Source: Fictibacillus terranigra
Lineage (GTDB): Bacteria > Bacillota > Bacilli > Bacillales > Fictibacillaceae
NCBI RefSeq assembly: GCF_030412265.1
Contig: NZ_JAUHLN010000001.1
Location: forward strand, 1,240,001 to 1,304,000
DNA length: 64,000 nucleotides
Reading direction: 5' to 3'
The translations under genes were made by a program, and so were the position numbers. The notes beneath the pieces are model-generated. The model was given only the letters and a program-made list of their open reading frames with translations, was not told the origin of the DNA and made no database searches. Below are positions 1 to 64,000 of the stretch, in pieces. How positions within the stretch are numbered: the first letter of the stretch is position 1; each line of letters opens with the position of its first letter.

Positions 1-949
1 TGGTCGAGGAAAGAATTTTTGGTTCGGCCAGCTGCCGCTGTATAATGACCACGCCATAGAGAACAGAGAGCCCGACCGTTAACGGATAATCTCCGGAAAC
101 AAAGGTATAGGCAATCCAGGGCATGAAGACGGCTCCGGTTCCCAAATAGGGCAGAAGATCCACAGCGCCGATTAACAAAGCAATTGTGATGGCATATTCT
201 ATCCGAAGCAGCAATAGGCCGATCAATACAATAAAGGCTGTTATTGAGATAAGTGTCAGCTGCGCTTTGGCAAAACCAAACAATGCCTTGCGCAGTTCAA
301 TGTAAACGGTTCGGGTGCTCGCCATCCATTTATCAGAAGAGATCTTTCGCAGGTATCCAGAAAAACGATACCAGTCTTTGCAAATAAAAAAGGCCGCAAG
401 AATGGAAAATACAAGTACGGTAACAATGCTCGGCAGACTGACAAGCACAGTGGAGATCCAGTTGACCGTTTGTTGAGCCAAATTGCTTACGGTTGTTGTG
501 ATGTGTGTTCCGACCGCATCAATATTTTTCATGATCGTCTGCTGATGCCCGTCATCCAAGTTATTAAACATACGGTTGATGTCATTATAGAGGGGGAGGA
601 TTTTCTCCTTGAAACAGATTTCCATGTATTGTACCAGTATTTTACTGTACGTAGGAAGAACGTGTGCCAGATAAGCAAATCCGGTGAAAATTTCCCGCAT
701 CAGGAGCAACACAGCTCCTGCCAATGTTGCGATAAGCAGAAGCAGAGCCGTAAAAACAGCGAAGCCTCGATGCATTCTCCCCTTTTCTTCTAAAAAGTTA
801 ACGAATGGATTGATCGACATGGCGATGATTCCGCCAAGGATAAAAGGGTAAGTTACTTTGGAAAGAAAAAAACAGGCAAGTAAGACAATGGAAAATAAAC
901 ATACTATGAGAAAAAAGCGCAGAATACGGTGCAAATAGTCATTGTTCAT
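1..949 (-). CDS. ytvI: Sporulation integral membrane protein YtvI (AI-2E transporter family), 3' end cut by window
   Basis: An uninterrupted minus-strand frame runs from an ATG at 949 to the window edge, about 316 codons, so the C-terminus is missing. The product is very hydrophobic: one or two membrane segments within the first 45 residues, a soluble middle part (about residues 95-145), then more segments, the layout of the AI-2E/PerM permease family. YtvI is the family member that precedes ytwI-citZ in Bacillus and is assigned to sporulation; its substrate is unknown. The ATG at 949 has a GGTGA extension of the ribosome site about 6 nt away; an in-frame ATG at 961 is possible but has a poor site. 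It is divergent from ytwI with only about 50 bp between them. Family call is firm; the name rests on synteny. Confidence 0.8.
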   Translation of the reverse strand, partial: MNNDYLHRILRFFLIVCLFSIVLLACFFLSKVTYPFILGGIIAMSINPFVNFLEEKGRMHRGFAVFTALLLLIATLAGAVLLLMREIFTGFAYLAHVLPTYSKILVQYMEICFKEKILPLYNDINRMFNNLDDGHQQTIMKNIDAVGTHITTTVSNLAQQTVNWISTVLVSLPSIVTVLVFSILAAFFICKDWYRFSGYLRKISSDKWMASTRTVYIELRKALFGFAKAQLTLISITAFIVLIGLLLLRIEYAITIALLIGAVDLLPYLGTGAVFMPWIAYTFVSGDYPLTVGLSVLYGVVIIQRQLAEPKILSST

Positions 950-1002
950 ATCCTTCACCATCCGTTCAGATCACTACATAAATAGAGAGAAGGTTACCTA
1001 TC

Positions 1003-1461
1003 ATGCAGTCAACATTGTTTTTGATCATCCTGCTGGCCATTGGAATCATAGCGAAGAACCAGTCGTTAATCATTGCTCTTGCCGTGTTGCTTGTCCTTAA
1101 ATTCACAGGGATCGGGGATAAGGTCTTTCCTCTGATTCAGCAGAAAGGCATCAACTGGGGCGTAACCATCATCACGATTGCTGTGCTGATTCCAATCGCT
1201 ACAGGGGACATCGGATTTAAACAGCTGCAGGAAGCCTTAAAATCATCATTTGCTTGGATTGCTTTGCTTTCCGGAATTTTTGTTGCGCTTATCGCATCAA
1301 AAGGAATAACGCTTCTGCAGAACGATCCTCATATTACAGCAGCTCTTGTTTTCGGCACCATTCTAGCTGTAGCTTTCTTAAACGGCGTAGCGGTAGGTCC
1401 TCTTATCGGGGCAGGAATTGCGTATATCGCTATGAAAATTGTCGAATTTTTCAGTGCTTAA
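1003..1461 (+). CDS. ytwI: DUF441 / UPF0756 membrane protein (YtwI-like)
   Basis: A 152-residue, almost entirely hydrophobic protein with about four membrane spans (roughly residues 3-40, 50-66, 82-100 and 110-150). Length and hydrophobic pattern match the UPF0756 family, whose B. subtilis member YtwI sits at this same place before citZ. Function is unknown. ATG at 1003 has a GAGAAGG ribosome site 9 nt upstream. It is transcribed toward citZ but separated from it by 190 bp containing a promoter, so it is probably not in the citZ operon. The overlapping frame at 1254-1511 is a shadow. Confidence 0.8.
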   Translation: MQSTLFLIILLAIGIIAKNQSLIIALAVLLVLKFTGIGDKVFPLIQQKGINWGVTIITIAVLIPIATGDIGFKQLQEALKSSFAWIALLSGIFVALIASKGITLLQNDPHITAALVFGTILAVAFLNGVAVGPLIGAGIAYIAMKIVEFFSA

Positions 1462-1511
1462 ACAACGAAAAAAGGCATTTCCATTCACAAAGCCCTGTTT
1501 ATTGTTTATAA

Positions 1512-1540
1512 TTGACTTATATGTACGATTTCCTTTAAAT
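1512..1540 (+). promoter_or_regulatory. Probable sigma-A promoter of citZ
   Basis: TTGACT at 1512-1517, a 17-bp spacer and TTAAAT at 1535-1540. The start point would fall near 1547, inside the inverted repeat described next, giving a leader of about 100 nt. Confidence 0.55.
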
Positions 1541-1544
1541 AGTC

Positions 1545-1581
1545 TACATTTCTTAAAAGGCTAGAAATGTAAGCTCTTACG
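1545..1581. promoter_or_regulatory. Inverted repeat and cre-like site in the citZ control region
   Basis: A perfect 9-bp inverted repeat (TACATTTCT, 9-bp gap, AGAAATGTA; 1545-1571) lies just after the predicted -10. Overlapping it, 1568-1581 (TGTAAGCTCTTACG) resembles a CcpA cre site with two departures from the consensus. In B. subtilis citZ is repressed by CcpA and CcpC, so operators are expected here; which protein binds which element cannot be told from sequence. Confidence 0.4.
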
Positions 1582-1650
1582 TATAAGAGTTTTATGGTTT
1601 TGTGCTTTTCTATTAAAGGAGAAAGAGATTCTAGAAAGGGAGAGATAACC

Positions 1651-2766
1651 ATGACAGCAACAAGAGGATTAGAAGGTGTAGTGGCTACAACCTCATCTGT
1701 CAGCTCAATCATTGATGATGTACTGACATACAGAGGGTACAGCATTGACGACTTGGCAGACCACGCAACATTTGAGGAAGTAGTATATTTATTGTGGAAT
1801 GGAAAACTTCCTAACGAAAAGGAATTGGAGCAGTTTAAAGCAGAGCTTGCTGAACAAGCGGCTGTATCTGATGATTTAATCAAACAATTGAAATCGCTTC
1901 CTTTAAAAGGAGTTCACCCGATGGCGATTCTTCGTACAGCGGTTTCCTTGCTTGGAATGTACGATGAAGATGCAGAAGACATGACTAAAGAAGGAAATTA
2001 CAAAAAAGCGGTTAAACTACAGGCACAGATTTCAACAGTGGTTACAGCGTTTGCAAGGATCCGTGAAGGCCAAGAGCCTGTTTCTCCACGCAAAGATTTA
2101 GGCCTTGCAGCTAACTTCCTTTACATGCTGACAGGCAAAGAACCAGACGAAGTGGCAGTGGAAGCATTTAATAAAGCATTGGTTCTTCATGCAGACCATG
2201 AACTGAATGCTTCAACATTTACTGCACGTGTTGCTGTAGCAACGCTTTCTGATATGTACTCCGGTGTAACTGCTGCGATCAGTGCGTTAAAAGGGCCTCT
2301 TCACGGAGGAGCAAACGAGCAGGTGATGAAGATGCTCAGCGAAATCAACAGTGAAGAGAACGTGGAAACTTACCTGAGAAAGGCCATTGACAACAAACAA
2401 AAAATCATGGGCTTCGGACACCGTGTATACAAAAATGGCGACCCGCGCGCCAAACATCTTCGTGAAATGAGCAAACAGCTTACAACAACAACAGGCGAAG
2501 AGAAATGGTATAAAATGTCTGTCAGATTAGAAGAGCTGCTAAAAGAAGAAAAAGGACTGCTTCCAAACGTAGACTTCTATTCTGCCAGCGTATACCACAG
2601 CCTTGGCATTCCTCACGATATCTTTACACCGATCTTTGCGGTGAGCCGTGTATCCGGTTGGATTGCCCATATTCTTGAGCAGTATGAAAACAATCGCTTG
2701 ATTCGTCCGCGTGCAGATTATACCGGACCTTCCATGCAAAAGTACATTCCAGTTTCTGAACGCTAA
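1651..2766 (+). CDS. citZ: Citrate synthase II
   Basis: A 371-residue type I citrate synthase that condenses acetyl-CoA and oxaloacetate at the entry of the TCA cycle. Catalytic motifs are present: His in HGGANEQV (about residue 222), His in GFGHRVYK (about residue 261) and Asp in PNVDFYS (about residue 312). The frame is open further upstream, but ATG at 1651 has an AAAGGGAGAG ribosome site 7 nt away and gives the usual family length and N-terminus. First gene of the citZ-icd-mdh cluster, as in B. subtilis; hairpins after citZ and icd suggest graded rather than uniform expression of the three genes. Confidence 0.96.
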   Translation: MTATRGLEGVVATTSSVSSIIDDVLTYRGYSIDDLADHATFEEVVYLLWNGKLPNEKELEQFKAELAEQAAVSDDLIKQLKSLPLKGVHPMAILRTAVSLLGMYDEDAEDMTKEGNYKKAVKLQAQISTVVTAFARIREGQEPVSPRKDLGLAANFLYMLTGKEPDEVAVEAFNKALVLHADHELNASTFTARVAVATLSDMYSGVTAAISALKGPLHGGANEQVMKMLSEINSEENVETYLRKAIDNKQKIMGFGHRVYKNGDPRAKHLREMSKQLTTTTGEEKWYKMSVRLEELLKEEKGLLPNVDFYSASVYHSLGIPHDIFTPIFAVSRVSGWIAHILEQYENNRLIRPRADYTGPSMQKYIPVSER

Positions 2767-2777
2767 TGGTCAGTAAG

Positions 2778-2807
2778 AAAAGAGAAGAGGGGTTCCTCTT
2801 CTCTTTT
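2778..2807 (+). terminator. Hairpin between citZ and icd
   Basis: A perfect 13-bp stem (AAAAGAGAAGAGG / CCTCTTCTCTTTT) with loop GGTT. The T-tract after it is poor, so it may be a partial terminator or an RNA-stabilising 3' end. Confidence 0.5.
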
Positions 2808-2864
2808 GAAGGTTATTTTAGTAGGATAGAAAAGTAAGAGATTTTAGATAGGAGGACGAGCAAC

Positions 2865-4133
2865 ATGTCAAATGGAGAGCGTATTACAGTAGATAACGGG
2901 GTATTAAACGTACCTAACCAGCCGATCATCCCTTTTATTGAGGGAGACGGGACTGGCCCTGATATTTGGGCGGCAGCGTCACGTGTCTTGGAGGCAGCAG
3001 TAGATAAAGCATACAATGGCGAAAAGAAAATCGTCTGGAAGGAAGTTCTTGCCGGGGAGAAAGCATTCAACGAGACAGGCGAATGGCTTCCATCCGAAAC
3101 ACTTGATGTGATCCGCGATTACATAATCGCTATTAAAGGACCTCTTACCACGCCTGTTGGCGGAGGAATCCGTTCATTAAACGTGGCACTTCGCCAAGAA
3201 TTGGACTTGTTCACTTGTCTTCGTCCGGTTCGTTATTTCCAAGGTGTACCTTCACCTGTAAAACGTCCGGAAGATACGGATATGGTGATCTTCCGTGAAA
3301 ACACTGAAGATATTTACGCGGGTATCGAGTATGCAAGCGGATCTGATGAAGTGAAGAAGGTTATTTCTTTCCTGCAGGAAGAAATGGGAGTAAAGAAAAT
3401 CCGCTTCCCTGAAACTTCCGGTATCGGAATCAAGCCCGTTTCTTCTGAAGGAACAAAACGTTTGGTTCGTGCTGCCCTTCAGTACGCGATCAGCGAAGGG
3501 CGCAAGAGCTTAACGCTTGTCCACAAAGGAAACATCATGAAATTTACAGAAGGTGCATTCAAAAACTGGGGTTATGAGCTTGCTGAACAAGAATTCGGCG
3601 ATAAAGTATTCACTTGGGCTCAATACGACCGCATTGCTGAAGAACAAGGGAAAGACGCAGCTAACAAAGCACAAGCTGACGCAGAGGCTGCAGGCAAAAT
3701 TATCGTTAAAGACTCTATCGCTGATATTTTCCTTCAGCAGATCCTTACTCGTCCTGCAGAATTTGATGTTGTTGCGACAATGAACCTGAATGGTGACTAC
3801 ATTTCTGATGCGCTTGCGGCACAAGTAGGCGGAATCGGAATCGCGCCTGGAGCTAACATCAACTATGAAACTGGCCATGCGATCTTCGAAGCTACTCATG
3901 GTACAGCTCCTAAATATGCAGGACTGGATAAAGTTAACCCTTCTTCTGTTATTCTATCTGGTGTTTTAATGCTGGAGCACCTCGGATGGCAAGAAGCAGC
4001 TAAACTCATTACTTCTGCTATGGAAAAAGCTATTGCCGGCAAAGTTGTTACTTATGACTTCGCACGTTTGATGGACGGTGCTACAGAAGTAAAATGTTCT
4101 GAGTTTGCTGACGAACTCATCAGCAATATGTAA
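2865..4133 (+). CDS. icd: Isocitrate dehydrogenase (NADP+)
   Basis: A 422-residue NADP-dependent isocitrate dehydrogenase converting isocitrate to 2-oxoglutarate. The start of the isocitrate/isopropylmalate dehydrogenase fold is visible at [13 protein letters not shown], the substrate loop with its Ser at [12 protein letters not shown] (about residue 105), the arginine-rich [11 protein letters not shown], and [13 protein letters not shown]. Length matches the bacterial homodimeric enzyme (about 420). ATG at 2865 has a TAGGAGG ribosome site. It lies 98 bp after citZ and 77 bp before mdh, the conserved Bacillus TCA cluster. Confidence 0.96.
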
Positions 4134-4139
4134 TTAAAA

Positions 4140-4163
4140 TTGGCCCCGGTCCTCCGGGGCCAA
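4140..4163 (+). terminator. GC-rich hairpin after icd
   Basis: A perfect 10-bp stem TTGGCCCCGG / CCGGGGCCAA with loop TCCT. No clear T-tract follows, so attenuation or mRNA processing between icd and mdh is as likely as termination. Confidence 0.5.
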
Positions 4164-4210
4164 TTCCTAAATTTTGAAAAAAAGAACCAAGATTATTGGA
4201 GGGATTCCTT

Positions 4211-5152
4211 ATGGCAGTAAACTCACGCAAAAAGATTTCAGTCATTGGTGCAGGTTTTACTGGAGCAACAACCGCATTTATCGCAGCTCAAAAAGAACTT
4301 GGGGATGTAGTGCTTGTTGACATTCCTCAAGCAGAGAATCCTACTAAAGGGAAAGCGCTGGACATGCTGGAAGCAAGCCCTGTACAAGGATTTGATGCGA
4401 ATATCATTGGTACTTCCAATTATGAAGATACAAAAGATTCCGATGTGGTCGTTATTACTGCAGGAATCGCACGTAAACCCGGCATGAGCCGTGATGATCT
4501 TGTGAACACAAATGCGAAAGTCATGAAAAGCGTTACACAAGAAATCGTGAAGTATTCTCCCAACACAGTAATCATCGTTCTGACAAATCCTGTTGATGCG
4601 ATGACTTACACGGTTCTTAAAGAATCAGGTTTCCCGAAAAGCCGAGTGATCGGACAGTCTGGAATCCTTGATTCGGCTCGTTTCCGTACGTTTATCTCCC
4701 AAGAATTGAACCTTTCTGTTAAAGACATCACCGGTTTTGTTCTTGGCGGGCATGGAGATGACATGGTGCCGCTCGTACGATACTCCTATGCAGGCGGAAT
4801 CCCATTGGAAAAATTAATTCCTCAAGATCGTCTGGATGCGATTGTTGAACGTACTCGCAAAGGCGGCGGAGAAATTGTCAACCTCCTAGGAAACGGAAGC
4901 GCTTATTATGCTCCTGCTGCTTCCTTGGTAGAAATGGTAGAAGCGGTACTTAAAGACCAAAGACGTGTTCTTCCAACGATCGCTTATCTCGAAGGCGAAT
5001 ACGGCTATAACGGGATTTGCCTAGGTGTTCCAACAATCGTAGGCGGCAACGGACTTGAAGAAATCATTGAACTTGAATTAACAGCTGATGAAAAGGCAGC
5101 GCTGGATCGTTCTGCAGAATCTGTTAAAAGTGTAATGAATGTTTTAGCATAA
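4211..5152 (+). CDS. mdh: Malate dehydrogenase (NAD+)
   Basis: A 313-residue LDH-like malate dehydrogenase that oxidises malate to oxaloacetate. The Rossmann glycine motif is GAGFTG, with Asp in VVLVDIP for NAD binding. Substrate arginines lie in [11 protein letters not shown] (about residue 85) and the catalytic pair is DSARFR plus His in [10 protein letters not shown] (about residue 180). ATG at 4211 follows GGAGGG at 4198-4203 and gives the family N-terminus; an ATG 15 nt upstream is less likely. Last of the citZ-icd-mdh cluster. Confidence 0.96.
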
Positions 5153-5159
5153 ATCGTTT

Positions 5160-5195
5160 GATTAAAAGGTTCGGGCGATCCCGAATCTTTTAATC
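5160..5195 (+). terminator. Terminator after mdh
   Basis: A long stem, GATTAAAAGGTTCGGG paired with CCCGAATCTTTTAATC around loop CGAT, followed by an A-rich rather than T-rich stretch. Confidence 0.6.
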
Positions 5196-5205
5196 AAAAA
5201 AGAAA

Positions 5206-5219
5206 TGTAAGCGTTTACT
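5206..5219. promoter_or_regulatory. cre site (CcpA operator) before the MaoC-like gene
   Basis: TGTAAGCGTTTACT matches the catabolite-responsive element pattern TGWNANCGNTNWCW at every fixed position. It sits 27 bp before the start codon and after the mdh hairpin, so CcpA could block read-through from mdh or block a local promoter. Confidence 0.65.
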
Positions 5220-5245
5220 TAAGGAGTAATGAGGGGTGGCCATTT

Positions 5246-5722
5246 ATGTTATTAGGAAAAAAACGTAAACTGGGCAGAAATATAGAAGAGATCCAAGCAG
5301 GGGAAAAACTAGAAATGTCCGAAACGATTGAAGATAAAGATCTGCTCTTATACCTTGGACTTACCAACGATAACAACCCATTATTCATCCAGCATGATTA
5401 TGCATCCATGACTCCATTCAAAAAACCAATTGTTCCGCAGATTCTGCTGACCGGGATGATAACAGCCGCGGTGTCCAAATATTTGCCTGGTCCCGGAAGC
5501 AGCATTAAAAAACAATCACTGTCATTCCCGAAACCTGTTTATCATTACGGCAAAGTGAATTTCCTGTTTGAAGTGACAGAAATCAACCAGTCGGCACATT
5601 CCATCATGATGAAAGTAGAAGGGAAAAATGAGAAAAACGAGCTGGTCATTATAGGGGACCTGGAAATATGTCCTCCTTATCCGCCTAAATCTATTACATC
5701 AAATACGCTGGAAAACTTTTAG
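5246..5722 (+). CDS. MaoC-like hotdog-fold protein
   Basis: A 158-residue protein resembling MaoC/(R)-specific enoyl-CoA hydratases. The hydratase signature region is LTNDNNPLFIQHDYA (about residues 39-53): the catalytic Asp and the NP turn are present, but the position normally occupied by catalytic His (D-x-N-P-x-H) is Phe. The later PIVPQILLTGM and SFPKPVYHYGKV segments fit the hotdog core. ATG at 5246 follows a GAGGGGTGG ribosome site. It stands alone between mdh and phoP, with its own terminator and a cre site upstream. It may be a non-catalytic or altered-specificity acyl-CoA binder; the substrate is unknown. Confidence 0.7.
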   Translation: MLLGKKRKLGRNIEEIQAGEKLEMSETIEDKDLLLYLGLTNDNNPLFIQHDYASMTPFKKPIVPQILLTGMITAAVSKYLPGPGSSIKKQSLSFPKPVYHYGKVNFLFEVTEINQSAHSIMMKVEGKNEKNELVIIGDLEICPPYPPKSITSNTLENF

Positions 5723-5744
5723 ACCGGGCGACCGGTCTTTTTTT
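5721..5744 (+). terminator. Terminator of the MaoC-like gene
   Basis: AGACCGG, loop GCGA, CCGGTCT then seven T. The stem begins inside the stop codon. Confidence 0.85.
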
Positions 5745-5853
5745 ATTTAAACAAACAAAAGATTTTGTTGGCATGAAGTGGTGTCTTGCTTCAGAACCCG
5801 AGGACGAAAATTGAAATCTAATTTCGACTTAAATGTCTGAATTCAGAAACTCC

Positions 5854-5890
5854 AGCGCTTGTCGGCTTAAACAGGCGCTTCGGTTTTTCT
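5854..5890 (+). terminator. Second terminator-like hairpin before phoP
   Basis: AGCGCTTGT (5854-5862) pairs with ACAGGCGCT (5871-5879) with one G-U, followed by TCGGTTTTTC. No gene is visible between 5745 and 5853, so it either belongs to a small unannotated transcript or is a remnant of an intergenic repeat. Confidence 0.5.
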
Positions 5891-5897
5891 TTTAAAA

Positions 5898-5961
5898 TTT
5901 ACAAACTTTACGAAATCTTTAATCTAGCCCTTTTGTGCTTCGAAGAAAAAAATAGTATGAT
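5898..5961 (+). promoter_or_regulatory. phoPR promoter with partial PhoP boxes
   Basis: TTGTGC (5933-5938), a 17-bp spacer and TATGAT (5956-5961) form a sigma-A promoter. Upstream lie TTTACA (5898), TTTACG (5907) and TTTAAT (5918), resembling the TT(A/T/C)ACA PhoP repeats, two of them 11 bp apart. Autoregulation by PhoP, known in B. subtilis, would fit. Confidence 0.5.
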
Positions 5962-6005
5962 TGTAATGAAAATGGTGAAACGTAAATAAAAAAGGGTGGG
6001 AAAAG

Positions 6006-6716
6006 ATGAGCCAGAAAATCATGGTAGTCGAGGACGAATTATCGATCTCAACATTATTACAATTTAATTTAGAACAAGCTGGTTTTGAAGTGATCACCGC
6101 TATGGATGGACGAAAGGGCCTTGAATTAGCAGAAATGGAAAAGCCGGATTTAATCGTTCTTGATCTTATGCTTCCTGAAATGGATGGTCTCGAGGTCTGT
6201 AAAAATCTGAGACAAAAGCAGCTTTTTATTCCCATTCTCATGCTGACTGCAAAAGATGATGAATTTGATAAGGTACTAGGGTTGGAATTAGGCGCAGATG
6301 ACTATATGACAAAGCCGTTCAGCCCCCGTGAAGTAGTTGCCCGTGTGAAAGCGATCCTCCGTCGGACAAAGCAGGCAGCAATTGAAGAGCCTGCTCCACC
6401 AGAGGAACCAGAGAAGCTGACGATCGGCGAGGTAGAAGTCTATCCCGAGAACTATGAAGCTTTCTACAAAGGCACTGCACTTGAACTGACCCCGAAAGAG
6501 TTCGAGCTGCTCGTCTACCTTTCAAAGAATAAAAACCGGGTGCTCACCCGTGAACAGCTCCTGTCTGCTGTTTGGAACTATGACTTTGTCGGAGATACTA
6601 GGATTGTGGATGTGCACATCAGCCACTTGCGGGAAAAAATCGAAGAAAATACCCGAAAGCCGATTTATATCAAAACCATCAGGGGGATGGGCTATAAGCT
6701 TGAGGTTCCGCAATAA
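6006..6716 (+). CDS. phoP: Phosphate regulon response regulator PhoP
   Basis: A 236-residue OmpR-type response regulator. The receiver domain (about 1-120) has the acidic pocket VVEDE, phospho-acceptor Asp in VLDLMLPEMDG (about residue 52), Thr in MLTAKD and Lys in YMTKPF. The winged-helix DNA-binding domain (about 138-236) contains LTPKEFELLVYL and DVHISHLREKIE. It binds TT(A/T/C)ACA repeats when phosphorylated by PhoR. ATG at 6006 follows AAGGGTGGG. The stop overlaps the phoR start by one base (TAATG), implying translational coupling. Confidence 0.93.
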   Translation: MSQKIMVVEDELSISTLLQFNLEQAGFEVITAMDGRKGLELAEMEKPDLIVLDLMLPEMDGLEVCKNLRQKQLFIPILMLTAKDDEFDKVLGLELGADDYMTKPFSPREVVARVKAILRRTKQAAIEEPAPPEEPEKLTIGEVEVYPENYEAFYKGTALELTPKEFELLVYLSKNKNRVLTREQLLSAVWNYDFVGDTRIVDVHISHLREKIEENTRKPIYIKTIRGMGYKLEVPQ

Positions 6717-8455
6717 TGCCAGATTTTAAAAACCGGGTACTTTCTTTTTTCCTGGTTGGAATTATGCTTGTGTTCATCCTGCTCGCTCTGATTGTCGGGG
6801 GTCTGGTGCACTATACTGTTAAGGAAAAACGTCTGCAATCCTACCAGCGTGAACTCCAGCTGGTTTCCCTTTCGGCTCTAAACCGTGATCCAGTTTTTCT
6901 GGAAAAGCTGCTGAACCGAGCGGAGAAGGATTTAGGAGGTAAGGTTCTTTATCTATCTCCTAAAGGAAAGGTTTTGGCGCAGTCACAAAATGAGAAAGAA
7001 GCTGTTCCCGAAGAGCCGTTAAGAGGATTGGCCGATTATAAAGGAAACTCTCTGGCTGCTACAAAAGATATCGACCGCATGATTTATACTCTTCCTGTAA
7101 AAAATCAAGCGTCTGAATCAATTAAGGGGTATGTCCAGCTTGTTATTCCTGAAAAGACAGCCAACGGCACTGAGCGGTCCATATGGCTTGCCATGTCTCT
7201 TGGTTTTATCATCAGCTTAATTATTGTTCTCTTCGTATCGATCCGTGTACTGAATCGGATCGTGAAGCCAGTCGAGGAGGCGACAAGCACCGCGAAGGAG
7301 CTGGCAAGAGGGAATTTTAAGGCGAGAACCTATGAATATAAAGGCGATGTAGGGGAACTGAACTTCTCCTTAAATGTACTCGCCCGAAATCTCGAGAAGA
7401 TGACAAAATCCTATGAATCACAGCAAGACCGTTTAAAGACCCTGATTGAAAACATGGGCAGCGGATTGATTTTGATCGATTCTGACGGCTATATAACGAT
7501 TGTTAACCGGGCATTCAAAGAAATTTTTAAAGAGTATACCGATTCATGGACCGGCCACTTGTTTCATGACGTATTTCCATATAATGAGATTACAAAGATC
7601 GTTGAAGATACGTTTATTATGGAAACCAACATCCGGAAGCAAGTCGTGCTTCCTATTCATATTGAGAGAAAGAACTTTGATATTTACAGCGCTCCGGTCC
7701 TCAATAGTCTTGGAAAACTTCGCGGCATTGTTCTTGTGTTTCATGACATTACTGAATTGAAAAAACTGGAACAAATGAGAAAGGATTTTGTTGCAAACGT
7801 TTCTCATGAATTAAAAACACCGGTTACTTCACTAAAGGGTTTTGCTGAAACCTTATTGGACGGGGCAGACGGCAATCCGGAAATCCGCAAAAAGTTTCTT
7901 ACGATCATGTGGAAAGAGAGTGACCGGCTGCAGCATCTTATCCAGGATCTGCTTGATCTGTCAAAAGTGGAACAAGGCTTTTCCTTGAACCTGCAAAAGG
8001 TGAATCTCGCGACGATCGTTGAAGAAGTGATGCTCATGCTGGAAACAAAAACACAGGAGAAAGAGATAAAGATCAAGTATTCTGCAGAAGGGAATACCGT
8101 GATTGAAGGGGATTCGCCGAGGTTAAAGCAAGTGTTCATCAATCTAATCAATAACAGCCTAAACTATACGCCAAAAGGCGGCAGGGTAACTATCCGTTTG
8201 AAGGAAAGCAGTGAAAAAGTGACCTTCAGTGTATCCGATACAGGAATCGGCATTCATAAAGAGGAAATATCACGGATCTTCGAACGGTTTTACAGAGTAG
8301 ACAAGGCGAGAAGCAGAAACTCCGGCGGTACAGGCCTCGGCCTCGCGATTGTCAAGCACTTGGTAGAAGCCCACAGAGGGCGTATCCATGTAAAAAGCAA
8401 GCCGGGGGAAGGTTCAACGTTTACACTGGTCTTTAAAAAAGAATTTAATGCGTGA
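6716..8455 (+). CDS. phoR: Phosphate sensor histidine kinase PhoR
   Basis: A 579-residue membrane sensor kinase partnering PhoP. Two membrane segments (about residues 8-30 and 157-178) bracket an extracytoplasmic domain; HAMP follows (about 180-235), then a PAS domain (about 240-340). The dimerisation helix carries phospho-accepting His in VSHELKTPVTSL (about residue 363), and the ATPase part has the N box NLINNSLNY, G1 DTGIGI and G2 GTGLGLAI. Length matches B. subtilis PhoR. ATG overlaps the phoP stop. The intergenic region after it carries a PhoP box array. Confidence 0.93.
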   Translation: MPDFKNRVLSFFLVGIMLVFILLALIVGGLVHYTVKEKRLQSYQRELQLVSLSALNRDPVFLEKLLNRAEKDLGGKVLYLSPKGKVLAQSQNEKEAVPEEPLRGLADYKGNSLAATKDIDRMIYTLPVKNQASESIKGYVQLVIPEKTANGTERSIWLAMSLGFIISLIIVLFVSIRVLNRIVKPVEEATSTAKELARGNFKARTYEYKGDVGELNFSLNVLARNLEKMTKSYESQQDRLKTLIENMGSGLILIDSDGYITIVNRAFKEIFKEYTDSWTGHLFHDVFPYNEITKIVEDTFIMETNIRKQVVLPIHIERKNFDIYSAPVLNSLGKLRGIVLVFHDITELKKLEQMRKDFVANVSHELKTPVTSLKGFAETLLDGADGNPEIRKKFLTIMWKESDRLQHLIQDLLDLSKVEQGFSLNLQKVNLATIVEEVMLMLETKTQEKEIKIKYSAEGNTVIEGDSPRLKQVFINLINNSLNYTPKGGRVTIRLKESSEKVTFSVSDTGIGIHKEEISRIFERFYRVDKARSRNSGGTGLGLAIVKHLVEAHRGRIHVKSKPGEGSTFTLVFKKEFNA

Positions 8456-8456
8456 A

Positions 8457-8515
8457 TTTACAAAATATTAACACTGCATTTGTTCAGGCTTAACAGTTTA
8501 TCGTTATGCTATAAC
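8457..8515 (+). promoter_or_regulatory. Four-repeat PhoP box and -10 element
   Basis: TTTACA (8457), TTAACA (8468), TTTGTT (8479) and TTAACA (8490) start exactly 11 bp apart with 5-bp spacers, the arrangement bound by phosphorylated PhoP in B. subtilis; the third repeat is degenerate. TATAAC at 8510-8515 could be the -10, placing the boxes at about -65 to -27, typical of PhoP-activated promoters. A terminator begins only about 20 nt after the predicted start point. Confidence 0.6.
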
Positions 8516-8539
8516 TATCCTTTTTCAGTACCCCCTTTA

Positions 8540-8570
8540 AGAGAATCCGTTCCGGGTTCTCTCTTTTTTT
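8540..8570 (+). terminator. Terminator after phoR
   Basis: AGAGAATCCG / CGGGTTCTCT with a TTC loop and one G-U pair, followed by CTTTTTTT. It separates phoPR, and any transcript from the PhoP-box promoter, from polA. Confidence 0.85.
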
Positions 8571-8662
8571 GTCTTCTTTTTAAACAGGAACCGGCAATTT
8601 TCTTTTCATAGAGCAGGATGGTACAATGGGAACAGGAAAACAACTGATCAGGGGGTATCATT

Positions 8663-11302
8663 TTGGCAAATAAATTAATATTGATCGATGGAAACAGTAT
8701 CGCATACCGTGCGTTTTTCGCGCTTCCTCTGCTCAACAATGATAAAGGTGTATACACAAATGCCGTTTACGGATTTACGACGATGCTTCTTAAAATTTTG
8801 GAAGATGAAAAGCCCAGCCATGTGCTTGTAGCATTTGATGCGGGGAAAACAACCTTCAGGCATAAAACGTTTACCGAATATAAAGGCGGACGGCAGAAGA
8901 CTCCTTCAGAGCTTTCCGAACAGTTCCCGCTCATCCGCCAGCTTTTGGACGGTTTTGGGATTAAACGGTACGAGCTCGAAAACTATGAAGCAGATGATAT
9001 TATCGGGACGCTTTCCAGCCAGGCTGAAAAAGGAGACTGGGATGTTAAAGTTTTTACTGGTGATAAAGATTTGCTTCAGCTCGTAACAGAAAACGTTGAA
9101 GTTGCACTGACCCGTAAAGGGATCTCGGAAGTGGAAGCTTACGACCTAAAACAGGTGGAAGAGAGGTATGGCATAAACCCAAACCAGATTATCGACATGA
9201 AGGGTCTGATGGGCGATCCATCCGATAACATCCCGGGAGTTCCAGGAGTCGGGGAAAAAACAGCCATTAAACTAATCAAACAGTTCGGCACACTGGAAGA
9301 AACACTGGAATCCATTGATCAGGTTTCTGGGGCAAAGCTGAAGGAGAAACTGGCTGACAATAAGGAACAGGCCTTGATGAGTAAACAACTGGCTACCATA
9401 ACGCATGAAGCACCGATCGAAATCTCCTTAAACGACTCGGTGTATGAAGGTTACAAATCAGAACAGCTGATTCCACTCTTTAAAGATCTTGGGTTCAACT
9501 CGCTGCTGGAACGAATCGGCGGTGACAGCGGAGCTGAACAGCTGAGCGAACAGGAAAAAGAAGAGATATCCTTTGAGAAGGCTGAAGAGCTTAATGATGA
9601 GATCTTATCAACACCTGCCGCACTTATCGTAGAAACAACCCCGGAAACGTACCATAAAGCTCCGGTCAACGGGCTGGCGATCGTGAACAGCAATGGAAAG
9701 TATTATATCCCTGCTGAAAAAGCGCTGTCTTCCGCAGTGTTTAAAGAATGGGCGGAGAATGACACCAAAACGAAGTACGTGTTCGACGCCAAGAGAGCTT
9801 ACGTGGCATTGGACTGGAACGGAATTTCACTAAAGGGTGTGGAGTTTGATCTTATGATCGCTTCTTATCTTTTGGATCCGTCTGAGTCAGGAGAAGACGT
9901 AGCGGGCATTGCTAAACGCTACGGTATACATGACACGGACACGGAAGAAGCGGTATACGGAAAAGGCGCCAAACGCAAGGTTCCGGAAGAAGAGGTATTA
10001 GCGGAACATCTTGTCCGTAAAGCGAATGCGATTTTTGCTCTTCAGGACAAGCTGGCTGGACTGCTGAAGGAAAACGAACAGTATGAACTTTTTGCGGACC
10101 TGGAGCTTCCATTATCACTGGTGCTTGGTGAAATGGAAACGACAGGAGTAAAAGTGGACGCAGGAAGGCTGCAGGCGATGGGACAAGAACTCACAGAACA
10201 GCTGAAAACGCTGGAAGAAGAGATTCATGAACTGGCCGGTGTATCTTTCAACATCAATTCGCCGAAGCAGTTAGCGGAGATCCTGTTTGAGAAACTCAAT
10301 CTGCCGGCGATCAAAAAGACAAAGACCGGTTACAGCACCTCGGTGGATGTGCTTGAAAAATTGGAAGGCAAGCATGAAATCATCAGGAAAATCCTTGTTT
10401 ATCGCCAGCTTGGAAAATTAAGCTCGACCTACATTGAAGGCCTATTGAAGGTAGTTGATGAAGATACGCATAAGATCCATACACGATTTAACCAGGCACT
10501 CACTCAAACAGGAAGATTGAGTTCGACAGAACCCAACCTGCAAAATATTCCGATCAGGCTTGAAGCAGGAAGAAAGATCAGGCAAGCCTTCGTCGCTTCA
10601 AAACCGGGCTGGAAAATCCTCGCCGCGGACTATTCTCAAATTGAACTTCGTGTCCTTGCACATATTTCTCAGGATGAAAATTTGATGGAAGCCTTCAAAA
10701 AAGAAATGGACGTTCATACGAAGACTGCGATGGATGTCTTCCACGTGGGCACGGATGAAGTGACCTCGGAAATGAGAAGGCATGCGAAGGCGGTTAACTT
10801 TGGAATTGTATATGGAATCAGTGATTATGGCCTTTCGCAAAGCTTGAACATTACAAGGAAAGAAGCCGGAGAATTTATTGAGAAGTATTTAAGAACGTTC
10901 CCTGGCGTTAAGGAATATATGGAATCCGTCGTCCGCCAGGCGAAACAGGATGGCTATGTTTCAACGCTCATGCACCGCCGCCGTTACTTGCCGGAGATCA
11001 CGAGCCGGAATTTTAATTTAAGAAGCTTTGCCGAACGGACGGCCATGAATACTCCGATTCAGGGTACAGCGGCCGACATCATTAAAAAAGCGATGGTTGA
11101 AATGGATCGGGTGCTGAAAGAAGAAAAACTCAAAGCATCAATGCTGCTTCAGGTGCATGATGAGCTGATCTTTGAGGTGCCGGAAAACGAAATTGATAAG
11201 CTTTGCTCCATGGTCCCTAAGGTGATGGAATCTGCACTCGGCCTGGATGTCCCATTAAAAGTTGATTTAGATTACGGAGATACTTGGTACGACGCGAAAT
11301 AG
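8663..11302 (+). CDS. polA: DNA polymerase I
   Basis: An 879-residue family A polymerase for Okazaki-fragment maturation and repair synthesis. The 5'-3' exonuclease domain is about 1-290 (LILIDGNSIAYRAFFAL, YEADDIIGT, GDPSDNIPG with the HhH PGVGEKTA). The middle domain has a degenerate 3'-5' exonuclease site (VETTPET where E. coli has DTET), as in other Bacillus enzymes. The polymerase domain has motif A DYSQIELRVLAH, motif B RRHAKAVNFGIVYG and motif C QVHDELIFEV. Start is TTG at 8663 behind AGGGGG, chosen because MANKLILIDGNS is the family N-terminus. An extended -10 (TG-G-TACAAT, 8619-8627) lies just upstream. mutM follows at 52 bp. Confidence 0.95.
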   Translation: MANKLILIDGNSIAYRAFFALPLLNNDKGVYTNAVYGFTTMLLKILEDEKPSHVLVAFDAGKTTFRHKTFTEYKGGRQKTPSELSEQFPLIRQLLDGFGIKRYELENYEADDIIGTLSSQAEKGDWDVKVFTGDKDLLQLVTENVEVALTRKGISEVEAYDLKQVEERYGINPNQIIDMKGLMGDPSDNIPGVPGVGEKTAIKLIKQFGTLEETLESIDQVSGAKLKEKLADNKEQALMSKQLATITHEAPIEISLNDSVYEGYKSEQLIPLFKDLGFNSLLERIGGDSGAEQLSEQEKEEISFEKAEELNDEILSTPAALIVETTPETYHKAPVNGLAIVNSNGKYYIPAEKALSSAVFKEWAENDTKTKYVFDAKRAYVALDWNGISLKGVEFDLMIASYLLDPSESGEDVAGIAKRYGIHDTDTEEAVYGKGAKRKVPEEEVLAEHLVRKANAIFALQDKLAGLLKENEQYELFADLELPLSLVLGEMETTGVKVDAGRLQAMGQELTEQLKTLEEEIHELAGVSFNINSPKQLAEILFEKLNLPAIKKTKTGYSTSVDVLEKLEGKHEIIRKILVYRQLGKLSSTYIEGLLKVVDEDTHKIHTRFNQALTQTGRLSSTEPNLQNIPIRLEAGRKIRQAFVASKPGWKILAADYSQIELRVLAHISQDENLMEAFKKEMDVHTKTAMDVFHVGTDEVTSEMRRHAKAVNFGIVYGISDYGLSQSLNITRKEAGEFIEKYLRTFPGVKEYMESVVRQAKQDGYVSTLMHRRRYLPEITSRNFNLRSFAERTAMNTPIQGTAADIIKKAMVEMDRVLKEEKLKASMLLQVHDELIFEVPENEIDKLCSMVPKVMESALGLDVPLKVDLDYGDTWYDAK

Positions 11303-11354
11303 AGTGGAGAAAAAGCCGTTTCGGCTGTTTTCATTTTCATTTGAGGTGAAAGAT

Positions 11355-12176
11355 ATGCCTGAATTGCCAGAGGTAGAAAACGTAAAAAACACGCTCAACA
11401 GACTGGTTGGCGGGAAAACGATTAAAGAAGTGAACGTCTTATGGAGCAATATTATTAAACATCCTGAGCTCGATGAATTCAAAATCCGGCTCAGCGGCCA
11501 GACGATTCAACATGTCGAGCGAAGGGGCAAGTTCCTGAAGATCTTTCTTGATGATGACGTGCTGGTCTCCCATCTGAGGATGGAGGGGAAGTATGCATTA
11601 AATCAAAAAGAAGAACCGATTGATAAACATACGCATGTCCTTTTTGAGTTTACTGACGGCAGTGAGCTCAGGTATCGGGATGTACGGAAATTCGGTACGA
11701 TGCACTTGTATCCTATAGGTGAAGAAGAACAACAGCCGCCGTTATCCAAACTTGGATATGAACCTTTTTCTGCAGAACTTACCCCAGCTTTTTTAAAGAA
11801 GATGTTCTCAAAGACAGGCCGGTCGGTGAAGGCGGTATTGCTTGATCAGTCTTTAATTGCAGGCCTCGGAAATATTTATGTGGATGAGATTCTTTTTGCA
11901 TCGGGTATTCATCCGGAACAAAAAGCCAGCGGACTATCGCTGCATCGGTTAAAACGGCTTCAGGAAAACATGGTTTCCATTCTGAAAGAGTCGGTCGAAA
12001 AAGGCGGAAGTACGATTCGGTCTTATGTGAACTCCGAAGGGAGATCCGGGAACTTTCAACTGGAGCTTTTTGTTTATGGAAAAAAAGGCGAACCTTGCAA
12101 AAAGTGTGGACGTGAAATAGCAAGAATCGTTGTGGCCGGAAGAGGCACTCATTTTTGCAGCAGCTGCCAAAAATAA
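11355..12176 (+). CDS. mutM: Formamidopyrimidine-DNA glycosylase
   Basis: A 273-residue Fpg/MutM removing 8-oxoguanine and other oxidised purines, with AP-lyase activity. The mature N-terminal Pro nucleophile and Glu lie in MPELPEVE. The helix-two-turn-helix region has QSLIAGLGNIYVDEILF (about residue 160), and a C-terminal CxxC-x16-CxxC zinc finger is present (CKKC...CSSC). ATG at 11355 with GAGGTGA upstream is required, since the upstream part of the open frame would bury the catalytic Pro. It lies 52 bp after polA as in B. subtilis. Confidence 0.95.
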   Translation: MPELPEVENVKNTLNRLVGGKTIKEVNVLWSNIIKHPELDEFKIRLSGQTIQHVERRGKFLKIFLDDDVLVSHLRMEGKYALNQKEEPIDKHTHVLFEFTDGSELRYRDVRKFGTMHLYPIGEEEQQPPLSKLGYEPFSAELTPAFLKKMFSKTGRSVKAVLLDQSLIAGLGNIYVDEILFASGIHPEQKASGLSLHRLKRLQENMVSILKESVEKGGSTIRSYVNSEGRSGNFQLELFVYGKKGEPCKKCGREIARIVVAGRGTHFCSSCQK

Positions 12177-12184
12177 CAGTTCCC

Positions 12185-12227
12185 AAGCTCCTTTCATATA
12201 CTACAGCACGTGGTATGAAAGGAGCTT
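12185..12227 (+). promoter_or_regulatory. Hairpin that buries the ytaF ribosome-binding site
   Basis: A perfect 14-bp inverted repeat, AAGCTCCTTTCATA (12185-12198) and TATGAAAGGAGCTT (12214-12227). Its 3' arm contains AAAGGAG, the ribosome site of ytaF, and is followed by TTTTG-less strong context (TT then GCC). It could act as a weak terminator for polA-mutM, as a block to ytaF translation on read-through RNA, or both. Confidence 0.6.
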
Positions 12228-12235
12228 TTGCCGTT

Positions 12236-12868
12236 ATGGTGTCCTTTTCGATGCTCTTACTGGCGTTTGCAGTAAGCCTTGACAGCTTTGGTACGGGGCT
12301 GACGTATGGCATGAAGGAAATAAAGATTCCGTTAAAGTCGGTCATCATCATTTCCATCTGTTCAGCCATCACTTTTTTTGCTGCCATGGGGTTCGGTCAC
12401 TTTTTAGAACGTTTTTTATCCCCGCATGCCGGGCAGGTAACCGGCGGCTTGATCCTTTTAAGTCTCGGTTCGTATTTTTTGTACCAAGTAGCCAAACCTG
12501 AAAAAAAGGTATCGGCTATACCCGAAGAGAAGATTATTGTAAAATTAGAAATAAAATCACTGGGAATCATGATCCAAATCCTAAGCAAGCCGACGATCGC
12601 AGATCTTGATAAATCCGGCTCCATTAATGGGTGGGAGGCGGTCCTGCTGGGCATCGCCCTTTCTCTCGACGCTTTTGGAGCGGGGATTGGTGCTGCGATG
12701 GTGGATATGCCTCCTTTTCTTACGGCATTTACGGTAGCGGCCATGAGCTCAATCTTTGTCATTGGAGGCATGAAGTTAGGCTTTTCATTGTCCAGAATTA
12801 CATGGATGAAGAAGCTTACCTTTCTTCCCGGGATCTTACTGATTATTATTGGATTGCTGAAAATGTAA
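12236..12868 (+). CDS. ytaF: Sporulation membrane protein YtaF (MntP/TMEM165-like fold)
   Basis: A 210-residue membrane protein with two similar halves. Each half has a SLDSFGTG / SLDAFGAG motif (about residues 10-17 and 143-150) in a membrane helix, the inverted-repeat pattern of the MntP/LysE-like exporter families. B. subtilis YtaF (210 aa) occupies the same place and is listed as a sporulation membrane protein; the transported ion is unproven. The frame is open upstream, but ATG at 12236 gives family length and is preceded by AAAGGAG at 12218-12224. That site lies inside a perfect hairpin. coaE follows at 18 bp. Confidence 0.82.
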   Translation: MVSFSMLLLAFAVSLDSFGTGLTYGMKEIKIPLKSVIIISICSAITFFAAMGFGHFLERFLSPHAGQVTGGLILLSLGSYFLYQVAKPEKKVSAIPEEKIIVKLEIKSLGIMIQILSKPTIADLDKSGSINGWEAVLLGIALSLDAFGAGIGAAMVDMPPFLTAFTVAAMSSIFVIGGMKLGFSLSRITWMKKLTFLPGILLIIIGLLKM

Positions 12869-12886
12869 TAGGAGGCTTATACAATC

Positions 12887-13480
12887 ATGATTATTGGCCT
12901 GACCGGCGGAATTGCCAGCGGAAAAAGCACGGTTTCCAATCTTTTGCGAAGCTATAATATCCCTGTTGTTGATGCAGATCTTATCGCGCGCCAGGTTGTG
13001 GAGCAAGGCCAGTCTGCCTACGTTAAAATCGTAGAGCACTTTGGAAAAGAAGTATTGGACGAAGAGGAGAACATTGACAGGAAAAAACTCGGAGGCATCA
13101 TTTTTACAGATGCCCGGAAGCGGAAAGCGCTGAATGGAATTGTTCATCCGGCAGTAAGGCTAGAAATGAAAAAGCAGGCGGAACACTACCTGATGGAAGG
13201 ATTCTCTCATGTGGTCATGGATATTCCCTTGTTGTTTGAGAGCAGATTGACTCATATGGTAGATCGCACGCTGCTGATCTATGTGGATGAGAAAACTCAA
13301 TTCAGCCGGTTAGTGAAGAGAGACAACTTCACAGAGGAGGAGGCATGGAGCAGGATTGCTTCACAGATGCCTTTAAAGGATAAAGTGGAGCTGGCGGATG
13401 CTGTGATTACAAACAATGGTTCACTCGAGGAGCTAAAAGTAAAATTGGATGAACAATTGAGAGAATGGAAGATCATTTAA
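12887..13480 (+). CDS. coaE: Dephospho-CoA kinase
   Basis: A 197-residue P-loop kinase for the last step of coenzyme A synthesis, phosphorylating dephospho-CoA at the 3' ribose hydroxyl. The Walker A motif is GLTGGIASGKST at the N-terminus; DADLIARQVVE and HPAVRLEM are the substrate and lid regions; DIPLLFES is the conserved core motif. ATG at 12887 follows AGGAGG. It follows ytaF at 18 bp, so is probably co-transcribed with it. Confidence 0.93.
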   Translation: MIIGLTGGIASGKSTVSNLLRSYNIPVVDADLIARQVVEQGQSAYVKIVEHFGKEVLDEEENIDRKKLGGIIFTDARKRKALNGIVHPAVRLEMKKQAEHYLMEGFSHVVMDIPLLFESRLTHMVDRTLLIYVDEKTQFSRLVKRDNFTEEEAWSRIASQMPLKDKVELADAVITNNGSLEELKVKLDEQLREWKII

Positions 13481-13508
13481 ACCTCTGATTAGTCAGAGGT
13501 TTATTTTT
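13480..13508 (+). terminator. Terminator after coaE
   Basis: AACCTCTGA, loop TTAG, TCAGAGGTT, then TATTTTTTG. Confidence 0.85.
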
Positions 13509-13547
13509 TGCCCATTTTAATAAAATGATGTTCTTTTTTTATCTAAA

Positions 13548-13558
13548 TATGCTATACT
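13548..13558. promoter_or_regulatory. CcpN-type operator over the gapB -10 element
   Basis: TATGCTATACT fits the CcpN consensus TRTGHYATAYW as I recall it, at all 11 positions, and contains the -10 hexamer TATACT (13553-13558). CcpN represses gapB during glycolytic growth in B. subtilis, so the site and gene agree. Confidence 0.65.
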
Positions 13559-13609
13559 AATTGTAGAAAAAGAGATTAAAAAGTATAACATAAATGGAGG
13601 GAGCACACC

Positions 13610-14650
13610 ATGAAAGCAAAAGTAGCGATTAATGGACTCGGGCGGATCGGAAGAATGGTTTTTCGTAAGATGATGGAGGAAAATAACGAGTTTGAGGTCG
13701 TAGCAATCAACGCAAGCTATCCTCCTGAAACGTTAGCACATATGATTAAGTATGACTCAATTCACGGCAGGTTTGATGGTGAAGTAACTGCCCATGAAGG
13801 CTACTTAATGGTGAGCGGGCAAAAAGTCCTTCTATTAAATTCTCGTGATCCAAGAGAACTGCCATGGAAAGGCCTCGGTATTGACATCGTAATCGAAGCT
13901 ACCGGGAAATTTAAGACAAAAGAAACAGCTGGCTACCATCTGCAGGCAGGAGCGAAAAAAGTCATCATCACGGCACCTGGAAAAGACGAAGATATTACGA
14001 TTGTTATGGGTGTAAATGACAGCGATTACAAAGCGGACGAACACCATATTATATCCAATGCATCATGCACGACGAACTGCCTGGCCCCTGTTGTGAAAGT
14101 GCTTGATGAACAGTTCGGTATTGAATCAGGGATGATGACGACGATTCATGCGTATACCAATGATCAAAGGAATATTGATAACCCGCATAAGGATCTCAGA
14201 CGTGCAAGGGCGTGCGGACAATCGATTATTCCAACGTCTACCGGTGCAGCAAAAGCCATTTCCAAGGTTCTGCCTCATCTCACTGGAAAATTGAACGGGA
14301 TGTCACTGCGCGTGCCCACTCCCAATGTATCCCTTGTGGATTTAGTTGTGGATCTAAAAACGGATGTGACAGAAGAGATGATCAATGACGCATTAAAGGC
14401 CGCGTCTGAAGGATCATTAAACGGTATTCTTGGATACAGCGAACAGCCGCTCGTTTCTATTGATTATAATGGCAATGAGCATTCTTCGATCATTGACGGT
14501 CTAACTACCATGGTGATTGAAAATAAAAAAGTAAAAGTACTCGCCTGGTATGACAACGAATGGGGCTATTCTTGCCGCGTTGTTGATCTTGCAGGCCTTG
14601 TGGCTTCGGGTTTAGCTCAAAAAGCAGACATGAAGATTGCTTCCTTATAA
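13610..14650 (+). CDS. gapB: Gluconeogenic glyceraldehyde-3-phosphate dehydrogenase GapB
   Basis: A 346-residue GAPDH. The NAD(P) glycine motif is NGLGRIGR; the catalytic Cys lies in SNASCTTNC (about residue 156) with His in TTIHAYTNDQ (about 183). Where glycolytic GapA has Asp after the second beta strand (VNDLT), this protein reads INASYPPETL, the signature of GapB enzymes that prefer NADP and work in the gluconeogenic direction. ATG at 13610 follows GGAGGG. It sits before speD as in B. subtilis, but here a strong terminator and a new promoter separate them. CcpN control is likely. Confidence 0.93.
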   Translation: MKAKVAINGLGRIGRMVFRKMMEENNEFEVVAINASYPPETLAHMIKYDSIHGRFDGEVTAHEGYLMVSGQKVLLLNSRDPRELPWKGLGIDIVIEATGKFKTKETAGYHLQAGAKKVIITAPGKDEDITIVMGVNDSDYKADEHHIISNASCTTNCLAPVVKVLDEQFGIESGMMTTIHAYTNDQRNIDNPHKDLRRARACGQSIIPTSTGAAKAISKVLPHLTGKLNGMSLRVPTPNVSLVDLVVDLKTDVTEEMINDALKAASEGSLNGILGYSEQPLVSIDYNGNEHSSIIDGLTTMVIENKKVKVLAWYDNEWGYSCRVVDLAGLVASGLAQKADMKIASL

Positions 14651-14666
14651 AAAAACTTGAATGGAA

Positions 14667-14705
14667 AAACGGATGGCGCCGGCTTGCGGCTCCATCCGTT
14701 TTTTC
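14667..14705 (+). terminator. Terminator after gapB
   Basis: AAACGGATGG paired with CCATCCGTTT, extended by GCCG/CGGC after an unpaired base on each side, then TTTTCTCA. Confidence 0.85.
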
Positions 14706-14783
14706 TCATTTTCCGAACAAATTCCACCTTGTAAAGCGTTTACTTTTTACATAAAAATTTAAAGGGAAATTTCAAACTAATTA

Positions 14784-14812
14784 TTGCAAATGAAAAATAA
14801 AACAAGTATACT
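14784..14812 (+). promoter_or_regulatory. speD promoter
   Basis: TTGCAA (14784-14789), a 17-bp spacer, TATACT (14807-14812). A start near 14819 gives a leader of about 140 nt. Confidence 0.7.
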
Positions 14813-14866
14813 ATGATTCGTGAACTTCAAATAAAGCAAACCAAGGCGTTGGATTCTACTTAAAGG

Positions 14867-14950
14867 GTTAGGACCTCTTAGGACTAACTTTCCCCCGTGG
14901 TAGGTGTTCAATACCGCATGCTTGAAGGCATGAAAAATTTTTAAGGGGGA
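14867..14950 (+). promoter_or_regulatory. Structured speD leader that can sequester the ribosome site
   Basis: A first hairpin pairs GTTAG (14867-14871) with CTAAC (14884-14888), with an inner CCT/AGG. Then UCCCCC (14891-14896) can pair with GGGGGA (14945-14950), which is the ribosome site of speD. Inside that helix lie two hairpins packed end to end: GTGGTA (14897-14902) with TACCGC (14912-14917), and ATGCT (14918-14922) with GGCAT (14927-14931) around loop TGAA. This makes a three-way junction closed over the ribosome site. It matches no RNA class I recognise; the paired segments were found by eye, not by folding software. Confidence 0.5.
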
Positions 14951-14960
14951 CTATGCTAAT

Positions 14961-15341
14961 ATGGATACAATGGGAAGACACGTAATTGCTGAACTTTGGG
15001 GATGCAACAGTGAAAAGCTGAATGACATGAGATTTATTGAAGAGACGTTTGTTGACGCTGCCCTTAGAGCAGGTGCAGAAATTCGTGAGGTTGCTTTTCA
15101 TAAGTTTGCGCCGCATGGCGTGAGCGGGGTTGTTATTATTTCTGAATCACATTTAACAATTCACAGTTTTCCAGAGCATGGTTATGCAAGCATCGATGTA
15201 TACACTTGTGGGGATCGTATTGATCCAAATGTGGCCGCTGATTATATTTCACAGGCTTTGGAAGCAAACAGCCGTGAAAATCTAGAGGTTCCACGTGGAA
15301 TGGGTCCTGTTAAAGTTAAAAATAAAGTTGCCGCTAATTAA
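14961..15341 (+). CDS. speD: S-adenosylmethionine decarboxylase proenzyme
   Basis: A 126-residue pyruvoyl-dependent SAM decarboxylase of the short (class 1B) type; it makes the aminopropyl donor for spermidine. Self-cleavage is expected before Ser in the motif [16 protein letters not shown] (about residue 63), leaving the pyruvoyl group; the conserved Cys is in VYTCGD (about 83). ATG at 14961 gives the family N-terminus MDTMGRHV, with AAGGGGG 12 nt upstream, a rather long spacing that fits controlled initiation. It is transcribed from its own promoter with a long folded leader. Confidence 0.93.
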
Positions 15342-15360
15342 TAAAATGAAAGCTAAGTCG

Positions 15361-15392
15361 AAAAAGAGGTGTGTTCTAGCACCTCTTTTTTT
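15361..15392 (+). terminator. Terminator after speD
   Basis: AAAAAGAGGTG and CACCTCTTTTT (perfect 11-bp stem) followed by TT. Confidence 0.85.
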
Positions 15393-15431
15393 ACTTTCTG
15401 TTTAAATAGAAGAGTCAAGAGGAGGAGAAAC

Positions 15432-15827
15432 ATGCTAAAAAGGCTGCAAAATATCTTGAAAAATAATTCGGAAACTTCCGAGAACCATCAGGACCCTTTA
15501 CTCCAAACCCATTATTTTAAAGCGAACCGCACGAAAGTTATGGAAGCGGTCGAAGAGCTCGTTAAGCAGCAAAGCAATTATAAACTGCTTGGATCATCCA
15601 AGGAGCGCGGAGAACTATCTTTTGAAGTGACTTCTCCAAGGAAGGCTTTTGCTGTTATCACTGCAACCTCTCTCAGACCTTTTAAAACGGCCGTAGATAT
15701 TAACGTGACATCTGAATCCCCGCTTCCTATTGACTTTGGATACAGCAGGAAGGTAATCCTATCTATAAATGAAGGGTTGAAGGGGAGACTTGAATTTATT
15801 GGTACCTCCTTGCTGGAAAACAATTAA
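15432..15827 (+). CDS. Small soluble protein of unknown function between speD and nrdR
   Basis: A 131-residue soluble protein that I do not recognise. It starts with a basic segment (MLKRLQNILKNN), followed by an apparently alpha/beta domain containing YKLLGSSKERGELSFEV and FAVITATSLRPFKTAVDINV; there are no Cys residues, membrane spans or signal peptide. The frame extends upstream into the speD terminator, but ATG at 15432 has an ideal GAGGAGGAG ribosome site 6 nt away. It is bounded by the speD terminator and by nrdR 75 bp downstream. B. subtilis has nrdR directly after speD, as far as I recall, so this gene looks like a lineage addition. Confidence 0.7.
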   Translation: MLKRLQNILKNNSETSENHQDPLLQTHYFKANRTKVMEAVEELVKQQSNYKLLGSSKERGELSFEVTSPRKAFAVITATSLRPFKTAVDINVTSESPLPIDFGYSRKVILSINEGLKGRLEFIGTSLLENN

Positions 15828-15902
15828 TTCTTGTCACATGCCCTCCTTTTGTCTAAGATAGAATTATAATAGAGGTTAATTAATTTTTGGAGTTGATCTG
15901 CT

Positions 15903-16364
15903 TTGCGTTGTCCGTCCTGTCAGTTTAACGGTACAAAAGTGCTTGATTCTAGACCGGTCCATTCGGGAAGATCGATTCGCCGCAGACGGGAATGCGAGTC
16001 ATGCACCTATCGATTTACAACCTTTGAAACAGTTGAAGAAATACCGCTGATTGTTGTGAAAAAAGAGGGTACCCGGGAAGAGTTCAGCAGAGAAAAAATT
16101 CTTCGCGGACTCATAAAAGCTTGTGAAAAACGCCCCGTACCTTTAGAAGTTCTTGAAAATATCGTAGATCATATTGAAAAAGACTTAAGGAACCAAGGGA
16201 TTTCAGAGATAAACAGCAAAGAAGTCGGCGAAAAAGTCATGGATTATCTAGCGGACACGGACGAAGTAGCTTATGTCCGATTTGCTTCGGTATACCGGCA
16301 ATTTAAGGACATTAATGTATTTATACAAGAACTGAAAGAATTAATAAAAAAAGACGAGCAATAA
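15903..16364 (+). CDS. nrdR: Transcriptional repressor NrdR
   Basis: A 153-residue repressor of ribonucleotide reductase genes. An N-terminal zinc ribbon (CPSC at residues 3-6 and CESC at about 31-34) is followed by an ATP-cone domain (about residues 49-139) that senses ATP/dATP. Start is TTG at 15903, with GGAG about 10 nt upstream; this gives the invariant MRCPSC N-terminus. dnaB follows. No NrdR box is visible in the window, so its targets are elsewhere. Confidence 0.93.
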
Positions 16365-16367
16365 CCT

Positions 16368-16397
16368 GCGTAAGACACCGGTTTTACGCTTTTTTTT
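16368..16397 (+). terminator. Terminator after nrdR
   Basis: GCGTAA (16368-16373) and TTACGC (16384-16389), then eight T. Confidence 0.7.
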
Positions 16398-16432
16398 ATC
16401 AAGCAAAAACTTTTTTTCGAAAGGTGAGAACC

Positions 16433-17812
16433 ATGAGTGTACACTGGAAAGAAATTGTCCCGGTGGATACATATGAGGTTCAATTTAGCGGTTATCTTCA
16501 TCATATCGACCGCAAAGTATTGACCATGCTGTACCAGCCGTTAATAGGCGCATTTGCCTATAGTTTATATATGACCTTTTGGTGTGATGCCGATATGGAG
16601 GCACCAAAACAACAATCGCATCAAAGACTTATGAATGTCACCCAATTTTCATTAAAGGATATTATCTCATCCAGGAAAAAACTGGAAGCAATCGGACTGC
16701 TGAAGACATTTAAGAGGGAGACGGACGAATCCAGAGCCTACCTCTATGAGCTTCAAACTCCTTTATCTCCCGCTGAATTTTTCAATGACGGGGTTTTAAA
16801 CATTTATCTGTACAACCGGTTGGGCAAAACAAAATATGGTGAGATGCGTGACCATTTTATACAAGAAAAAACGAAGATGGACGAGTACGAGGAGATCACC
16901 TCAGCATTCAATGATATCTTTGTCTCGCTCCATCCTTCGGAAATGACCGCAGGAACATATTCGGAAATCCAGGAGGGTTCGCAGGCGAACCTGGCTGATA
17001 GGAAATTGGGCAATCCGCTCTCCATCGCCTTTGACGACTTTGATTTTGAATTGTTGATCTCAAGCATTTCAAGCTTCATCCTTCCAAAGGAGGTCATAAC
17101 ACCGTCTATAAGGGAATCGATACTGAAGCTGGCATATGTATACCAGATGGGACCTATTGAAATGAGCAGGCAAATACAAAACGCTTACCACCTTCATGGA
17201 GAGCTGACCATTGAAAACCTTCGGAAAGAAGTACAAAAATGGTACAGGATTGAAAACAATAACCAGCTTCCGCAGATGGCTCTCCGTACCCAGCCGCAGG
17301 CCTTAAAATCTTCGGCAGGCACGGAGCCTGTTACAGAAGAAGAAAAAGTGATAAAATTCTTTGAGGAAATATCGCCTTATCAATTACTTGAGCTTCATTC
17401 CGGAACGAAGCCGGCAGAAGTCGATTTGAATATTGTTACCTACCTGATGCTGGAGCAGAAAATGACGCCAGGTGTGGTCAATGTTTTGATCGATTATGTG
17501 CTGAAGACCAACGATCTTAGGCTTAACCGTTCATTCGTCGAGAAAATTGCAAGCCACTGGGCCAGGAAAAAAGTGCAATCTGTACCGGAAGCGATGGCGC
17601 TTGCCCGTGCAGAACAGCAAAAGTACAAGGAATGGCAAGAGCGTAAGCAGACGAATTCATATAAACAAAACGGAAAGCAGAAGAAAGGCGCCCGCCTTCC
17701 GGACTGGCTGAAGGATGAAGAATCTGGAACAGGGAAAAAAGAAAAGAACAGCAATAATGATCTGGAAGAGCAAAACCAGCAATGGCTTGAAAACCTGCTG
17801 AAAGAAATGTAA
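16433..17812 (+). CDS. dnaB: Replication initiation and membrane attachment protein DnaB
   Basis: A 459-residue Firmicute DnaB, the helicase-loading factor that acts with DnaD and DnaI (not the E. coli DnaB helicase). Two DnaB/DnaD-type domains are expected at about 1-300 and 305-400; the second contains the YxxxIxxxx region FFEEISPYQLLELHSG and ends near VEKIASHWARKKV. The C-terminus is charged and low-complexity (KEKNSNNDLEEQNQQW). ATG at 16433 follows AAGGTGAG; the GTG inside that sequence is the ribosome site, not a start. dnaI follows at 15 bp. Confidence 0.9.
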   Translation: MSVHWKEIVPVDTYEVQFSGYLHHIDRKVLTMLYQPLIGAFAYSLYMTFWCDADMEAPKQQSHQRLMNVTQFSLKDIISSRKKLEAIGLLKTFKRETDESRAYLYELQTPLSPAEFFNDGVLNIYLYNRLGKTKYGEMRDHFIQEKTKMDEYEEITSAFNDIFVSLHPSEMTAGTYSEIQEGSQANLADRKLGNPLSIAFDDFDFELLISSISSFILPKEVITPSIRESILKLAYVYQMGPIEMSRQIQNAYHLHGELTIENLRKEVQKWYRIENNNQLPQMALRTQPQALKSSAGTEPVTEEEKVIKFFEEISPYQLLELHSGTKPAEVDLNIVTYLMLEQKMTPGVVNVLIDYVLKTNDLRLNRSFVEKIASHWARKKVQSVPEAMALARAEQQKYKEWQERKQTNSYKQNGKQKKGARLPDWLKDEESGTGKKEKNSNNDLEEQNQQWLENLLKEM

Positions 17813-17827
17813 AAGGGGGGAACAGAC

Positions 17828-18766
17828 ATGGAATCGATGATGGACGCCGTTAAAAAAATGGAGGGGTATGATCAGCTTAAAAAGGAGTATGACCGAATCA
17901 AGCAGCATGTACTCGAGGATCCTTATGTTCGCTCATTCCTTGAGCAGAACCCTGAACTAAATCAGTCAAGCGTTGAGAAAGGGTTGACCAAGCTCTATGA
18001 GTATTCTAAGGAAAAAAACCATTGTTCCAGCTGCCCGGGGCTTGACCTTTGCCCGAACCTGATGCAAGGCTATCAGCCTGAGCTGGCTGCCGACAGAAAC
18101 CAGATCGATATATTTTATGAAAAATGCATGCTGAAGAAACAGGATGAAAAACAAAAGTCGATGAGTGCCCTTATCAGAAGCTATTTTATTCCAAAAGATA
18201 TACTTCAAGCGTCGTTTGACCGCCTTCACAGCATTGATCAGGACAGAAAAGAAGCGATTGGCGCGGCATGGGATTTTGTAAAGTCAGCCTCTTCCGGAGA
18301 AGCAGCAAAAGGAATCTATTTTTACGGCAAATTCGGTGTTGGAAAGACCTATCTGCTCGGTGCCATCGCTAATGCATTAGCTGAGCGGCAGATCCCTTCG
18401 CTGCTCGTTCACACTCCAGAGTTTTTGCGGGAGATGAAAAACAGCCTTTCGGACGGCAGCTTCAATGAAAAAATGGAGCTTCTGAAAACCGTGCCAGTCC
18501 TTATGCTGGATGACCTCGGTGCTGAAAACATGACGAACTGGGTCAGAGATGAGATCATAGGCGTCATTCTTCAATACCGAATGATGGAGAGGCTGCCGAC
18601 ACTGTACTCGTCCAATTATGATTTTACATTGCTTGAAGAGCATTTTTCCTACTCGCAGAAAGGCGGCCTGGAGCAGGCAAAAGCGAAACGGATCATGGAA
18701 CGCATACGTCATCTTGCTGTGCCGATCTTTATCGGTGGAGATAAAAACTTCAGGACTCAGCAGTAA
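17828..18766 (+). CDS. dnaI: Primosomal helicase loader DnaI
   Basis: A 312-residue AAA+ ATPase that loads the replicative helicase. The N-terminal domain has a Cys cluster (CSSCPGLDLC, then YEKC at about residue 100) for zinc. The ATPase domain has Walker A YGKFGVGKTYLL (about 164-175), Walker B VLMLDDLGAE (about 230) and an Asn sensor in LYSSNYDF. Length matches B. subtilis DnaI (311). ATG at 17828 follows AAGGGGGG. dnaB-dnaI form a two-gene unit ended by a strong terminator. Confidence 0.93.
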   Translation: MESMMDAVKKMEGYDQLKKEYDRIKQHVLEDPYVRSFLEQNPELNQSSVEKGLTKLYEYSKEKNHCSSCPGLDLCPNLMQGYQPELAADRNQIDIFYEKCMLKKQDEKQKSMSALIRSYFIPKDILQASFDRLHSIDQDRKEAIGAAWDFVKSASSGEAAKGIYFYGKFGVGKTYLLGAIANALAERQIPSLLVHTPEFLREMKNSLSDGSFNEKMELLKTVPVLMLDDLGAENMTNWVRDEIIGVILQYRMMERLPTLYSSNYDFTLLEEHFSYSQKGGLEQAKAKRIMERIRHLAVPIFIGGDKNFRTQQ

Positions 18767-18779
18767 TCCTGTTTCCGAG

Positions 18780-18814
18780 AAACCCCTATCTAAAAAAAAG
18801 ATAGGGGTTTTTTT
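18780..18814 (+). terminator. Terminator after dnaI
   Basis: AAACCCCTATCT, A-rich loop, AGATAGGGGTTT, then TTTTG. Confidence 0.9.
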
Positions 18815-18885
18815 GTTTAATCTCATGAATCTTCGGGAAGATGCAAATACTACCTAGAGAATCAGCAGACAGAAAGGAAATGAAT

Positions 18886-19740
18886 ATGGGAATCATTCTA
18901 GCAGTCATTACAGCAGTTTGCTGGGGAAGCATCGTACTGGTCAGCCAAAAACTTGGAGGAGATTCATACAGCCAAACACTGGGTATGACCATTGGTGCTC
19001 TTGTCTTTTCAGTGATCACATTTTTTATCGTCCACCCGGAGATCAACACCCTGGTTTTAATCGTAGGTGCCGTATCAGGGGCATTCTGGGTGGTTGGCCA
19101 GCGTTTTCAATTTGCCAGCGTTGATCACCTGGGCGTATCCAAAATAGTTCCATTGTCAACAGGAATGCAGCTGTTCGGAACCACGCTTTTTGGTGTCCTC
19201 GTCTTCCATGAGTGGAAAACAAAAACGGAAATCATCATCGGGATCATCTCGATCGCTGTTATTATTTTGGGGGCAGTATTCACTTCGCTCAGAGATAAAG
19301 GCAGCCAGGAGGACAGCGGGAAGAGCTATAAAAAAGGTTTTCTTATTCTGCTGTTGTCTACCGCAGGCTATGTCGGCTATGTGGTTATCGTGAATTGGTT
19401 TAAGGTTGGAGGATGGGAAGCGATCTTACCGCAGGCAGCGGGGATGTTTATCGGCGGTTTGCTTCTGACGTTTACTGGGAAGCCTTTTAATAAATTTGCG
19501 GTCAGAAATATACTTACGGGTGTTATTTGGAGTACCGGGAATATCACCCTGTTGCTTTCTTTGCCGAAAATCGGGGTGGCAACCAGCTTCTCTCTGTCAC
19601 AGACAGGGATTATCATTTCCACACTCGGCGGCATCTTCATCCTGAAGGAGAAGAAATCGAAGCGCCAGATCATCTTCGTTATCGCAGGGTGTTTACTTAT
19701 CATTGCAGGCGGCGTAATGCTCGGTTTCACAAAAAGCTAA
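18886..19740 (+). CDS. glcU: Glucose uptake protein GlcU
   Basis: A 284-residue membrane protein with about ten spans, of the glucose/ribose porter (DMT-related) family. The first span begins IILAVITAVCWGSIVLV and internal duplication is visible. It carries non-PTS glucose into the cell (in Bacillus, the forespore), where the adjacent Gdh oxidises it. Several starts are possible; ATG at 18886 has AAAGGA 7 nt upstream and gives family length (about 287). gdh follows at 15 bp, so the two are one unit. I could not find a convincing forespore promoter. Confidence 0.88.
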   Translation: MGIILAVITAVCWGSIVLVSQKLGGDSYSQTLGMTIGALVFSVITFFIVHPEINTLVLIVGAVSGAFWVVGQRFQFASVDHLGVSKIVPLSTGMQLFGTTLFGVLVFHEWKTKTEIIIGIISIAVIILGAVFTSLRDKGSQEDSGKSYKKGFLILLLSTAGYVGYVVIVNWFKVGGWEAILPQAAGMFIGGLLLTFTGKPFNKFAVRNILTGVIWSTGNITLLLSLPKIGVATSFSLSQTGIIISTLGGIFILKEKKSKRQIIFVIAGCLLIIAGGVMLGFTKS

Positions 19741-20544
<804 letters not shown>

Positions 20545-20567
20545 GCATAAAATGATTAATCATCCCA

Positions 20568-20604
20568 GGACAAACCGTCTGTTCGACGGTTTGTCCTTTT
20601 TTTT
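20568..20604 (+). terminator. Terminator after gdh
   Basis: GGACAAACCGTC, loop TGTTC, GACGGTTTGTCC, then eight T; a perfect 12-bp stem. Confidence 0.92.
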
Positions 20605-20704
20605 GGCAGCATCTTTCCGCTGCAGCCCCGCTTCGCAAATTTTATTAAAATGTGATAGGATAATAGAATGCTACATAAGATGTCCGTAACTGGAGGTAAT
20701 ATAG

Positions 20705-21811
20705 ATGAGCATTGATGCGATTTTGCAGAAAGCCCTTGATGGCAGACGATTAACTGTCGAGGATGCGGTTGCACTATATGAGAGTGATGAAGTTGAAAAA
20801 ATGGGTGAGGCAGCCGATGTGATCATGAAGCGCTGGCATCCAGAGCCGATCACAACGTTTGTCATTGGTCGAAACGTAAACTACACGAATTTTTGTGATA
20901 CATACTGCCGTTTCTGTGCCTTCTATCGCCCGCCTGGAAGCAAGGAAGGTTATGTTTTGGATGATGAAGTGATCTTCCAAAAAATCCAGGAAACGATCGA
21001 TGTTGGAGGAACAGAGATCTTGATGCAGGGTGGAACAAATCCAAATCTTCCATTCTCCTATTACACGGATCTGCTTCGCAATATTAAAAAGCGCTTTGAT
21101 ATTACGATGCACTCTTTCTCTCCGGCAGAGATCTGGAAGATGGTTGAAGTCTCAGGCCTTCCGTTGGAAGAAGTCCTGAAAGAGCTGAAGGAAGCAGGGC
21201 TTGATTCGCTGCCTGGCGGAGGAGCTGAAATCCTGGATGACCGTACGAGGAAAAAAATCAGCCGTCTGAAAGGGTCATGGACTGAGTGGATCGACTGCAT
21301 GAAAACCGCGAAGAAAGTCGGCCTTCATTCCACGGCAACGATGGTTATCGGTTTCGGCGAGACATTTGAAGAGAGAGCGCTGCATCTGCAGCGTGTTCGT
21401 GATGCCCAGGATGAAACGAACTGTTTTCTTGCCTTCATCTCCTGGACGTTCCAGCCCGATAACACGAACTTAAAGGGTGAGAAAACAACACCGGGTGAAT
21501 ATCTTAAAAATGTTGCGATCTCACGCCTGTTCCTGGATAATATCCCTAACTTCCAGTCTTCATGGGTGACAATGGGTCCAGAAGTCGGAAAGAAATCTCT
21601 GCATTATGGCTGCAACGATTTTGGAAGCACAATGATGGAAGAGAATGTGGTTTCAGCGGCAGGAACGACGCATAAGGTCAACACGAACCTGACACTGCGC
21701 CTCATCCGTGAAGCGGGCAAAATTCCTGCCCAGCGTAATACCAAGTACGAAATACTTCGTGTGTTCAATGAAGAAGAAACTGCCGAAAAAGATTTCGTCA
21801 TGCAGAACTAA
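20705..21811 (+). CDS. mqnC: Cyclic dehypoxanthine futalosine synthase MqnC
   Basis: A 368-residue radical-SAM enzyme of the futalosine route to menaquinone, cyclising dehypoxanthine futalosine. The cluster motif is CDTYCRFC (CxxxCxxC, about residues 61-68), followed by AFYRPPGSKEGYVLDDE and the conserved GTEILMQGGTNP. The overall match is closer to MqnC than to its relatives MqnE or CofH. ATG at 20705 has GGAGGT upstream. It stands alone between terminators. B. subtilis uses the MenFDHBE route and lacks this gene, so either this organism uses futalosine or has both. No other mqn gene is in the window. Confidence 0.88.
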   Translation: MSIDAILQKALDGRRLTVEDAVALYESDEVEKMGEAADVIMKRWHPEPITTFVIGRNVNYTNFCDTYCRFCAFYRPPGSKEGYVLDDEVIFQKIQETIDVGGTEILMQGGTNPNLPFSYYTDLLRNIKKRFDITMHSFSPAEIWKMVEVSGLPLEEVLKELKEAGLDSLPGGGAEILDDRTRKKISRLKGSWTEWIDCMKTAKKVGLHSTATMVIGFGETFEERALHLQRVRDAQDETNCFLAFISWTFQPDNTNLKGEKTTPGEYLKNVAISRLFLDNIPNFQSSWVTMGPEVGKKSLHYGCNDFGSTMMEENVVSAAGTTHKVNTNLTLRLIREAGKIPAQRNTKYEILRVFNEEETAEKDFVMQN

Positions 21812-21821
21812 CTAAACATTT

Positions 21822-21854
21822 AAAATCCCCGCCCGCTGGGTGAGGATTTTTTTT
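21822..21854 (+). terminator. Terminator after mqnC
   Basis: AAAATCC / GGATTTT with an inner CCC/GGG, followed by a T run. Confidence 0.75.
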
Positions 21855-21940
21855 TATCATAAAATTAATTATTGGAATATTCTTATTTTTAATAATTTTG
21901 TTATAATAGGGGGGATTACATAAATTAAGGGGGAAAAAGA

Positions 21941-22735
21941 ATGAAAAAAGTGGTGTTATTATTAACGCTGATGAGTTTGCTGGCACTGACGGCATGCGGG
22001 GGCAAGTCGACATCGACATCAGGAAGTGCATCGGGTGAGGAATTCGTAGTTGGAACAGATGCGGCATATGCACCGTTTGAGTACTTAAAGGACGGGAAAA
22101 TTGTCGGATTTGATGTTGATTTGCTCAAGGCTGTAATGAAAGAAGCCAAGCTGGATTATAAACTAAAAAACACGGGATGGGAACCACTGTTTGCATCACT
22201 GCGAGATGAACAAGTGCAGGCTGGCATCTCAGCCATCACGATCAATGACAAAAGAAAACAATCTTATGACTTCTCCGCACCTTACTTTGAATCCATCAAT
22301 AAAATCCTCACGAAACAAGGATCAAATATAAAAAGTGTAGACGATTTAAAAGGGAAAAAAGTCAGTGTCCAAAACGGTACAACAGGGCAGGAGGCGTTAG
22401 AGAAGAAGTTCGGGAAAGACAATGCCTCGGTAAAAAAATATGAATCCAACGTATTAGCCATTCAAGCATTGCTGAATGGAGAAGTGGATGCAGTGGTTGC
22501 AGATAACACAGTAGTAGACGAATATGCAAAAAACAATCCGGATAAAAAACTTGTCGTTGTAAATGACAAAACGAACTTTGAATCCGAATATTACGGGATA
22601 GCGCTTCCGAAAGGAAGTAAAGACAAAGCAACAGTGGATAAAGCTTTGAAAAAGGTCATTGAAGATGGAACATACACAAAAATTTATAAGAAATGGTTTA
22701 AAGTTGAACCAAACCTTGATGCACTCAAAAAATAA
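21941..22735 (+). CDS. Amino-acid ABC transporter substrate-binding lipoprotein
   Basis: A 264-residue family 3 solute-binding protein. The lipoprotein signal ends in the lipobox LTAC (Cys about residue 19), followed by a Ser/Thr-rich linker. The ligand-binding motifs are AAYAPFEYLKDGKIVGFDVDL and GISAITINDKRKQSYDFSAPY, with NGTTGQEA and GEVDAVVADN later, typical of glutamine/arginine/polar amino-acid binders. Exact ligand cannot be told. ATG at 21941 follows AAGGGGG. The permease follows at 26 bp, but no ATPase gene is adjacent. Confidence 0.85.
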   Translation: MKKVVLLLTLMSLLALTACGGKSTSTSGSASGEEFVVGTDAAYAPFEYLKDGKIVGFDVDLLKAVMKEAKLDYKLKNTGWEPLFASLRDEQVQAGISAITINDKRKQSYDFSAPYFESINKILTKQGSNIKSVDDLKGKKVSVQNGTTGQEALEKKFGKDNASVKKYESNVLAIQALLNGEVDAVVADNTVVDEYAKNNPDKKLVVVNDKTNFESEYYGIALPKGSKDKATVDKALKKVIEDGTYTKIYKKWFKVEPNLDALKK

Positions 22736-22761
22736 ACCTAGCATGATGACCGGAGGAACAC

Positions 22762-23418
22762 ATGGATTTTAAATTTGACCTTATCGAAAAATACATGCCT
22801 TTTTTTATCAGAGGGACATGGATTACGATTGAAATTTCAGTCGCGAGCATTATTTTGGGCACTGTGCTCGGCCTGTTGATTGCCCTCGGGAAAATGTCTT
22901 CTGTTCAGATCATTCGGCAGCCTTTCATATGGTACATCAACTTTTTCCGGGGAACACCGCTTCTCGTGCAAATCCTGCTGATCCATTTTGCTGTGATGCC
23001 ATTGTTTATGAAACCTCCTGTAGCGCTTATATCCGCGATAACAGCACTTTCTCTGAATGCTGCTGCATATATCGCGGAAATATTCCGGGCAGGTATTCAA
23101 TCCATTGATAAAGGACAGACAGAAGCGGCACGTTCATTGGGGATGACACATGGGCAGACCATGAAGCATATCATCATTCCCCAGGCTTCCAAACGCATGA
23201 TTCCTCCACTAGGCAACGAGTTTATCGTTCTTATTAAGGACTCTTCACTGGCAGCCATTATCGCAACGGAAGAACTGATGTATTGGGGAAGAGCGATGAT
23301 GGGTGAATATTACCGTCCATGGGAGCCGTTTTTAACGGTAGCGCTGATCTACCTGATTCTTACTCTGACTTTGACACAGCTACTAAACTTTCTTGAACGC
23401 AAATATGCACTGGATTAA
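22762..23418 (+). CDS. Amino-acid ABC transporter permease
   Basis: A 218-residue HisM/GlnP-type permease with about five membrane spans. The ATPase-contact EAA loop is EAARSLGMTHGQTMKHIIIPQA (about residues 124-145), and the N-terminal motif FFIRGTWITIEIS is typical of polar amino-acid permeases. It is co-transcribed with the binding protein. A terminator follows directly, with no ATP-binding gene, so the partner ATPase must be encoded elsewhere or shared. Confidence 0.87.
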   Translation: MDFKFDLIEKYMPFFIRGTWITIEISVASIILGTVLGLLIALGKMSSVQIIRQPFIWYINFFRGTPLLVQILLIHFAVMPLFMKPPVALISAITALSLNAAAYIAEIFRAGIQSIDKGQTEAARSLGMTHGQTMKHIIIPQASKRMIPPLGNEFIVLIKDSSLAAIIATEELMYWGRAMMGEYYRPWEPFLTVALIYLILTLTLTQLLNFLERKYALD

Positions 23419-23422
23419 ACCG

Positions 23423-23446
23423 CAGCAGGGAAACCTGCTGTTTTTT
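23423..23446 (+). terminator. Terminator after the ABC permease gene
   Basis: CAGCAGG, loop GAAA, CCTGCTG, then six T. Confidence 0.88.
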
Positions 23447-23526
23447 AATTAATCTTTGAAAAGAGTTCATTTTTCATGGCTTTGTCCCATATAGTGTAAC
23501 ATCGAGTGTTTGGGGGAGGGACAGGG

Positions 23527-24384
23527 TTGGCCGAACTTATTTTTGCAGATCGTGAAGAATATAACCAATTACAAAAGGAACTGACGCAGATTGCTCGATC
23601 ACTTCATATAAAACCTTCCTTTGTAGAAGTAAAAAGCCGCTCGTTACTGGTAAATACCGCAGAGCATCTGGATTCTATTGTTCAGGTGCTGGCTTGTTAT
23701 ACTCGAAAAAAGCTGGAGGAATCGCGCATCCTTTATTTTATTGAACATTTTTTTTGTTTTACTGATAAACAGGAGCAGGCAGAGATTGCTGCGATCGCCA
23801 AGCAATTTATCGAGCAGGAGCGAGAGGAAGTGCCCGCGGTAAAAGAACTGGATACTTGCGATTATCATGTAAAGGAAGCATGGAGGAAAATATTATCCGA
23901 AAAAGAGCTGTCGTTTACCTTTGAATCGTTTGTACAGTTCCGGTTGAAGGAGTACCTTGATCTTCTTCAAGTTTACGTCGAATGTGCGATTGATGAATAT
24001 AAACTCGAGCTCGAGTATCAATCTTTCATCGAACAATTGCGAAAATGTGCGGCTGATCAGCCATTTCTTACTTCAGAAATTCATGTGGCGTTCGATGGAA
24101 AATTTAAGCTGTACGATGATCAATTCAGGCGGTATAGTGAAAAGGTCCTGCAGCTCATGCATGAGCGAGCATTGGTTCTGACGAAAGAGTTTGACCTTGA
24201 CGAAAAAGTACTGGGTCCGATCATGGGTTTAGCTCCGGAAGTGCTGTATTTGTACCTGGAAGAGGAAAATCATGGCATGATACATACATTGCAGAACGTC
24301 TTTCAGGAAAGACTGATTAAAAAGCCCTTGAAATTGTTTTATGCCTTCCGGAATAAATTTTTCGAAAAGATGGACGGAAGATAA
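23527..24384 (+). CDS. ytxC: YtxC-like putative sporulation protein
   Basis: A 285-residue soluble, helix-rich, acidic protein with no recognised catalytic motif. It matches the YtxC family (B. subtilis YtxC 281 aa, before thrS), annotated as a putative sporulation protein of unknown function. Visible segments include RILYFIEHFFCFTDKQE and SFVQFRLKEYLDLLQVYVE. Start TTG at 23527 is preferred because GGGGGAGGG lies 6-14 nt upstream; a GTG 21 nt earlier would place that ribosome site inside the gene. It is followed by the thrS T-box. Confidence 0.8.
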   Translation: MAELIFADREEYNQLQKELTQIARSLHIKPSFVEVKSRSLLVNTAEHLDSIVQVLACYTRKKLEESRILYFIEHFFCFTDKQEQAEIAAIAKQFIEQEREEVPAVKELDTCDYHVKEAWRKILSEKELSFTFESFVQFRLKEYLDLLQVYVECAIDEYKLELEYQSFIEQLRKCAADQPFLTSEIHVAFDGKFKLYDDQFRRYSEKVLQLMHERALVLTKEFDLDEKVLGPIMGLAPEVLYLYLEEENHGMIHTLQNVFQERLIKKPLKLFYAFRNKFFEKMDGR

Positions 24385-24393
24385 GGATTGCTC

Positions 24394-24422
24394 TTGATTT
24401 TGCAAGACAGTATGAATATAAT
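24394..24422 (+). promoter_or_regulatory. thrS promoter
   Basis: TTGATT (24394-24399), 17-bp spacer, TATAAT (24417-24422). Confidence 0.75.
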
Positions 24423-24428
24423 AATTGT

Positions 24429-24688
24429 ATCAATTGGATACCAAAATCAGTAAAGATAAGGACAACGGATATTTTTTACGGTTTATAGAGAGAGATGCCT
24501 GAGGCTGGAAGCATCTTAACACGGAAAAATTTCTTACCCCCTTTGAACTTCAGCGGTGAAGCAAAGTAATCGCTGACGGCCCAAAGCCGTTAATTCTTGA
24601 CCGAGTGCCATTGCACAATAGTGCGGTGGAACAAGGGTGGAACCACGAGTACAACACTCGTCCCTTTTTGTGGACGGGTGTTTTTTGT
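24429..24688 (+). promoter_or_regulatory. Threonyl T-box riboswitch of thrS
   Basis: The leader contains the T-box core GGGTGGAACCACGA (24635 on), whose UGGA pairs the free 3' end of uncharged tRNA. The terminator pairs ACACTCGTCC (24654-24663) with GGACGGGTGT (24672-24681) before a T run. The probable specifier codon is ACC (24536-24538), positioned by analogy with the pheS leader in this window, and it reads threonine, consistent with thrS downstream. Confidence 0.9.
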
Positions 24689-24723
24689 ATTTTATTTAAT
24701 TTTTGACCAAGGAGAGATAAACA

Positions 24724-26655
24724 ATGACAGACATTAAGCTTACATTTCCTGATGGCTCTGTCCGTGAGTACCCGAAAGGAATCACTGCAGAACAAGTAGC
24801 GGAGTCCATCAGTTCCAGTCTGAAGAAAAAATCGGTTGCCGGTAAAGTAAACGGGGAATTGTATGATTTCACCCGTCCGATTGAGGTGGATGCATCCATT
24901 GAGATCGTTCCTCAAGATTCACCGGAAGGGCTTGAGATGACACGCCACAGTACAGCACACTTAATGGCACAAGCGATTAAACGCATCTATAAGGATGTAA
25001 AACTAGGTATTGGGCCTGTTATTGAAAACGGGTTTTACTATGATATTGATCTCGCAGAAGCGCTGACACCCGAAGATCTTCCGAAGATTGAGAAGGAAAT
25101 GAAAAAGATCGTAAGCGAAAACCTTCCGATCGTTCGTAAAGAAGTCAGCAGGGAAGAAGCGATCGCCATCTTTGAAGGCATTAACGATCACCTGAAGCTG
25201 GAGCTTATTCGTGACCTTCCGGAGGATGCCGTAATTACAATCTACGAGCAAGGCGAATTTTTTGACCTTTGCCGCGGGCCACATGTTCCTTCCACAGGGA
25301 AGATCAAATCCTTTAAGCTGATGAGCATTTCAGGGGCATATTGGAGAGGGGACAGCGACAACCAGATGCTTCAGCGTATTTATGGGGCTGCGTTCCTTAA
25401 CCAAAAAGAGCTGGATCAGCATCTTGTCTACCTTCAGGAGGCAAAAGAGCGCGATCACCGTAAACTCGGGAAAGAGCTCGATCTTTTCACCGTTTCCCAA
25501 AAAATTGGACAAGGCCTGCCCGTTTGGCTTCCCAAGGGTGCGACCATCCGCCGTATCATCGAGCGCTATATTGTAGATACAGAAGTAAGACTTGGCTATG
25601 ACCATGTATACACACCTCACCTGGGAAGCGTAGAGCTTTATAAAACATCAGGCCACTGGGATCACTATAAAGAAGACATGTATCCTGCCATTGAAATGGA
25701 CAACGAGCAGCTCGTTCTGCGCCCGATGAACTGTCCGCACCATATGATGGTGTTCAAGAACAGCATGCACAGCTATCGTGACCTTCCGATCCGGATAGCG
25801 GAGCTTGGCACGATGCACCGCCATGAGATGTCTGGAGCATTGGCTGGCTTACAGCGTGTTCGTTCCATGACATTGAACGATGCTCATATCTTTGCGCGTC
25901 CTGACCAATTAAAAGATGAGTTCATCCGCGTAGTAAAGCTTATTCAGCGCGTGTACAAAGACTTCGGCATTACTGAATATAAATTCCGTCTTTCATACCG
26001 CGATCCTGAAGATAAGGAAAAATATGTAAACAACGATGAGATGTGGGAAAAAGCACAGGCTCTCCTTAAAGAAACAATGGAAGATATGGATTTGGATTAT
26101 GCAGAAGCAGAAGGAGAGGCGGCATTCTATGGTCCGAAGCTTGATGTTCAGGTAAAAACAGCTCTCGGAAAAGAAGAGACGCTCTCTACCGTTCAGCTTG
26201 ACTTCCATTTGCCGGAGCGCTTCGATTTAACGTATAAAGGCAGCGACGGCAAAGATCACCGCCCTGTTGTCATTCACCGCGGTGTCGTTTCAACAATGGA
26301 ACGCTTTGTTGCCTTCCTGATTGAAGAATACAAAGGCGCATTCCCGGTATGGCTTGCACCTGTACAGGTGCAGATTATCCCTGTATCCGCTGTTCATGAA
26401 GAGTATGCGAGAAAAATCAGCGATGAATTGCTGGAAGAAGGCATCCGCGTGGAAGTCGACAATCGTGACGAAAAGCTTGGATATAAAATCCGTGAAGCTC
26501 AAATGCAAAAAATACCGTACATGCTCGTTCTTGGCGATCAGGAAATCGCAGATCAAGCCGTAAACGTCCGCAAGTATGGTGAGCAAAAATCAGAAACTGT
26601 TTCTTTTGAAGCGTTCGAATCAAGTATACTTGAGCAAGTGAATAAAAGAGGATAG
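24724..26655 (+). CDS. thrS: Threonyl-tRNA synthetase
   Basis: A 643-residue class II synthetase. Domains in order: TGS (about 1-63), editing/SAD domain with HSTAHLMAQ (about 76) and the later CRGPHV (about 184), class II catalytic core (about 265-540) with zinc ligands Cys in MNCPHHMM and His residues in the core, motif 2 RHEMSGAL, motif 3 [10 protein letters not shown], and the anticodon-binding domain (about 545-643). ATG at 24724 follows AAGGAGAG. Expression is set by the upstream T-box. Confidence 0.96.
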
Positions 26656-26661
26656 TTCAGC

Positions 26662-26694
26662 AGAACTGCGAAGTCCATTCGCAGTTCTTTTTTT
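26662..26694 (+). terminator. Terminator after thrS
   Basis: AGAACTGCGAA, loop GTCCA, TTCGCAGTTCT, then T run. Confidence 0.92.
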
Positions 26695-26755
26695 ACTTGC
26701 AATGTTCAAAAGGTTCATGTAAAATAAACTCTGTTGTGAAAAATAAGAACAGTAG

Positions 26756-26785
26756 TTGACAAGGTGTTCTTGTCAATGGTATATT
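26756..26785 (+). promoter_or_regulatory. infC operon promoter
   Basis: TTGACA (26756-26761), 18-bp spacer, TATATT (26780-26785). Confidence 0.75.
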
Positions 26786-26791
26786 AACTTA

Positions 26792-26991
26792 GGTAATTAA
26801 ATAGTTGAGTTTCGAACCAAAGCAGAAGCACCCGCTTCTCACCTGTCCAACGCGTACGCAGTTGGCTGGTCGACCGAACTTTCAGAAATGATGATGAGGT
26901 AGTGTGGGTGCAGTATGCGCCGACGCTTTTTTATTTGTTTACAAAATGCTGAGTGGAACTGACTCACATAAATTCTTGGAGGTGACTTACT
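26792..26991 (+). promoter_or_regulatory. L20 leader (infC-rpmI-rplT autoregulatory RNA)
   Basis: A leader of about 200 nt lies between the promoter and infC. It ends in an attenuator: GTGTGGGTGC (26902-26911) pairs with GCGCCGACGC (26917-26926), with G-U pairs and one mismatch, followed by seven T. Position and internal hairpins agree with the Firmicute L20 leader, where ribosomal protein L20 binds its own mRNA and promotes premature termination. Confidence 0.8.
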
Positions 26992-27507
26992 ATTAGTAAG
27001 GACATGTCTGTCAATGAGGGCATCCGTGCTCGTGAAGTAAGACTTATCGGGGCTGATGGCAGCCAGCTAGGGATTAAAACACGTCATGAAGCTCTTGATA
27101 TTGCGGCAAATGCCAATCTTGATCTTGTGCTTGTTGCTCCTAACGCAAAACCGCCGGTATGCCGAATCATGGACTACGGTAAGTTTAAGTTTGAGCAGCA
27201 AAAGAAAGACAGAGAAGCGCGTAAGAATCAAAAGATTGTTACAACGAAAGAAATTCGCTTGAGCCCTACAATTGAGGAACATGATTTTAACACAAAGCTT
27301 AGAAATGCCCGCAAGTTCCTTGAAAAAGGCGATAAAGTGAAAGCAAGCATTCGTTTCCGTGGCCGTGCGATCACGCACTCCTCAATCGGAAAAACTGTGC
27401 TTGAAAAATTGGCTAAAGAATGTGAAGACGTTGCTACGGTTGAAGTTCGACCTAAGATGGAAGGCCGGAGCATGTTCCTCATTTTAGCACCAACAACCGA
27501 AAAATAA
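26992..27507 (+). CDS. infC: Translation initiation factor IF-3 (AUU start)
   Basis: A 171-residue IF-3 that keeps ribosomal subunits apart and checks the start codon. The N-domain contains [16 protein letters not shown] and [16 protein letters not shown]; the C-domain contains [14 protein letters not shown] and [12 protein letters not shown]. The start chosen is ATT at 26992: a near-perfect GGAGGTGA (26978-26985) lies 6 nt before it, and the codons ATT-AGT-AAG-GAC precede the ATG at 27004, matching the N-terminus of other Bacillus IF-3. An ATG start at 27004 would place the ribosome site 18 nt away. AUU starts are the known means of IF-3 self-control. Confidence 0.93.
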
Positions 27508-27531
27508 TCATTATCAGGGAGGAATCCAATC

Positions 27532-27735
27532 ATGCCTAAAATGAAAACACATAAAGGTGCTGCAAAGCGCTTCAGAAAGACTGGTACAGGTAAACTTAAG
27601 CGTGCTCGTGCGTTTACAAGCCATTTGTTCGCTAACAAATCTACAAAAGCTAAGCGTAAACTTCGTAAAGCTAAGATTGTTACAAGCGGAGACTTCAAAC
27701 GTATCCGTACACTATTGACTTACAAGAAAAAATAA
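27532..27735 (+). CDS. rpmI: 50S ribosomal protein L35
   Basis: A 67-residue, very basic protein with the L35 signature [14 protein letters not shown] and the Lys/Arg-rich tail. ATG at 27532 follows AGGGAGGAA. Second gene of infC-rpmI-rplT, controlled by the L20 leader. Confidence 0.95.
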
Positions 27736-27769
27736 GAATCGATTCACATATATCTAGGAGGGTTTTAAA

Positions 27770-28129
27770 ATGCCAAGAGTAAAAGGTGGCTATGTGTCAC
27801 GTCGTCGTCGTAAAAAAGTATTGAAGTTAGCTAAAGGTTATTTCGGATCCAAACATAAGTTATTTAAAGTTGCTCAACAGCAAGTTTTCAAATCTCTTAT
27901 GTATGCATACCGTGACCGCCGTCAAAAGAAACGTGATTTCCGTAAACTTTGGATCACTCGTATCAACGCAGCGGCTCGCACAAACGGTCTTTCTTACAGC
28001 CGTTTAATGCATGGCCTAAAAGTTGCAGGCATTGACATCAACCGTAAAATGCTTGCTGAAATCGCTGTTTCTGATGAAAAAGCATTCGCTGAACTTGCTT
28101 CTAAAGCAAAAGACAGCCTAAAAGCATAA
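27770..28129 (+). CDS. rplT: 50S ribosomal protein L20
   Basis: A 119-residue basic 23S rRNA-binding protein. The N-terminal extension [20 protein letters not shown] and the later [18 protein letters not shown] are family signatures. It assembles early into the large subunit and is also the repressor acting on the operon leader. ATG at 27770 follows AGGAGGG. Confidence 0.96.
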
Positions 28130-28140
28130 GTTAAGCACCC

Positions 28141-28175
28141 AAAAAGCCATTTTCCATGAAGGAAATGGCTTTTTT
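28141..28175 (+). terminator. Terminator after rplT
   Basis: AAAAAGCCATTT and AAATGGCTTTTT flanking TCCATGAAGG. Confidence 0.88.
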
Positions 28176-28217
28176 AATTAGATTCAGCTTTCATAGAATA
28201 AAGGAGAATTGATTGGT

Positions 28218-28472
28218 ATGATCTACATTTATCTGGTACTTATTAATATCATTGCCTTCTGGCTGATGCATCATGATAAAGAAGCGGCAAAGGCAGGAAA
28301 GTGGCGGACGCCAGAACGCCGGCTTTGGCTGGTGGCGATCATTGGAGGTGCATGCGGCATCTGGGCCGGTATGGCACAATTCCGGCATAAAACCAAGCAT
28401 CCAAGCTTTCAGATCGGGGTGCCCCTGCTCGTGCTGGCCGATCTTTTCATCGTTGCCAGGTACTTCATCTAA
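28218..28472 (+). CDS. ysdA: DUF1294 membrane protein (YsdA-like)
   Basis: An 84-residue DUF1294 protein with an N-terminal membrane span (IYLVLINIIAFWLMHHDK), the family core WRTPERRLWLVAIIGGACGIWAGM, and a C-terminal span. Function is unknown. ATG at 28218 has AAGGAG 11 nt upstream; a TTG at 28209 is in frame but too close to the ribosome site. It follows rplT, as ysdA does in B. subtilis, and converges on cydB 7 bp away. Confidence 0.8.
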   Translation: MIYIYLVLINIIAFWLMHHDKEAAKAGKWRTPERRLWLVAIIGGACGIWAGMAQFRHKTKHPSFQIGVPLLVLADLFIVARYFI

Positions 28473-28479
28473 CGATATT

Positions 28480-29505
28480 TCAATCCTGCTGCAGATAACG
28501 TTTATCTTTAAGGAAAAGCCTCCAGAATACATAGAAGCCAGGTGTCAGGATGGCTAAACCGACCGCATACATGATCATGAGTGAATAGAACGTTTCCTTT
28601 GCCGTAAACGCATCGTAAATGGTCAGGTTCGGATAAACAATATAAGGCAGGTGGGCCATGCCGTATCCATAGCTGGCAAAGCCGTATTGAGCAACAATGG
28701 CCAGGAGGGTAACACGCGGTTTACCCCTTGTTTGTCCGTCTTTGTTCCTCAGCCAAAGAGAACAATAGCCGACGGCAAATGCTATGAGGGAGAGGATGAA
28801 CCAAATTCGTTGATCATACAGATTATCGAGCAGCCAGCCGGCTTCAGGCTGTATCACCAGCAGGGTGATCACGGCCGCCAGAAGGGTAGAAGGGCCGAGC
28901 AGCAATGCATTTCTCCTGTAGAGCTTATAGGCATCTTCCTGCTTTGAAACCTTTGAGTAATCCGCAAGAAACAAGGAAGAGAGGAACAGCTCAGACGTGA
29001 GTCCAAACAAAATGTACATATATAAAGAAGGACTCGAAAACAGCTTTCCAAGGAGAAGTGTATCTCTTCCGTTCATTCCTTCAATAAATCCGCCCTGGCT
29101 AACAGGCAGTACCGTTATTAGCAAGGCGGGAATCAAAACACCGCACAAACCGGAGATAATAAACATCGTTTTGCGGTATCCTTGAACGGAAAAGGAAAAT
29201 ACCATAAAAGCACTGCGAATAGAAAGCAAAAATAAGATCAGAGAGATCGGAATCAAGAGAACGGTTCCAAGTGTAAATGCTCCCTTCGGAAAGAAGCCAA
29301 CGAAGGCGACAACGAGAAGGACGAGAAAGACGTTTGTAATCTCCCAGGTCGGTGAAAGGAACCGGTTCGCAATTTTTCCGGCAAAAGACCGGTGCTCGTT
29401 GTAAACCATCGCCCAGAACCCTGCTCCGAAATCAATGGATCCAAAAATGCTATAGATAAAGATAAAGGTCCATAAGACCAATATGGCAATGACTTCTTCG
29501 TTCAT
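28480..29505 (-). CDS. ythB: Cytochrome bd-type quinol oxidase subunit II (YthB-like)
   Basis: A 341-residue CydB-family membrane protein with eight or nine spans; the N-terminus has the conserved FGSIDFGAGFWAM. It pairs with subunit I upstream (20 bp gap) and supports quinol oxidation by oxygen. The sequence is nearer the YthAB/CIO-like branch than to CydAB, judging mainly from its partner. ATG at 29505 follows GAGGGAG. No cydCD maturation genes are adjacent. Confidence 0.82.
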   Translation of the reverse strand: MNEEVIAILVLWTFIFIYSIFGSIDFGAGFWAMVYNEHRSFAGKIANRFLSPTWEITNVFLVLLVVAFVGFFPKGAFTLGTVLLIPISLILFLLSIRSAFMVFSFSVQGYRKTMFIISGLCGVLIPALLITVLPVSQGGFIEGMNGRDTLLLGKLFSSPSLYMYILFGLTSELFLSSLFLADYSKVSKQEDAYKLYRRNALLLGPSTLLAAVITLLVIQPEAGWLLDNLYDQRIWFILSLIAFAVGYCSLWLRNKDGQTRGKPRVTLLAIVAQYGFASYGYGMAHLPYIVYPNLTIYDAFTAKETFYSLMIMYAVGLAILTPGFYVFWRLFLKDKRYLQQD

Positions 29506-29525
29506 AATGCTCCCTCTTTCATCAA

Positions 29526-30872
29526 TTAATAGCCAGGGTATTTTTCAAAGTCTTTGGAAACCGGGTGTCTTTTAAAGTAGCTTGTAAGAATCAGGATGGT
29601 CAGGACGCTGAGCAGCAGGTAGAGACCGATGAACAGGAGAAACAGTGGGGCAAGGTTTTCAGATTGTGTAGCCGCCTCTGCAGTGGTCTGAACTCTGTAG
29701 ATCGTCCACGGCTGTCTTCCGCTGCAGCTGAATATCCACCCGAATTCGATGCCCAGCATGGATAGGGGACCTGAAAAGATTAAGATGAACAGAAGCCATT
29801 TAGGAAATGGCTTCTGTTTTCTCTTGCCGTAATACCACCAGAAAAACAGGGCGACAGCAGCCAGGGCCAGCAAAAGAAAACCGATGCCTACCATAACATT
29901 AAAGAGGGTGTGAACATAAAAAGGCGGCCAGGTCTCACGCGGGAATTCATAGAGTCCTTTAACCTCTGTATCGAACTTGCCGGCCGCGAGCCAGCTGAGC
30001 ATCCATGGAAGTTCTATACCATATTTTACTTCCTCCGTCTTCGGATCAGTGAACCCTCCGATCGCAAGCGGTGCATACCGCTGGGTTTTAAATAATCCTT
30101 CAGCGGCAGCAAGCTTCTCAGGTGAATGCTCATGCAGAATCTGTGCAGAGTGGTGGCCTGAAAAACTTGAAATCAATGAAAAAGTCAAACCTACAATAAG
30201 GGCGAGTAAAAATCCCTTTTTATGATAAGCGGATTCATTCTTGGAGAGTTTTCCTCTCAGAAGCTTATAAGCTCCTACAGATGCTACGGCAAAACCACCG
30301 GTCATATAGGCGGTCACCGATACGTGGAAGGCAGATGAAAGGAAGCTTGGATTGAAAAAGGCGTCCCAGGGATGAACATCAAAAATCGTGCCGTCCTTCG
30401 TGATCTTAAAGCCGTCAGGGGTATTCATCCACGTGTTAACGGCGGTGATCAGAATGGCAGATGCTACTGCGCCAAATGCTACAAGGATCACAGAGATGAT
30501 CCTGAAATACTTCGGCAGCCTGTCCGCTGCGTAAACGTAGATGGACATGAACAAGGCTTCGATAAAGAAGGCAAACAGTTCAATTTGGAAGGGGAGGGAG
30601 ATGACCTTTCCTACAATCTCCATAAATCCCGGCCAAAGCAAGGACAGCTGTACACCGACGATCGTACCTGAGGGAATAGCGACACCGAGCAGCACAGCAA
30701 AAGCTTTTGTCCAGCGCTTGGCCATAATGGCATAATCATTGTCTTTTTTTACATGGTGAAGGATTTCCGCGATTACGATCATCAGGGGAATTCCAACGCC
30801 AAGAGTTGCAAAAATGATATGAAAGGCAAGAGACGTACCGAAAAAAGCACGAGCCAGCACAACTGTATCCAA
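29526..30872 (-). CDS. ythA: Cytochrome bd-type quinol oxidase subunit I (YthA-like)
   Basis: A 448-residue CydA-family protein with about nine spans. Heme-ligand candidates are His in SLAFHIIFATLG (about residue 18), His in SSAFHVSVTAYM and Met in FNVMVGIGF; the acidic IELFAFFIEALF is present, and the quinol loop is short. The GRQPW motif reads GWIFSCSGRQPW, so the Glu that coordinates the high-spin heme in canonical CydA (GWxxxExGRQPW) is Cys. Start TTG at 30872 is preferred over GTG at 30881, since GAGGAG (30881-30886) lies 8 nt before it. First gene of the two-gene operon. Confidence 0.85.
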   Translation of the reverse strand: MDTVVLARAFFGTSLAFHIIFATLGVGIPLMIVIAEILHHVKKDNDYAIMAKRWTKAFAVLLGVAIPSGTIVGVQLSLLWPGFMEIVGKVISLPFQIELFAFFIEALFMSIYVYAADRLPKYFRIISVILVAFGAVASAILITAVNTWMNTPDGFKITKDGTIFDVHPWDAFFNPSFLSSAFHVSVTAYMTGGFAVASVGAYKLLRGKLSKNESAYHKKGFLLALIVGLTFSLISSFSGHHSAQILHEHSPEKLAAAEGLFKTQRYAPLAIGGFTDPKTEEVKYGIELPWMLSWLAAGKFDTEVKGLYEFPRETWPPFYVHTLFNVMVGIGFLLLALAAVALFFWWYYGKRKQKPFPKWLLFILIFSGPLSMLGIEFGWIFSCSGRQPWTIYRVQTTAEAATQSENLAPLFLLFIGLYLLLSVLTILILTSYFKRHPVSKDFEKYPGY

Positions 30873-31031
30873 ATAAACCACTCCTCAAACAAATGGTTTC
30901 ATGTAAAAGAAAACCATCTTTTCTAATCTTTAACTTGTCATAAAAGATATGTAAATATTCATGGATTTGGGGTAGGAAGAGCATAACTGCTCGTCTTATG
31001 TCATAAGATGGCGATAAAGGGGGGTTGAAAC

Positions 31032-31628
31032 ATGCAGCATGAGCTTGCAGAAATCCTTAATATTCTGAAGTTTGCAGGTATTTTTGCTCCTGTCTTTTTT
31101 ATTCTGCTCCATATGATGAGGCAGTTTCTTTTTCTGCCTGTAGGTTTGATCTGTATGGCAGGCGGGGTTCTGTTCGGATCGGTCTATGGAACGCTCTATT
31201 CCATCATCGGCATCACCCTGTCCAGCCTGCTGTTCTACGGACTGCTGAAAAGAATGCCGAATTCACTCAACCGGTTTATGAAAATCAAGCGGAAAATCGT
31301 AGGCAAACGAATGCCGTTCTCGATCGGCCAGATTGCTATATTAAAGCTTATCCCTTTCATCCATTTTTCTCTGCTTTCCCTTTTGGTTCTGGAGATAACA
31401 AAAGGTTTTAAGGAATATACTAAAGCAAGCGTGGTGTCTAACGTTCCGCTTGCCTTCATGTATTCTACGTTCGGCCATTACATCTTTCATCTCTCCGTCG
31501 TATGGGGAATCGGAATTGCTGCCATGATGCTCGTCCTCTTTCATCTCTTGAGAACGAAAGAATGGATCGTAAAATGGGAGGATTTCTTTGAAAAAGAAAA
31601 GGGAAAAACTCCAGCCAAAAGTGCATGA
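31032..31628 (+). CDS. VTT-domain (TVP38/TMEM64, DedA-related) membrane protein
   Basis: A 198-residue membrane protein of the VTT/SNARE-associated family, with five or so spans. The family core is visible: FLPVGLICMAGGVLFGSVYGTLYSIIG (about residues 35-61) and the later RMPFSIGQIAILKLIPFIHFSLLSLL. Some members act as lipid scramblases or transporters; the role here is unknown. ATG at 31032 follows AAAGGGGGG. B. subtilis has a related gene (ytxB) between dnaI and ytxC, where this window has none, so this may be the relocated orthologue. Confidence 0.75.
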   Translation: MQHELAEILNILKFAGIFAPVFFILLHMMRQFLFLPVGLICMAGGVLFGSVYGTLYSIIGITLSSLLFYGLLKRMPNSLNRFMKIKRKIVGKRMPFSIGQIAILKLIPFIHFSLLSLLVLEITKGFKEYTKASVVSNVPLAFMYSTFGHYIFHLSVVWGIGIAAMMLVLFHLLRTKEWIVKWEDFFEKEKGKTPAKSA

Positions 31629-31642
31629 TCATGTGAAATCAG

Positions 31643-31669
31643 CCTCAGGGACACTCACCTGGGGTTTTT
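31643..31669 (+). terminator. Terminator after the VTT gene
   Basis: CCTCAGG (31643-31649) pairs with CCTGGGG (31658-31664) with one G-U, followed by five T. A TATAAT directly after (31672-31677) may serve the next gene. Confidence 0.65.
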
Positions 31670-31697
31670 GTTATAATGAGCGAAAGGAGTGGATAAC

Positions 31698-32183
31698 GTG
31701 GGTTTTAAGGAACTATTTGAAATGCAGAATCAGCTGAATGAACGGATTGTTCAGGAGCACGCTCTACATAACGAAGATTTATACGATAAGAGACTTCTCG
31801 CCTTGCTTGTCGAGCTTGGGGAGTTGGCGAACGAAACCCGGTGTTTTAAATATTGGAGTGTAAAGCCACCGTCTTCGGACAGCGTCATTTTAGAGGAATA
31901 TGTGGACGGGCTGCACTTTGTGCTGTCTGTCGGACTCGATCACGGCCTGCAGGATGCGATAAAGGAAGGAACAGTTGTCAGCGAAGATCTGACGTCCCAG
32001 TTCCTGTGCCTTTACCGCACAATCAGCGAGCTTCAATGTAAAAAAGATACCCAACTGTTCAGCCGATTATTTTCTGAATACCTCGGGCTTGGACATCTCC
32101 TCGGTTTTACGGAAGAAACAATCTTCAAAGGGTATTATTCCAAAAACCAAGTCAACCACCAAAGGCAGGATGAAGGTTATTAG
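31698..32183 (+). CDS. Dimeric all-alpha dUTPase
   Basis: A 161-residue type II dUTP diphosphatase of the MazG-like all-alpha NTP pyrophosphohydrolase superfamily; it hydrolyses dUTP to dUMP. Metal-binding acidic motifs are ELGELANETRCFKYW (about residues 37-51) and EEYVDGLHFVLSVGLD (about 63-78). GTG at 31698 has AAAGGAG 8 nt upstream; the upstream in-frame GTG is inside that ribosome site. The gene is bounded by a convergent terminator shared with sspI. Confidence 0.85.
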   Translation: MGFKELFEMQNQLNERIVQEHALHNEDLYDKRLLALLVELGELANETRCFKYWSVKPPSSDSVILEEYVDGLHFVLSVGLDHGLQDAIKEGTVVSEDLTSQFLCLYRTISELQCKKDTQLFSRLFSEYLGLGHLLGFTEETIFKGYYSKNQVNHQRQDEGY

Positions 32184-32210
32184 GCTGAAAACTGAAGTTC
32201 GTTTTCAGCC
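32183..32210 (+). other. Hairpin directly after the dUTPase gene
   Basis: GGCTGAAAAC (32183-32192) and GTTTTCAGCC (32201-32210) form a perfect 10-bp stem with no T-tract; it may stabilise the 3' end. It begins within the stop codon. Confidence 0.5.
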
Positions 32211-32229
32211 CTCGGAGCTGTAGCTAAAC

Positions 32230-32273
32230 AATAACAAAAATCCCGGGAAGCGACACCCGGGATTCTTGTTATT
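32230..32273. terminator. Bidirectional terminator between dUTPase and sspI
   Basis: AATAACAAAAATCCCGGG pairs with CCCGGGATTCTTGTTATT (17 of 18 positions). It serves convergent genes and overlaps the last codon and stop of sspI. Confidence 0.85.
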
Positions 32274-32475
32274 TTAAGCCGTTGGATAAGGTAGAAAGCA
32301 TCTCTTCCTTTTTCTGGTTGTCTGATTCTTTCCAGATCACTTCAAACAGTACGCCGAGACCAGGAAGCATTTTTTCTTCACCGCTCTGGATCGCGTCAAT
32401 GATCGTACTCTCCAATTGTTCTTTGTTGTTTCCAGACACGTTGGCCAGAACTGCTTTACGGATATCGATATCCAT
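32269..32475 (-). CDS. sspI: Small acid-soluble spore protein I
   Basis: A 68-residue SspI made in the forespore and packed in the spore core. The conserved family core [21 protein letters not shown] is present apart from its tail variations. ATG at 32475 gives the family N-terminus (MDIDIR) with GAGG 8 nt upstream; two further starts lie just upstream in frame. It sits between the dUTPase and ysgA, adjacent to ysgA-pheST as in B. subtilis. Confidence 0.92.
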
Positions 32476-32610
32476 CATTATCACCTCAAACAGATTTATT
32501 TCATAAAGTTTGTGCCTATTTCCTAGTTTTTATTAAGGGCCGATGGATTATGTATCATTTTGAAGATATAATAAAAAAAGTTGAGAGAGATTAAAGGATG
32601 GTTAGATCGG

Positions 32611-33375
32611 ATGAAACGGATTGAATCAGAACAAAATGCTTCCATTAAACAATGGAAAAAGCTATACACAAGAAAAGAACGGGATAAATCCGGGCAATTT
32701 ATCATTGAGGGGCCGCATCTTATTGAAGAAGCGATCAATCATAATGTCCAGATCGCCCATTTGATAGTAGAGGAATCATATCGCCTTCCTGCTGAATGGG
32801 AACATATGCGGCTTGATCCATGGATCGTTACTAAAAAAATAATGGGAATGCTGAGCGATACAGAACATCCGCAAGGCGTCTTGGCCATCTGCCGCATGAG
32901 CTCAAACGAACTGCAAATAAAAGCCGGCGGGAAATATCTATTTGTTGACGGCGTCCAGGATCCGGGGAACCTCGGTACGATCATTCGTACGGCCGATGCT
33001 TCGGGTCTTGATGGGGTTGTGCTCGGAGAAGGTACAGTTGATGTCTACAACAGTAAGGTCCTTCGCTCTACACAAGGATCGTTGTTTCACCTTCCTGTTG
33101 TAAAAGGAAAATTAGAAGAATGGATGGATGAGTGCAAGCAGATGGAAGTCCCGGTCTATGTTTCTGCGTTAAAAGGGGCCCAATCTCTTCATGACGTTAA
33201 TTCTTCCGGTTCGTTCGCGCTCGTTGTCGGCAACGAGGGCAGCGGGGTCCGAACCGAGATTATGGTGTCTGCAGACCAGCTTGTTTATATCCCGATGTTC
33301 GGCAACGCTGAATCGCTAAATGTGGCGGTTGCGGCAGGTATCATGCTGTATGAACTTCAGAAGAACGGTCAATAA
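32611..33375 (+). CDS. ysgA: SpoU-family RNA 2'-O-methyltransferase (YsgA-like)
   Basis: A 254-residue SPOUT methyltransferase, probably acting on rRNA. An N-terminal substrate-binding domain (about 1-95, with KKLYTRKERDKSGQFIIEG) precedes the knot domain with motif 1 DGVQDPGNLGTIIRTADASG (about 115-134), motif 2 ALVVGNEGSGV and motif 3 IPMFGNAESLNVAVAAGI. The SAM-binding loops are intact. ATG at 32611 has AAAGGA 12 nt upstream; the frame is open further. The RNA target is not deducible. Confidence 0.88.
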   Translation: MKRIESEQNASIKQWKKLYTRKERDKSGQFIIEGPHLIEEAINHNVQIAHLIVEESYRLPAEWEHMRLDPWIVTKKIMGMLSDTEHPQGVLAICRMSSNELQIKAGGKYLFVDGVQDPGNLGTIIRTADASGLDGVVLGEGTVDVYNSKVLRSTQGSLFHLPVVKGKLEEWMDECKQMEVPVYVSALKGAQSLHDVNSSGSFALVVGNEGSGVRTEIMVSADQLVYIPMFGNAESLNVAVAAGIMLYELQKNGQ

Positions 33376-33409
33376 CGAAAAGGAATACAGTAATAAGACA
33401 GATTGGCGA

Positions 33410-33438
33410 TTGCACAGTCCACGAAGTTCATCTATAAT
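33410..33438 (+). promoter_or_regulatory. pheST promoter
   Basis: TTGCAC (33410-33415), 17-bp spacer, TATAAT (33433-33438). Confidence 0.75.
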
Positions 33439-33444
33439 AAAAAC

Positions 33445-33703
33445 AGCTGAATGAATGAAATGCAATGATGGAGAGTAGTACATAAAAGCTCGCCGCCAAG
33501 GGAGGAAACATCTCGACTGAAAGTGTTTCTGCGGTAGAATTTATCGAATTCACTCCTGAGCAGTCGCCTGAACCGACAGTAGGGCGGACCGGACCAAGTC
33601 CGTTATGTGAACGAAGTGAACAAGTGAAGGCCTTGGCCTGAAAACTTGGTAAATCTGGGTGGTACCGCGAATCCTCGTCCCTTTTATGGACGGGGATTTT
33701 TTA
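33445..33703 (+). promoter_or_regulatory. Phenylalanyl T-box riboswitch of pheST
   Basis: Specifier TTC (33549-33551, Phe) lies in GAATTCACTCCTGAGC; the T-box core is GGGTGGTACCGCGA (33657-33670). The terminator pairs AATCCTCGTCC with GGACGGGGATT and ends in a T run (to about 33703). Uncharged tRNA-Phe would favour the antiterminator. Confidence 0.93.
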
Positions 33704-33757
33704 TTTTCAAGGCTGTCAGGCTTTGAAATGAGTCATGATTATGAGGAGGCAAATGTT

Positions 33758-34792
33758 ATGCAGGACCGATTGCAGGCATTAAAGGAAGAGGCATTGCTGA
33801 AAATCCAGCAGGCGAATGAACTGAAAGAACTACAGGAGATTAAAGTTTCTTATTTGGGTAAAAAAGGCCCAATCACTGAAGTGCTAAAAGGAATGGGAAA
33901 ATTGTCTCCAGAGGAGCGTCCAGTGATCGGCGCTTATGCCAATGAAGTAAGGGATGCCATTACAGCAGCGCTCGATGCAAAGATCAGACAGCTGGAGCAA
34001 GCAGCTATTGAAGAAAAGCTGAATAAAGAAGCGATCGATGTGACGCTTCCCGGCCGTCCGGTAAGGAAAGGAAATTCACATCCGTTAACAGCGGTCATCG
34101 AAGAAATAGAAGATCTTTTCTTAACGATGGGCTTTACCGTAGCAGAGGGTCCTGAAGTGGAGACCGATTATTACAATTTTGAAGCCTTGAACCTTCCGAA
34201 AGGCCATCCGGCTAGAGACATGCAGGACTCTTTCTTTATTACAGAGGACATTCTTCTGCGTACCCAGACTTCTCCTGTACAGGCAAGAACGATGGAAAAG
34301 CATCATGGAAGAGGGCCGGTTAAAATCATCTCTCCCGGAAAAGTTTACAGGCGGGATGATGATGATGCTACCCACTCTCATCAGTTCATGCAGATTGAAG
34401 GACTTGTCGTTGACGAGAACGTCCGATTGAGCGATTTAAAAGGTGTGCTCGAAACCTTCGCGAAAAAAATGTTCGGTGAGGATCGCAAAATTCGATTGCG
34501 TCCGAGCTTCTTCCCGTTCACTGAGCCTTCCGTTGAAATGGACATTTCCTGTTTTAAATGTGGCGGGAAAGGCTGTTCGATCTGTAAGCATACGGGATGG
34601 ATCGAGATCCTCGGAGCCGGTATGGTGCATCCGAACGTATTGGAGATGGCTGGCTTTGACTCTAAGAAATACACAGGGTTTGCATTTGGAATGGGCCCAG
34701 AACGGATCGCCATGCTCAAGTACGGCATCGATGATATCCGTCATTTTTACACCAATGATCTTCGTTTCTTAAAACAATTCAAAAAGGCATAA
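33758..34792 (+). CDS. pheS: Phenylalanyl-tRNA synthetase alpha subunit
   Basis: A 344-residue catalytic subunit of the alpha2-beta2 class II enzyme. An N-terminal coiled coil (about 1-90) precedes the core with motif 2 around [22 protein letters not shown] (split here by its Asp run), [13 protein letters not shown] and motif 3 [20 protein letters not shown] at 33758 follows GAGGAGG and gives the B. subtilis length; the open frame extends back into the T-box. pheT follows at 13 bp. Confidence 0.95.
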
Positions 34793-34805
34793 GGAGGGGA
34801 ACCCT

Positions 34806-37238
34806 GTGTTAGTTTCATATAACTGGCTGAAAGAGTATGTAAATATTGATATCACGGCTGCAGAGCTGGGTGAAAAAATTACGAAAAGTGGAATTGAAGT
34901 AGAAATCGTGGAGTCCCTCAACAAAGGGATCACTGGAGTGATCGTTGGACATGTGCTGGAATGTGTTCAACACCCGAACGCGGATAAGCTACGGGTCTGT
35001 AAGGTTGACATCGGTGCAGAAGAACCGGTACAGATTGTATGCGGTGCACCAAACGTGGCTGCGGGACAAAAAGTTCCGGTCGCGCAGGTAGGTGCCGTAC
35101 TTCCTGGGAATTTCAAGATTAAAAAGGCGAAACTTCGCGGAGAAGCGTCACATGGGATGATCTGTTCCCTCACTGAATTGGGTGTGGATACCAAACTGGT
35201 GCCAAAAGAGTATTCGGCCGGAATATTCGTCATGCCTTCTGATGCACAGGTTGGCAGCGATGCTTTGAGCTACTTGAACCTGGATGACTATGTTCTTGAG
35301 CTTGGGTTGACACCAAACCGTGCAGACTGCTTGAACATGATTGGTGTCGCATATGAAGTAGCAGCCATTCTTAACGAAGAACTGCGGCTGCCTGAAGTTC
35401 CACTTGAACATACCGGTGAAAAAGCTTCAGATTATATTTCAGTAAAAGTTGATGCAACAGAAGACAATCCTTACTATGGAGCGATGCTGATCAAGAATGT
35501 TTCTATCGGACCATCACCTCTTTGGATGCAAAACCGCTTGATTGCAGCGGGAATCCGTCCGATTAATAATGTGGTGGATATTACGAACTACGTATTGCTC
35601 GAATACGGACAGCCGCTTCATGCCTTTGACTATGACCGTTTCGGATCCAGGGAAGTGGTCGTCCGCCGAGCGAAAGACGGAGAAGAAATTGTGACGCTTG
35701 ATGACACCGAAAGAAAATTAAACAGCAGCCATCTTGTCATCACCAATGGTGAAGTACCGGTTGCAGTAGCCGGTGTCATGGGCGGTGCAACATCGGAAGT
35801 TCAGGAAGATACTACGACAGTTCTGCTTGAAGCCGCTTATTTTGAAGGACAGCGTGTAAGAGCTGCATCCAAGGATCTTGGGCTCCGAAGTGAAGCCAGT
35901 GCACGATATGAAAAAGGAATCGACCGCAACCGTGTGTACGAGGCAGCCCGCCGTGCTGCTTCCTTAATGGCGCAATATGCTGGAGGAGAAGTGGCGGAAG
36001 GCATTGTTGAGGATGGCGAACGCTCGGTAAGTGAAGGAACCGCTGAAGTCACCCGAACGAGAATTAACAGCTTGCTCGGAACAGCGATTGAAAACGAACA
36101 AATCAGTGAAATCTTCACAAGACTTCGTTTTCCATTTGAGGTACAGGGAGAAACATTCAAGGTTACCGTTCCCGCGAGAAGGCCGGATATTACCATTGAT
36201 GCGGACCTTGTAGAGGAAGTGGGAAGAATCTATGGATATGACCGTATTCCTACCACGTATCTTGTAACAGAAAGCCGACCTGGCGGACTTAGCCCCTATC
36301 AGGCTGCCCGAAGAAAGGTTATGCGTTATCTTGAAGGCGCTGGACTGTATCAGGCTGTAACTTATGCACTGACCACTCCTGAAAAAGCAACCAGCTTCTC
36401 TTTTGTGAAGGAGCAGCAGGAAAATATACAAACCATTTCGGTTTCCCACCCGATGAGCGAGGAGCGGAGTACTCTTCGAAGCACACTCATTCCTCAGCTT
36501 CTTGAAGTGGTGCGTCATAATCATCACCGTTCACTTGATGATGTAGGTGTGTTTGAAATCAGTTCTGTCTTCTTTACCATTGAACAGCCGATCTCTGTTC
36601 TGCCTGAAGAGAAAACGTATCTCTCCGGTGCGCTCACAGGCCTTTGGAATATCCATCCTTGGCAGGGTGAAAAGAAGAGAACGGACTTTTTCGTGGTGAA
36701 AGGAATTCTTGAAGGATTGTTCGAAGAACTCGGATTAAGAAGCAGAATTTCTTTTGAGAGTGAAAGTTTGAAAGGGATGCATCCAGGAAGAACAGCAGTC
36801 ATCAAGCTTGACAGCATCACGATCGGCCTGATCGGCCAGATACACCCGGGAACTCAAAAAGAATGGGATCTAAACGAAACTTACGTGTTTGAGATGGATC
36901 TGGATCAGTTAATCCAGACGATCGTTGAACCTACCGTTTATCAGACACTGCCTCGATTCCCTTCCATCACTAGAGATATCGCATTGGTGGTCGACAAGAA
37001 CCTGCCTGCCGGAGATTTAAACACTGTCATTCATGAAGCGGGAGGAGCTCTTCTGAAAGAAAGCAGCTTGTTTGACTTGTATGAAGGCGAGCACATGGAG
37101 GAAGGCAAAAAGTCACTGGCCTTCTCATTAAAATATTTTGATCCTGAACGTACGCTTACGGATGAAGAAGTGACAAAGGCTCATGAAAACATCCTCCGCA
37201 ATCTGGAAGAACGTTTCGGGGCTGAGCTTCGAAAATAA
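34806..37238 (+). CDS. pheT: Phenylalanyl-tRNA synthetase beta subunit
   Basis: An 810-residue subunit responsible for tRNA binding and editing of mis-charged Tyr. Domains: tRNA-binding EMAP-like OB fold (about 40-155, [20 protein letters not shown]), B3/B4 editing domain (about 210-395), B5 (about 405-480), catalytic-like domain, and a C-terminal ferredoxin-like anticodon-binding domain (about 715-810, [15 protein letters not shown]). GTG at 34806 follows AAGGAGGGG. Translationally close to pheS and under the same T-box. Confidence 0.95.
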
Positions 37239-37246
37239 TAAGCATG

Positions 37247-37284
37247 AAAAACCCGCAAGTCTCTTTTTTGAGACTGCGGGTTTT
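37247..37284 (+). terminator. Terminator after pheT
   Basis: AAAACCCGC and GCGGGTTTT enclosing AGTCTC/GAGACT (a bulged A), then TATTTTT. Confidence 0.88.
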
Positions 37285-37329
37285 ATTTTTGGAAAGCTGT
37301 TTTCGCAACCTTTGATGCTCATGAGGGTG

Positions 37330-37455
37330 GTTGATTTCCGTTCCAGGCTGCTCGCTTTCCGCGGGGCGTGCGCTGAACCCCTTGGCGCAAGCGCCTGCGG
37401 GTTTCACCTGTCACGCGCGTCTCGCTGGAGTCTCGCACCTTGCACTCCAATCAAC
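37330..37455. repeat. Intergenic palindromic repeat element (Bacillaceae type)
   Basis: A GC-rich 126-bp segment bounded by GTTGATT (37330-37336) and AATCAAC (37449-37455). Inside are GGCGC-AA-GCGCC, flanking GAACCCC / GGGTTTC, and outer GCGTG / CACGC arms. I recall similar sequences (CGCTTTCCGCGGGG... and GAGTCTCGCACCTTG) at many intergenic sites in Bacillaceae genomes; no protein is encoded. One copy is seen in this window. The 292-bp gap holds nothing else except the pheT terminator. Confidence 0.65.
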
Positions 37456-37529
37456 TTGTCAATGAAGAATCTTGACAAAAATCTTCACAAAGCAACAATC
37501 TTTTAGAAAAGAGCCTTTTGGAATGAAGC

Positions 37530-38474
37530 TTAGTTCCGTTTGCTTTTTGCTAGATTAAGCGCCTTTTTCGTGTTGGCAAAATGAATTTTCGCGATATCGT
37601 TCAGATAAGCAGTACCATACTTGCGGATCATTTCAGCCGCTTTTACATCCACCTTGCTGCCGGCGCCTTTAGGAATCTCAATACCTGTTTTTGCACTGAT
37701 TTTATCCATCTCTTTAATAAATGCATAACGTGCGAGAATGGATGAGGCGGCAACGGACAAATGAAGAGATTCACCTTTAGTGGCGAAGAACACGTTGTTT
37801 TTTACGATGTTTCTTTCTCTTGAGAGATAATTAAAATAGACACCCGGCTCACAGAACTGATCCACTAAAATACCGTCTACGTGAAGATCCTTTGTTTTTT
37901 CCAGCATGTTATGAAGGGCTTTGTTGTGCAGAAGAGCTTTCATTTTCCCTTGGCTCATTCCGTTTGCCTGAAGTTCGTTGTACTTTCGGTTGCTGAGGAC
38001 GAGCAGACTGTACGGGATGGTTTGCAGAAGATCCTTTGCGATGGCTGCGATCTGCTTGTCGTTCAGAAACTTTGAATCCTTTACTCCCAATTCTTTTGCC
38101 AGCTCGAGCTGTGACGCTGGAACATACGAAGCTACCACTGTAATCGGACCGAAATAATCACCCGTTCCCACTTCATCGCTTCCGATCAAGGATAGAGTAC
38201 CCACGTTTTCAGGAGGGGCAAATGCATGGGAAGGTTTTGATTTACCAGGCTTCGGATCGGGTGCTGCCGGTGCGGAGCCCCATTTTTGAGCTTCCATTTC
38301 GGCCGTCTTACCTTGAAACAGGACCTTGCCTGATTTATAGGCTGTAACCGTACAGCCTGCGGGTTTTGCCGTAAAAACACTTCCGGGGGGAGAAGAAGGC
38401 TGTATAAAAGCTTGGTAGGCTTCTTTCAGTTTATTGATTTCTTGGGTTGTCATTTTTAGTACCGTATTTGCCAT
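37530..38474 (-). CDS. rnhC: Ribonuclease HIII
   Basis: A 314-residue RNase HIII that cleaves RNA in RNA-DNA hybrids. An N-terminal TBP-like substrate-binding domain (about 1-85, KPAGCTVTAYKSGKVLFQGK) precedes the catalytic domain with Asp-Glu in LIGSDEVGTGDYFGP (about 99-105), Asp in VDGILVDQF and the later LHLSVAASSILAR. ATG at 38474 gives the family N-terminus with AAGGAA 8 nt upstream; two ATG codons just before it are in frame. It stands alone, opposite pheT and divergent from zapA. Confidence 0.93.
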   Translation of the reverse strand: MANTVLKMTTQEINKLKEAYQAFIQPSSPPGSVFTAKPAGCTVTAYKSGKVLFQGKTAEMEAQKWGSAPAAPDPKPGKSKPSHAFAPPENVGTLSLIGSDEVGTGDYFGPITVVASYVPASQLELAKELGVKDSKFLNDKQIAAIAKDLLQTIPYSLLVLSNRKYNELQANGMSQGKMKALLHNKALHNMLEKTKDLHVDGILVDQFCEPGVYFNYLSRERNIVKNNVFFATKGESLHLSVAASSILARYAFIKEMDKISAKTGIEIPKGAGSKVDVKAAEMIRKYGTAYLNDIAKIHFANTKKALNLAKSKRN

Positions 38475-38632
38475 CATCATGTTCCTTTTCATTGGATTTT
38501 TTTTTAGTAGGAATTGGATATAATGAAAGCTGGTTTTAGAACAAATATTTTCATAACTGTTCCCTTTCTGTTAAGATAATGATTAGAGTTCTTAGCTTAT
38601 TTGCAGGTGAACTTATGATTGGAGGTAATTTT

Positions 38633-38896
38633 GTGGCGGAAGATAAAATGAAAGCAAGGACCATCGTGGAAATCTTTGGTCAAAAGTATACAGTAATAGG
38701 CACTGAGGCTTCCAGCCACATTCGTTCGGTTGCTGCAATGGTTGATGAAAAGATGCGGGACATCCAGCAGTATAATGCTGTATTGGATACGAAACAGCTT
38801 GCCGTACTCACAGCAGTAAATCTGATGAACGAATACTTAAAGACTAAAGAAGAGCTGGAAAAATTGCAACAGCAGATTAGGAAAGAGGATAAATAA
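38633..38896 (+). CDS. zapA: Cell division protein ZapA
   Basis: An 87-residue FtsZ-associated protein that promotes Z-ring bundling. The N-terminal globular part has TIVEIFGQKYTVIGTEASSHI and the C-terminal part is a coiled coil (about 50-87). GTG at 38633 has GGAGGTAA 5-8 nt upstream; the longer frame begins before that site. cvpA begins on the base after the stop, so the two are coupled. Confidence 0.9.
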   Translation: MAEDKMKARTIVEIFGQKYTVIGTEASSHIRSVAAMVDEKMRDIQQYNAVLDTKQLAVLTAVNLMNEYLKTKEELEKLQQQIRKEDK

Positions 38897-39436
38897 ATGT
38901 TAGATCTCATTTTAATTGTTTTACTCATTGCCGGATTTTTTATCGGACTGAAGCGCGGCCTTGTCATGCAGGTTATTCATCTCGTCGGCTTTATCGCAGC
39001 GTATGTGGTGGCTTATCTATACTTTGATGACATTGCGCCTCATTTGAAATTATGGATTCCATATCCTTCCATCGGTAATGATAGCCCGATGTCAACGATT
39101 CTTAGCAGCATTTCCTTAGAAGATGTGTATTACCGCGCCATTGCCTTTGCTCTCTTGTTCTTTGGGACAAAAATCATTCTGCAGATCGTAGGAAACATGC
39201 TGAACTTCATTGCGGATCTGCCGCTGCTCCGCACGGTTAACCGCTGGCTTGGAGGGATTTTAGGATTTGTCGAAGTTTACTTGATTTTGTTCTTGTTGCT
39301 TTACGTCGCTTCGTTAATCCCGTCCGGTTCGATCCACTCCGCTTACCAGGATTCCTTTATCGGACAGGGAATGGTGGAAAATACGCCAGTTTTCTCAGAA
39401 ACGATCAAAGATTTGTGGTCCAAAAATATAGCGTAA
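38897..39436 (+). CDS. yshB: CvpA-family membrane protein (YshB-like)
   Basis: A 179-residue CvpA-family protein with four membrane spans; the start LDLILIVLLIAGFFIGLKRGLVMQVIHLVGF is the family signature (N-terminal ILIVLLIAGFFIGLKRGL). CvpA proteins have been linked to colicin V production in E. coli and to envelope function elsewhere; the role in Bacillus is unclear. It is adjacent to zapA with no gap, as in B. subtilis. Confidence 0.85.
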   Translation: MLDLILIVLLIAGFFIGLKRGLVMQVIHLVGFIAAYVVAYLYFDDIAPHLKLWIPYPSIGNDSPMSTILSSISLEDVYYRAIAFALLFFGTKIILQIVGNMLNFIADLPLLRTVNRWLGGILGFVEVYLILFLLLYVASLIPSGSIHSAYQDSFIGQGMVENTPVFSETIKDLWSKNIA

Positions 39437-39464
39437 AACTTCTCTTTAACAGAGAAGTTTTTTT
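39436..39464 (+). terminator. Terminator after cvpA
   Basis: AAACTTCTCT, loop TTAAC, AGAGAAGTTT, then four T. Confidence 0.88.
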
Positions 39465-39506
39465 ACCGTGCATCGTTTATCAAGTCTTTTGAAAGAGGGT
39501 GTTCAT

Positions 39507-41228
39507 TTGAATAAGAAGCAGGTAGTCCATGTCCTTGAAATGATCGCCGTTTATTTAGAGATCAAAGGGGAGAACTCTTTTAAAACTTCGGCCTACAGGA
39601 GGGCAGCCCAGGCGTTGGAATCCGATGACAGGAACATGCAGCAAATCGGGGATCCTTCCCAGTTGAAAGGAATCGGAAAAGGTACTGCGGCAGTCATTGC
39701 TGAACTGCTCGAAACAGGGAAGTCTTCGCTGCTTGAGGAATTGCAGGCCGAGGTTCCGTCTGGACTTTTAGTGATGCTTGACATTTCTGGGCTCGGCGGA
39801 AAAAAGATTTCCAAGCTCTATCAAGAACTGGGGATTACCGATATTGAAAGTCTGAAAAAGGCGTGTGAACAGGAAAAGGTCAGAGGACTCGCAGGATTTG
39901 GGAACAAGACAGAAGAGAAAATACTGGCCGCAATTGAGGAACTCGGAAAACGCCCCGAGCGGCTTCCCATCGCATTTATGCTTCCTGTTGCGGAAAAAAT
40001 TGAAGAGCAGCTGAAGAACGTGGAAGGGATTGAGAAATTTTCGCTGGCTGGGAGTCTTCGCCGTTTTCGCGAGACGATTAAAGATCTGGATTTCATTCTC
40101 GCGGTTACCGATGCGGCTGCAGTAAAAGAACAGCTCGTCCAGCTCGAAGGCGTTTCTGATATCATCGCAAAAGGCGACACTAAAGTTTCTCTCCAATTTG
40201 AATACGAGTATCCGGTATCCGTGGATTTCAGACTCGTTTCCAAAGATCAGTATGCCTCCGCACTGCATCATTTCACTGGTTCGATGGAGCATAACGTGAA
40301 GATGAGGCAGCTGGCGAAAGAGCGTAACGAAAAAATCAGTGAATACGGTGTTGAAAATACAGAGACCGGCGAGGTCATGACATTTCCATCGGAAGAAGAA
40401 TTCTATGCCCATTTCGGACTTCAGTGGATACCGCCGGAAGTCCGTGAGGGCGGGGATGAACTTGAGTTGTTTCGCGAGCCTCAGCGGCTGATCAAACCTG
40501 ATGATATCAGGGGAGACCTTCATATGCACTCCACATGGAGCGATGGAGCGAACACGATCGAAGAAATGGCCGAAGCTGCAAGGGAAAAAGGGTACGCATT
40601 CATCGCGGTCACTGACCATTCCCAGTACTTGAGGGTAGCGAATGGACTGACTCCGGAGCGGCTGAGGCAGCAGCGAAAAGAGATTGACAGGCTGAACGAG
40701 AAGTACGATGATTTTAAAATTTTAGCCGGCGTCGAGATGGACATTCTGCCGGATGGTACACTGGATTTTGATGATGAACTCCTGGCTGAAATGGATCTTG
40801 TCATCGCTTCGATCCATTCTTCTTTTTCACAGAGCAGAGAGACGATCATGAAAAGGATGAAGACCGCGCTCAAAAGCCATCATGTGGATATTATTGCACA
40901 TCCGACAGGGAGGGTGATCGGACGCCGTCCCGGTTATGATGTGGATTTGGATATGCTGATTGAAGTGGCGGCTGAAACGAATACCGCACTTGAACTGAAC
41001 GCCCATCCAAGCCGGCTCGATCTGGCACCCGAATGGCTCAAGAAAGCACAGGACAAAGGTGTGAAAATTACGATCAATACAGATGCCCATTACCGGGAAA
41101 CGCTGGGGCATATGGACATCGGTGTTTCTGTCGCCCGTAAAGGCTATGTCCGGCCGGAAAATGTGTTGAACACCATGCCGATTCAAGAGTTGAAATCGTT
41201 TTTACAACGAAATGATAAACAAGAATAG
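39507..41228 (+). CDS. polX: DNA polymerase X (PolX) with PHP nuclease domain
   Basis: A 573-residue family X polymerase for gap filling in base-excision repair. N-terminal helix-hairpin-helix regions (LKGIGKGTAAVIAEL, VRGLAGFGNKTEEKIL) bind DNA; the nucleotidyltransferase core has AGSLRRFRETIKDLDF with the metal-binding Asp. The C-terminal PHP domain begins at GDLHMHSTWSDG (about residue 335) and has further His/Asp motifs (TDHSQYL, GVEMDIL, DAHYRETLGHMD), giving 3'-5' exonuclease activity in B. subtilis. Start TTG at 39507 follows AGAGGG; the frame upstream overlaps the cvpA terminator. Confidence 0.92.
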   Translation: MNKKQVVHVLEMIAVYLEIKGENSFKTSAYRRAAQALESDDRNMQQIGDPSQLKGIGKGTAAVIAELLETGKSSLLEELQAEVPSGLLVMLDISGLGGKKISKLYQELGITDIESLKKACEQEKVRGLAGFGNKTEEKILAAIEELGKRPERLPIAFMLPVAEKIEEQLKNVEGIEKFSLAGSLRRFRETIKDLDFILAVTDAAAVKEQLVQLEGVSDIIAKGDTKVSLQFEYEYPVSVDFRLVSKDQYASALHHFTGSMEHNVKMRQLAKERNEKISEYGVENTETGEVMTFPSEEEFYAHFGLQWIPPEVREGGDELELFREPQRLIKPDDIRGDLHMHSTWSDGANTIEEMAEAAREKGYAFIAVTDHSQYLRVANGLTPERLRQQRKEIDRLNEKYDDFKILAGVEMDILPDGTLDFDDELLAEMDLVIASIHSSFSQSRETIMKRMKTALKSHHVDIIAHPTGRVIGRRPGYDVDLDMLIEVAAETNTALELNAHPSRLDLAPEWLKKAQDKGVKITINTDAHYRETLGHMDIGVSVARKGYVRPENVLNTMPIQELKSFLQRNDKQE

Positions 41229-41255
41229 AACGTCTCCTGGGAGGAGGAACTAATT

Positions 41256-43619
41256 TTGCAGGAACGAGTACTTCGTGTCTTAGAATATACAAAAATCATC
41301 GAACAGCTAAAAAAACATGCAAGCTCAAGCTTAGGTAAGCAGAAGGTTGAACAGCTGAAGCCCTCCGTTGAATATGAGGAGATCCGCCATTGGCAGGACA
41401 GCACTGATGAAGGAGTTAAGGTTCTCCGTTTAAAAGGACAGGCTCCGCTCGGCGGAATACGGGATATTCGAGCCAGTTTGAAGCGGTCACAGATCGGCGG
41501 CCTGCTCAATACGGATGAGCTTCTTGATGTAGCGACGACAGTGTATGGCGGTCGGCGATTTAAGCGGTTTACAGTGGGAATGGTTGAGGATGGCATTGAA
41601 CTGCCGATCCTTGAAGGCCTAGTGGAACAGATTGAGCCGCTCATTGATTTGGAGCAGGAAATCAAAGCATGCATTGACGACAACGGACATGTTATGGACA
41701 GTGCCAGTCCGGCCTTGCGGACAATTAGGGGCCAGCTGCGCACGTTTGAAGCGAGAGTGCGTGAGAAGTTGGAAAGCATGGTCCGTTCCTCAAGCTATCA
41801 AAAGATGCTATCCGATGCGATCATCACGATTCGAAATGATCGCTTCGTGCTGCCCGTTAAACAAGAATACCGAGGCAGCTTTGGCGGAATGGTACATGAT
41901 CAGTCCTCATCGGGAGCCACGCTTTTTATTGAACCCCAGGCTGTAGTTGCGATAAATAACCAGTTGAAAGACGCAAAAGCCAAAGAGGCAAGAGAGATTG
42001 AAAAGATTCTCAAAGAACTTTCCATTTTAGTCGGGGAATCTGCTGAGCCTCTCGCTCACAATGTGGCGATTCTGTCGGAAATCGATTTTACTTTTGCCAA
42101 AGCGCAGTATAGCCGTGAGCTAAAAGCGACGAAACCGATCATGAACGATCGGGAATACATCTCCCTGCGCAAGGCAAGGCACCCTCTCATCGATCAGGAT
42201 GCTGTCGTTCCGATCGATGTTGAGCTGGGCGGAACGTTTCAATCATTGATCATTACCGGACCCAATACAGGCGGGAAGACGGTTACGTTAAAAACGATCG
42301 GTCTGCTGTCGCTGATGGCTCAATCAGGCTTGCAGGTTCCTGCAGAAGAAGAGTCTGAGATGACCGTGTTCGAAGCGATTTATGCCGATATCGGCGACGA
42401 GCAATCTATTGAACAGTCATTAAGTACGTTTTCTTCTCATATGGTCAACATTGTTGATATCCTTAAAACCGTCAACTTTAAAAGCCTTGTGCTGTTTGAT
42501 GAATTGGGTGCGGGGACAGATCCCCAGGAAGGTGCGGCGCTTGCGATCTCCATCTTGGATTATGTTTTTGAACGGGGAGCAAAAGTGATTGCCACCACAC
42601 ATTACAGCGAGTTAAAAGCGTACGCGTATAACCGGGAAGGGGTCATTAATGCGAGCGTAGAATTTAACGTGGAGACGCTGAGGCCGACCTACAAGCTGCT
42701 GATCGGTGTGCCGGGACGAAGCAACGCGTTTGAAATTTCCAGACGTCTAGGTTTGGAGCCTTCTATTATTGATGAGGCAAAATCGCAGATCAGTGATGAA
42801 GATAACAAAATTGATAACATGATCCGTTCGCTTGAAGATAACCAGAAACGTGCCGAAGAAGAACGGGAGAATGCCATAAGGATCAGGAAGGAAGCAGAAC
42901 AGTTAAAAGAGGATCTCGAAACAGAGCTGCAGCATCTTGACCGGGATCGTGACCGTTTGCTTGAAGAAGCCGAACGGAAGGCGGAAGAAGCCGTGGCGAA
43001 TGCGCGAAGGACCGCTGAAGAAGTGATTAAAGAACTTCGGGAATATCAGAAAGAAGCGGGCAATGTGAAGGAACACCGATTGATCGATGCCCGTAAGAAG
43101 CTGGAGGAAGCCACTCCTTCACTTCGCTCGAAAAAGAAAAAAGCTGCTTCCACCAAACCAAAGTCTGCCTCGTTTAAACCAGGCGATGAGGTGAGAGTGC
43201 TGAGCTTTGGACAAAAAGGCCATATCATCAATAAAGTCAGCAACAGTGAATACCAGGTACAGATCGGTATTTTAAAAATGAACGTGTCACTGAGCGACCT
43301 GGAATTAATCAAGCAGACGAAGGAGAAAAAACCAGAGCCGAGAACGTTTGTAAAAGTACAGGGCAGTGATGACTCTGTTCGTCCTGAACTCGATCTTCGC
43401 GGAAAACGGTATGAGGATGCGATGCTTGAAGTGGATAAGTATTTGGATGAAGCGATGCTGGCGGGATATCCTCAAGTTTCCATCATTCATGGGAAGGGCA
43501 CAGGTGCCCTGCGTTCGGGTGTGCAGCAGCTGCTTAAATCACACCCTAATGTGAAATCGACACGAATGGGAGCGGCAAATGAAGGCGGAAGCGGAATAAC
43601 CGTAGCGGTATTAAAATAA
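41256..43619 (+). CDS. mutS2: Endonuclease MutS2
   Basis: A 787-residue MutS2 with core, clamp and ATPase domains: Walker A GPNTGGKTVTLKT (about 335), Walker B LVLFDELGAGTDPQEG (about 412) and the signature STFSSHM. A coiled coil (about 515-615) leads to a basic linker and the C-terminal Smr nuclease domain (about 710-787) with LDLRGKRYEDA and HGKGTGALR. MutS2 acts on recombination intermediates or collided ribosomes, depending on species. TTG at 41256 follows GGGAGGAGG, 27 bp after polX. Confidence 0.93.
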   Translation: MQERVLRVLEYTKIIEQLKKHASSSLGKQKVEQLKPSVEYEEIRHWQDSTDEGVKVLRLKGQAPLGGIRDIRASLKRSQIGGLLNTDELLDVATTVYGGRRFKRFTVGMVEDGIELPILEGLVEQIEPLIDLEQEIKACIDDNGHVMDSASPALRTIRGQLRTFEARVREKLESMVRSSSYQKMLSDAIITIRNDRFVLPVKQEYRGSFGGMVHDQSSSGATLFIEPQAVVAINNQLKDAKAKEAREIEKILKELSILVGESAEPLAHNVAILSEIDFTFAKAQYSRELKATKPIMNDREYISLRKARHPLIDQDAVVPIDVELGGTFQSLIITGPNTGGKTVTLKTIGLLSLMAQSGLQVPAEEESEMTVFEAIYADIGDEQSIEQSLSTFSSHMVNIVDILKTVNFKSLVLFDELGAGTDPQEGAALAISILDYVFERGAKVIATTHYSELKAYAYNREGVINASVEFNVETLRPTYKLLIGVPGRSNAFEISRRLGLEPSIIDEAKSQISDEDNKIDNMIRSLEDNQKRAEEERENAIRIRKEAEQLKEDLETELQHLDRDRDRLLEEAERKAEEAVANARRTAEEVIKELREYQKEAGNVKEHRLIDARKKLEEATPSLRSKKKKAASTKPKSASFKPGDEVRVLSFGQKGHIINKVSNSEYQVQIGILKMNVSLSDLELIKQTKEKKPEPRTFVKVQGSDDSVRPELDLRGKRYEDAMLEVDKYLDEAMLAGYPQVSIIHGKGTGALRSGVQQLLKSHPNVKSTRMGAANEGGSGITVAVLK

Positions 43620-43632
43620 TCGGAGGTCAGAG

Positions 43633-44037
43633 ATGGACGTATCCCACAATCCGTTTATCCAAACGGCGGCAAATTACAGTGTAGTCGTACTTTTCCTCGT
43701 TATTTTTTTGGCAGTATTTGAAGTCGTCACCAGGTATCAGAACTGGGTGGAGATTAAAAAAGGAAATCTGGCCGTAGCGATGGCAACCGGCGGAAAGATA
43801 TTCGGCATCGCGAATATTTTCCGCTATTCCATCGCGCAGAACGATTCCCTTCCTCAGATGATGGCATGGGGCCTATTCGGCTTTGTTCTGCTGCTGGCCG
43901 GATATTTTATCTTTGAATTTTTAACCCCGCGATTCAATATTGATGAAGAGATTGAAAACGATAACCGTGCCGTGGGTCTGATCTCCATGGTTATCTCCAT
44001 CGGTTTGTCGTTTGTGATCGGTTCAGGGATTGATTAG
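43633..44037 (+). CDS. yshE: DUF350 membrane protein (YshE-like)
   Basis: A 134-residue DUF350 protein with four membrane spans (about residues 15-36, 48-65, 76-96 and 111-130) and the family segment KKGNLAVAMATGGKIFGIANIFRYSI. Function is unknown. ATG at 43633 follows CGGAGGTC, 13 bp after mutS2, so it belongs to that unit. Its stop codon overlaps the ribosome site of the tiny gene that follows. Confidence 0.82.
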   Translation: MDVSHNPFIQTAANYSVVVLFLVIFLAVFEVVTRYQNWVEIKKGNLAVAMATGGKIFGIANIFRYSIAQNDSLPQMMAWGLFGFVLLLAGYFIFEFLTPRFNIDEEIENDNRAVGLISMVISIGLSFVIGSGID

Positions 44038-44050
44038 GAGTGAAGCGTTG

Positions 44051-44134
44051 GTGGATACGTTATGGAAGGTTTTATTCATTTGCAGCGGAATTTTTATTCT
44101 CTTCGGCATCTTTTATTTAATTTTTTTAACATAA
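44051..44134 (+). CDS. Candidate 27-residue single-span membrane protein
   Basis: A very short frame: a few polar residues (MDTLWK) then about 20 hydrophobic residues ending LIFLT. AGGAG (44036-44040), overlapping the yshE stop, lies 10 nt before GTG at 44051 (7 nt before an alternative TTG at 44048). A terminator follows at 44169, so it would be the last gene of the polX-mutS2-yshE unit. Product unrecognised; the evidence is ribosome site, position and hydrophobic pattern only. Confidence 0.45.
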   Translation: MDTLWKVLFICSGIFILFGIFYLIFLT

Positions 44135-44168
44135 AGGAAATGAAATTGGATTTCAGCAGCTTTTAAGC

Positions 44169-44196
44169 AAAAAACCAGCCTCCCGGCTGGTTTTTT
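44169..44196 (+). terminator. Terminator of the mutS2-yshE unit
   Basis: AAAAAACCAGCC, loop TCCC, GGCTGGTTTTTT; perfect 12-bp stem. Confidence 0.92.
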
Positions 44197-44227
44197 ATTT
44201 CAAGAAAATTCGGGTCCGCCATTGTAA

Positions 44228-44308
44228 ACTGAAGTAGAGCTGATTTGGGCGTTCGAGCCGTGAGCGAAAAAGCTGAGGCAGGCAACGCCCGCCGAAGTTC
44301 TATTCAGT
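44228..44308. repeat. 81-nt palindromic element
   Basis: Outer arms ACTGAAGTAGAGCT (44228 on) and AGTTCTATTCAGT (to 44308) pair with one bulge and G-U; an inner perfect arm pair is GGGCGTT (44247-44253) and AACGCCC (44284-44290), around further GCC/GGC and AGC/GCT pairs. It overlaps the 3' end of the minus-strand small gene, for which it may act as a 3' hairpin. No T-tract is obvious. It resembles REP- or MITE-type palindromes, but no second copy is visible here. Confidence 0.5.
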
Positions 44309-44471
44309 ATTCGATCTCATCAAAATCCGCTGGCTGTGCAGTCAGCTGGTTGGTGTCTTTCATTCCGATTTCGCTTGAGATTTCTTGCTGTGATTTGATT
44401 TTGCCATGAGGGTGCTGGGTTTCTTTGCCCGCTTTCCAAGCTCCATCTCTTCTAGATTTTGAATGGGTCAT
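44304..44471 (-). CDS. Unrecognised 55-residue hydrophilic protein, possibly spore-related
   Basis: A 55-codon frame on the minus strand starting at ATG 44471, with a near-perfect AAAGGAGG 9 nt upstream. The product is hydrophilic, with a basic N-terminal half (THSKSRRDGAWKAGK), Gln/His-rich middle, acidic C-terminus (DFDEIEY), no Cys and no membrane span. A CATACTA element (44506-44500, minus) at the right distance suggests a forespore-type promoter. Size and composition resemble minor small spore proteins, but I match it to no named family. It lies in an otherwise empty gap between yshE and lcfA. Confidence 0.65.
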   Translation of the reverse strand: MTHSKSRRDGAWKAGKETQHPHGKIKSQQEISSEIGMKDTNQLTAQPADFDEIEY

Positions 44472-44499
44472 GAATGTTAGCCTCCTTTGTTTTATTGTT

Positions 44500-44506
44500 T
44501 AGTATG
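44500..44506 (-). promoter_or_regulatory. Possible sigma-F/sigma-G type -10 of the small minus-strand gene
   Basis: CATACTA on the minus strand fits the forespore -10 consensus CATWMTA. No good -35 is seen 15-18 bp upstream (only ATGAG), so the assignment is tentative. Confidence 0.35.
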
Positions 44507-44599
44507 CTGCGGAAAAAACAGGCTCATCCTCGCAAAAAAGTGCCAAAAGCACTATAAACTTTTTTAATTTTTAAAAAAATATGTTAAATTGTATACGTT

Positions 44600-44613
44600 T
44601 TCATTATAATGAA
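44600..44613. promoter_or_regulatory. lcfA -10 region within a perfect palindrome
   Basis: TTCATTATAATGAA is a perfect 14-bp palindrome containing TATAAT (44605-44610). It lies about 50 bp before lcfA and could be both promoter and operator. It is not the standard FadR box, although TTCATT/AATGAA recalls the FadR half-site. Confidence 0.45.
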
Positions 44614-44661
44614 GATGAGAGAGTATTTTTTAGAAAGGCGTGAATCAAGGAGGAGGTAAAA

Positions 44662-46353
44662 GTGGAAAGAAGATGGCTTAACCATTATCCACCAGAAATC
44701 CCCAGTGAGGTTGACTATGAGGAACAACCCTTATTCACGTATTTAGAAGAAGCAGCCACTATAAACCCAGAAAAGACTGCTCTTCATTTTCTAGGTAAAG
44801 AAATGTCGTATCAACAGCTTCACGAGAGTGCTGTGAGATTTTCCAACGGGCTGTCTTGCCTCGGTATCGGCAAAGGCGACCGGGTAGCGATTATGCTTCC
44901 AAACTGTCCGCAGGCAGTTATTGCCTATTATGGCATCCTTCTCACGGGGGGAATCGTGGTTCAGACCAATCCCCTGTATACGGAACGAGAACTGAGCCAC
45001 CAGCTCGAGGACAGCGGGGCATCTGCAATCGTCTGCCTAGATCAGCTCTTTTCAAGGGTTGCAGCTGTAAAAGAAATGACACAGCTCGAGCATATAATTG
45101 TGACGGGAATTAAGGATTATTTGCCCTTTCCCAAGAATTTGCTCTATCCGTTTGTACAGAAAAAACAAAAACCTTTTACGGTCGTTGATGTACAGTATGG
45201 CGGAAGTGTTCATTCGTTTAAAGAGTTAGTCAGCAATAGTGAAAATCGGCGGATTCCAGTAGACATTCACCCAAGAGAAGATGTGGCGCTGCTCCAATAC
45301 ACAGGAGGGACGACTGGACCGGCAAAAGGTGTCATGCTGACTCATTCCAATTTGGTGGTGAATTCAAAACAATGCAGCATCTGGATTTATAAACACCGCG
45401 TTGGAGAAGAAGTGGTACTCGCTGCTTTGCCTTTTTTCCATGTGTATGGAATGACGGTGGTGATGAATCAGGCCATCATGACACGGGCCAAACTGATCAT
45501 TCTGCCGCGTTTTGATCCGAAGCAAGTACTGCAGACCATTCATAAGCAGCGGCCTACCTTGTTTCCGGGTGCGCCGACCATGTATATTGCTCTGCTGAAT
45601 CATCCGGATTTAATGAAGTACGACCTTTCCTCCATTCAGGCTTGCATCAGCGGGTCTGCACCGCTGCCAAAAGAAGTTCAGCAAAAATTTCAAGCGGTCA
45701 TTTCCGGAAGTCTGGTTGAGGGCTACGGCCTGACAGAAGCATCACCTGTTACTCACTCCAATCTGATCTATGGAAACCAGGTCAATGGCAGTATCGGTCT
45801 GCCATGGCCAAATACGGAAGCTGCGATTTATTCAACGGAGCGCGGAGAGTTTGCGGAAGTTGGAGAAGTCGGCGAGTTATTGGTGCGAGGGCCTCAGGTG
45901 ATGAAAGGCTACTGGAATCAGCCGGAGGAAACAGCTGCTGTTTTTAAAGATGGATGGCTTATGACCGGTGATATGGGATATATGGATAAGAACGGTTATT
46001 TTTATATCGTCGACAGGAAAAAAGATATGATCATCGCGGGAGGATATAATATATATCCACGCGAAATTGAAGAAGTCCTCTATGAGCATGAAGCGGTAAA
46101 GGAAGCCGTTGTCGTCGGAATTCCGGATCCCTATCGCGGCGAAACCGTTAAGGCGTTTATCGTGTTGAAAGAGAATGCCATTTGCACAGAGGAAACGCTC
46201 AATAAATATTGCCGAGAAAATTTGGCTGCGTTTAAGGTTCCGCGTGTATATGAATTCAGAAGCGAGCTTCCAAAAACGATGGTCGGAAAAATTCTAAGAA
46301 GAGTTTTATTGGAGGAAGAAAGAGCGAAAGAGCGGGAAACACAGGAGATATAG
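44662..46353 (+). CDS. lcfA: Long-chain fatty-acid-CoA ligase
   Basis: A 563-residue adenylate-forming enzyme activating long-chain fatty acids to acyl-CoA, first step of beta-oxidation. Motifs: ATP-binding YTGGTTGPAKGVMLTH (about 212-227), GYGLTEASP (about 353), the hinge VDRKKDMIIAGGYNIYPREIEE, and the C-terminal catalytic Lys in PKTMVGKILRR. GTG at 44662 follows AGGAGGAGG. It begins the lcfA-fadR-fadB-etfB-etfA cluster known from B. subtilis, but here a terminator and a second promoter precede fadR. Confidence 0.92.
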   Translation: MERRWLNHYPPEIPSEVDYEEQPLFTYLEEAATINPEKTALHFLGKEMSYQQLHESAVRFSNGLSCLGIGKGDRVAIMLPNCPQAVIAYYGILLTGGIVVQTNPLYTERELSHQLEDSGASAIVCLDQLFSRVAAVKEMTQLEHIIVTGIKDYLPFPKNLLYPFVQKKQKPFTVVDVQYGGSVHSFKELVSNSENRRIPVDIHPREDVALLQYTGGTTGPAKGVMLTHSNLVVNSKQCSIWIYKHRVGEEVVLAALPFFHVYGMTVVMNQAIMTRAKLIILPRFDPKQVLQTIHKQRPTLFPGAPTMYIALLNHPDLMKYDLSSIQACISGSAPLPKEVQQKFQAVISGSLVEGYGLTEASPVTHSNLIYGNQVNGSIGLPWPNTEAAIYSTERGEFAEVGEVGELLVRGPQVMKGYWNQPEETAAVFKDGWLMTGDMGYMDKNGYFYIVDRKKDMIIAGGYNIYPREIEEVLYEHEAVKEAVVVGIPDPYRGETVKAFIVLKENAICTEETLNKYCRENLAAFKVPRVYEFRSELPKTMVGKILRRVLLEEERAKERETQEI

Positions 46354-46384
46354 GGACCTTTATTAAAAAGGTCCTTGTTTTTTT
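46354..46384 (+). terminator. Terminator after lcfA
   Basis: GGACCTTT (46354-46361) and AAAGGTCC (46367-46374), then TTGTTTTTTT. Confidence 0.88.
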
Positions 46385-46407
46385 ATACAAACAAAGGAAT
46401 AATAGAA

Positions 46408-46462
46408 TTGACAGAAAAAAACGATTTGTTTTACAATTAAAATATGAATGAACAATCATTCA
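46408..46462 (+). promoter_or_regulatory. fadR promoter and FadR operator
   Basis: TTGACA (46408-46413), 18-bp spacer and TACAAT (46432-46437) form the promoter. TGAATGA-ACAA-TCATTCA (46445-46462) is a perfect 7-bp inverted repeat at the predicted start point and fits the B. subtilis FadR box TGAATGAMTANTCATTCA with one difference in the centre. It implies autorepression relieved by long-chain acyl-CoA. Confidence 0.85.
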
Positions 46463-46497
46463 GTTTACAGCAGCTCGTTTGAAGTGAGGAGATTATC

Positions 46498-47106
46498 GTG
46501 AAGCGTAAAGGCCCAAAGTACGACAAAATTATTGATGCCGCAGTTAATGTTATTGCAGTCCATGGGTATCATCAGTCCCAAGTGTCAAAAATTGCAAAGC
46601 AGGCATCTGTAGCAGATGGGACGATCTATCTCTATTTTAAAAATAAAGAAGATCTGCTTGTTTCTGTTTTTAATGAAAAAATGGGAACCTTTATCGAAAG
46701 AACGGGGAGCGAGCTGAAAAGCAAAAAGTCGGCGACCGAAAAACTTTTAACTCTGATCGAGATGCACTTTCGTCTCTTGGATGCAGACCACCAGCTATCC
46801 ATTGTCACACAGCTGGAGCTTCGGCAGACCAACCGGGCATTAAGGGCAAAGATCGGGGAAGTTCTGAAACGATATCTATCCCTGATCGACCTTATCCTGA
46901 AAGAAGGGATGGAGGAAAATGCATTTGACAGGAGCATGGATACCCGGCTGGCCAGACAGATGATTTTTGGCACGATTGATGAAACAGCAACGAACTGGGT
47001 CATGAATGATCATCGTTATGATCTGCCGTCACTTGCCCAGCCTGTACACAGAATGCTTGTTAATGGTTTAAGCAACACTGCAGGGGCTCTCCCCGCGCAA
47101 AAATAG
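46498..47106 (+). CDS. fadR: TetR-family fatty-acid degradation repressor FadR
   Basis: A 202-residue TetR-family repressor. The helix-turn-helix lies at about residues 22-48 (GYHQSQVSKIAKQASVADGTIYLYFKNKEDLL). The C-terminal ligand domain binds long-chain acyl-CoA in the family. GTG at 46498 follows GAGGAG. It is preceded by its own operator and followed by fadB at 23 bp and the etf genes, so the repressor is co-transcribed with its targets. Confidence 0.9.
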   Translation: MKRKGPKYDKIIDAAVNVIAVHGYHQSQVSKIAKQASVADGTIYLYFKNKEDLLVSVFNEKMGTFIERTGSELKSKKSATEKLLTLIEMHFRLLDADHQLSIVTQLELRQTNRALRAKIGEVLKRYLSLIDLILKEGMEENAFDRSMDTRLARQMIFGTIDETATNWVMNDHRYDLPSLAQPVHRMLVNGLSNTAGALPAQK

Positions 47107-47129
47107 ATTATCCTGAGGAGTGTGAGAGA

Positions 47130-47900
47130 GTGGGATTTTTACAGGTTCAAAAAGAGAATAAGATAGCGACTATTCAACTGAATCGCCCTCCGGCGAATGC
47201 TTTGTCCACCCAGCTGATCCGAGAATTGTCGGAGGTCTTCGAAGAATTGGAGAATGACAGCGAAGCAAAGGTCATCCTCATCAAAGGTGAAGGCCGTTTC
47301 TTTTCAGCGGGTGCAGATATTAAAGAGTTTACTACGATTGATAATGAAGCTGAGTTTGCTGATTTGGGAGCGTTCGGGCAGCAGCTGTTTGACCGGATGG
47401 AAAACTATCCAAAGCTGATTATCGCAGCGATTCATGGTGCCGCACTCGGCGGGGGGCTTGAACTGGCAATGGCCTGTCATATCCGCCTCGTATCCAGCGA
47501 CGCAAAGCTGGGGCTCCCGGAGCTGCAGCTGGGGCTGATCCCTGGTTTTGCAGGAACACAGCGTCTCCCTAGATTTGTTGGAACTGCCAAAGCAGCCGAG
47601 ATGCTCGTCACCTCCGAACCGATTTCAGGTGAAGAAGCGGTGAGGTGGGGCTTGGCAACCGCCGCTTATTCTGATGCGGAACTTTTTGAAAAGGCTTACA
47701 GGCTGGCTTCAAAAGCCGCTGCGAAAAGTTCCTTGTCCATCCGGTACACACTCGAGCTTCTGCAGTATGCGGCCCGTGGCCAGTACAGCGAAGGAGCAAA
47801 GAAAGAATCCGAGTATTTCGGAAAAGTCTTCGTATCTGAAGATGGACAAGAAGGAGTTCAAGCGTTTGTTGAAAAAAGGCAGCCGAATTTTAAAAACTAA
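47130..47900 (+). CDS. fadB: Enoyl-CoA hydratase
   Basis: A 256-residue crotonase-fold protein hydrating enoyl-CoA in beta-oxidation. The oxyanion-hole segments are FSAGADIKEF (about 65) and AIHGAALGGGLELAMAC (about 101-117); a catalytic Glu lies in LGLPELQLGLIPGFAGTQRL (about 131). GTG at 47130 has GAGGAG upstream. Position between fadR and etfB matches B. subtilis. Confidence 0.9.
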   Translation: MGFLQVQKENKIATIQLNRPPANALSTQLIRELSEVFEELENDSEAKVILIKGEGRFFSAGADIKEFTTIDNEAEFADLGAFGQQLFDRMENYPKLIIAAIHGAALGGGLELAMACHIRLVSSDAKLGLPELQLGLIPGFAGTQRLPRFVGTAKAAEMLVTSEPISGEEAVRWGLATAAYSDAELFEKAYRLASKAAAKSSLSIRYTLELLQYAARGQYSEGAKKESEYFGKVFVSEDGQEGVQAFVEKRQPNFKN

Positions 47901-47921
47901 TAAATAGTTGGAGGGATTAGC

Positions 47922-48692
47922 ATGAATCTTTATGTAATCTTAAAGCGTACATTTGATACCGAAGAAAAGATCAGCATTTCTAACGGACAGATTTCTCATG
48001 ACAGTGCTGAGTATATCATCAATCCGTATGATGAATACGCGATAGAAGAAGCGATCACTCTTCGTGACGCTCATGGCGGTGAAGTGACCGTTGTAACCGT
48101 GGGAACCGAAGAGTCAGAAAAGGAACTTCGTACCGCATTGGCTATGGGAGCAGACAAAGCGGTTTTAATTGATAACGAGGATCTTGAGAGCTCCGACCAA
48201 TATACGACATCTGCTGTTCTCGCTGAGTTCTTCAAGGATAAGGATTATGACTTGATCCTTGGGGGGAACGTTGCGATCGATAACGGTTCCGGTCAAGTCG
48301 GGCCGCGATTGGCCGAACTATTGGGAATCCCGCAAGTGACAACCATCACGAAGATTGAAATCAATGGAGCAGATGTAGCGATTGAACGTGATGTGGAGGG
48401 AGACGTTGAGAAAATTGAAACGAAGCTTCCATTGCTAGTCACAGCTCAGCAAGGTTTGAACGAACCACGTTATCCATCGTTGCCGGGGATCATGAAGGCA
48501 AAGAAAAAGCCGCTGGAAACACTTGAAATCGATGATCTTGATATCGATAAAGAAGATGTTGAAGCAAAAACAAAGACTGTGGAAGTTTTCTTGCCTCCTA
48601 AAAAGGAAGCAGGGAAGATTTTAAGCGGAGAATTGAACGATCAAGTGAAGGAACTGGTTTCATTATTACGCTCAGAAGCAAAAGTGATATAA
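47922..48692 (+). CDS. etfB: Electron transfer flavoprotein beta subunit
   Basis: A 256-residue EtfB that, with EtfA, accepts electrons from acyl-CoA dehydrogenase. The AMP-binding region and family signature EPRYPSLPGIMKAKKKPLE (about 185-203) are present, as is VGPRLAELLGIPQVT. ATG at 47922 follows GGAGGG. Co-transcribed with fadB and etfA. Confidence 0.94.
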   Translation: MNLYVILKRTFDTEEKISISNGQISHDSAEYIINPYDEYAIEEAITLRDAHGGEVTVVTVGTEESEKELRTALAMGADKAVLIDNEDLESSDQYTTSAVLAEFFKDKDYDLILGGNVAIDNGSGQVGPRLAELLGIPQVTTITKIEINGADVAIERDVEGDVEKIETKLPLLVTAQQGLNEPRYPSLPGIMKAKKKPLETLEIDDLDIDKEDVEAKTKTVEVFLPPKKEAGKILSGELNDQVKELVSLLRSEAKVI

Positions 48693-48705
48693 GGGGGAAT
48701 GCTAC

Positions 48706-49683
48706 ATGTCTAAAAAAGTTCTTGTACTTGCGGAAGTCCGTGACGGTGAATTAAGAAATGTATCCTATGAGGCGATTGGTGCCGCTAAGGAAATTTCCTC
48801 TGGCGGTGAAGTGGTCGCCGTGCTTTGCGGCGAAGGTTTAAATGAAGCGGGACAGTCTTTAGTCCATTATGGAGCAGACCGGGTCATTGTTGCTGAGCAC
48901 AGCCTGCTAACTACGTATTCTACGGACGGATACGTTCAGGCATTGCTTCAAGTCATCGATCAGGAAAAGCCAGAAGGATTGGTGTTGGGCCATACTGCGC
49001 TTGGAAAAGATCTATCACCAAGACTTGCTGCACGTCTCCAATCCGGGTTGATTTCAGATGTAACCTCTCTTGAACAAGCGGGAGACAACGTTGTTTTTAC
49101 CCGGCCGATCTACTCCGGTAAAGCGTTCGAGAAAAAAGTCATTACAGACGGTCTTGTGTTTGTGACGATCCGTCCGAATAACATTGCTCCGCTTGAAAAA
49201 GATGAAAGCCGTTCTGGAGAGGTTTCCTCTCTGGCGGTCGATGTTAAGGATCTGCGCACCATTGTGAAGGATGTTGTCCGCAAAGCTTCTACAGGTGTTG
49301 ATTTATCGGAAGCAAAAATCATCGTTGCCGGAGGACGAGGAGTTAAATCTGAAGATGGATTCAAACCGCTGCAAGAGTTGGCCGACGTGCTCGGCGCTGC
49401 TGTCGGTGCATCCCGCGGAGCGTGTGATGCTGATTATTGTGATTACTCCCTTCAAATCGGACAAACAGGAAAAGTTGTAACACCTGATCTTTACATTGCC
49501 TGCGGAATTTCCGGTGCCATCCAGCATTTAGCCGGTATGTCCAATTCCAAAGTCATTGTTGCGATCAACAAAGATCCTGAAGCCAGCATCTTTTCTGTTG
49601 CGGACTATGGCATCGTAGGGGATTTATTCGAAGTCGTACCACTGCTTACGGAAGAATTCAAAAATGTTTTAGTAAAATCATAA
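48706..49683 (+). CDS. etfA: Electron transfer flavoprotein alpha subunit
   Basis: A 325-residue EtfA carrying FAD. The C-terminal FAD domain has [30 protein letters not shown], beginning at about residue 203, then [25 protein letters not shown] and [22 protein letters not shown]. (Signature described as positions 203-232 and 252-276.) ATG at 48706 follows AAGGGGG, 13 bp after etfB. A hairpin follows, closing the fad-etf unit. Confidence 0.94.
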
Positions 49684-49698
49684 AAAAAGATGGAGCGG

Positions 49699-49726
49699 GG
49701 CTGGCTGACAAAGCTGGCCTCTTTTT
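49699..49726 (+). terminator. Terminator after etfA
   Basis: GGC-TG-GCT paired with AGC-TG-GCC (TG/TG internal mismatch) around GACAA, followed by TCTTTTT. Confidence 0.65.
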
Positions 49727-49774
49727 ATACAATGAGTCCATGAATTACGTCAAATAAAGAAATGAGTGGACAAT

Positions 49775-50359
49775 GTGACAACAATTGCTTTCGTAAGACA
49801 TGGCGTTACCGATTGGAACGCTGAAAGAAGAATTCAGGGGATTATCGATGTTCCATTGAATGATCAGGGACGTGCACAGGCTCAAGCTCTTGCTTCAAGG
49901 TTTGAGAAAGAACATTGGGATCTGCTTTTTACAAGCCAGCTCACTCGTGCGCGTGAAACAGGATCCATCATCGGGCAGGCACTTGGGATTCCTGTGCATA
50001 CTGACAAGCGCATCCGGGAGGTCAACTTTGGCAGGCTGGAGGGCACAAATGAGCAGGACCGTATAAAACGGTGGGGTACTGACTGGAGTAAACTGGAACA
50101 TGGAAAAGAGAAGAAAGAACAAGTATTGAAAAGAGGCAATGAATTTCTTGAAAACCTTGTAGAACAGCATCAAGGCCGGAAGATCATTGTGGTCAGCCAT
50201 GGCACTTTCATTAGAGCCATGCTAAAAGGCCTGTTGGCAAGTGATGAGTATAATGGATCACTCGTTAACACTTCAGTGAGCATGCTGCATCATAAAGAGC
50301 AGAAATGGGCCTGTTCACTCTTTAACTGTGATGCCCACTTGAAGCAGTCATCCCATTAA
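49775..50359 (+). CDS. Histidine phosphatase (phosphoglycerate-mutase-like)
   Basis: A 194-residue histidine-phosphatase superfamily protein. The catalytic RHG is in FVRHGVTDWNAERRIQG near the N-terminus, the Glu in REVNFGRLEG (about 80) and the second His in IVVSHGTFIRAML (about 148). The set includes broad-specificity phosphatases and alpha-ribazole phosphatases; the substrate is unknown. The start is uncertain: GTG at 49775 or GTG at 49766, neither with a good ribosome site. It stands alone between the etf and trxA units. Confidence 0.82.
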   Translation: MTTIAFVRHGVTDWNAERRIQGIIDVPLNDQGRAQAQALASRFEKEHWDLLFTSQLTRARETGSIIGQALGIPVHTDKRIREVNFGRLEGTNEQDRIKRWGTDWSKLEHGKEKKEQVLKRGNEFLENLVEQHQGRKIIVVSHGTFIRAMLKGLLASDEYNGSLVNTSVSMLHHKEQKWACSLFNCDAHLKQSSH

Positions 50360-50366
50360 AACTATG

Positions 50367-50392
50367 GTTTGATTCAAGGACAAGTTGGGAAC
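50367..50392 (+). promoter_or_regulatory. Possible sigma-B promoter of trxA
   Basis: GTTTGA (50367-50372), a 14-bp spacer and GGGAAC (50387-50392) resemble the general-stress consensus GTTTWW-N12-15-GGGWAW. B. subtilis trxA is known to have a sigma-B promoter. Confidence 0.5.
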
Positions 50393-50477
50393 GATAAACC
50401 TGAGCAAACAAATAGCTGTTAGTCAGTTTTGATGATATACTCTTTTTACACGATGAACTAAAGGAGGCAATTTTAAA

Positions 50478-50789
50478 ATGGCAATCGTAAATGCAACTGA
50501 TCAAACGTTCAGTCAAGAAACAAGTGAAGGACTAGTGCTTGCTGATTTTTGGGCACCATGGTGCGGACCTTGTAAAATGATCGCGCCAGTTCTAGAAGAA
50601 CTAGCCAGTGAAAATCAAGATTTAAAAGTAGTGAAACTAGATGTTGATGAAAACCAAGAAGTAGCAGGTAAATACGGAGTAATGAGTATTCCTACCCTTA
50701 TCGTTTTCAAAGACGGGGAAGTTGTTGACCAAGTTGTAGGCTTCCAGCCAAAAGAAGCGCTTGGCGAGCTCTTAAACAAACATAAATAA
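50478..50789 (+). CDS. trxA: Thioredoxin
   Basis: A 103-residue thioredoxin, the main cytoplasmic disulfide reductase and electron donor to ribonucleotide reductase. The active site is WCGPCK (about residues 28-33) within [13 protein letters not shown], with the cis-Pro in [12 protein letters not shown] at 50478 follows AAAGGAGG. Single-gene unit with terminator. Confidence 0.96.
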
Positions 50790-50805
50790 TTGTGTCTATA
50801 ATCAA

Positions 50806-50833
50806 GGCTGGCAGCTGATGCCGGTCTTTTTTT
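50806..50833 (+). terminator. Terminator after trxA
   Basis: GGCTGGCA (50806-50813) pairs with TGCCGGTC (50819-50826) using two G-U pairs, then seven T. Confidence 0.8.
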
Positions 50834-50909
50834 ATTGCTTTGTATTTCAACTGCAAAAATTAGGATATCATGCTATGATGTTACATAGAAAAAGGAGGGG
50901 AGAGACAAC

Positions 50910-52688
50910 GTGGATACCATAAGAGAGAAGCTGGCTGTGCTTCCGGATCAGCCTGGCTGTTACTTGATGAAAGACCAATTCGGAAAAGTCATTTATGTAG
51001 GAAAAGCAAAAGTGTTAAAGAACCGTGTTAGATCCTACTTTACTGGTTCACACGACGGGAAAACACAGCGTTTGGTCGCGAATATTACTGATTTTGAATA
51101 CATCATAACCTCCTCAGAGCTAGAAGCTCTCCTTCTTGAAATGAATTTGATTAAAAAGTATGATCCTAAATTTAATGTGATGCTTAAAGATGATAAAACG
51201 TACCCGTACTTAAAAATTACAGCCGAAGAGCAGCCCCGCCTCCTGTATACGAGAAAGATCAGAAAGGACAAGGGGAAATATTTCGGCCCGTTTGTTAATG
51301 CATTCGCAGCGCAAGAGACGAAAAAGCTGCTGGATCGGCTGTATCCGCTCCGCAAGTGCGATCATATGCCCAACAAAGTCTGCCTTTATTATCATATCGG
51401 CCAGTGTCTCGGCCCGTGTGTTTATGATATTACAGAAGAACAGAACAGGAAGATGGTAGAGGAAATCGTTAAATTCCTGAACGGAGGCTTCCCTGAGGTG
51501 AAGGAGGAGCTTACTGAGAAAATGCTTGCTGCATCAGAAGCCTTGAATTTTGAGCGGGCGAAGGAACTGAGGGATCAGATACAGCATATTGATGCGGTGA
51601 TGCAGAAGCAGAAAATGATGACATCAGACATGGTAGACAAAGATGTCTTTGGTTTTTATTACGATAAAGGCTGGATGTGTGTTCAGGTTTTCTTTATCCG
51701 CCAAGGCAAACTGATCGAACGTGATGTTTCTCTTTTTCCTTTTTATGGAGAGGCTATTGAAGATTTCTTATCGTTTATTGGACAGTTTTATCTTCAAAAA
51801 AATCACATTCTGCCTCGGGAGCTATTGCTGCCTCCTGAGGCGGACGGCCAATTGATCAAAGAGCTCCTCGGCATAAAAGTGATTCAGCCGAAGAGGGGAC
51901 AAAAGAAAGAGTTTGTTGAACTGGCTACAAAGAATGCTCAGCTCGCGCTGAATGAAAAATTTGCTCTTATTGAGCGTGATGAGGAGCGTACGATAAAAGC
52001 GGTTGAAAATCTGGGGCTGCAATTAAATATTCCTGCTCCTTACCGTATCGAAGCTTTTGATAACTCCAATATTCATGGAACGAATCCAGTATCTGCCATG
52101 ATCGTCTTTGAAGACGGGAAACCGAACAAAAAAGAATATCGGAAGTATAAGATTAAAACAGTAACCGGTCCTGATGACTACGCCTCGATGAAAGAGGTGG
52201 TTCGCAGGCGCTATTCCCGAATCTTAAAAGAGAACGGACAGCTGCCAGATCTCATCATTATCGATGGGGGAAAAGGACAGATCGCAGCTGCTCAGGATGT
52301 TCTGGAGAATGAGCTGAACCTTGCGATACCAGTCGGCGGACTGGCTAAGGACGAAAAGCATCGGACGTCACAGCTTTTGATGGGGGACCCTCCTGAAATC
52401 ATTCCGCTGCAAAGGAACAGCCAAGAATTTTATCTGCTGCAGCGCATACAGGATGAAGTCCATCGATTCGCGATTTCATTTCATCGCCAGGTCAGGGCAA
52501 AAGGCATGTTTCAATCTAGTCTTGATAACATTCCTGGAGTCGGAGAAAAAAGGAAAAAATTGCTGCTGAAGAAGTTCGGTTCCATTAAAAAAATGAGAGA
52601 GGCCAGCCTGGAGGATTTTCAGGCAGCAGGCATCCCTTTGAATGTTGCGGAGGAAATTATTCAGGCTCTTCAAAAGGAACCTTCATAA
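50910..52688 (+). CDS. uvrC: Excinuclease ABC subunit C
   Basis: A 592-residue UvrC making both incisions in nucleotide-excision repair. Domains: GIY-YIG nuclease (about 13-95, [18 protein letters not shown]), a Cys-rich region ([21 protein letters not shown]), UVR motif for UvrB (about 200-235), the RNase H-like nuclease (about 370-535, [14 protein letters not shown]) and tandem HhH at the C-terminus ([17 protein letters not shown]). GTG at 50910 follows GGAGGGGAG. Confidence 0.95.
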
Positions 52689-52693
52689 AGGTA

Positions 52694-52722
52694 TTGATTT
52701 TTCAGAAATCCTTTGCTAAACT
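52694..52722 (+). promoter_or_regulatory. lysC promoter
   Basis: TTGATT (52694-52699), 17-bp spacer, TAAACT (52717-52722). Confidence 0.65.
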
Positions 52723-52737
52723 TAAAACAAATTTTAA

Positions 52738-53026
52738 TAGAGCGCCATACTTCAGTTTTGAAGTGATGGTAGAGGAGCAAAAACCAATAGTATGCTATCT
52801 GAAGAGAAGGAGCTCTTATGATGGTAGCGGAAAGGGGATTTTTGCCGAAGCTTTAAGAAGCTCCTGTTTCTTACGGCTGGACCTGCATTGAATAAATGCA
52901 GAGCTGTCACACATTCTTGCCCGGAGGGTGTGTGGAGGACTATCTCACAAGAGGGGAAAACAAGCTGGCTTACTGTTGCTTATACCAAGCAGCAATAAGG
53001 TCTTTTCCTTATTGCTGCTTTTTTAT
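52738..53026 (+). promoter_or_regulatory. Lysine riboswitch (L-box) of lysC
   Basis: Core L-box signatures occur in order: AGAGGAGC (52771 on), TCTGAAGAGAAGGAGC, GATGGTAGCGGAAAGGGGA and GCCGAAG. The expression platform ends in the terminator AAGCAGCAATAAGG (52987-53000), loop TCTTTT, CCTTATTGCTGCTT then a T run to 53025. Lysine binding is expected to favour termination. Confidence 0.93.
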
Positions 53027-53137
53027 TTTGATTTATCAGTTTGTTGCGTAGTGGAAGCCAAATCAGGCTGGCCATATCTGGGTGCCTTTTAGATCGAGGC
53101 AATAGATTATATTCAATGATGAGAGAGGATGGACATC

Positions 53138-54373
53138 GTGGCTTTAATCATTCAAAAATTTGGAGGAACGAGTGTAGGCACACCGGATAAAATAAGAAAT
53201 GCGGCTAAGCGGATCATTCATGCGGTAAACGAGGGGAATCAAGTAGCAGCCGTTGTCTCGGCGATGGGGAAAACAACCGATGAACTTGTACGCCTGGCAG
53301 GTGAAATAACCGCAAGGCCTTCCAAGCGAGAAATGGACATGCTTCTGACAACGGGAGAGCAGGTCACCGTTTCATTACTGGCGATGGCTCTGCAGGAAGC
53401 CGGATATGAAGCGGAGTCTTTGACAGGCTGGCAGGCAGGCATTGAAACAGAGAATGTTCACGGAAATGCACGCATCTTAAACATCGACACGAAGAGAATT
53501 CAAGAAATGCTTGCAGATGGAAAAATTGCGGTTGTTGCCGGTTTTCAAGGAGTAACTGGTTCAAATAATATTGCAACACTTGGGCGTGGAGGTTCAGATA
53601 CAACGGCAGTTGCCCTTGCAGCTGCCCTTCGTGCCGATAAGTGCGAGATTTATACCGATGTAACGGGTGTATTTACAACAGACCCTCGGGTGGTACAACA
53701 TGCGAGAAAACTGCCTGCCATCTCCTATGATGAGATGCTTGAGATGGCCAATCTTGGTGCAGGGGTGCTTCACCCAAGAGCGGTTGAATTCGCAAAAAAT
53801 TATGGGGTAAGGCTGGAAGTCCGTTCGAGTACAGAGGAAGAAAATGGGACATTCGTGGAGGAGGAAGCATCAATGGAAAATAATTTAGTAGTAAGAGGCC
53901 TGGCTTTTGAAGGGAACGTAACAAAAATTACAATTGAAGATCTTCCGAATGGTTTAAACACACTGTCATCGGTTTTCTCCTTACTTGCAGAGAACGGTGT
54001 GAATGTGGATATTATCATTCAAAGTGTAAACCCGCAGGAGAGAACAAATATTTCGTTTTCAATTGAGACGGCCATTTTGGATGAAACGATCGAGCTGCTT
54101 CAAAGGAATAAGAGTTCGCTTCAGTTCGGTTCGATCGTGCATGAAGACGGACTAGCGAAAGTATCTATCGTGGGTTCCGGGATGATCTCTAATCCAGGAG
54201 TAGCTGCACAAATGTTTAAAGCTTTATCCGATCATCAGATTATGATAAAAATGGTCAGCACGTCAGAAATCAAAGTTTCAACAGTTGTGGACCAGCAGGA
54301 TATGATTAAAGCGATTGAAACACTGCACGACGTCTTTGAATTGGACGCACGGCAGCCAGTTCAGCAATTATAA
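53138..54373 (+). CDS. lysC: Lysine-sensitive aspartokinase (aspartokinase II)
   Basis: A 411-residue aspartate kinase, first step of the aspartate-family amino acids. The kinase domain (about 1-240) has KFGGTSVG at the N-terminus and TTGEQVTVSLLAMAL; two ACT domains (about 260-411) bind lysine. The start is GTG at 53138, which gives the Bacillus LysC N-terminus; the ATG at 53129 lies within the ribosome site GAGAGAGGAT. The gene also contains an internal start for the beta subunit. Controlled by the L-box. Confidence 0.95.
   Translation: MALIIQKFGGTSVGTPDKIRNAAKRIIHAVNEGNQVAAVVSAMGKTTDELVRLAGEITARPSKREMDMLLTTGEQVTVSLLAMALQEAGYEAESLTGWQAGIETENVHGNARILNIDTKRIQEMLADGKIAVVAGFQGVTGSNNIATLGRGGSDTTAVALAAALRADKCEIYTDVTGVFTTDPRVVQHARKLPAISYDEMLEMANLGAGVLHPRAVEFAKNYGVRLEVRSSTEEENGTFVEEEASMENNLVVRGLAFEGNVTKITIEDLPNGLNTLSSVFSLLAENGVNVDIIIQSVNPQERTNISFSIETAILDETIELLQRNKSSLQFGSIVHEDGLAKVSIVGSGMISNPGVAAQMFKALSDHQIMIKMVSTSEIKVSTVVDQQDMIKAIETLHDVFELDARQPVQQL
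53873..54373 (+). CDS. lysC: Aspartokinase II beta subunit, in-frame internal start of lysC
   Basis: An ATG at 53873, in frame with lysC (codon 246), is preceded by a strong GGAGGAGG 9 nt away. Initiation here makes a 166-residue protein (MENNLVVRGLAFEG...) containing only the two ACT domains. In B. subtilis the same arrangement yields the beta subunit of the alpha2-beta2 enzyme. Confidence 0.75.
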   Translation: MENNLVVRGLAFEGNVTKITIEDLPNGLNTLSSVFSLLAENGVNVDIIIQSVNPQERTNISFSIETAILDETIELLQRNKSSLQFGSIVHEDGLAKVSIVGSGMISNPGVAAQMFKALSDHQIMIKMVSTSEIKVSTVVDQQDMIKAIETLHDVFELDARQPVQQL

Positions 54374-54378
54374 TAAGA

Positions 54379-54411
54379 AAATCCGGGCTTAAAGTGCCCG
54401 GATTTTTTTAT
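54379..54411 (+). terminator. Terminator after lysC
   Basis: AAAATCCGGGC and GCCCGGATTTT, then TTTTT; with A-rich flank it may also serve bioB from the other side. Confidence 0.9.
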
Positions 54412-54425
54412 TTTCAACTGCACGA

Positions 54426-55415
54426 TCAAACCTGTACCGTCTCGTTTAAGAAATCGATTTCAAATCCGAGATCCTCAAGGATTTGGTGGTCTGCCGTTGT
54501 TTCCTGTCCTCCGGTCGTCAGATAGTCGCCGACAAAAATAGAGTTGGCCGCATAAAGGCCAAGTGGCTGCAGGCTTCGGAGATTCACTTCTCTGCCGCCT
54601 GATATTCTGATCTCCTTTGTTGGATTAATAAACCGGAATAATGCGAGCACCTTTAGACAATAACGAGGGTTCAGCTCATCCAGATGCTCCAATGGAGTGC
54701 CAGGAATGGCATGCAAAAAATTGACCGGGATAGAGTCTGCATCAATCTCTTTCAAGGCTTTTGCCATCTTAATGATGTCACCGTGGCTTTCGCCCATTCC
54801 GACGATGACCCCGGAACAGGGTGAGATGCCTGCCTCTTTTACCTTTTTAAGAGTGGAGACTCGGTCTTCATATGTATGCGAGCTCGTGATTTGGCTGTGG
54901 TGGTCAGCGGAAGTGTTGATATTATGATTATACCGTTCGACCCCAGCCTCTTTTAGAGATTGTGCCTGCTTGTCATCTAGGATGCCAAGACATGCACATA
55001 TTTTCATGTTATAGCTGGATTTGATCTCCTTCACCGCTTCTATGACCGTGTTTAAGTCACGGTTGAGCGGCCCTCTTCCGCTTGCCACAATGCAATAAGT
55101 TCTGACGTTTTGTTTGTATGCCTTTGCTGCACCGGAAACGATCGTGTTTTTATCCATCATCGCGTATTTTTCGATAGGGGCAGTAGAAACGGAAGACTGT
55201 GAACAATAGCCGCAGTCCTCGGGGCAAAGTCCTGCCTTTGTGTTAATGATCTTGTTCAGCTTGACCTTTTTGCCAAAGTAATGCCTCCTGATTGTAAAAG
55301 CACCGTGCAGTAAACTTAGCAGCTCATCATCGTCAGAATCCAATATCGACATTGCTTCCTTTTCGGATAGCTCTTTCCCGTCGATCACTTCGTTTGCAAG
55401 TTCCATCCAATTCAT
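54426..55415 (-). CDS. bioB: Biotin synthase
   Basis: A 329-residue radical-SAM enzyme inserting sulfur into dethiobiotin. The SAM cluster motif is CPEDCGYCSQ (about residues 63-72) and the later cysteines and Arg (SGGREVNLR near 270) for the 2Fe-2S cluster are present. ATG at 55415 follows AAGGAGGT. It is alone: no bioA, F, D, W or I gene is nearby, unlike the B. subtilis bio operon. A BirA-type operator overlaps the promoter and abuts the ribosome site. Confidence 0.94.
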   Translation of the reverse strand: MNWMELANEVIDGKELSEKEAMSILDSDDDELLSLLHGAFTIRRHYFGKKVKLNKIINTKAGLCPEDCGYCSQSSVSTAPIEKYAMMDKNTIVSGAAKAYKQNVRTYCIVASGRGPLNRDLNTVIEAVKEIKSSYNMKICACLGILDDKQAQSLKEAGVERYNHNINTSADHHSQITSSHTYEDRVSTLKKVKEAGISPCSGVIVGMGESHGDIIKMAKALKEIDADSIPVNFLHAIPGTPLEHLDELNPRYCLKVLALFRFINPTKEIRISGGREVNLRSLQPLGLYAANSIFVGDYLTTGGQETTADHQILEDLGFEIDFLNETVQV

Positions 55416-55428
55416 AGGGTTTACCTCC

Positions 55429-55487
55429 TTAATGTTAACTTGAATTTTATATAAGTTAACATTAATTCAGCCATTTTATATTGTCAA
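55429..55487 (-). promoter_or_regulatory. BirA operator and bioB promoter
   Basis: TTAATGTTAACTT (55429-55441), 11-bp gap, AAGTTAACATTAA (55453-55465): a perfect 13-bp inverted repeat of the Gram-positive BirA type. On the minus strand TTGACA (55487-55482), a 17-bp spacer and TAATGT (55464-55459) form the promoter, whose -10 lies in the operator. Confidence 0.85.
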
Positions 55488-55490
55488 CGC

Positions 55491-55517
55491 AAAAAAAACC
55501 GGCTTCTGCCGGTTTTT
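55491..55517 (-). terminator. Terminator after yslB
   Basis: AAAAACCGGC, loop TTCT, GCCGGTTTTT; on the minus strand the stem is followed by a T run. Confidence 0.85.
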
Positions 55518-55584
55518 CGCGTTTCGGATTCCAGTTCTTCCGGGGGACGAAATCAGTTTTTGTCTTTATCCGCTCATTTTCGTT

Positions 55585-56070
55585 TTAGGCGCCTTCTTCG
55601 CCTGCGGTCTCATCCTTGCGGTCCCACTGGACGGTAAAATGGATTTTGTTCTTTCGTTTCACAGTTTCATAGGTTTCAGTAATACATTTTCTTTGATTTT
55701 GGACTTGCTCGGCGATAAATCCGGCTTCCAGGCCGAATGTAGGGTTATCCTGCAGGTCAAAGCGTTTGTCGATAAGATTGGAAGACAGTTCAAGAACCAT
55801 CTCGTTCTTATTCATTTCAACGATGATCAGGTTGCCCCAGCCGGCTTCTGCAAAGAAATGAACCATTTCTTCTGTAGACCCTAATGGGAATTTCCTTGCC
55901 AGTTTTCTTCCTGCCCAATAAAGGATATTCCTCTCCTCTTTTCCAAGCAGATCCGGAAGAAGAATGTTTTTCAGCAGTTCATAAGCGAATGCAGGCACTC
56001 CTGCAGCAGGCTTGTTTTCCTTTTCGGCTGTTGCTTCTTCATTGTGTTGGATGTCCTCATGTTGTTCCAT
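55585..56070 (-). CDS. yslB: DUF2507 protein YslB
   Basis: A 161-residue DUF2507 protein. A low-complexity acidic N-terminus (about 1-25, EEATAEKENKP) precedes a conserved domain with LLPDLLGKEERNILYWAGRKLARKFPL and EAGWGNL, similar to the hydrocarbon-binding 4VR-like fold. Function is unknown; B. subtilis yslB lies at this position, divergent from sdhC. ATG at 56070 follows GGGGAGAT. Confidence 0.85.
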   Translation of the reverse strand: MEQHEDIQHNEEATAEKENKPAAGVPAFAYELLKNILLPDLLGKEERNILYWAGRKLARKFPLGSTEEMVHFFAEAGWGNLIIVEMNKNEMVLELSSNLIDKRFDLQDNPTFGLEAGFIAEQVQNQRKCITETYETVKRKNKIHFTVQWDRKDETAGEEGA

Positions 56071-56174
56071 TTAGATCTCCCCGCTTTCTACTTGTTTCAT
56101 TATAGCTTGAATAAAACAATAACTCTATAAAAAGTCACACATTTGTCGAAATTTAAGTGAGGGTATGCATCGGA

Positions 56175-56211
56175 AAAAAGTTAGTAAAATCAACAGGTTT
56201 TCCAACTTTTT
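56175..56211. other. AT-rich inverted repeat in the yslB-sdhC gap
   Basis: AAAAAGTT (56175-56182) and AACTTTTT (56204-56211) are perfect 8-bp arms just upstream of the sdh promoter; role unknown. The rest of this 320-bp gap holds the sdh promoter and a 130-nt leader in which I see no further feature. Confidence 0.4.
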
Positions 56212-56225
56212 ATGTTACCGTTTTC

Positions 56226-56254
56226 TTGACGGTGTCAAACGATGGGAGTAAAAT
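56226..56254 (+). promoter_or_regulatory. sdhCAB promoter
   Basis: TTGACG (56226-56231), 17-bp spacer, TAAAAT (56249-56254); predicted start near 56261, giving a leader of about 130 nt. Confidence 0.7.
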
Positions 56255-56390
56255 GAAACATGTTATTAGGTTAACGCTTTAATCGGTCATCTTTTTTAGT
56301 AATGGCGCTGAGGAAACGCTTAAAACGGGATGGAGAGAAACCACTGGTTTCAGCAAAAAGACAGAGGTAATTGAGAAAGGGGCAAATTGT

Positions 56391-56999
56391 ATGGCAGGCA
56401 GTCGAAATTTTAACACCAGAAGGCTACACTCATTACTTGGTGTAATCCCGGTCGGATTATTCCTTATTGAGCATCTAGTAGTCAACTATTTTGCAACAAA
56501 AGGGGCAGCATCGTTTGATAATGCGGCAGATTTTATGGGTAACCTACCATTCCGTTATTTATTGGAAGCATTTGTGATTTTTATTCCTCTCTATTTCCAT
56601 GCGATTTACGGACTTTATATTACTTTTACGGCTAAAAACAACGCAAGCCGTTATGGATATTTCCGTAACTGGATGTTCCTTTTGCAGCGTGTAACAGGAG
56701 TCATAACTCTTATTTATGTTTCCTGGCATGTTTGGGAAACCCGTATTGCAGCAGCATTTGGCGCAGAAGTTAACTATCAGATGATGGCAGACATCTTAAG
56801 CTCGCCATTTATGGTGGCGTTTTATTTGATTGGGGTTCTATCAGCAGTGTTTCACTTTTCAAATGGCCTATGGTCTTTTTTTGTCAGCTGGGGTCTCACG
56901 GTTTCGCCTCGATCACAGAGAGTATCAACCTACGTGACGATGGGCGTTTTTGTCGCGCTTGCTATCGTTAGCGTACGTACTATTTTTGCATTCATTTAA
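56391..56999 (+). CDS. sdhC: Succinate dehydrogenase cytochrome b558 subunit
   Basis: A 202-residue di-heme membrane anchor with five spans, typical of Gram-positive succinate:menaquinone reductase. Candidate heme-ligand His residues lie in LRLHSLLG-like RRLHSLLGVI (about 13), LIEHLVVNY (about 28), PLYFHAIYG (about 70), YVSWHVWET (about 113) and VFHFSNGLW (about 155). ATG at 56391 is preceded by AAAGGGG. First gene of sdhCAB. Confidence 0.94.
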   Translation: MAGSRNFNTRRLHSLLGVIPVGLFLIEHLVVNYFATKGAASFDNAADFMGNLPFRYLLEAFVIFIPLYFHAIYGLYITFTAKNNASRYGYFRNWMFLLQRVTGVITLIYVSWHVWETRIAAAFGAEVNYQMMADILSSPFMVAFYLIGVLSAVFHFSNGLWSFFVSWGLTVSPRSQRVSTYVTMGVFVALAIVSVRTIFAFI

Positions 57000-57015
57000 G
57001 AAGGGGTGAACCATC

Positions 57016-58779
57016 TTGAGTAAAGGGAATATTATTATCGTCGGTGGAGGCCTTGCTGGTCTAATGGCCACCATTAAAGCAGCGGAAGCCGGCATGAACG
57101 TTGACTTGTTTTCATTAGTTCCGGTTAAGCGCTCTCACTCTGTTTGTGCACAGGGAGGAATCAACGGAGCTGTTAATACAAAAGGGGAGGGAGATTCCCC
57201 ATATGTTCACTTTGATGACACCATATATGGTGGAGACTTCCTTGCCAACCAGACGCCAGTAAAGGCGATGTGTGAAGCGGCACCTGGCATCATCCATCTT
57301 ATGGACCGCATGGGAGTTATGTTTAACCGTACTCCAGAAGGACTTCTTGACTTCCGCCGTTTCGGAGGCACACAGCATCACCGTACGGCATTTGCCGGTG
57401 CAACCACAGGACAGCAGCTTTTGTATGCATTGGATGAGCAAGTAAGGCGCCATGAGGTGGCTGGTCTTGTTACAAAGTACGAAAACTGGGAATTCCTATC
57501 AGCGATCGTGGATGATGAAGGCGTTTGCCGAGGAATCACAGCACAAAACTTGAAATCTATGGAAATCCACAGCTTTGCAGCGGATGCTGTAATTATGGCT
57601 ACTGGAGGACCTGGAATCATTTTCGGTAAATCTACGAACTCTGTCATTAATACAGGTGCAGCAGCAGCATCTCTTTATCAACAAGGCGTTCACTATGCAA
57701 ACGGCGAGTTCATTCAAATCCATCCAACAGCCATCCCTGGAGATGACAAACTTCGTTTGATGAGTGAATCCGCGCGTGGGGAAGGTGGCCGTGTTTGGAC
57801 TTATAAAGACGGTAAACCTTGGTACTTCCTTGAAGAGAAATATCCTGCGTACGGTAACCTTGTACCACGTGATATCGCAACACGTGAAATCTTCCATGTG
57901 TGTGTTGATGAAAAGCTTGGAATCAACGGTGAGAACATGGTCTATCTTGACCTTTCACATAAAGACCCTAAAGAGCTCGATATCAAGCTGGGCGGAATTA
58001 TAGAAATCTATGAAAAATTCATGGGTGACGATCCTCGTAAAGTTCCGATGAAAATCTTCCCTGCTGTCCACTATTCAATGGGCGGCATGTGGGTTGACTT
58101 CAACCAGATGACAAACATTCCTGGCCTGTTTGCAGCAGGTGAGTGTGAGTATCAATATCACGGAGCGAACCGTCTTGGAGCGAACTCCCTTCTTTCTGCG
58201 ATCTTCGGCGGAATGCAAGCGGGTCCTGCAGCTGCAGCTTATGTAAGCGGCCTTGAAAAGTCTTCTGATGATGTTTCATCGACTGTTTACGAACAGCAGG
58301 TTCGCAAGGAACAAGAAAAATATGATGATATCCTGAGCATGGACGGCAGCGAAAATGCTTACGTTCTTCATAAAGAGCTCGGTGAGTGGATGACGGATAA
58401 TGTAACGGTTGTTCGTTATAACGATAAGTTAAAACAAACAGATGACAAGATCGTTGAACTTATGGAGCGTTACAAAAAGATTAACATCAACGATACGTCC
58501 AAATGGAGCAACCAGGGAGCTTCCTTCACTCGTCAGCTATGGCATATGCTTCAGCTCGGACGAGTTATCACAATCGGTGCCCTTAACCGTGATGAGAGCC
58601 GGGGTGCACATTACAAACCAGACTTCCCGGATCGTAACGATGATGAGTGGCTAAAAACGACAAAAGCTACATTCAATCCGGCGACAAATGGTCCTGACTT
58701 CTCTTATGAAGAAGTTGATATTCAATTTATTAAGCCGCGTAAGCGTGACTATTCCAAAAAGAAAGCTGAGGCGAAATAA
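57016..58779 (+). CDS. sdhA: Succinate dehydrogenase flavoprotein subunit
   Basis: A 587-residue subunit with covalent FAD. The nucleotide motif is VGGGLAGLMATIKAAEAG; the flavin-linking His is in KRSHSVCAQGGING (about 40); catalytic His/Arg lie in GEFIQIHPTAIPGDDKL (about 236) and MSESARGEGGRVW. TTG at 57016 follows AAGGGGTGA. Sixteen bp after sdhC and 2 bp before sdhB. Confidence 0.95.
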   Translation: MSKGNIIIVGGGLAGLMATIKAAEAGMNVDLFSLVPVKRSHSVCAQGGINGAVNTKGEGDSPYVHFDDTIYGGDFLANQTPVKAMCEAAPGIIHLMDRMGVMFNRTPEGLLDFRRFGGTQHHRTAFAGATTGQQLLYALDEQVRRHEVAGLVTKYENWEFLSAIVDDEGVCRGITAQNLKSMEIHSFAADAVIMATGGPGIIFGKSTNSVINTGAAAASLYQQGVHYANGEFIQIHPTAIPGDDKLRLMSESARGEGGRVWTYKDGKPWYFLEEKYPAYGNLVPRDIATREIFHVCVDEKLGINGENMVYLDLSHKDPKELDIKLGGIIEIYEKFMGDDPRKVPMKIFPAVHYSMGGMWVDFNQMTNIPGLFAAGECEYQYHGANRLGANSLLSAIFGGMQAGPAAAAYVSGLEKSSDDVSSTVYEQQVRKEQEKYDDILSMDGSENAYVLHKELGEWMTDNVTVVRYNDKLKQTDDKIVELMERYKKININDTSKWSNQGASFTRQLWHMLQLGRVITIGALNRDESRGAHYKPDFPDRNDDEWLKTTKATFNPATNGPDFSYEEVDIQFIKPRKRDYSKKKAEAK

Positions 58780-58781
58780 GG

Positions 58782-59540
58782 ATGAGCGCAAAAACCATTA
58801 AGTTTATCATCACAAGGCAAGACAGTCCTGAAACCGCCCCATACCAGGAAGAATTCGAGCTTTCATATCGTCCGAACATGAACGTGATTTCCGCACTTAT
58901 GGAGATTCGCCGTAATCCTGTGAATGCTAAAGGTGAAGCGACAACTCCTATTACTTGGGAAATGAACTGCCTTGAGGAAGTATGCGGAGCCTGCTCGATG
59001 GTGATCAACGGAAAACCCCGCCAATCGTGTACAGCTCTTGTCGATAAGCTGGAACAGCCGATCCGCCTTGAGCCGATGAAAACCTTCCCGGTCGTCCGTG
59101 ACCTGGCAGTTGACAGAAGCCGTATGTTCGATGCTTTGAAACGGGTAAAAGCATGGATTCCAATTGACGGAACTTATGATTTGGGTCCGGGGCCTCGCAT
59201 GCCTGAGACTAAGCGTCAATGGGCATATGAACTTTCTAAATGTATGACATGCGGTGTGTGTCTTGAAGCATGTCCGAATGTTAATAGCAAATCTGATTTT
59301 ATCGGCCCAGCGCCGTTATCTCAGGTTCGTCTCTTCAATGCGCACCCAACCGGAGCGATGAACAAGGAAGAGCGGCTGAATGCAATCATGACGGACGGCG
59401 GACTTGCGTCTTGCGGCAACTCGCAAAACTGCGTCCAGTCTTGTCCGAAAGGAATTCCTTTGACAACGTCAATTGCTGCTTTGAACAGAGATACAACCTT
59501 CCAAGCTTTCAAGAACTTTTTCGGAAGCGACAGAGTTTAA
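58782..59540 (+). CDS. sdhB: Succinate dehydrogenase iron-sulfur subunit
   Basis: A 252-residue subunit passing electrons from FAD to heme. The 2Fe-2S motif is CLEEVCGACSMVINGKPRQSC (split: CLEEVCGAC, then Cys after 12 residues), the 4Fe-4S motif CMTCGVCLEACPN (about 157) and the third cluster CGNSQNCVQSCPKG (about 213). ATG at 58782 begins two bases after the sdhA stop, with AAGGA overlapping that stop, so translation is probably coupled. Confidence 0.95.
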   Translation: MSAKTIKFIITRQDSPETAPYQEEFELSYRPNMNVISALMEIRRNPVNAKGEATTPITWEMNCLEEVCGACSMVINGKPRQSCTALVDKLEQPIRLEPMKTFPVVRDLAVDRSRMFDALKRVKAWIPIDGTYDLGPGPRMPETKRQWAYELSKCMTCGVCLEACPNVNSKSDFIGPAPLSQVRLFNAHPTGAMNKEERLNAIMTDGGLASCGNSQNCVQSCPKGIPLTTSIAALNRDTTFQAFKNFFGSDRV

Positions 59541-59549
59541 TCAACAACG

Positions 59550-59582
59550 AGGCCTCTTCACCCAAGAAGAGGTCTATTTTTA
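59550..59582 (+). terminator. Terminator after sdhB
   Basis: AGGCCTCTTC and GAAGAGGTCT (one G-U) around ACCCAA, then ATTTTT. Confidence 0.8.
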
Positions 59583-59700
59583 TGACTAAGGGAAAAATGG
59601 ACAAGTCTGCATGTCATCCATCCAGACAATTAGATAAAAATGGGCTTCATTTTCTGAAAGAACGGGACAAAAAACCAATACTTTTTCAATGAACCAAGTC

Positions 59701-59728
59701 ACTCCTAAAAACTTCTTAACATAGTATA
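59701..59728 (+). promoter_or_regulatory. Probable sigma-K promoter of gerE
   Basis: CATAGTATA (59720-59728) matches the sigma-K -10 CATANNNTA, with AC at 59701-59702 and a 17-bp spacer for the -35. gerE is a late mother-cell gene under sigma-K in B. subtilis. The 260-bp gap after sdhB otherwise holds only the sdhB terminator. Confidence 0.7.
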
Positions 59729-59803
59729 TGTTGACTAAATACTTCCAATTTGCAAATTGTGCATTGGCAGTTCTTTAAACCCTAGCAAGGAGGGGTGAAA
59801 TCA

Positions 59804-60028
59804 TTGAAAGAGAAACACTACCGACCGAAGCCTCTACTTACAAAACGAGAAAGAGAAGTTTTTGAACTACTGGTCCAAGACAAAACGACTAAAGAAATCG
59901 CAGAGCAGCTTTTTATCAGCGAGAAAACCGTTCGCAACCATATTTCCAACACGATGCAAAAGCTTGGGGTAAAAGGGCGCTCTCAAGCCGTCGTTGAATT
60001 ACTGAGGCTTGGAGAACTAGAAATTTAG
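59804..60028 (+). CDS. gerE: Spore coat gene regulator GerE
   Basis: A 74-residue LuxR/FixJ-type DNA-binding protein without a receiver domain. The helix-turn-helix is in KTTKEIAEQLFISEKTVRNH (about 29-48), after LLTKREREVFELLVQD. It activates and represses late mother-cell coat genes with sigma-K. TTG at 59804 gives the B. subtilis length; AAGGAGGGG lies 8 nt upstream. A GTG at 59795 is inside that ribosome site. ysmA, which B. subtilis has between sdhB and gerE, is absent. Confidence 0.95.
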   Translation: MKEKHYRPKPLLTKREREVFELLVQDKTTKEIAEQLFISEKTVRNHISNTMQKLGVKGRSQAVVELLRLGELEI

Positions 60029-60032
60029 TCAG

Positions 60033-60067
60033 GAAACGGCTTTCCATGAAAGCCGTTTTCTTTTTTT
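60033..60067 (+). terminator. Terminator after gerE
   Basis: GAAACGGCTTT, loop CCATG, AAAGCCGTTTTC, then T run. Confidence 0.9.
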
Positions 60068-60116
60068 CACCTCGGTGAAAAGTTCAATTTTCCTGAATTT
60101 ACAGCAGTTTTCTTAA

Positions 60117-60145
60117 TTGATTAACCATCTGTTTTGGGCTATGAT
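60117..60145 (+). promoter_or_regulatory. glcT promoter
   Basis: TTGATT (60117-60122), 17-bp spacer, TATGAT (60140-60145). Confidence 0.65.
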
Positions 60146-60192
60146 GTAAGCATTGCGAAATTTCGGCTTTTTCTTGAAAGGATTGAAAAAGG

Positions 60193-61026
60193 ATGAATGG
60201 TCCCTTTCATATAAAAAAAATACTCAATAACAATGCGGTTGTTGCTACGAACGCCTCCAGCCAGGAATTGATCATCATCGGAAAGGGAATTGGATTCGGC
60301 AAAGCGCTTGGCGATTTCATAACGAATCATGCCATTGATAAACTCTATATTTTAACGAATGAGAAAGAGCAGGAGCAGTATAAGACGCTGGTGCATTCTC
60401 TTGAAGAGTCCTTTATCGAGCTGCTCAATGATGTGATCACACACATTGAAGAACGGATGCAAACCACACTCAATGAACATATTCATGTCGCGCTTACCGA
60501 CCATGTTGCTTTTGCTGTAAAGCGTCTGGAGCAGGGAATGGATATTCGAAACCCATTTCTGTCCGAGACCCAGACTCTATATCCAAAGGAATACACGGTC
60601 GCTGAAGAAGTGATCGAGGAAATCAATCAGTCACTCGGAATTCATCTTCCAGAAGGTGAGATCGGCTTTGTAGCGCTTCATATCCATAGTGCGGTTACGA
60701 ATAAAAGTCTGAGTGATATCAATGAACATTCGCGCCTCATCAATAGGCTGGCTGACATCATTGAAGAGTCTCTTTCCATTAAACTGAACCGGAAGAGCAT
60801 CAATTTTCTCAGGCTTGTCAGGCATCTCCGCCATACCATTGAACGGGTGGAGATGGGGGAGCAGGTGGACAAGCAAGAAAAATTAGCAAAGGTGTTGAAA
60901 GAAGAATATCCTTTGTGCTACAATCTTGCTTGGAAGTTAATTAAGGTAATGCAAAATACTTTAAATAAACCAATCCCAGAAGCGGAAGCTGTGTATCTAA
61001 CGATGCATTTGCAAAGGCTTACTTAA
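60193..61026 (+). CDS. glcT: PtsGHI transcription antiterminator GlcT
   Basis: A 277-residue BglG-family antiterminator. The N-terminal RNA-binding CAT domain (about 1-60, FHIKKILNNNAVVA...) binds the RAT in the ptsG leader; two PTS regulation domains follow (PRD1 about 65-170 with NEHIHVALTDHVAFAVKR, PRD2 about 175-277 with RLVRHLRHTIER), phosphorylated at His by PTS proteins. ATG at 60193 has AAAGGA about 10 nt upstream. Divergence from B. subtilis order: glcT-ptsGHI follows gerE here. Confidence 0.92.
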   Translation: MNGPFHIKKILNNNAVVATNASSQELIIIGKGIGFGKALGDFITNHAIDKLYILTNEKEQEQYKTLVHSLEESFIELLNDVITHIEERMQTTLNEHIHVALTDHVAFAVKRLEQGMDIRNPFLSETQTLYPKEYTVAEEVIEEINQSLGIHLPEGEIGFVALHIHSAVTNKSLSDINEHSRLINRLADIIEESLSIKLNRKSINFLRLVRHLRHTIERVEMGEQVDKQEKLAKVLKEEYPLCYNLAWKLIKVMQNTLNKPIPEAEAVYLTMHLQRLT

Positions 61027-61050
61027 TTTTATAAGATGTGCTTTTGCTTT

Positions 61051-61166
61051 ACGTGTTACTGATTCGATCAGGCATGAGTGAAGAAAAAAGTGTAGTAAGG
61101 GCTTAATTCGGATATTCTATATCTGATTAGCTTTTGTATGCGCTTTTTTACACTCATGCCTTTTTT
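61051..61166 (+). promoter_or_regulatory. RAT antiterminator and terminator of ptsG
   Basis: The RAT covers about 61051-61080 (ACGTGTTACTGATTCGATCA plus GGCATGAGTG), close to the B. subtilis ptsG RAT. Its 3' half also forms the 5' arm of the terminator: GGCATGAGTG (61071-61080) pairs with CACTCATGCC (61151-61160), extended by the A-rich and T-rich inner segments, then six T. The two structures exclude each other; GlcT binding would stabilise the RAT in glucose. Confidence 0.9.
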
Positions 61167-61219
61167 GGTTTATTCTGCTTCCAGCATAAAGAAAAACGAT
61201 TTTAAGGAGGAAAATTCCC

Positions 61220-63256
61220 ATGTGGAAACAAATTTTTGGAGTACTGCAGAGGGTAGGTAAAGCATTAATGCTTCCTGTAGCCATCTTGCCTGCAGCCGGC
61301 TTGCTGCTTGCGTTTGGTAACGCGTTCAAAAACCCTGCATTGCTCGATAAATTACCTGCTCTAAAAGCAGGATGGTTCCAGCTTGTAGCAAGCGTTATGG
61401 AAAACTCGGGTAATATTGTGTTCTCCAACCTGTCCTTGCTTTTCGCGGTCGGTGTTGCCGTCGGACTTGCTGGCGGAGAAGGAGTAGCCGGACTAGCAGC
61501 TATTATCGGATATTTAATTATGAACGTAACGATGGGTACATTAAAAGGCATTACGCCTAACATGATCAAAGACAACCCGGAGTTTGCAAATGTGTTAGGG
61601 ATTCCTACCCTGCAGACCGGGGTGTTTGGCGGTATCATCATCGGTATACTTGCCTCCTATCTTTATAAACGGTTTTATAAGATTGAACTTCCCTCATACT
61701 TAGGATTCTTTGCTGGAAAACGATTTGTACCGATCATTACAGCAGTTTCATCATTGGTTCTTGGGATTATCATGATCGGTGTTTGGCCGTATGCCCAAGC
61801 CGGTTTAAATGCATTCTCACATTTCATGCTTGACTCTAACCGAACATTGGCTGCGTTTGTTTTCGGTGTAATCGAACGCTCGTTGATTCCTTTCGGGCTT
61901 CATCACATCTTCTACTCGCCGTTCTGGTTCGAGTTCGGCCAATATACGGACAAAGCAGGAGATATCGTCCGTGGGGACCAAAAGATCTTCTTTGCACAGA
62001 TCAAGGATGGAGTGCCGTTAACTGCTGGTACTTTCATGACAGGTAAATTCCCGTTCATGATGTTTGGGCTTCCTGCAGCCGCACTTGCTATGTATCACGA
62101 AGCACGTCCTGAGCACAAGAAAGTTGTAGCCGGAATCATGGGTTCTGCTGCATTAACTTCTTTCTTGACAGGGATCACGGAACCGATTGAGTTTACATTC
62201 TTATTTGTTGCACCCGTTCTATTCGGAATTCATGCCATCTTTGCCGGGTTGTCATTTATGACAATGCAGCTGTTAAATGTTAAAATCGGTATGACATTCT
62301 CAGGTGGAATCATTGACTATCTTCTATTCGGAGTTCTGCCAAACCGTACAGCCTGGTGGCTGGTTATTCCAGTTGGTTTAGTTTTGGCAGTCATCTATTA
62401 CTTCGGTTTCCGCTTCGTCATCCGAAAATGGGATCTTAAGACCCCAGGACGGGAAGTGGTGGATGATGAAGTTGAAACAAACGTCAGCGCAAGCAACGAA
62501 GGTTCTTTAGCAGCCAACATCCTTGAAGGACTCGGCGGAAAAGAGAACATTAAAGACCTTGATGCATGTATTACACGTTTGCGTGTTGCTGTAAACGATG
62601 CGAAAAATGTCGATAAAGATCGTCTGAAAAAACTTGGCGCATCAGGAGTGCTCGAAATGGGGAACAACATCCAAGCCATTTTTGGTACCCGTTCTGATAC
62701 CATCAAGAGTGAAATCAAAGACATTATGGACGGTAAAGTAGTAGCAGCGAAAAAAGAACCGTTAACCGAAAAAACAGAAATGGAAGTTCCTGCACCTGCG
62801 ATAGCTGAGCGTTTCGTTTCACCACTTGATGGGAAACTCATCCCTATTACGGAAGTGCCCGACCAAGTCTTCTCAGGCAAGATGATGGGTGACGGCTTTG
62901 CTGTTGAACCTTCAAATGGAACGGTAGTATCGCCGGTAAACGGTAAAATCATCAATGTATTCCCGACGAAGCATGCGATTGGAATCGAATCCGATGGCGG
63001 CCGTGAAATTTTGATCCATTTTGGGATCGATACGGTCAAACTGAAAGGTGAAGGTTTCGAATCGTTTGTCAATGAGGGTGACATCATAGAACAAGGACAA
63101 GAATTAATGAAAGTTAATCTTGAATTTGTTAAAGAGAATACTCCATCAGTCATCACACCAATTGTGTTTACGAACCTTGCTGAAGGAGAAAGCATTCACC
63201 TTGAAAAAACAGGAACTGTGTCTAAAGGTGAAGAAGATATTATTACGATCAAATAA
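61220..63256 (+). CDS. ptsG: PTS glucose-specific EIICBA
   Basis: A 678-residue glucose permease with fused domains. EIIC (about 1-400) has many membrane spans and [14 protein letters not shown] and [23 protein letters not shown] (about 430-510) has the phospho-Cys in [10 protein letters not shown] (about 453); EIIA (about 530-678) has the phospho-His in [15 protein letters not shown] (about 597). ATG at 61220 follows AAGGAGG. Controlled by the GlcT/RAT switch; ptsH follows at 23 bp. Confidence 0.95.
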
Positions 63257-63279
63257 AAATTACGAAGGAGTTATTAATC

Positions 63280-63546
63280 ATGGCAGAAAAAACATTTAAA
63301 GTAACAAGCGACTCAGGAATTCACGCACGTCCGGCAACAGTACTAGTAAACCAAGCAGGTCAATTCAGCTCTGACATTACTCTTGGCTACAACGGCAAAA
63401 ACGTAAACCTTAAATCCATCATGGGTGTAATGAGCCTTGGAATTCAAAGCGGATCTGAAATCACAATCAAAGCTGAAGGTTCTGATGCTGATGAAGCATT
63501 GGCTGCAATTGCAGATGTCATGAAAAAAGAAGGGCTTGGTGAGTAA
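63280..63546 (+). CDS. ptsH: Phosphocarrier protein HPr
   Basis: An 88-residue HPr. His-15, phosphorylated by enzyme I, is in [12 protein letters not shown], and Ser-46, the HPr kinase site that makes it the CcpA corepressor, is in [12 protein letters not shown]. Its presence agrees with the cre-like sites elsewhere in the window. ATG at 63280 follows GAAGGAG; the stop overlaps the ptsI start (TAATG). Confidence 0.97.
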
Positions 63547-64000
63547 TGTCTGAAATCATTTCAGGTATTGCTGCATCAGCAGGCATTGCGATTGCTAAAG
63601 CATTTATTCTTGAAAATCCTGAATTAGCCATCGAAAAGAAGACGGTTGAAAATACCGGTCTTGAGGTTGAACGATTTTCAGCTGCGGTTGAAAAGGCCAA
63701 AGGCGAGCTTCAGGTGATCAAAGAAAATGCATTAAAAGAATTAGGGGAAGACAAGGCAGCGATTTTTGCTGCCCATCTTCTTGTCCTTGAAGATCCAGAG
63801 CTAATTGATGCGGTGAAAACCAAAATCCAGAATGAAAATGTAAACGCGGAAAGCGCGATGGATGAGATCTCAGGCATGTTCATCAACATGTTTGAGCAAA
63901 TGGATAACGAGTACATGAAAGAACGCGCTGCGGATATCCGTGACGTTTCCAAACGGGTGCTTGCTCATTTATTGGGTGTTCAATTCTCTTCTCCTGCCAG
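63546..64000 (+). CDS. ptsI: PTS enzyme I, 3' end cut by window
   Basis: Starts at ATG 63546, overlapping the ptsH stop, and runs open to the window end (152 codons of about 570). The N-terminal domain has [15 protein letters not shown] and the HPr-binding helical region ([30 protein letters not shown]). The phospho-His region (GGxTSH) lies beyond the edge. Confidence 0.95.

Follow-up and report, generated by a model that had tools for sequence, protein, structure and literature searches.

The gene speD, which encodes a SAM-consuming enzyme of the polyamine pathway, is preceded in Fictibacillus terranigra by a leader of about 140 nt. The question raised by this locus is whether that leader holds a regulatory RNA, how such an RNA is built and how it might act on the gene. 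We analyzed it within a 64,000-nt stretch of the genome (the window; contig NZ_JAUHLN010000001.1, positions 1,240,001 to 1,304,000) together with the leaders of speD in other genomes. An earlier note on this DNA had proposed a structured cis-regulatory leader in which the ribosome-binding site serves as a switch strand. Our findings support this proposal, with a pairing that differs from the one drawn.

The speD leader and its conserved core

The 5′ neighbor of speD is a glyceraldehyde-3-phosphate dehydrogenase gene (13610-14650; Pfam), which by gene order is gapB. A GC-rich hairpin with a T run after it lies 3′ of this gapB-like gene at 14660-14705; it was seen in the sequence, was not listed by the terminator scan and is probably the terminator of that gene. 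Promoter-like boxes of speD's own are found at 14784 and 14807, and the transcript probably starts near 14819. Outside the window, the same genome has one more SpeD-like match, a distant one with 38% identity (G000, contig C8, 1435029-1435292). The only match to the core in this genome is the copy in the window, before speD. The features of the locus are:

14784-14812, + strand: speD promoter, with -35 box TTGCAA (14784-14789), 17-nt spacer and -10 box TATACT (14807-14812); 9 of 12 consensus bases.
14819-14838, + strand: 5′ arm of the likely outer rod P0 (CGUG 14819-14822, CUUCA 14825-14829, AGCA 14835-14838), predicted by constrained folding to pair with 14919-14932.
14845-14854, + strand: 5′ strand of P1b, a predicted outward extension of P1 pairing with 14906-14915 (constrained fold, arm swap).
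14856-14859, + strand: 5′ strand of P1, CUAC; four of four pairs changed on both sides, 96.3% of cells paired.
14865-14871, + strand: 5′ strand of P2, GGGUUAG; three of eight pairs changed on both sides, 98.3% of cells paired.
14872-14883, + strand: apical part of P2, GACCUCUUAGGA (alignments A1 and A6).
14884-14890, + strand: 3′ strand of P2, CUAACUU (alignment and covariation test).
14892-14896, + strand: CCCCC, the putative anti-Shine-Dalgarno within the P1 loop, partner of 14945-14949; kept in all 98 true rows of alignment A6.
14900-14903, + strand: 3′ strand of P1, GUAG (same covariation test as the 5′ strand).
14906-14915, + strand: 3′ strand of P1b (constrained fold, arm swap).
14917-14932, + strand: hairpin P4, CAUGC-UUGAAG-GCAUG, whose bases can instead serve as the 3′ strand of P0 (compensatory stems elsewhere; constrained fold).
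14945-14949, + strand: GGGGG, core of the speD Shine-Dalgarno (SD) sequence and putative pseudoknot partner of CCCCC (SD comparison across leaders).
14961-15341, + strand: speD, S-adenosylmethionine decarboxylase proenzyme, 126 aa (Pfam AdoMet_dc, E 1.9e-39).

The speD leader holds a real RNA family that is absent from Rfam 15. Its core is 48 nt long (14856-14903), with P1 enclosing both the hairpin P2 (14865-14890) and the free CCCCC. Judged from the aligned sequences, the conserved architecture is P1 plus P2 with a predicted loop-to-SD pseudoknot. The hairpin that the earlier note placed ahead of its junction is P2, now the center of the element. In most sequences the first two pairs of P2 are G-U wobbles, and its loop varies in sequence and length (alignments A1 and A6); a tandem G.A in the apical part is possible. 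In one leader, L224 (G835), the P2 loop carries about 50 inserted nt and the remaining core is intact, indicating that the loop tolerates inserts.

Conservation was assessed first among close relatives and then more widely. A SpeD match was found in 94 of the 100 genomes searched, the window's own genome included, and the 110 loci of SpeD relatives gave 94 distinct upstream regions. A strict pattern for the middle part of the core, CUACUUAAAGGGUUAGGACCUCnnnGGACUAACUUUCCCCCGUGGUAG, matched 92 of these; L064 carries one substitution and the motif is absent in L065. Among 51 distinct cores (alignment A1), 27 of 51 columns were invariant, in rows chosen by a pattern that fixes part of P2 and whose first form missed two of the 94 leaders; alignment A2 leaves out seven of the 51 rows, which have a shifted P1. 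Since the leader patterns demand parts of the core, and one of them demands CCCCC, constancy in the sets picked by pattern arises partly from selection. The model alignments, unlike those leader sets, were not pattern-picked. They were built successively from 79, 98 and 100 loci, with L224 left out of A5 and A6 for its long insertion. The last of them, A6, has 100 rows, 95 of them distinct, including two chance rows (L265 and L266). In its 98 true rows 10 columns were invariant and 18 were conserved at 95% or above.

Pairing was supported by covariation, which for P1, like the conservation above, goes far past what chance would give. All four P1 pairs had changed on both sides in 79 aligned cores, and in the 100-row alignment such changes were found in four of four P1 pairs and three of eight P2 pairs. 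Over P1 and P2 together, 132 cells were changed on both sides; shuffles gave 34.8 such cells, and sliding the partner strand left 4-20. P2 is constant in sequence as well as in pairing. In the lineage of G665, where SpeD is 45% identical to that of the window, AAAGGGUU, GACUU, CCCCCGU and GGGGG are kept, but with a wholly different P1 stem, ACGCC/GGCGU. Covariation of the kind that the earlier note had called for is present in P1 and P2, and the 5′ leader has the conserved, structured and covarying domain expected of a riboswitch.

The ribosome site and the outer helices

UCCCCC (14891-14896) and GGGGGA (14945-14950) are present and complementary, as had been noted before. As CCCCC is located in the loop of P1, its pairing with the GGGGG of the SD would form a pseudoknot. 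Every one of the 204 distinct leaders that bear the core has an SD with at least five G's; a script established this for 198 of them, using a pattern that demands CCCCC, and the remaining six, in which the start had been set too far in, were read by eye. For comparison, 80 named loci contain 112 further ORFs with an SD, none of which is SpeD, and 16 of these have GGGGG, as do four of the 33 other SDs of the window. GGGGG also occurs in six of nine speD leaders that match neither recognized pattern, among them L183, a type B leader (see below) that the pattern missed. In the sequences compared we looked for covariation between CCCCC and GGGGG and found none, so that support for this helix comes from co-invariance. 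The evidence for it is weaker than that for P1, given this lack of covariation and the GGGGG in six of nine leaders without a pattern. As an expression platform the leader thus offers SD complementarity, by co-invariance, and a terminator-like site in a subset of leaders. Four speD leaders, L178-L181 (G160, G162, G153 and G048), are without the core; GGGGG is present in the ribosome site of all but L180.

When CCCCC and GGGGG were held unpaired, most of the representative folds among those listed took the shape of a long rod; in it, the 5′-most bases of the transcript, CGUGAACUUC, pair directly upstream of the SD. For statistics on its arms, 136 core-bearing leaders were reduced to the 132 with a -10-like box (loose pattern), then to 79 representatives and to the 71 with arms of at least 20 nt. 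Cognate rod arms paired with a mean energy of -15.3 kcal/mol versus -11.6 kcal/mol for swapped arms (z -10.3; 71 leaders, in a statistic that ignores kinship), and the proximal arms, P1b, with -7.25 versus -4.82 kcal/mol (z -10.0, again ignoring kinship). Against its own shuffled arm, the cognate rod arm scored a mean z of -2.3. The cognate arm was the single best of the 71 in only five cases, with a median rank of 11. Because kinship is ignored and the cognate arm is so seldom the best, we grade the outer rod P0, predicted by folding, as likely rather than proven.

Some 5-bp hairpin is found at the P4 position in 86 of the 204 leaders, and its main stems are compensatory between lineages (CAUGC/GCAUG in 52 leaders, CUAGC/GCUAG in 7, CCGGC/GCCGG in 3 and CCAGC/GCUGG in 3). 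The second of two abutting hairpins in the earlier drawing is therefore real in a subset of leaders; in the window the 5′ end is an alternative partner for its strands. P0 and P4 use the same strand there (14917-14932) and are mutually exclusive.

Distribution, known families and a sister form

We searched for the core with two models. At E ≤0.001, model R1 found one copy each in 244 of 299 genomes of the order and matched 9 of 398 genomes of a phylum sample. With the limit relaxed to E ≤1 it matched 101 of 200 genomes of the class, a count that includes the order. In the class of G665 it matched 18 of 121 genomes at this limit, and in 14 of those SpeD lies directly downstream. The second model, R2, added G622 (E 1.7e-8) and G703 (E 1.0e-7), both from outside the training set and both directly before SpeD; its nine weakest matches (E ≥4.6e-4) were without SpeD. 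Together the models gave 155 loci, and in all 137 that have SpeD the core lies no more than 250 nt upstream of it. The other 18 are all weak matches and were judged to be chance (R1, per-genome E ≥0.0123: L176, L198-L201 and L242-L245; R2, E ≥4.6e-4: L265-L273). SpeD of the distant lineages is 41-48% identical to that of the window (16 loci compared). In a hand tally of the 77 genomes covered by both the SpeD and the R1 searches, 70 had both, six had neither, one (G048) had SpeD only and none had the core only. Any SpeD match was found in five of the 20 listed order genomes that are without the core, beyond which stand 35 further negatives. The only gene found downstream of the core was speD, and the gene set thus does not single out a ligand.

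The absence of a known riboswitch class, suggested earlier from the sequence, was borne out: Rfam 15 at the gathering threshold gave no match over the leader. That the search works is clear from its four matches in other parts of the window, all on the + strand: a lysine riboswitch, two T-box leaders and an L20 leader (52762-52950, 33456-33685, 24444-24668 and 26814-26938). Relaxing the search to E values of up to 10 in 14650-15050 gave 11 sub-threshold matches, none covering the core. A T-box or ribosomal-protein leader was rejected for speD, as those models match only elsewhere in the window, and SAM-I and its spermidine variant gave no covariance-model match at the leader. Eight further loci had no Rfam match at gathering score. 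Six of them are speD loci without an R1 match (L178-L181, L183 and L184), where a SAM-I variant replacing the element had been considered. We found no description of this motif in the literature surveyed, which covers published motif lists in part, and an earlier mention is possible.

SAM-I riboswitches are built on a four-way junction. The preQ1 and SAM-II riboswitches form an H-type pseudoknot between a strand in a loop and the Shine-Dalgarno region. The speD element likewise would pair a loop strand with the SD, but differs from these two in having no Rfam match, in the insertion of P2 into the P1 loop and in an anti-SD that is an invariant CCCCC. Variants of SAM-I that respond to spermidine and act as OFF switches are linked to speD, speE and speB in other Gram-positives; this validated class is based on 13 rare variants, and the authors anticipate further classes (PMC10853860). 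The two systems are alike in their polyamine genes, speD included, in their Gram-positive hosts and in a feedback OFF logic, which for the speD element is proposed here; they differ in that the spermidine riboswitch comprises 13 examples of SAM-I type, whereas the speD element has a small core, a predicted loop-to-SD pseudoknot and no SAM-I match (PMC10853860). The odc1 (uORF-25-1) motif of alpha-proteobacterial ornithine decarboxylase genes, with its conserved 11-aa uORF, is similar as a polyamine-gene leader with a pseudoknot and the RBS inside a helix that was proposed as a possible riboswitch; the speD element differs in being found in Bacillota and in having no conserved uORF across the core (PMC8632094). 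Finally, a 79-nt B. subtilis RNA labeled "Unknown or speD leader region" was pulled down by Hfq (RPKM ratio 14.1; PMC3574147). It lies in the same speD-gapB gap and is possibly the same transcript as the speD element; the accessible portion of that source gives a co-precipitation peak only, without structure, family or function (PMC3574147).

A sister form, type B, is found in the order of G387, possibly Paenibacillales. Here the scaffold UAGGAACCAGGAUUCACU ... AGUGAAUGACGUAGGUCCUAGCG ... CCUAGGAAGGGGG holds a different inner domain, CAGGACAU...AUGUUGCGAGAG...CCCUCG. This arrangement is seen, slightly varied, in the 30 best SpeD loci of that order, and 17 of 20 further leaders from the order are also type B by eye. 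R2, a model of type A (the form in the window), recognized none of the 30 type B loci tested. The CCCUC of type B is also able to pair with GGGGG. The type B leaders are L274-L318, L320 and L321, in which the outer scaffold and the GGGGG SD are kept and the inner core differs. In other families of the class (e.g., L225-L233) the same scaffold surrounds a type A core, and with either type held by one scaffold the inner domain looks exchangeable. Tentatively, and at a little less than an even chance, we suggest an ancient superfamily of polyamine-pathway riboswitches, specific to speD in Bacillota, with one outer scaffold and SD pseudoknot and exchangeable inner domains. Type A, the form in the window, occurs in many families of its class, in the class of G665 and, with G622 and G703, in one more family of the phylum; in the order of G387 its place is taken by type B (CAGGA...CCCUC). 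Each type may respond to a signal of its own, e.g., spermidine for one and decarboxylated SAM (dcSAM) or SAM for the other.

A candidate switch on translation and its alternatives

Reading these patterns as regulation, we lean slightly towards feedback control of speD by a cis-acting riboswitch at the level of translation. The core would bind a small molecule and become compact, with P1 and P2 presenting CCCCC to the SD. The resulting H-type pseudoknot would hide the ribosome site, and SpeD would not be made. In the ON state CCCCC would be held elsewhere (e.g., by the GGG of P2, 14865-14867) or P1 would open, letting translation start. Translation control is the best supported level because SD complementarity is common to all core-bearing leaders. 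As for the ligand, spermidine is our best guess by analogy, followed by dcSAM or SAM, since speD makes the dedicated aminopropyl donor for spermidine. A second reason is the speD-associated, spermidine-responsive SAM-I variants described elsewhere (PMC10853860).

The core could instead bind a protein, whether a dedicated regulator or SpeD itself, which would fix CCCCC to the SD and repress translation with no metabolite involved. The sequence conservation of P2 resembles that of protein sites, and the Hfq pull-down in B. subtilis involves an RNA labeled as unknown or speD leader region (PMC3574147). Yet the core persists where SpeD is only 41-48% identical and where P2 has changed in length and in sequence above its base. 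This persistence is why we favor a metabolite, and we regard control by a protein as unlikely.

Transcription attenuation in place of SD control was considered next, with P4 (14917-14932) and the U tract at 14938-14942 as terminator and P0 as antiterminator. P4 and the following AAAAAUUUUU (14933-14942) form a terminator-like site in the window (scan: one versus 0.3 expected), and P0 and P4 exclude each other. Such a site follows CCCCC in 38 of the 204 core-bearing leaders, versus three of 204 after one shuffle each, and by the same rule 35 of the 52 leaders whose P4 is of the CAUGC/GCAUG type are terminator-like. However, the other 166 leaders are without it while SD complementarity is kept in all 204, the stem is short (six pairs, three of them G-C), and in the window five A's stand between stem and U's. 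As the main mechanism, attenuation thus appears quite unlikely. In P4-bearing lineages, the window included, P4 and the U tract may nonetheless add a terminator that the 5′ arm of P0 would break up, so that attenuation may act there as well as, or instead of, translation control.

We give a similarly small chance to a constitutive element, in which the pseudoknot or rod would set a fixed, low level of translation or shield the 5′ end from decay without sensing anything. Known 5′ stabilizers pair the first transcribed bases, as the predicted rod does, and speD may need a tight but constant dosage. Simple hairpins would suffice for this, however, and the 10 invariant and 18 nearly invariant columns kept across classes would be needless. 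Control by a trans-acting small RNA or by a leader peptide is very improbable. The Hfq association in B. subtilis (PMC3574147) would fit the first, and an ATG/GTG/TTG frame that crosses the core in some leaders would fit the second. But such a frame spans the core in only 62 of the 204 leaders, core length modulo 3 is not constant (174/19/11 of 204), and covarying P1 and P2 helices would not be expected in a plain pairing target.

The three-way junction of the earlier note, UCCCCC:GGGGGA closing over two hairpins that abut at 14896/14897 and 14917/14918, is indeed the nested minimum-energy fold of 14819-14980 together with the preceding hairpin, but is hardly credible, since this fold is no better than shuffled sequence (-35.9 versus a mean of -36.21 kcal/mol, z 0.08, with 103 of 200 shuffles folding at least as well), CCCCC:GGGGG with GUGGUAG pairing downstream is the nested minimum in only 14 of 79 representative leaders, and its first hairpin is not conserved and takes up the GUAG strand (14900-14903) of the covarying P1.

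If the speD leader proves to bind no small molecule, a core so conserved would still need a regulator, and none is named in the literature surveyed. If, as we lean towards, it is a riboswitch, and if its signal is spermidine or dcSAM, the class would be far more common than the spermidine-responsive SAM-I variants, being present in 70 of the 71 SpeD-bearing genomes of the order covered by both searches. Polyamine riboswitches have long been sought, and the speD leader is a candidate that can easily be tested in Bacillus.
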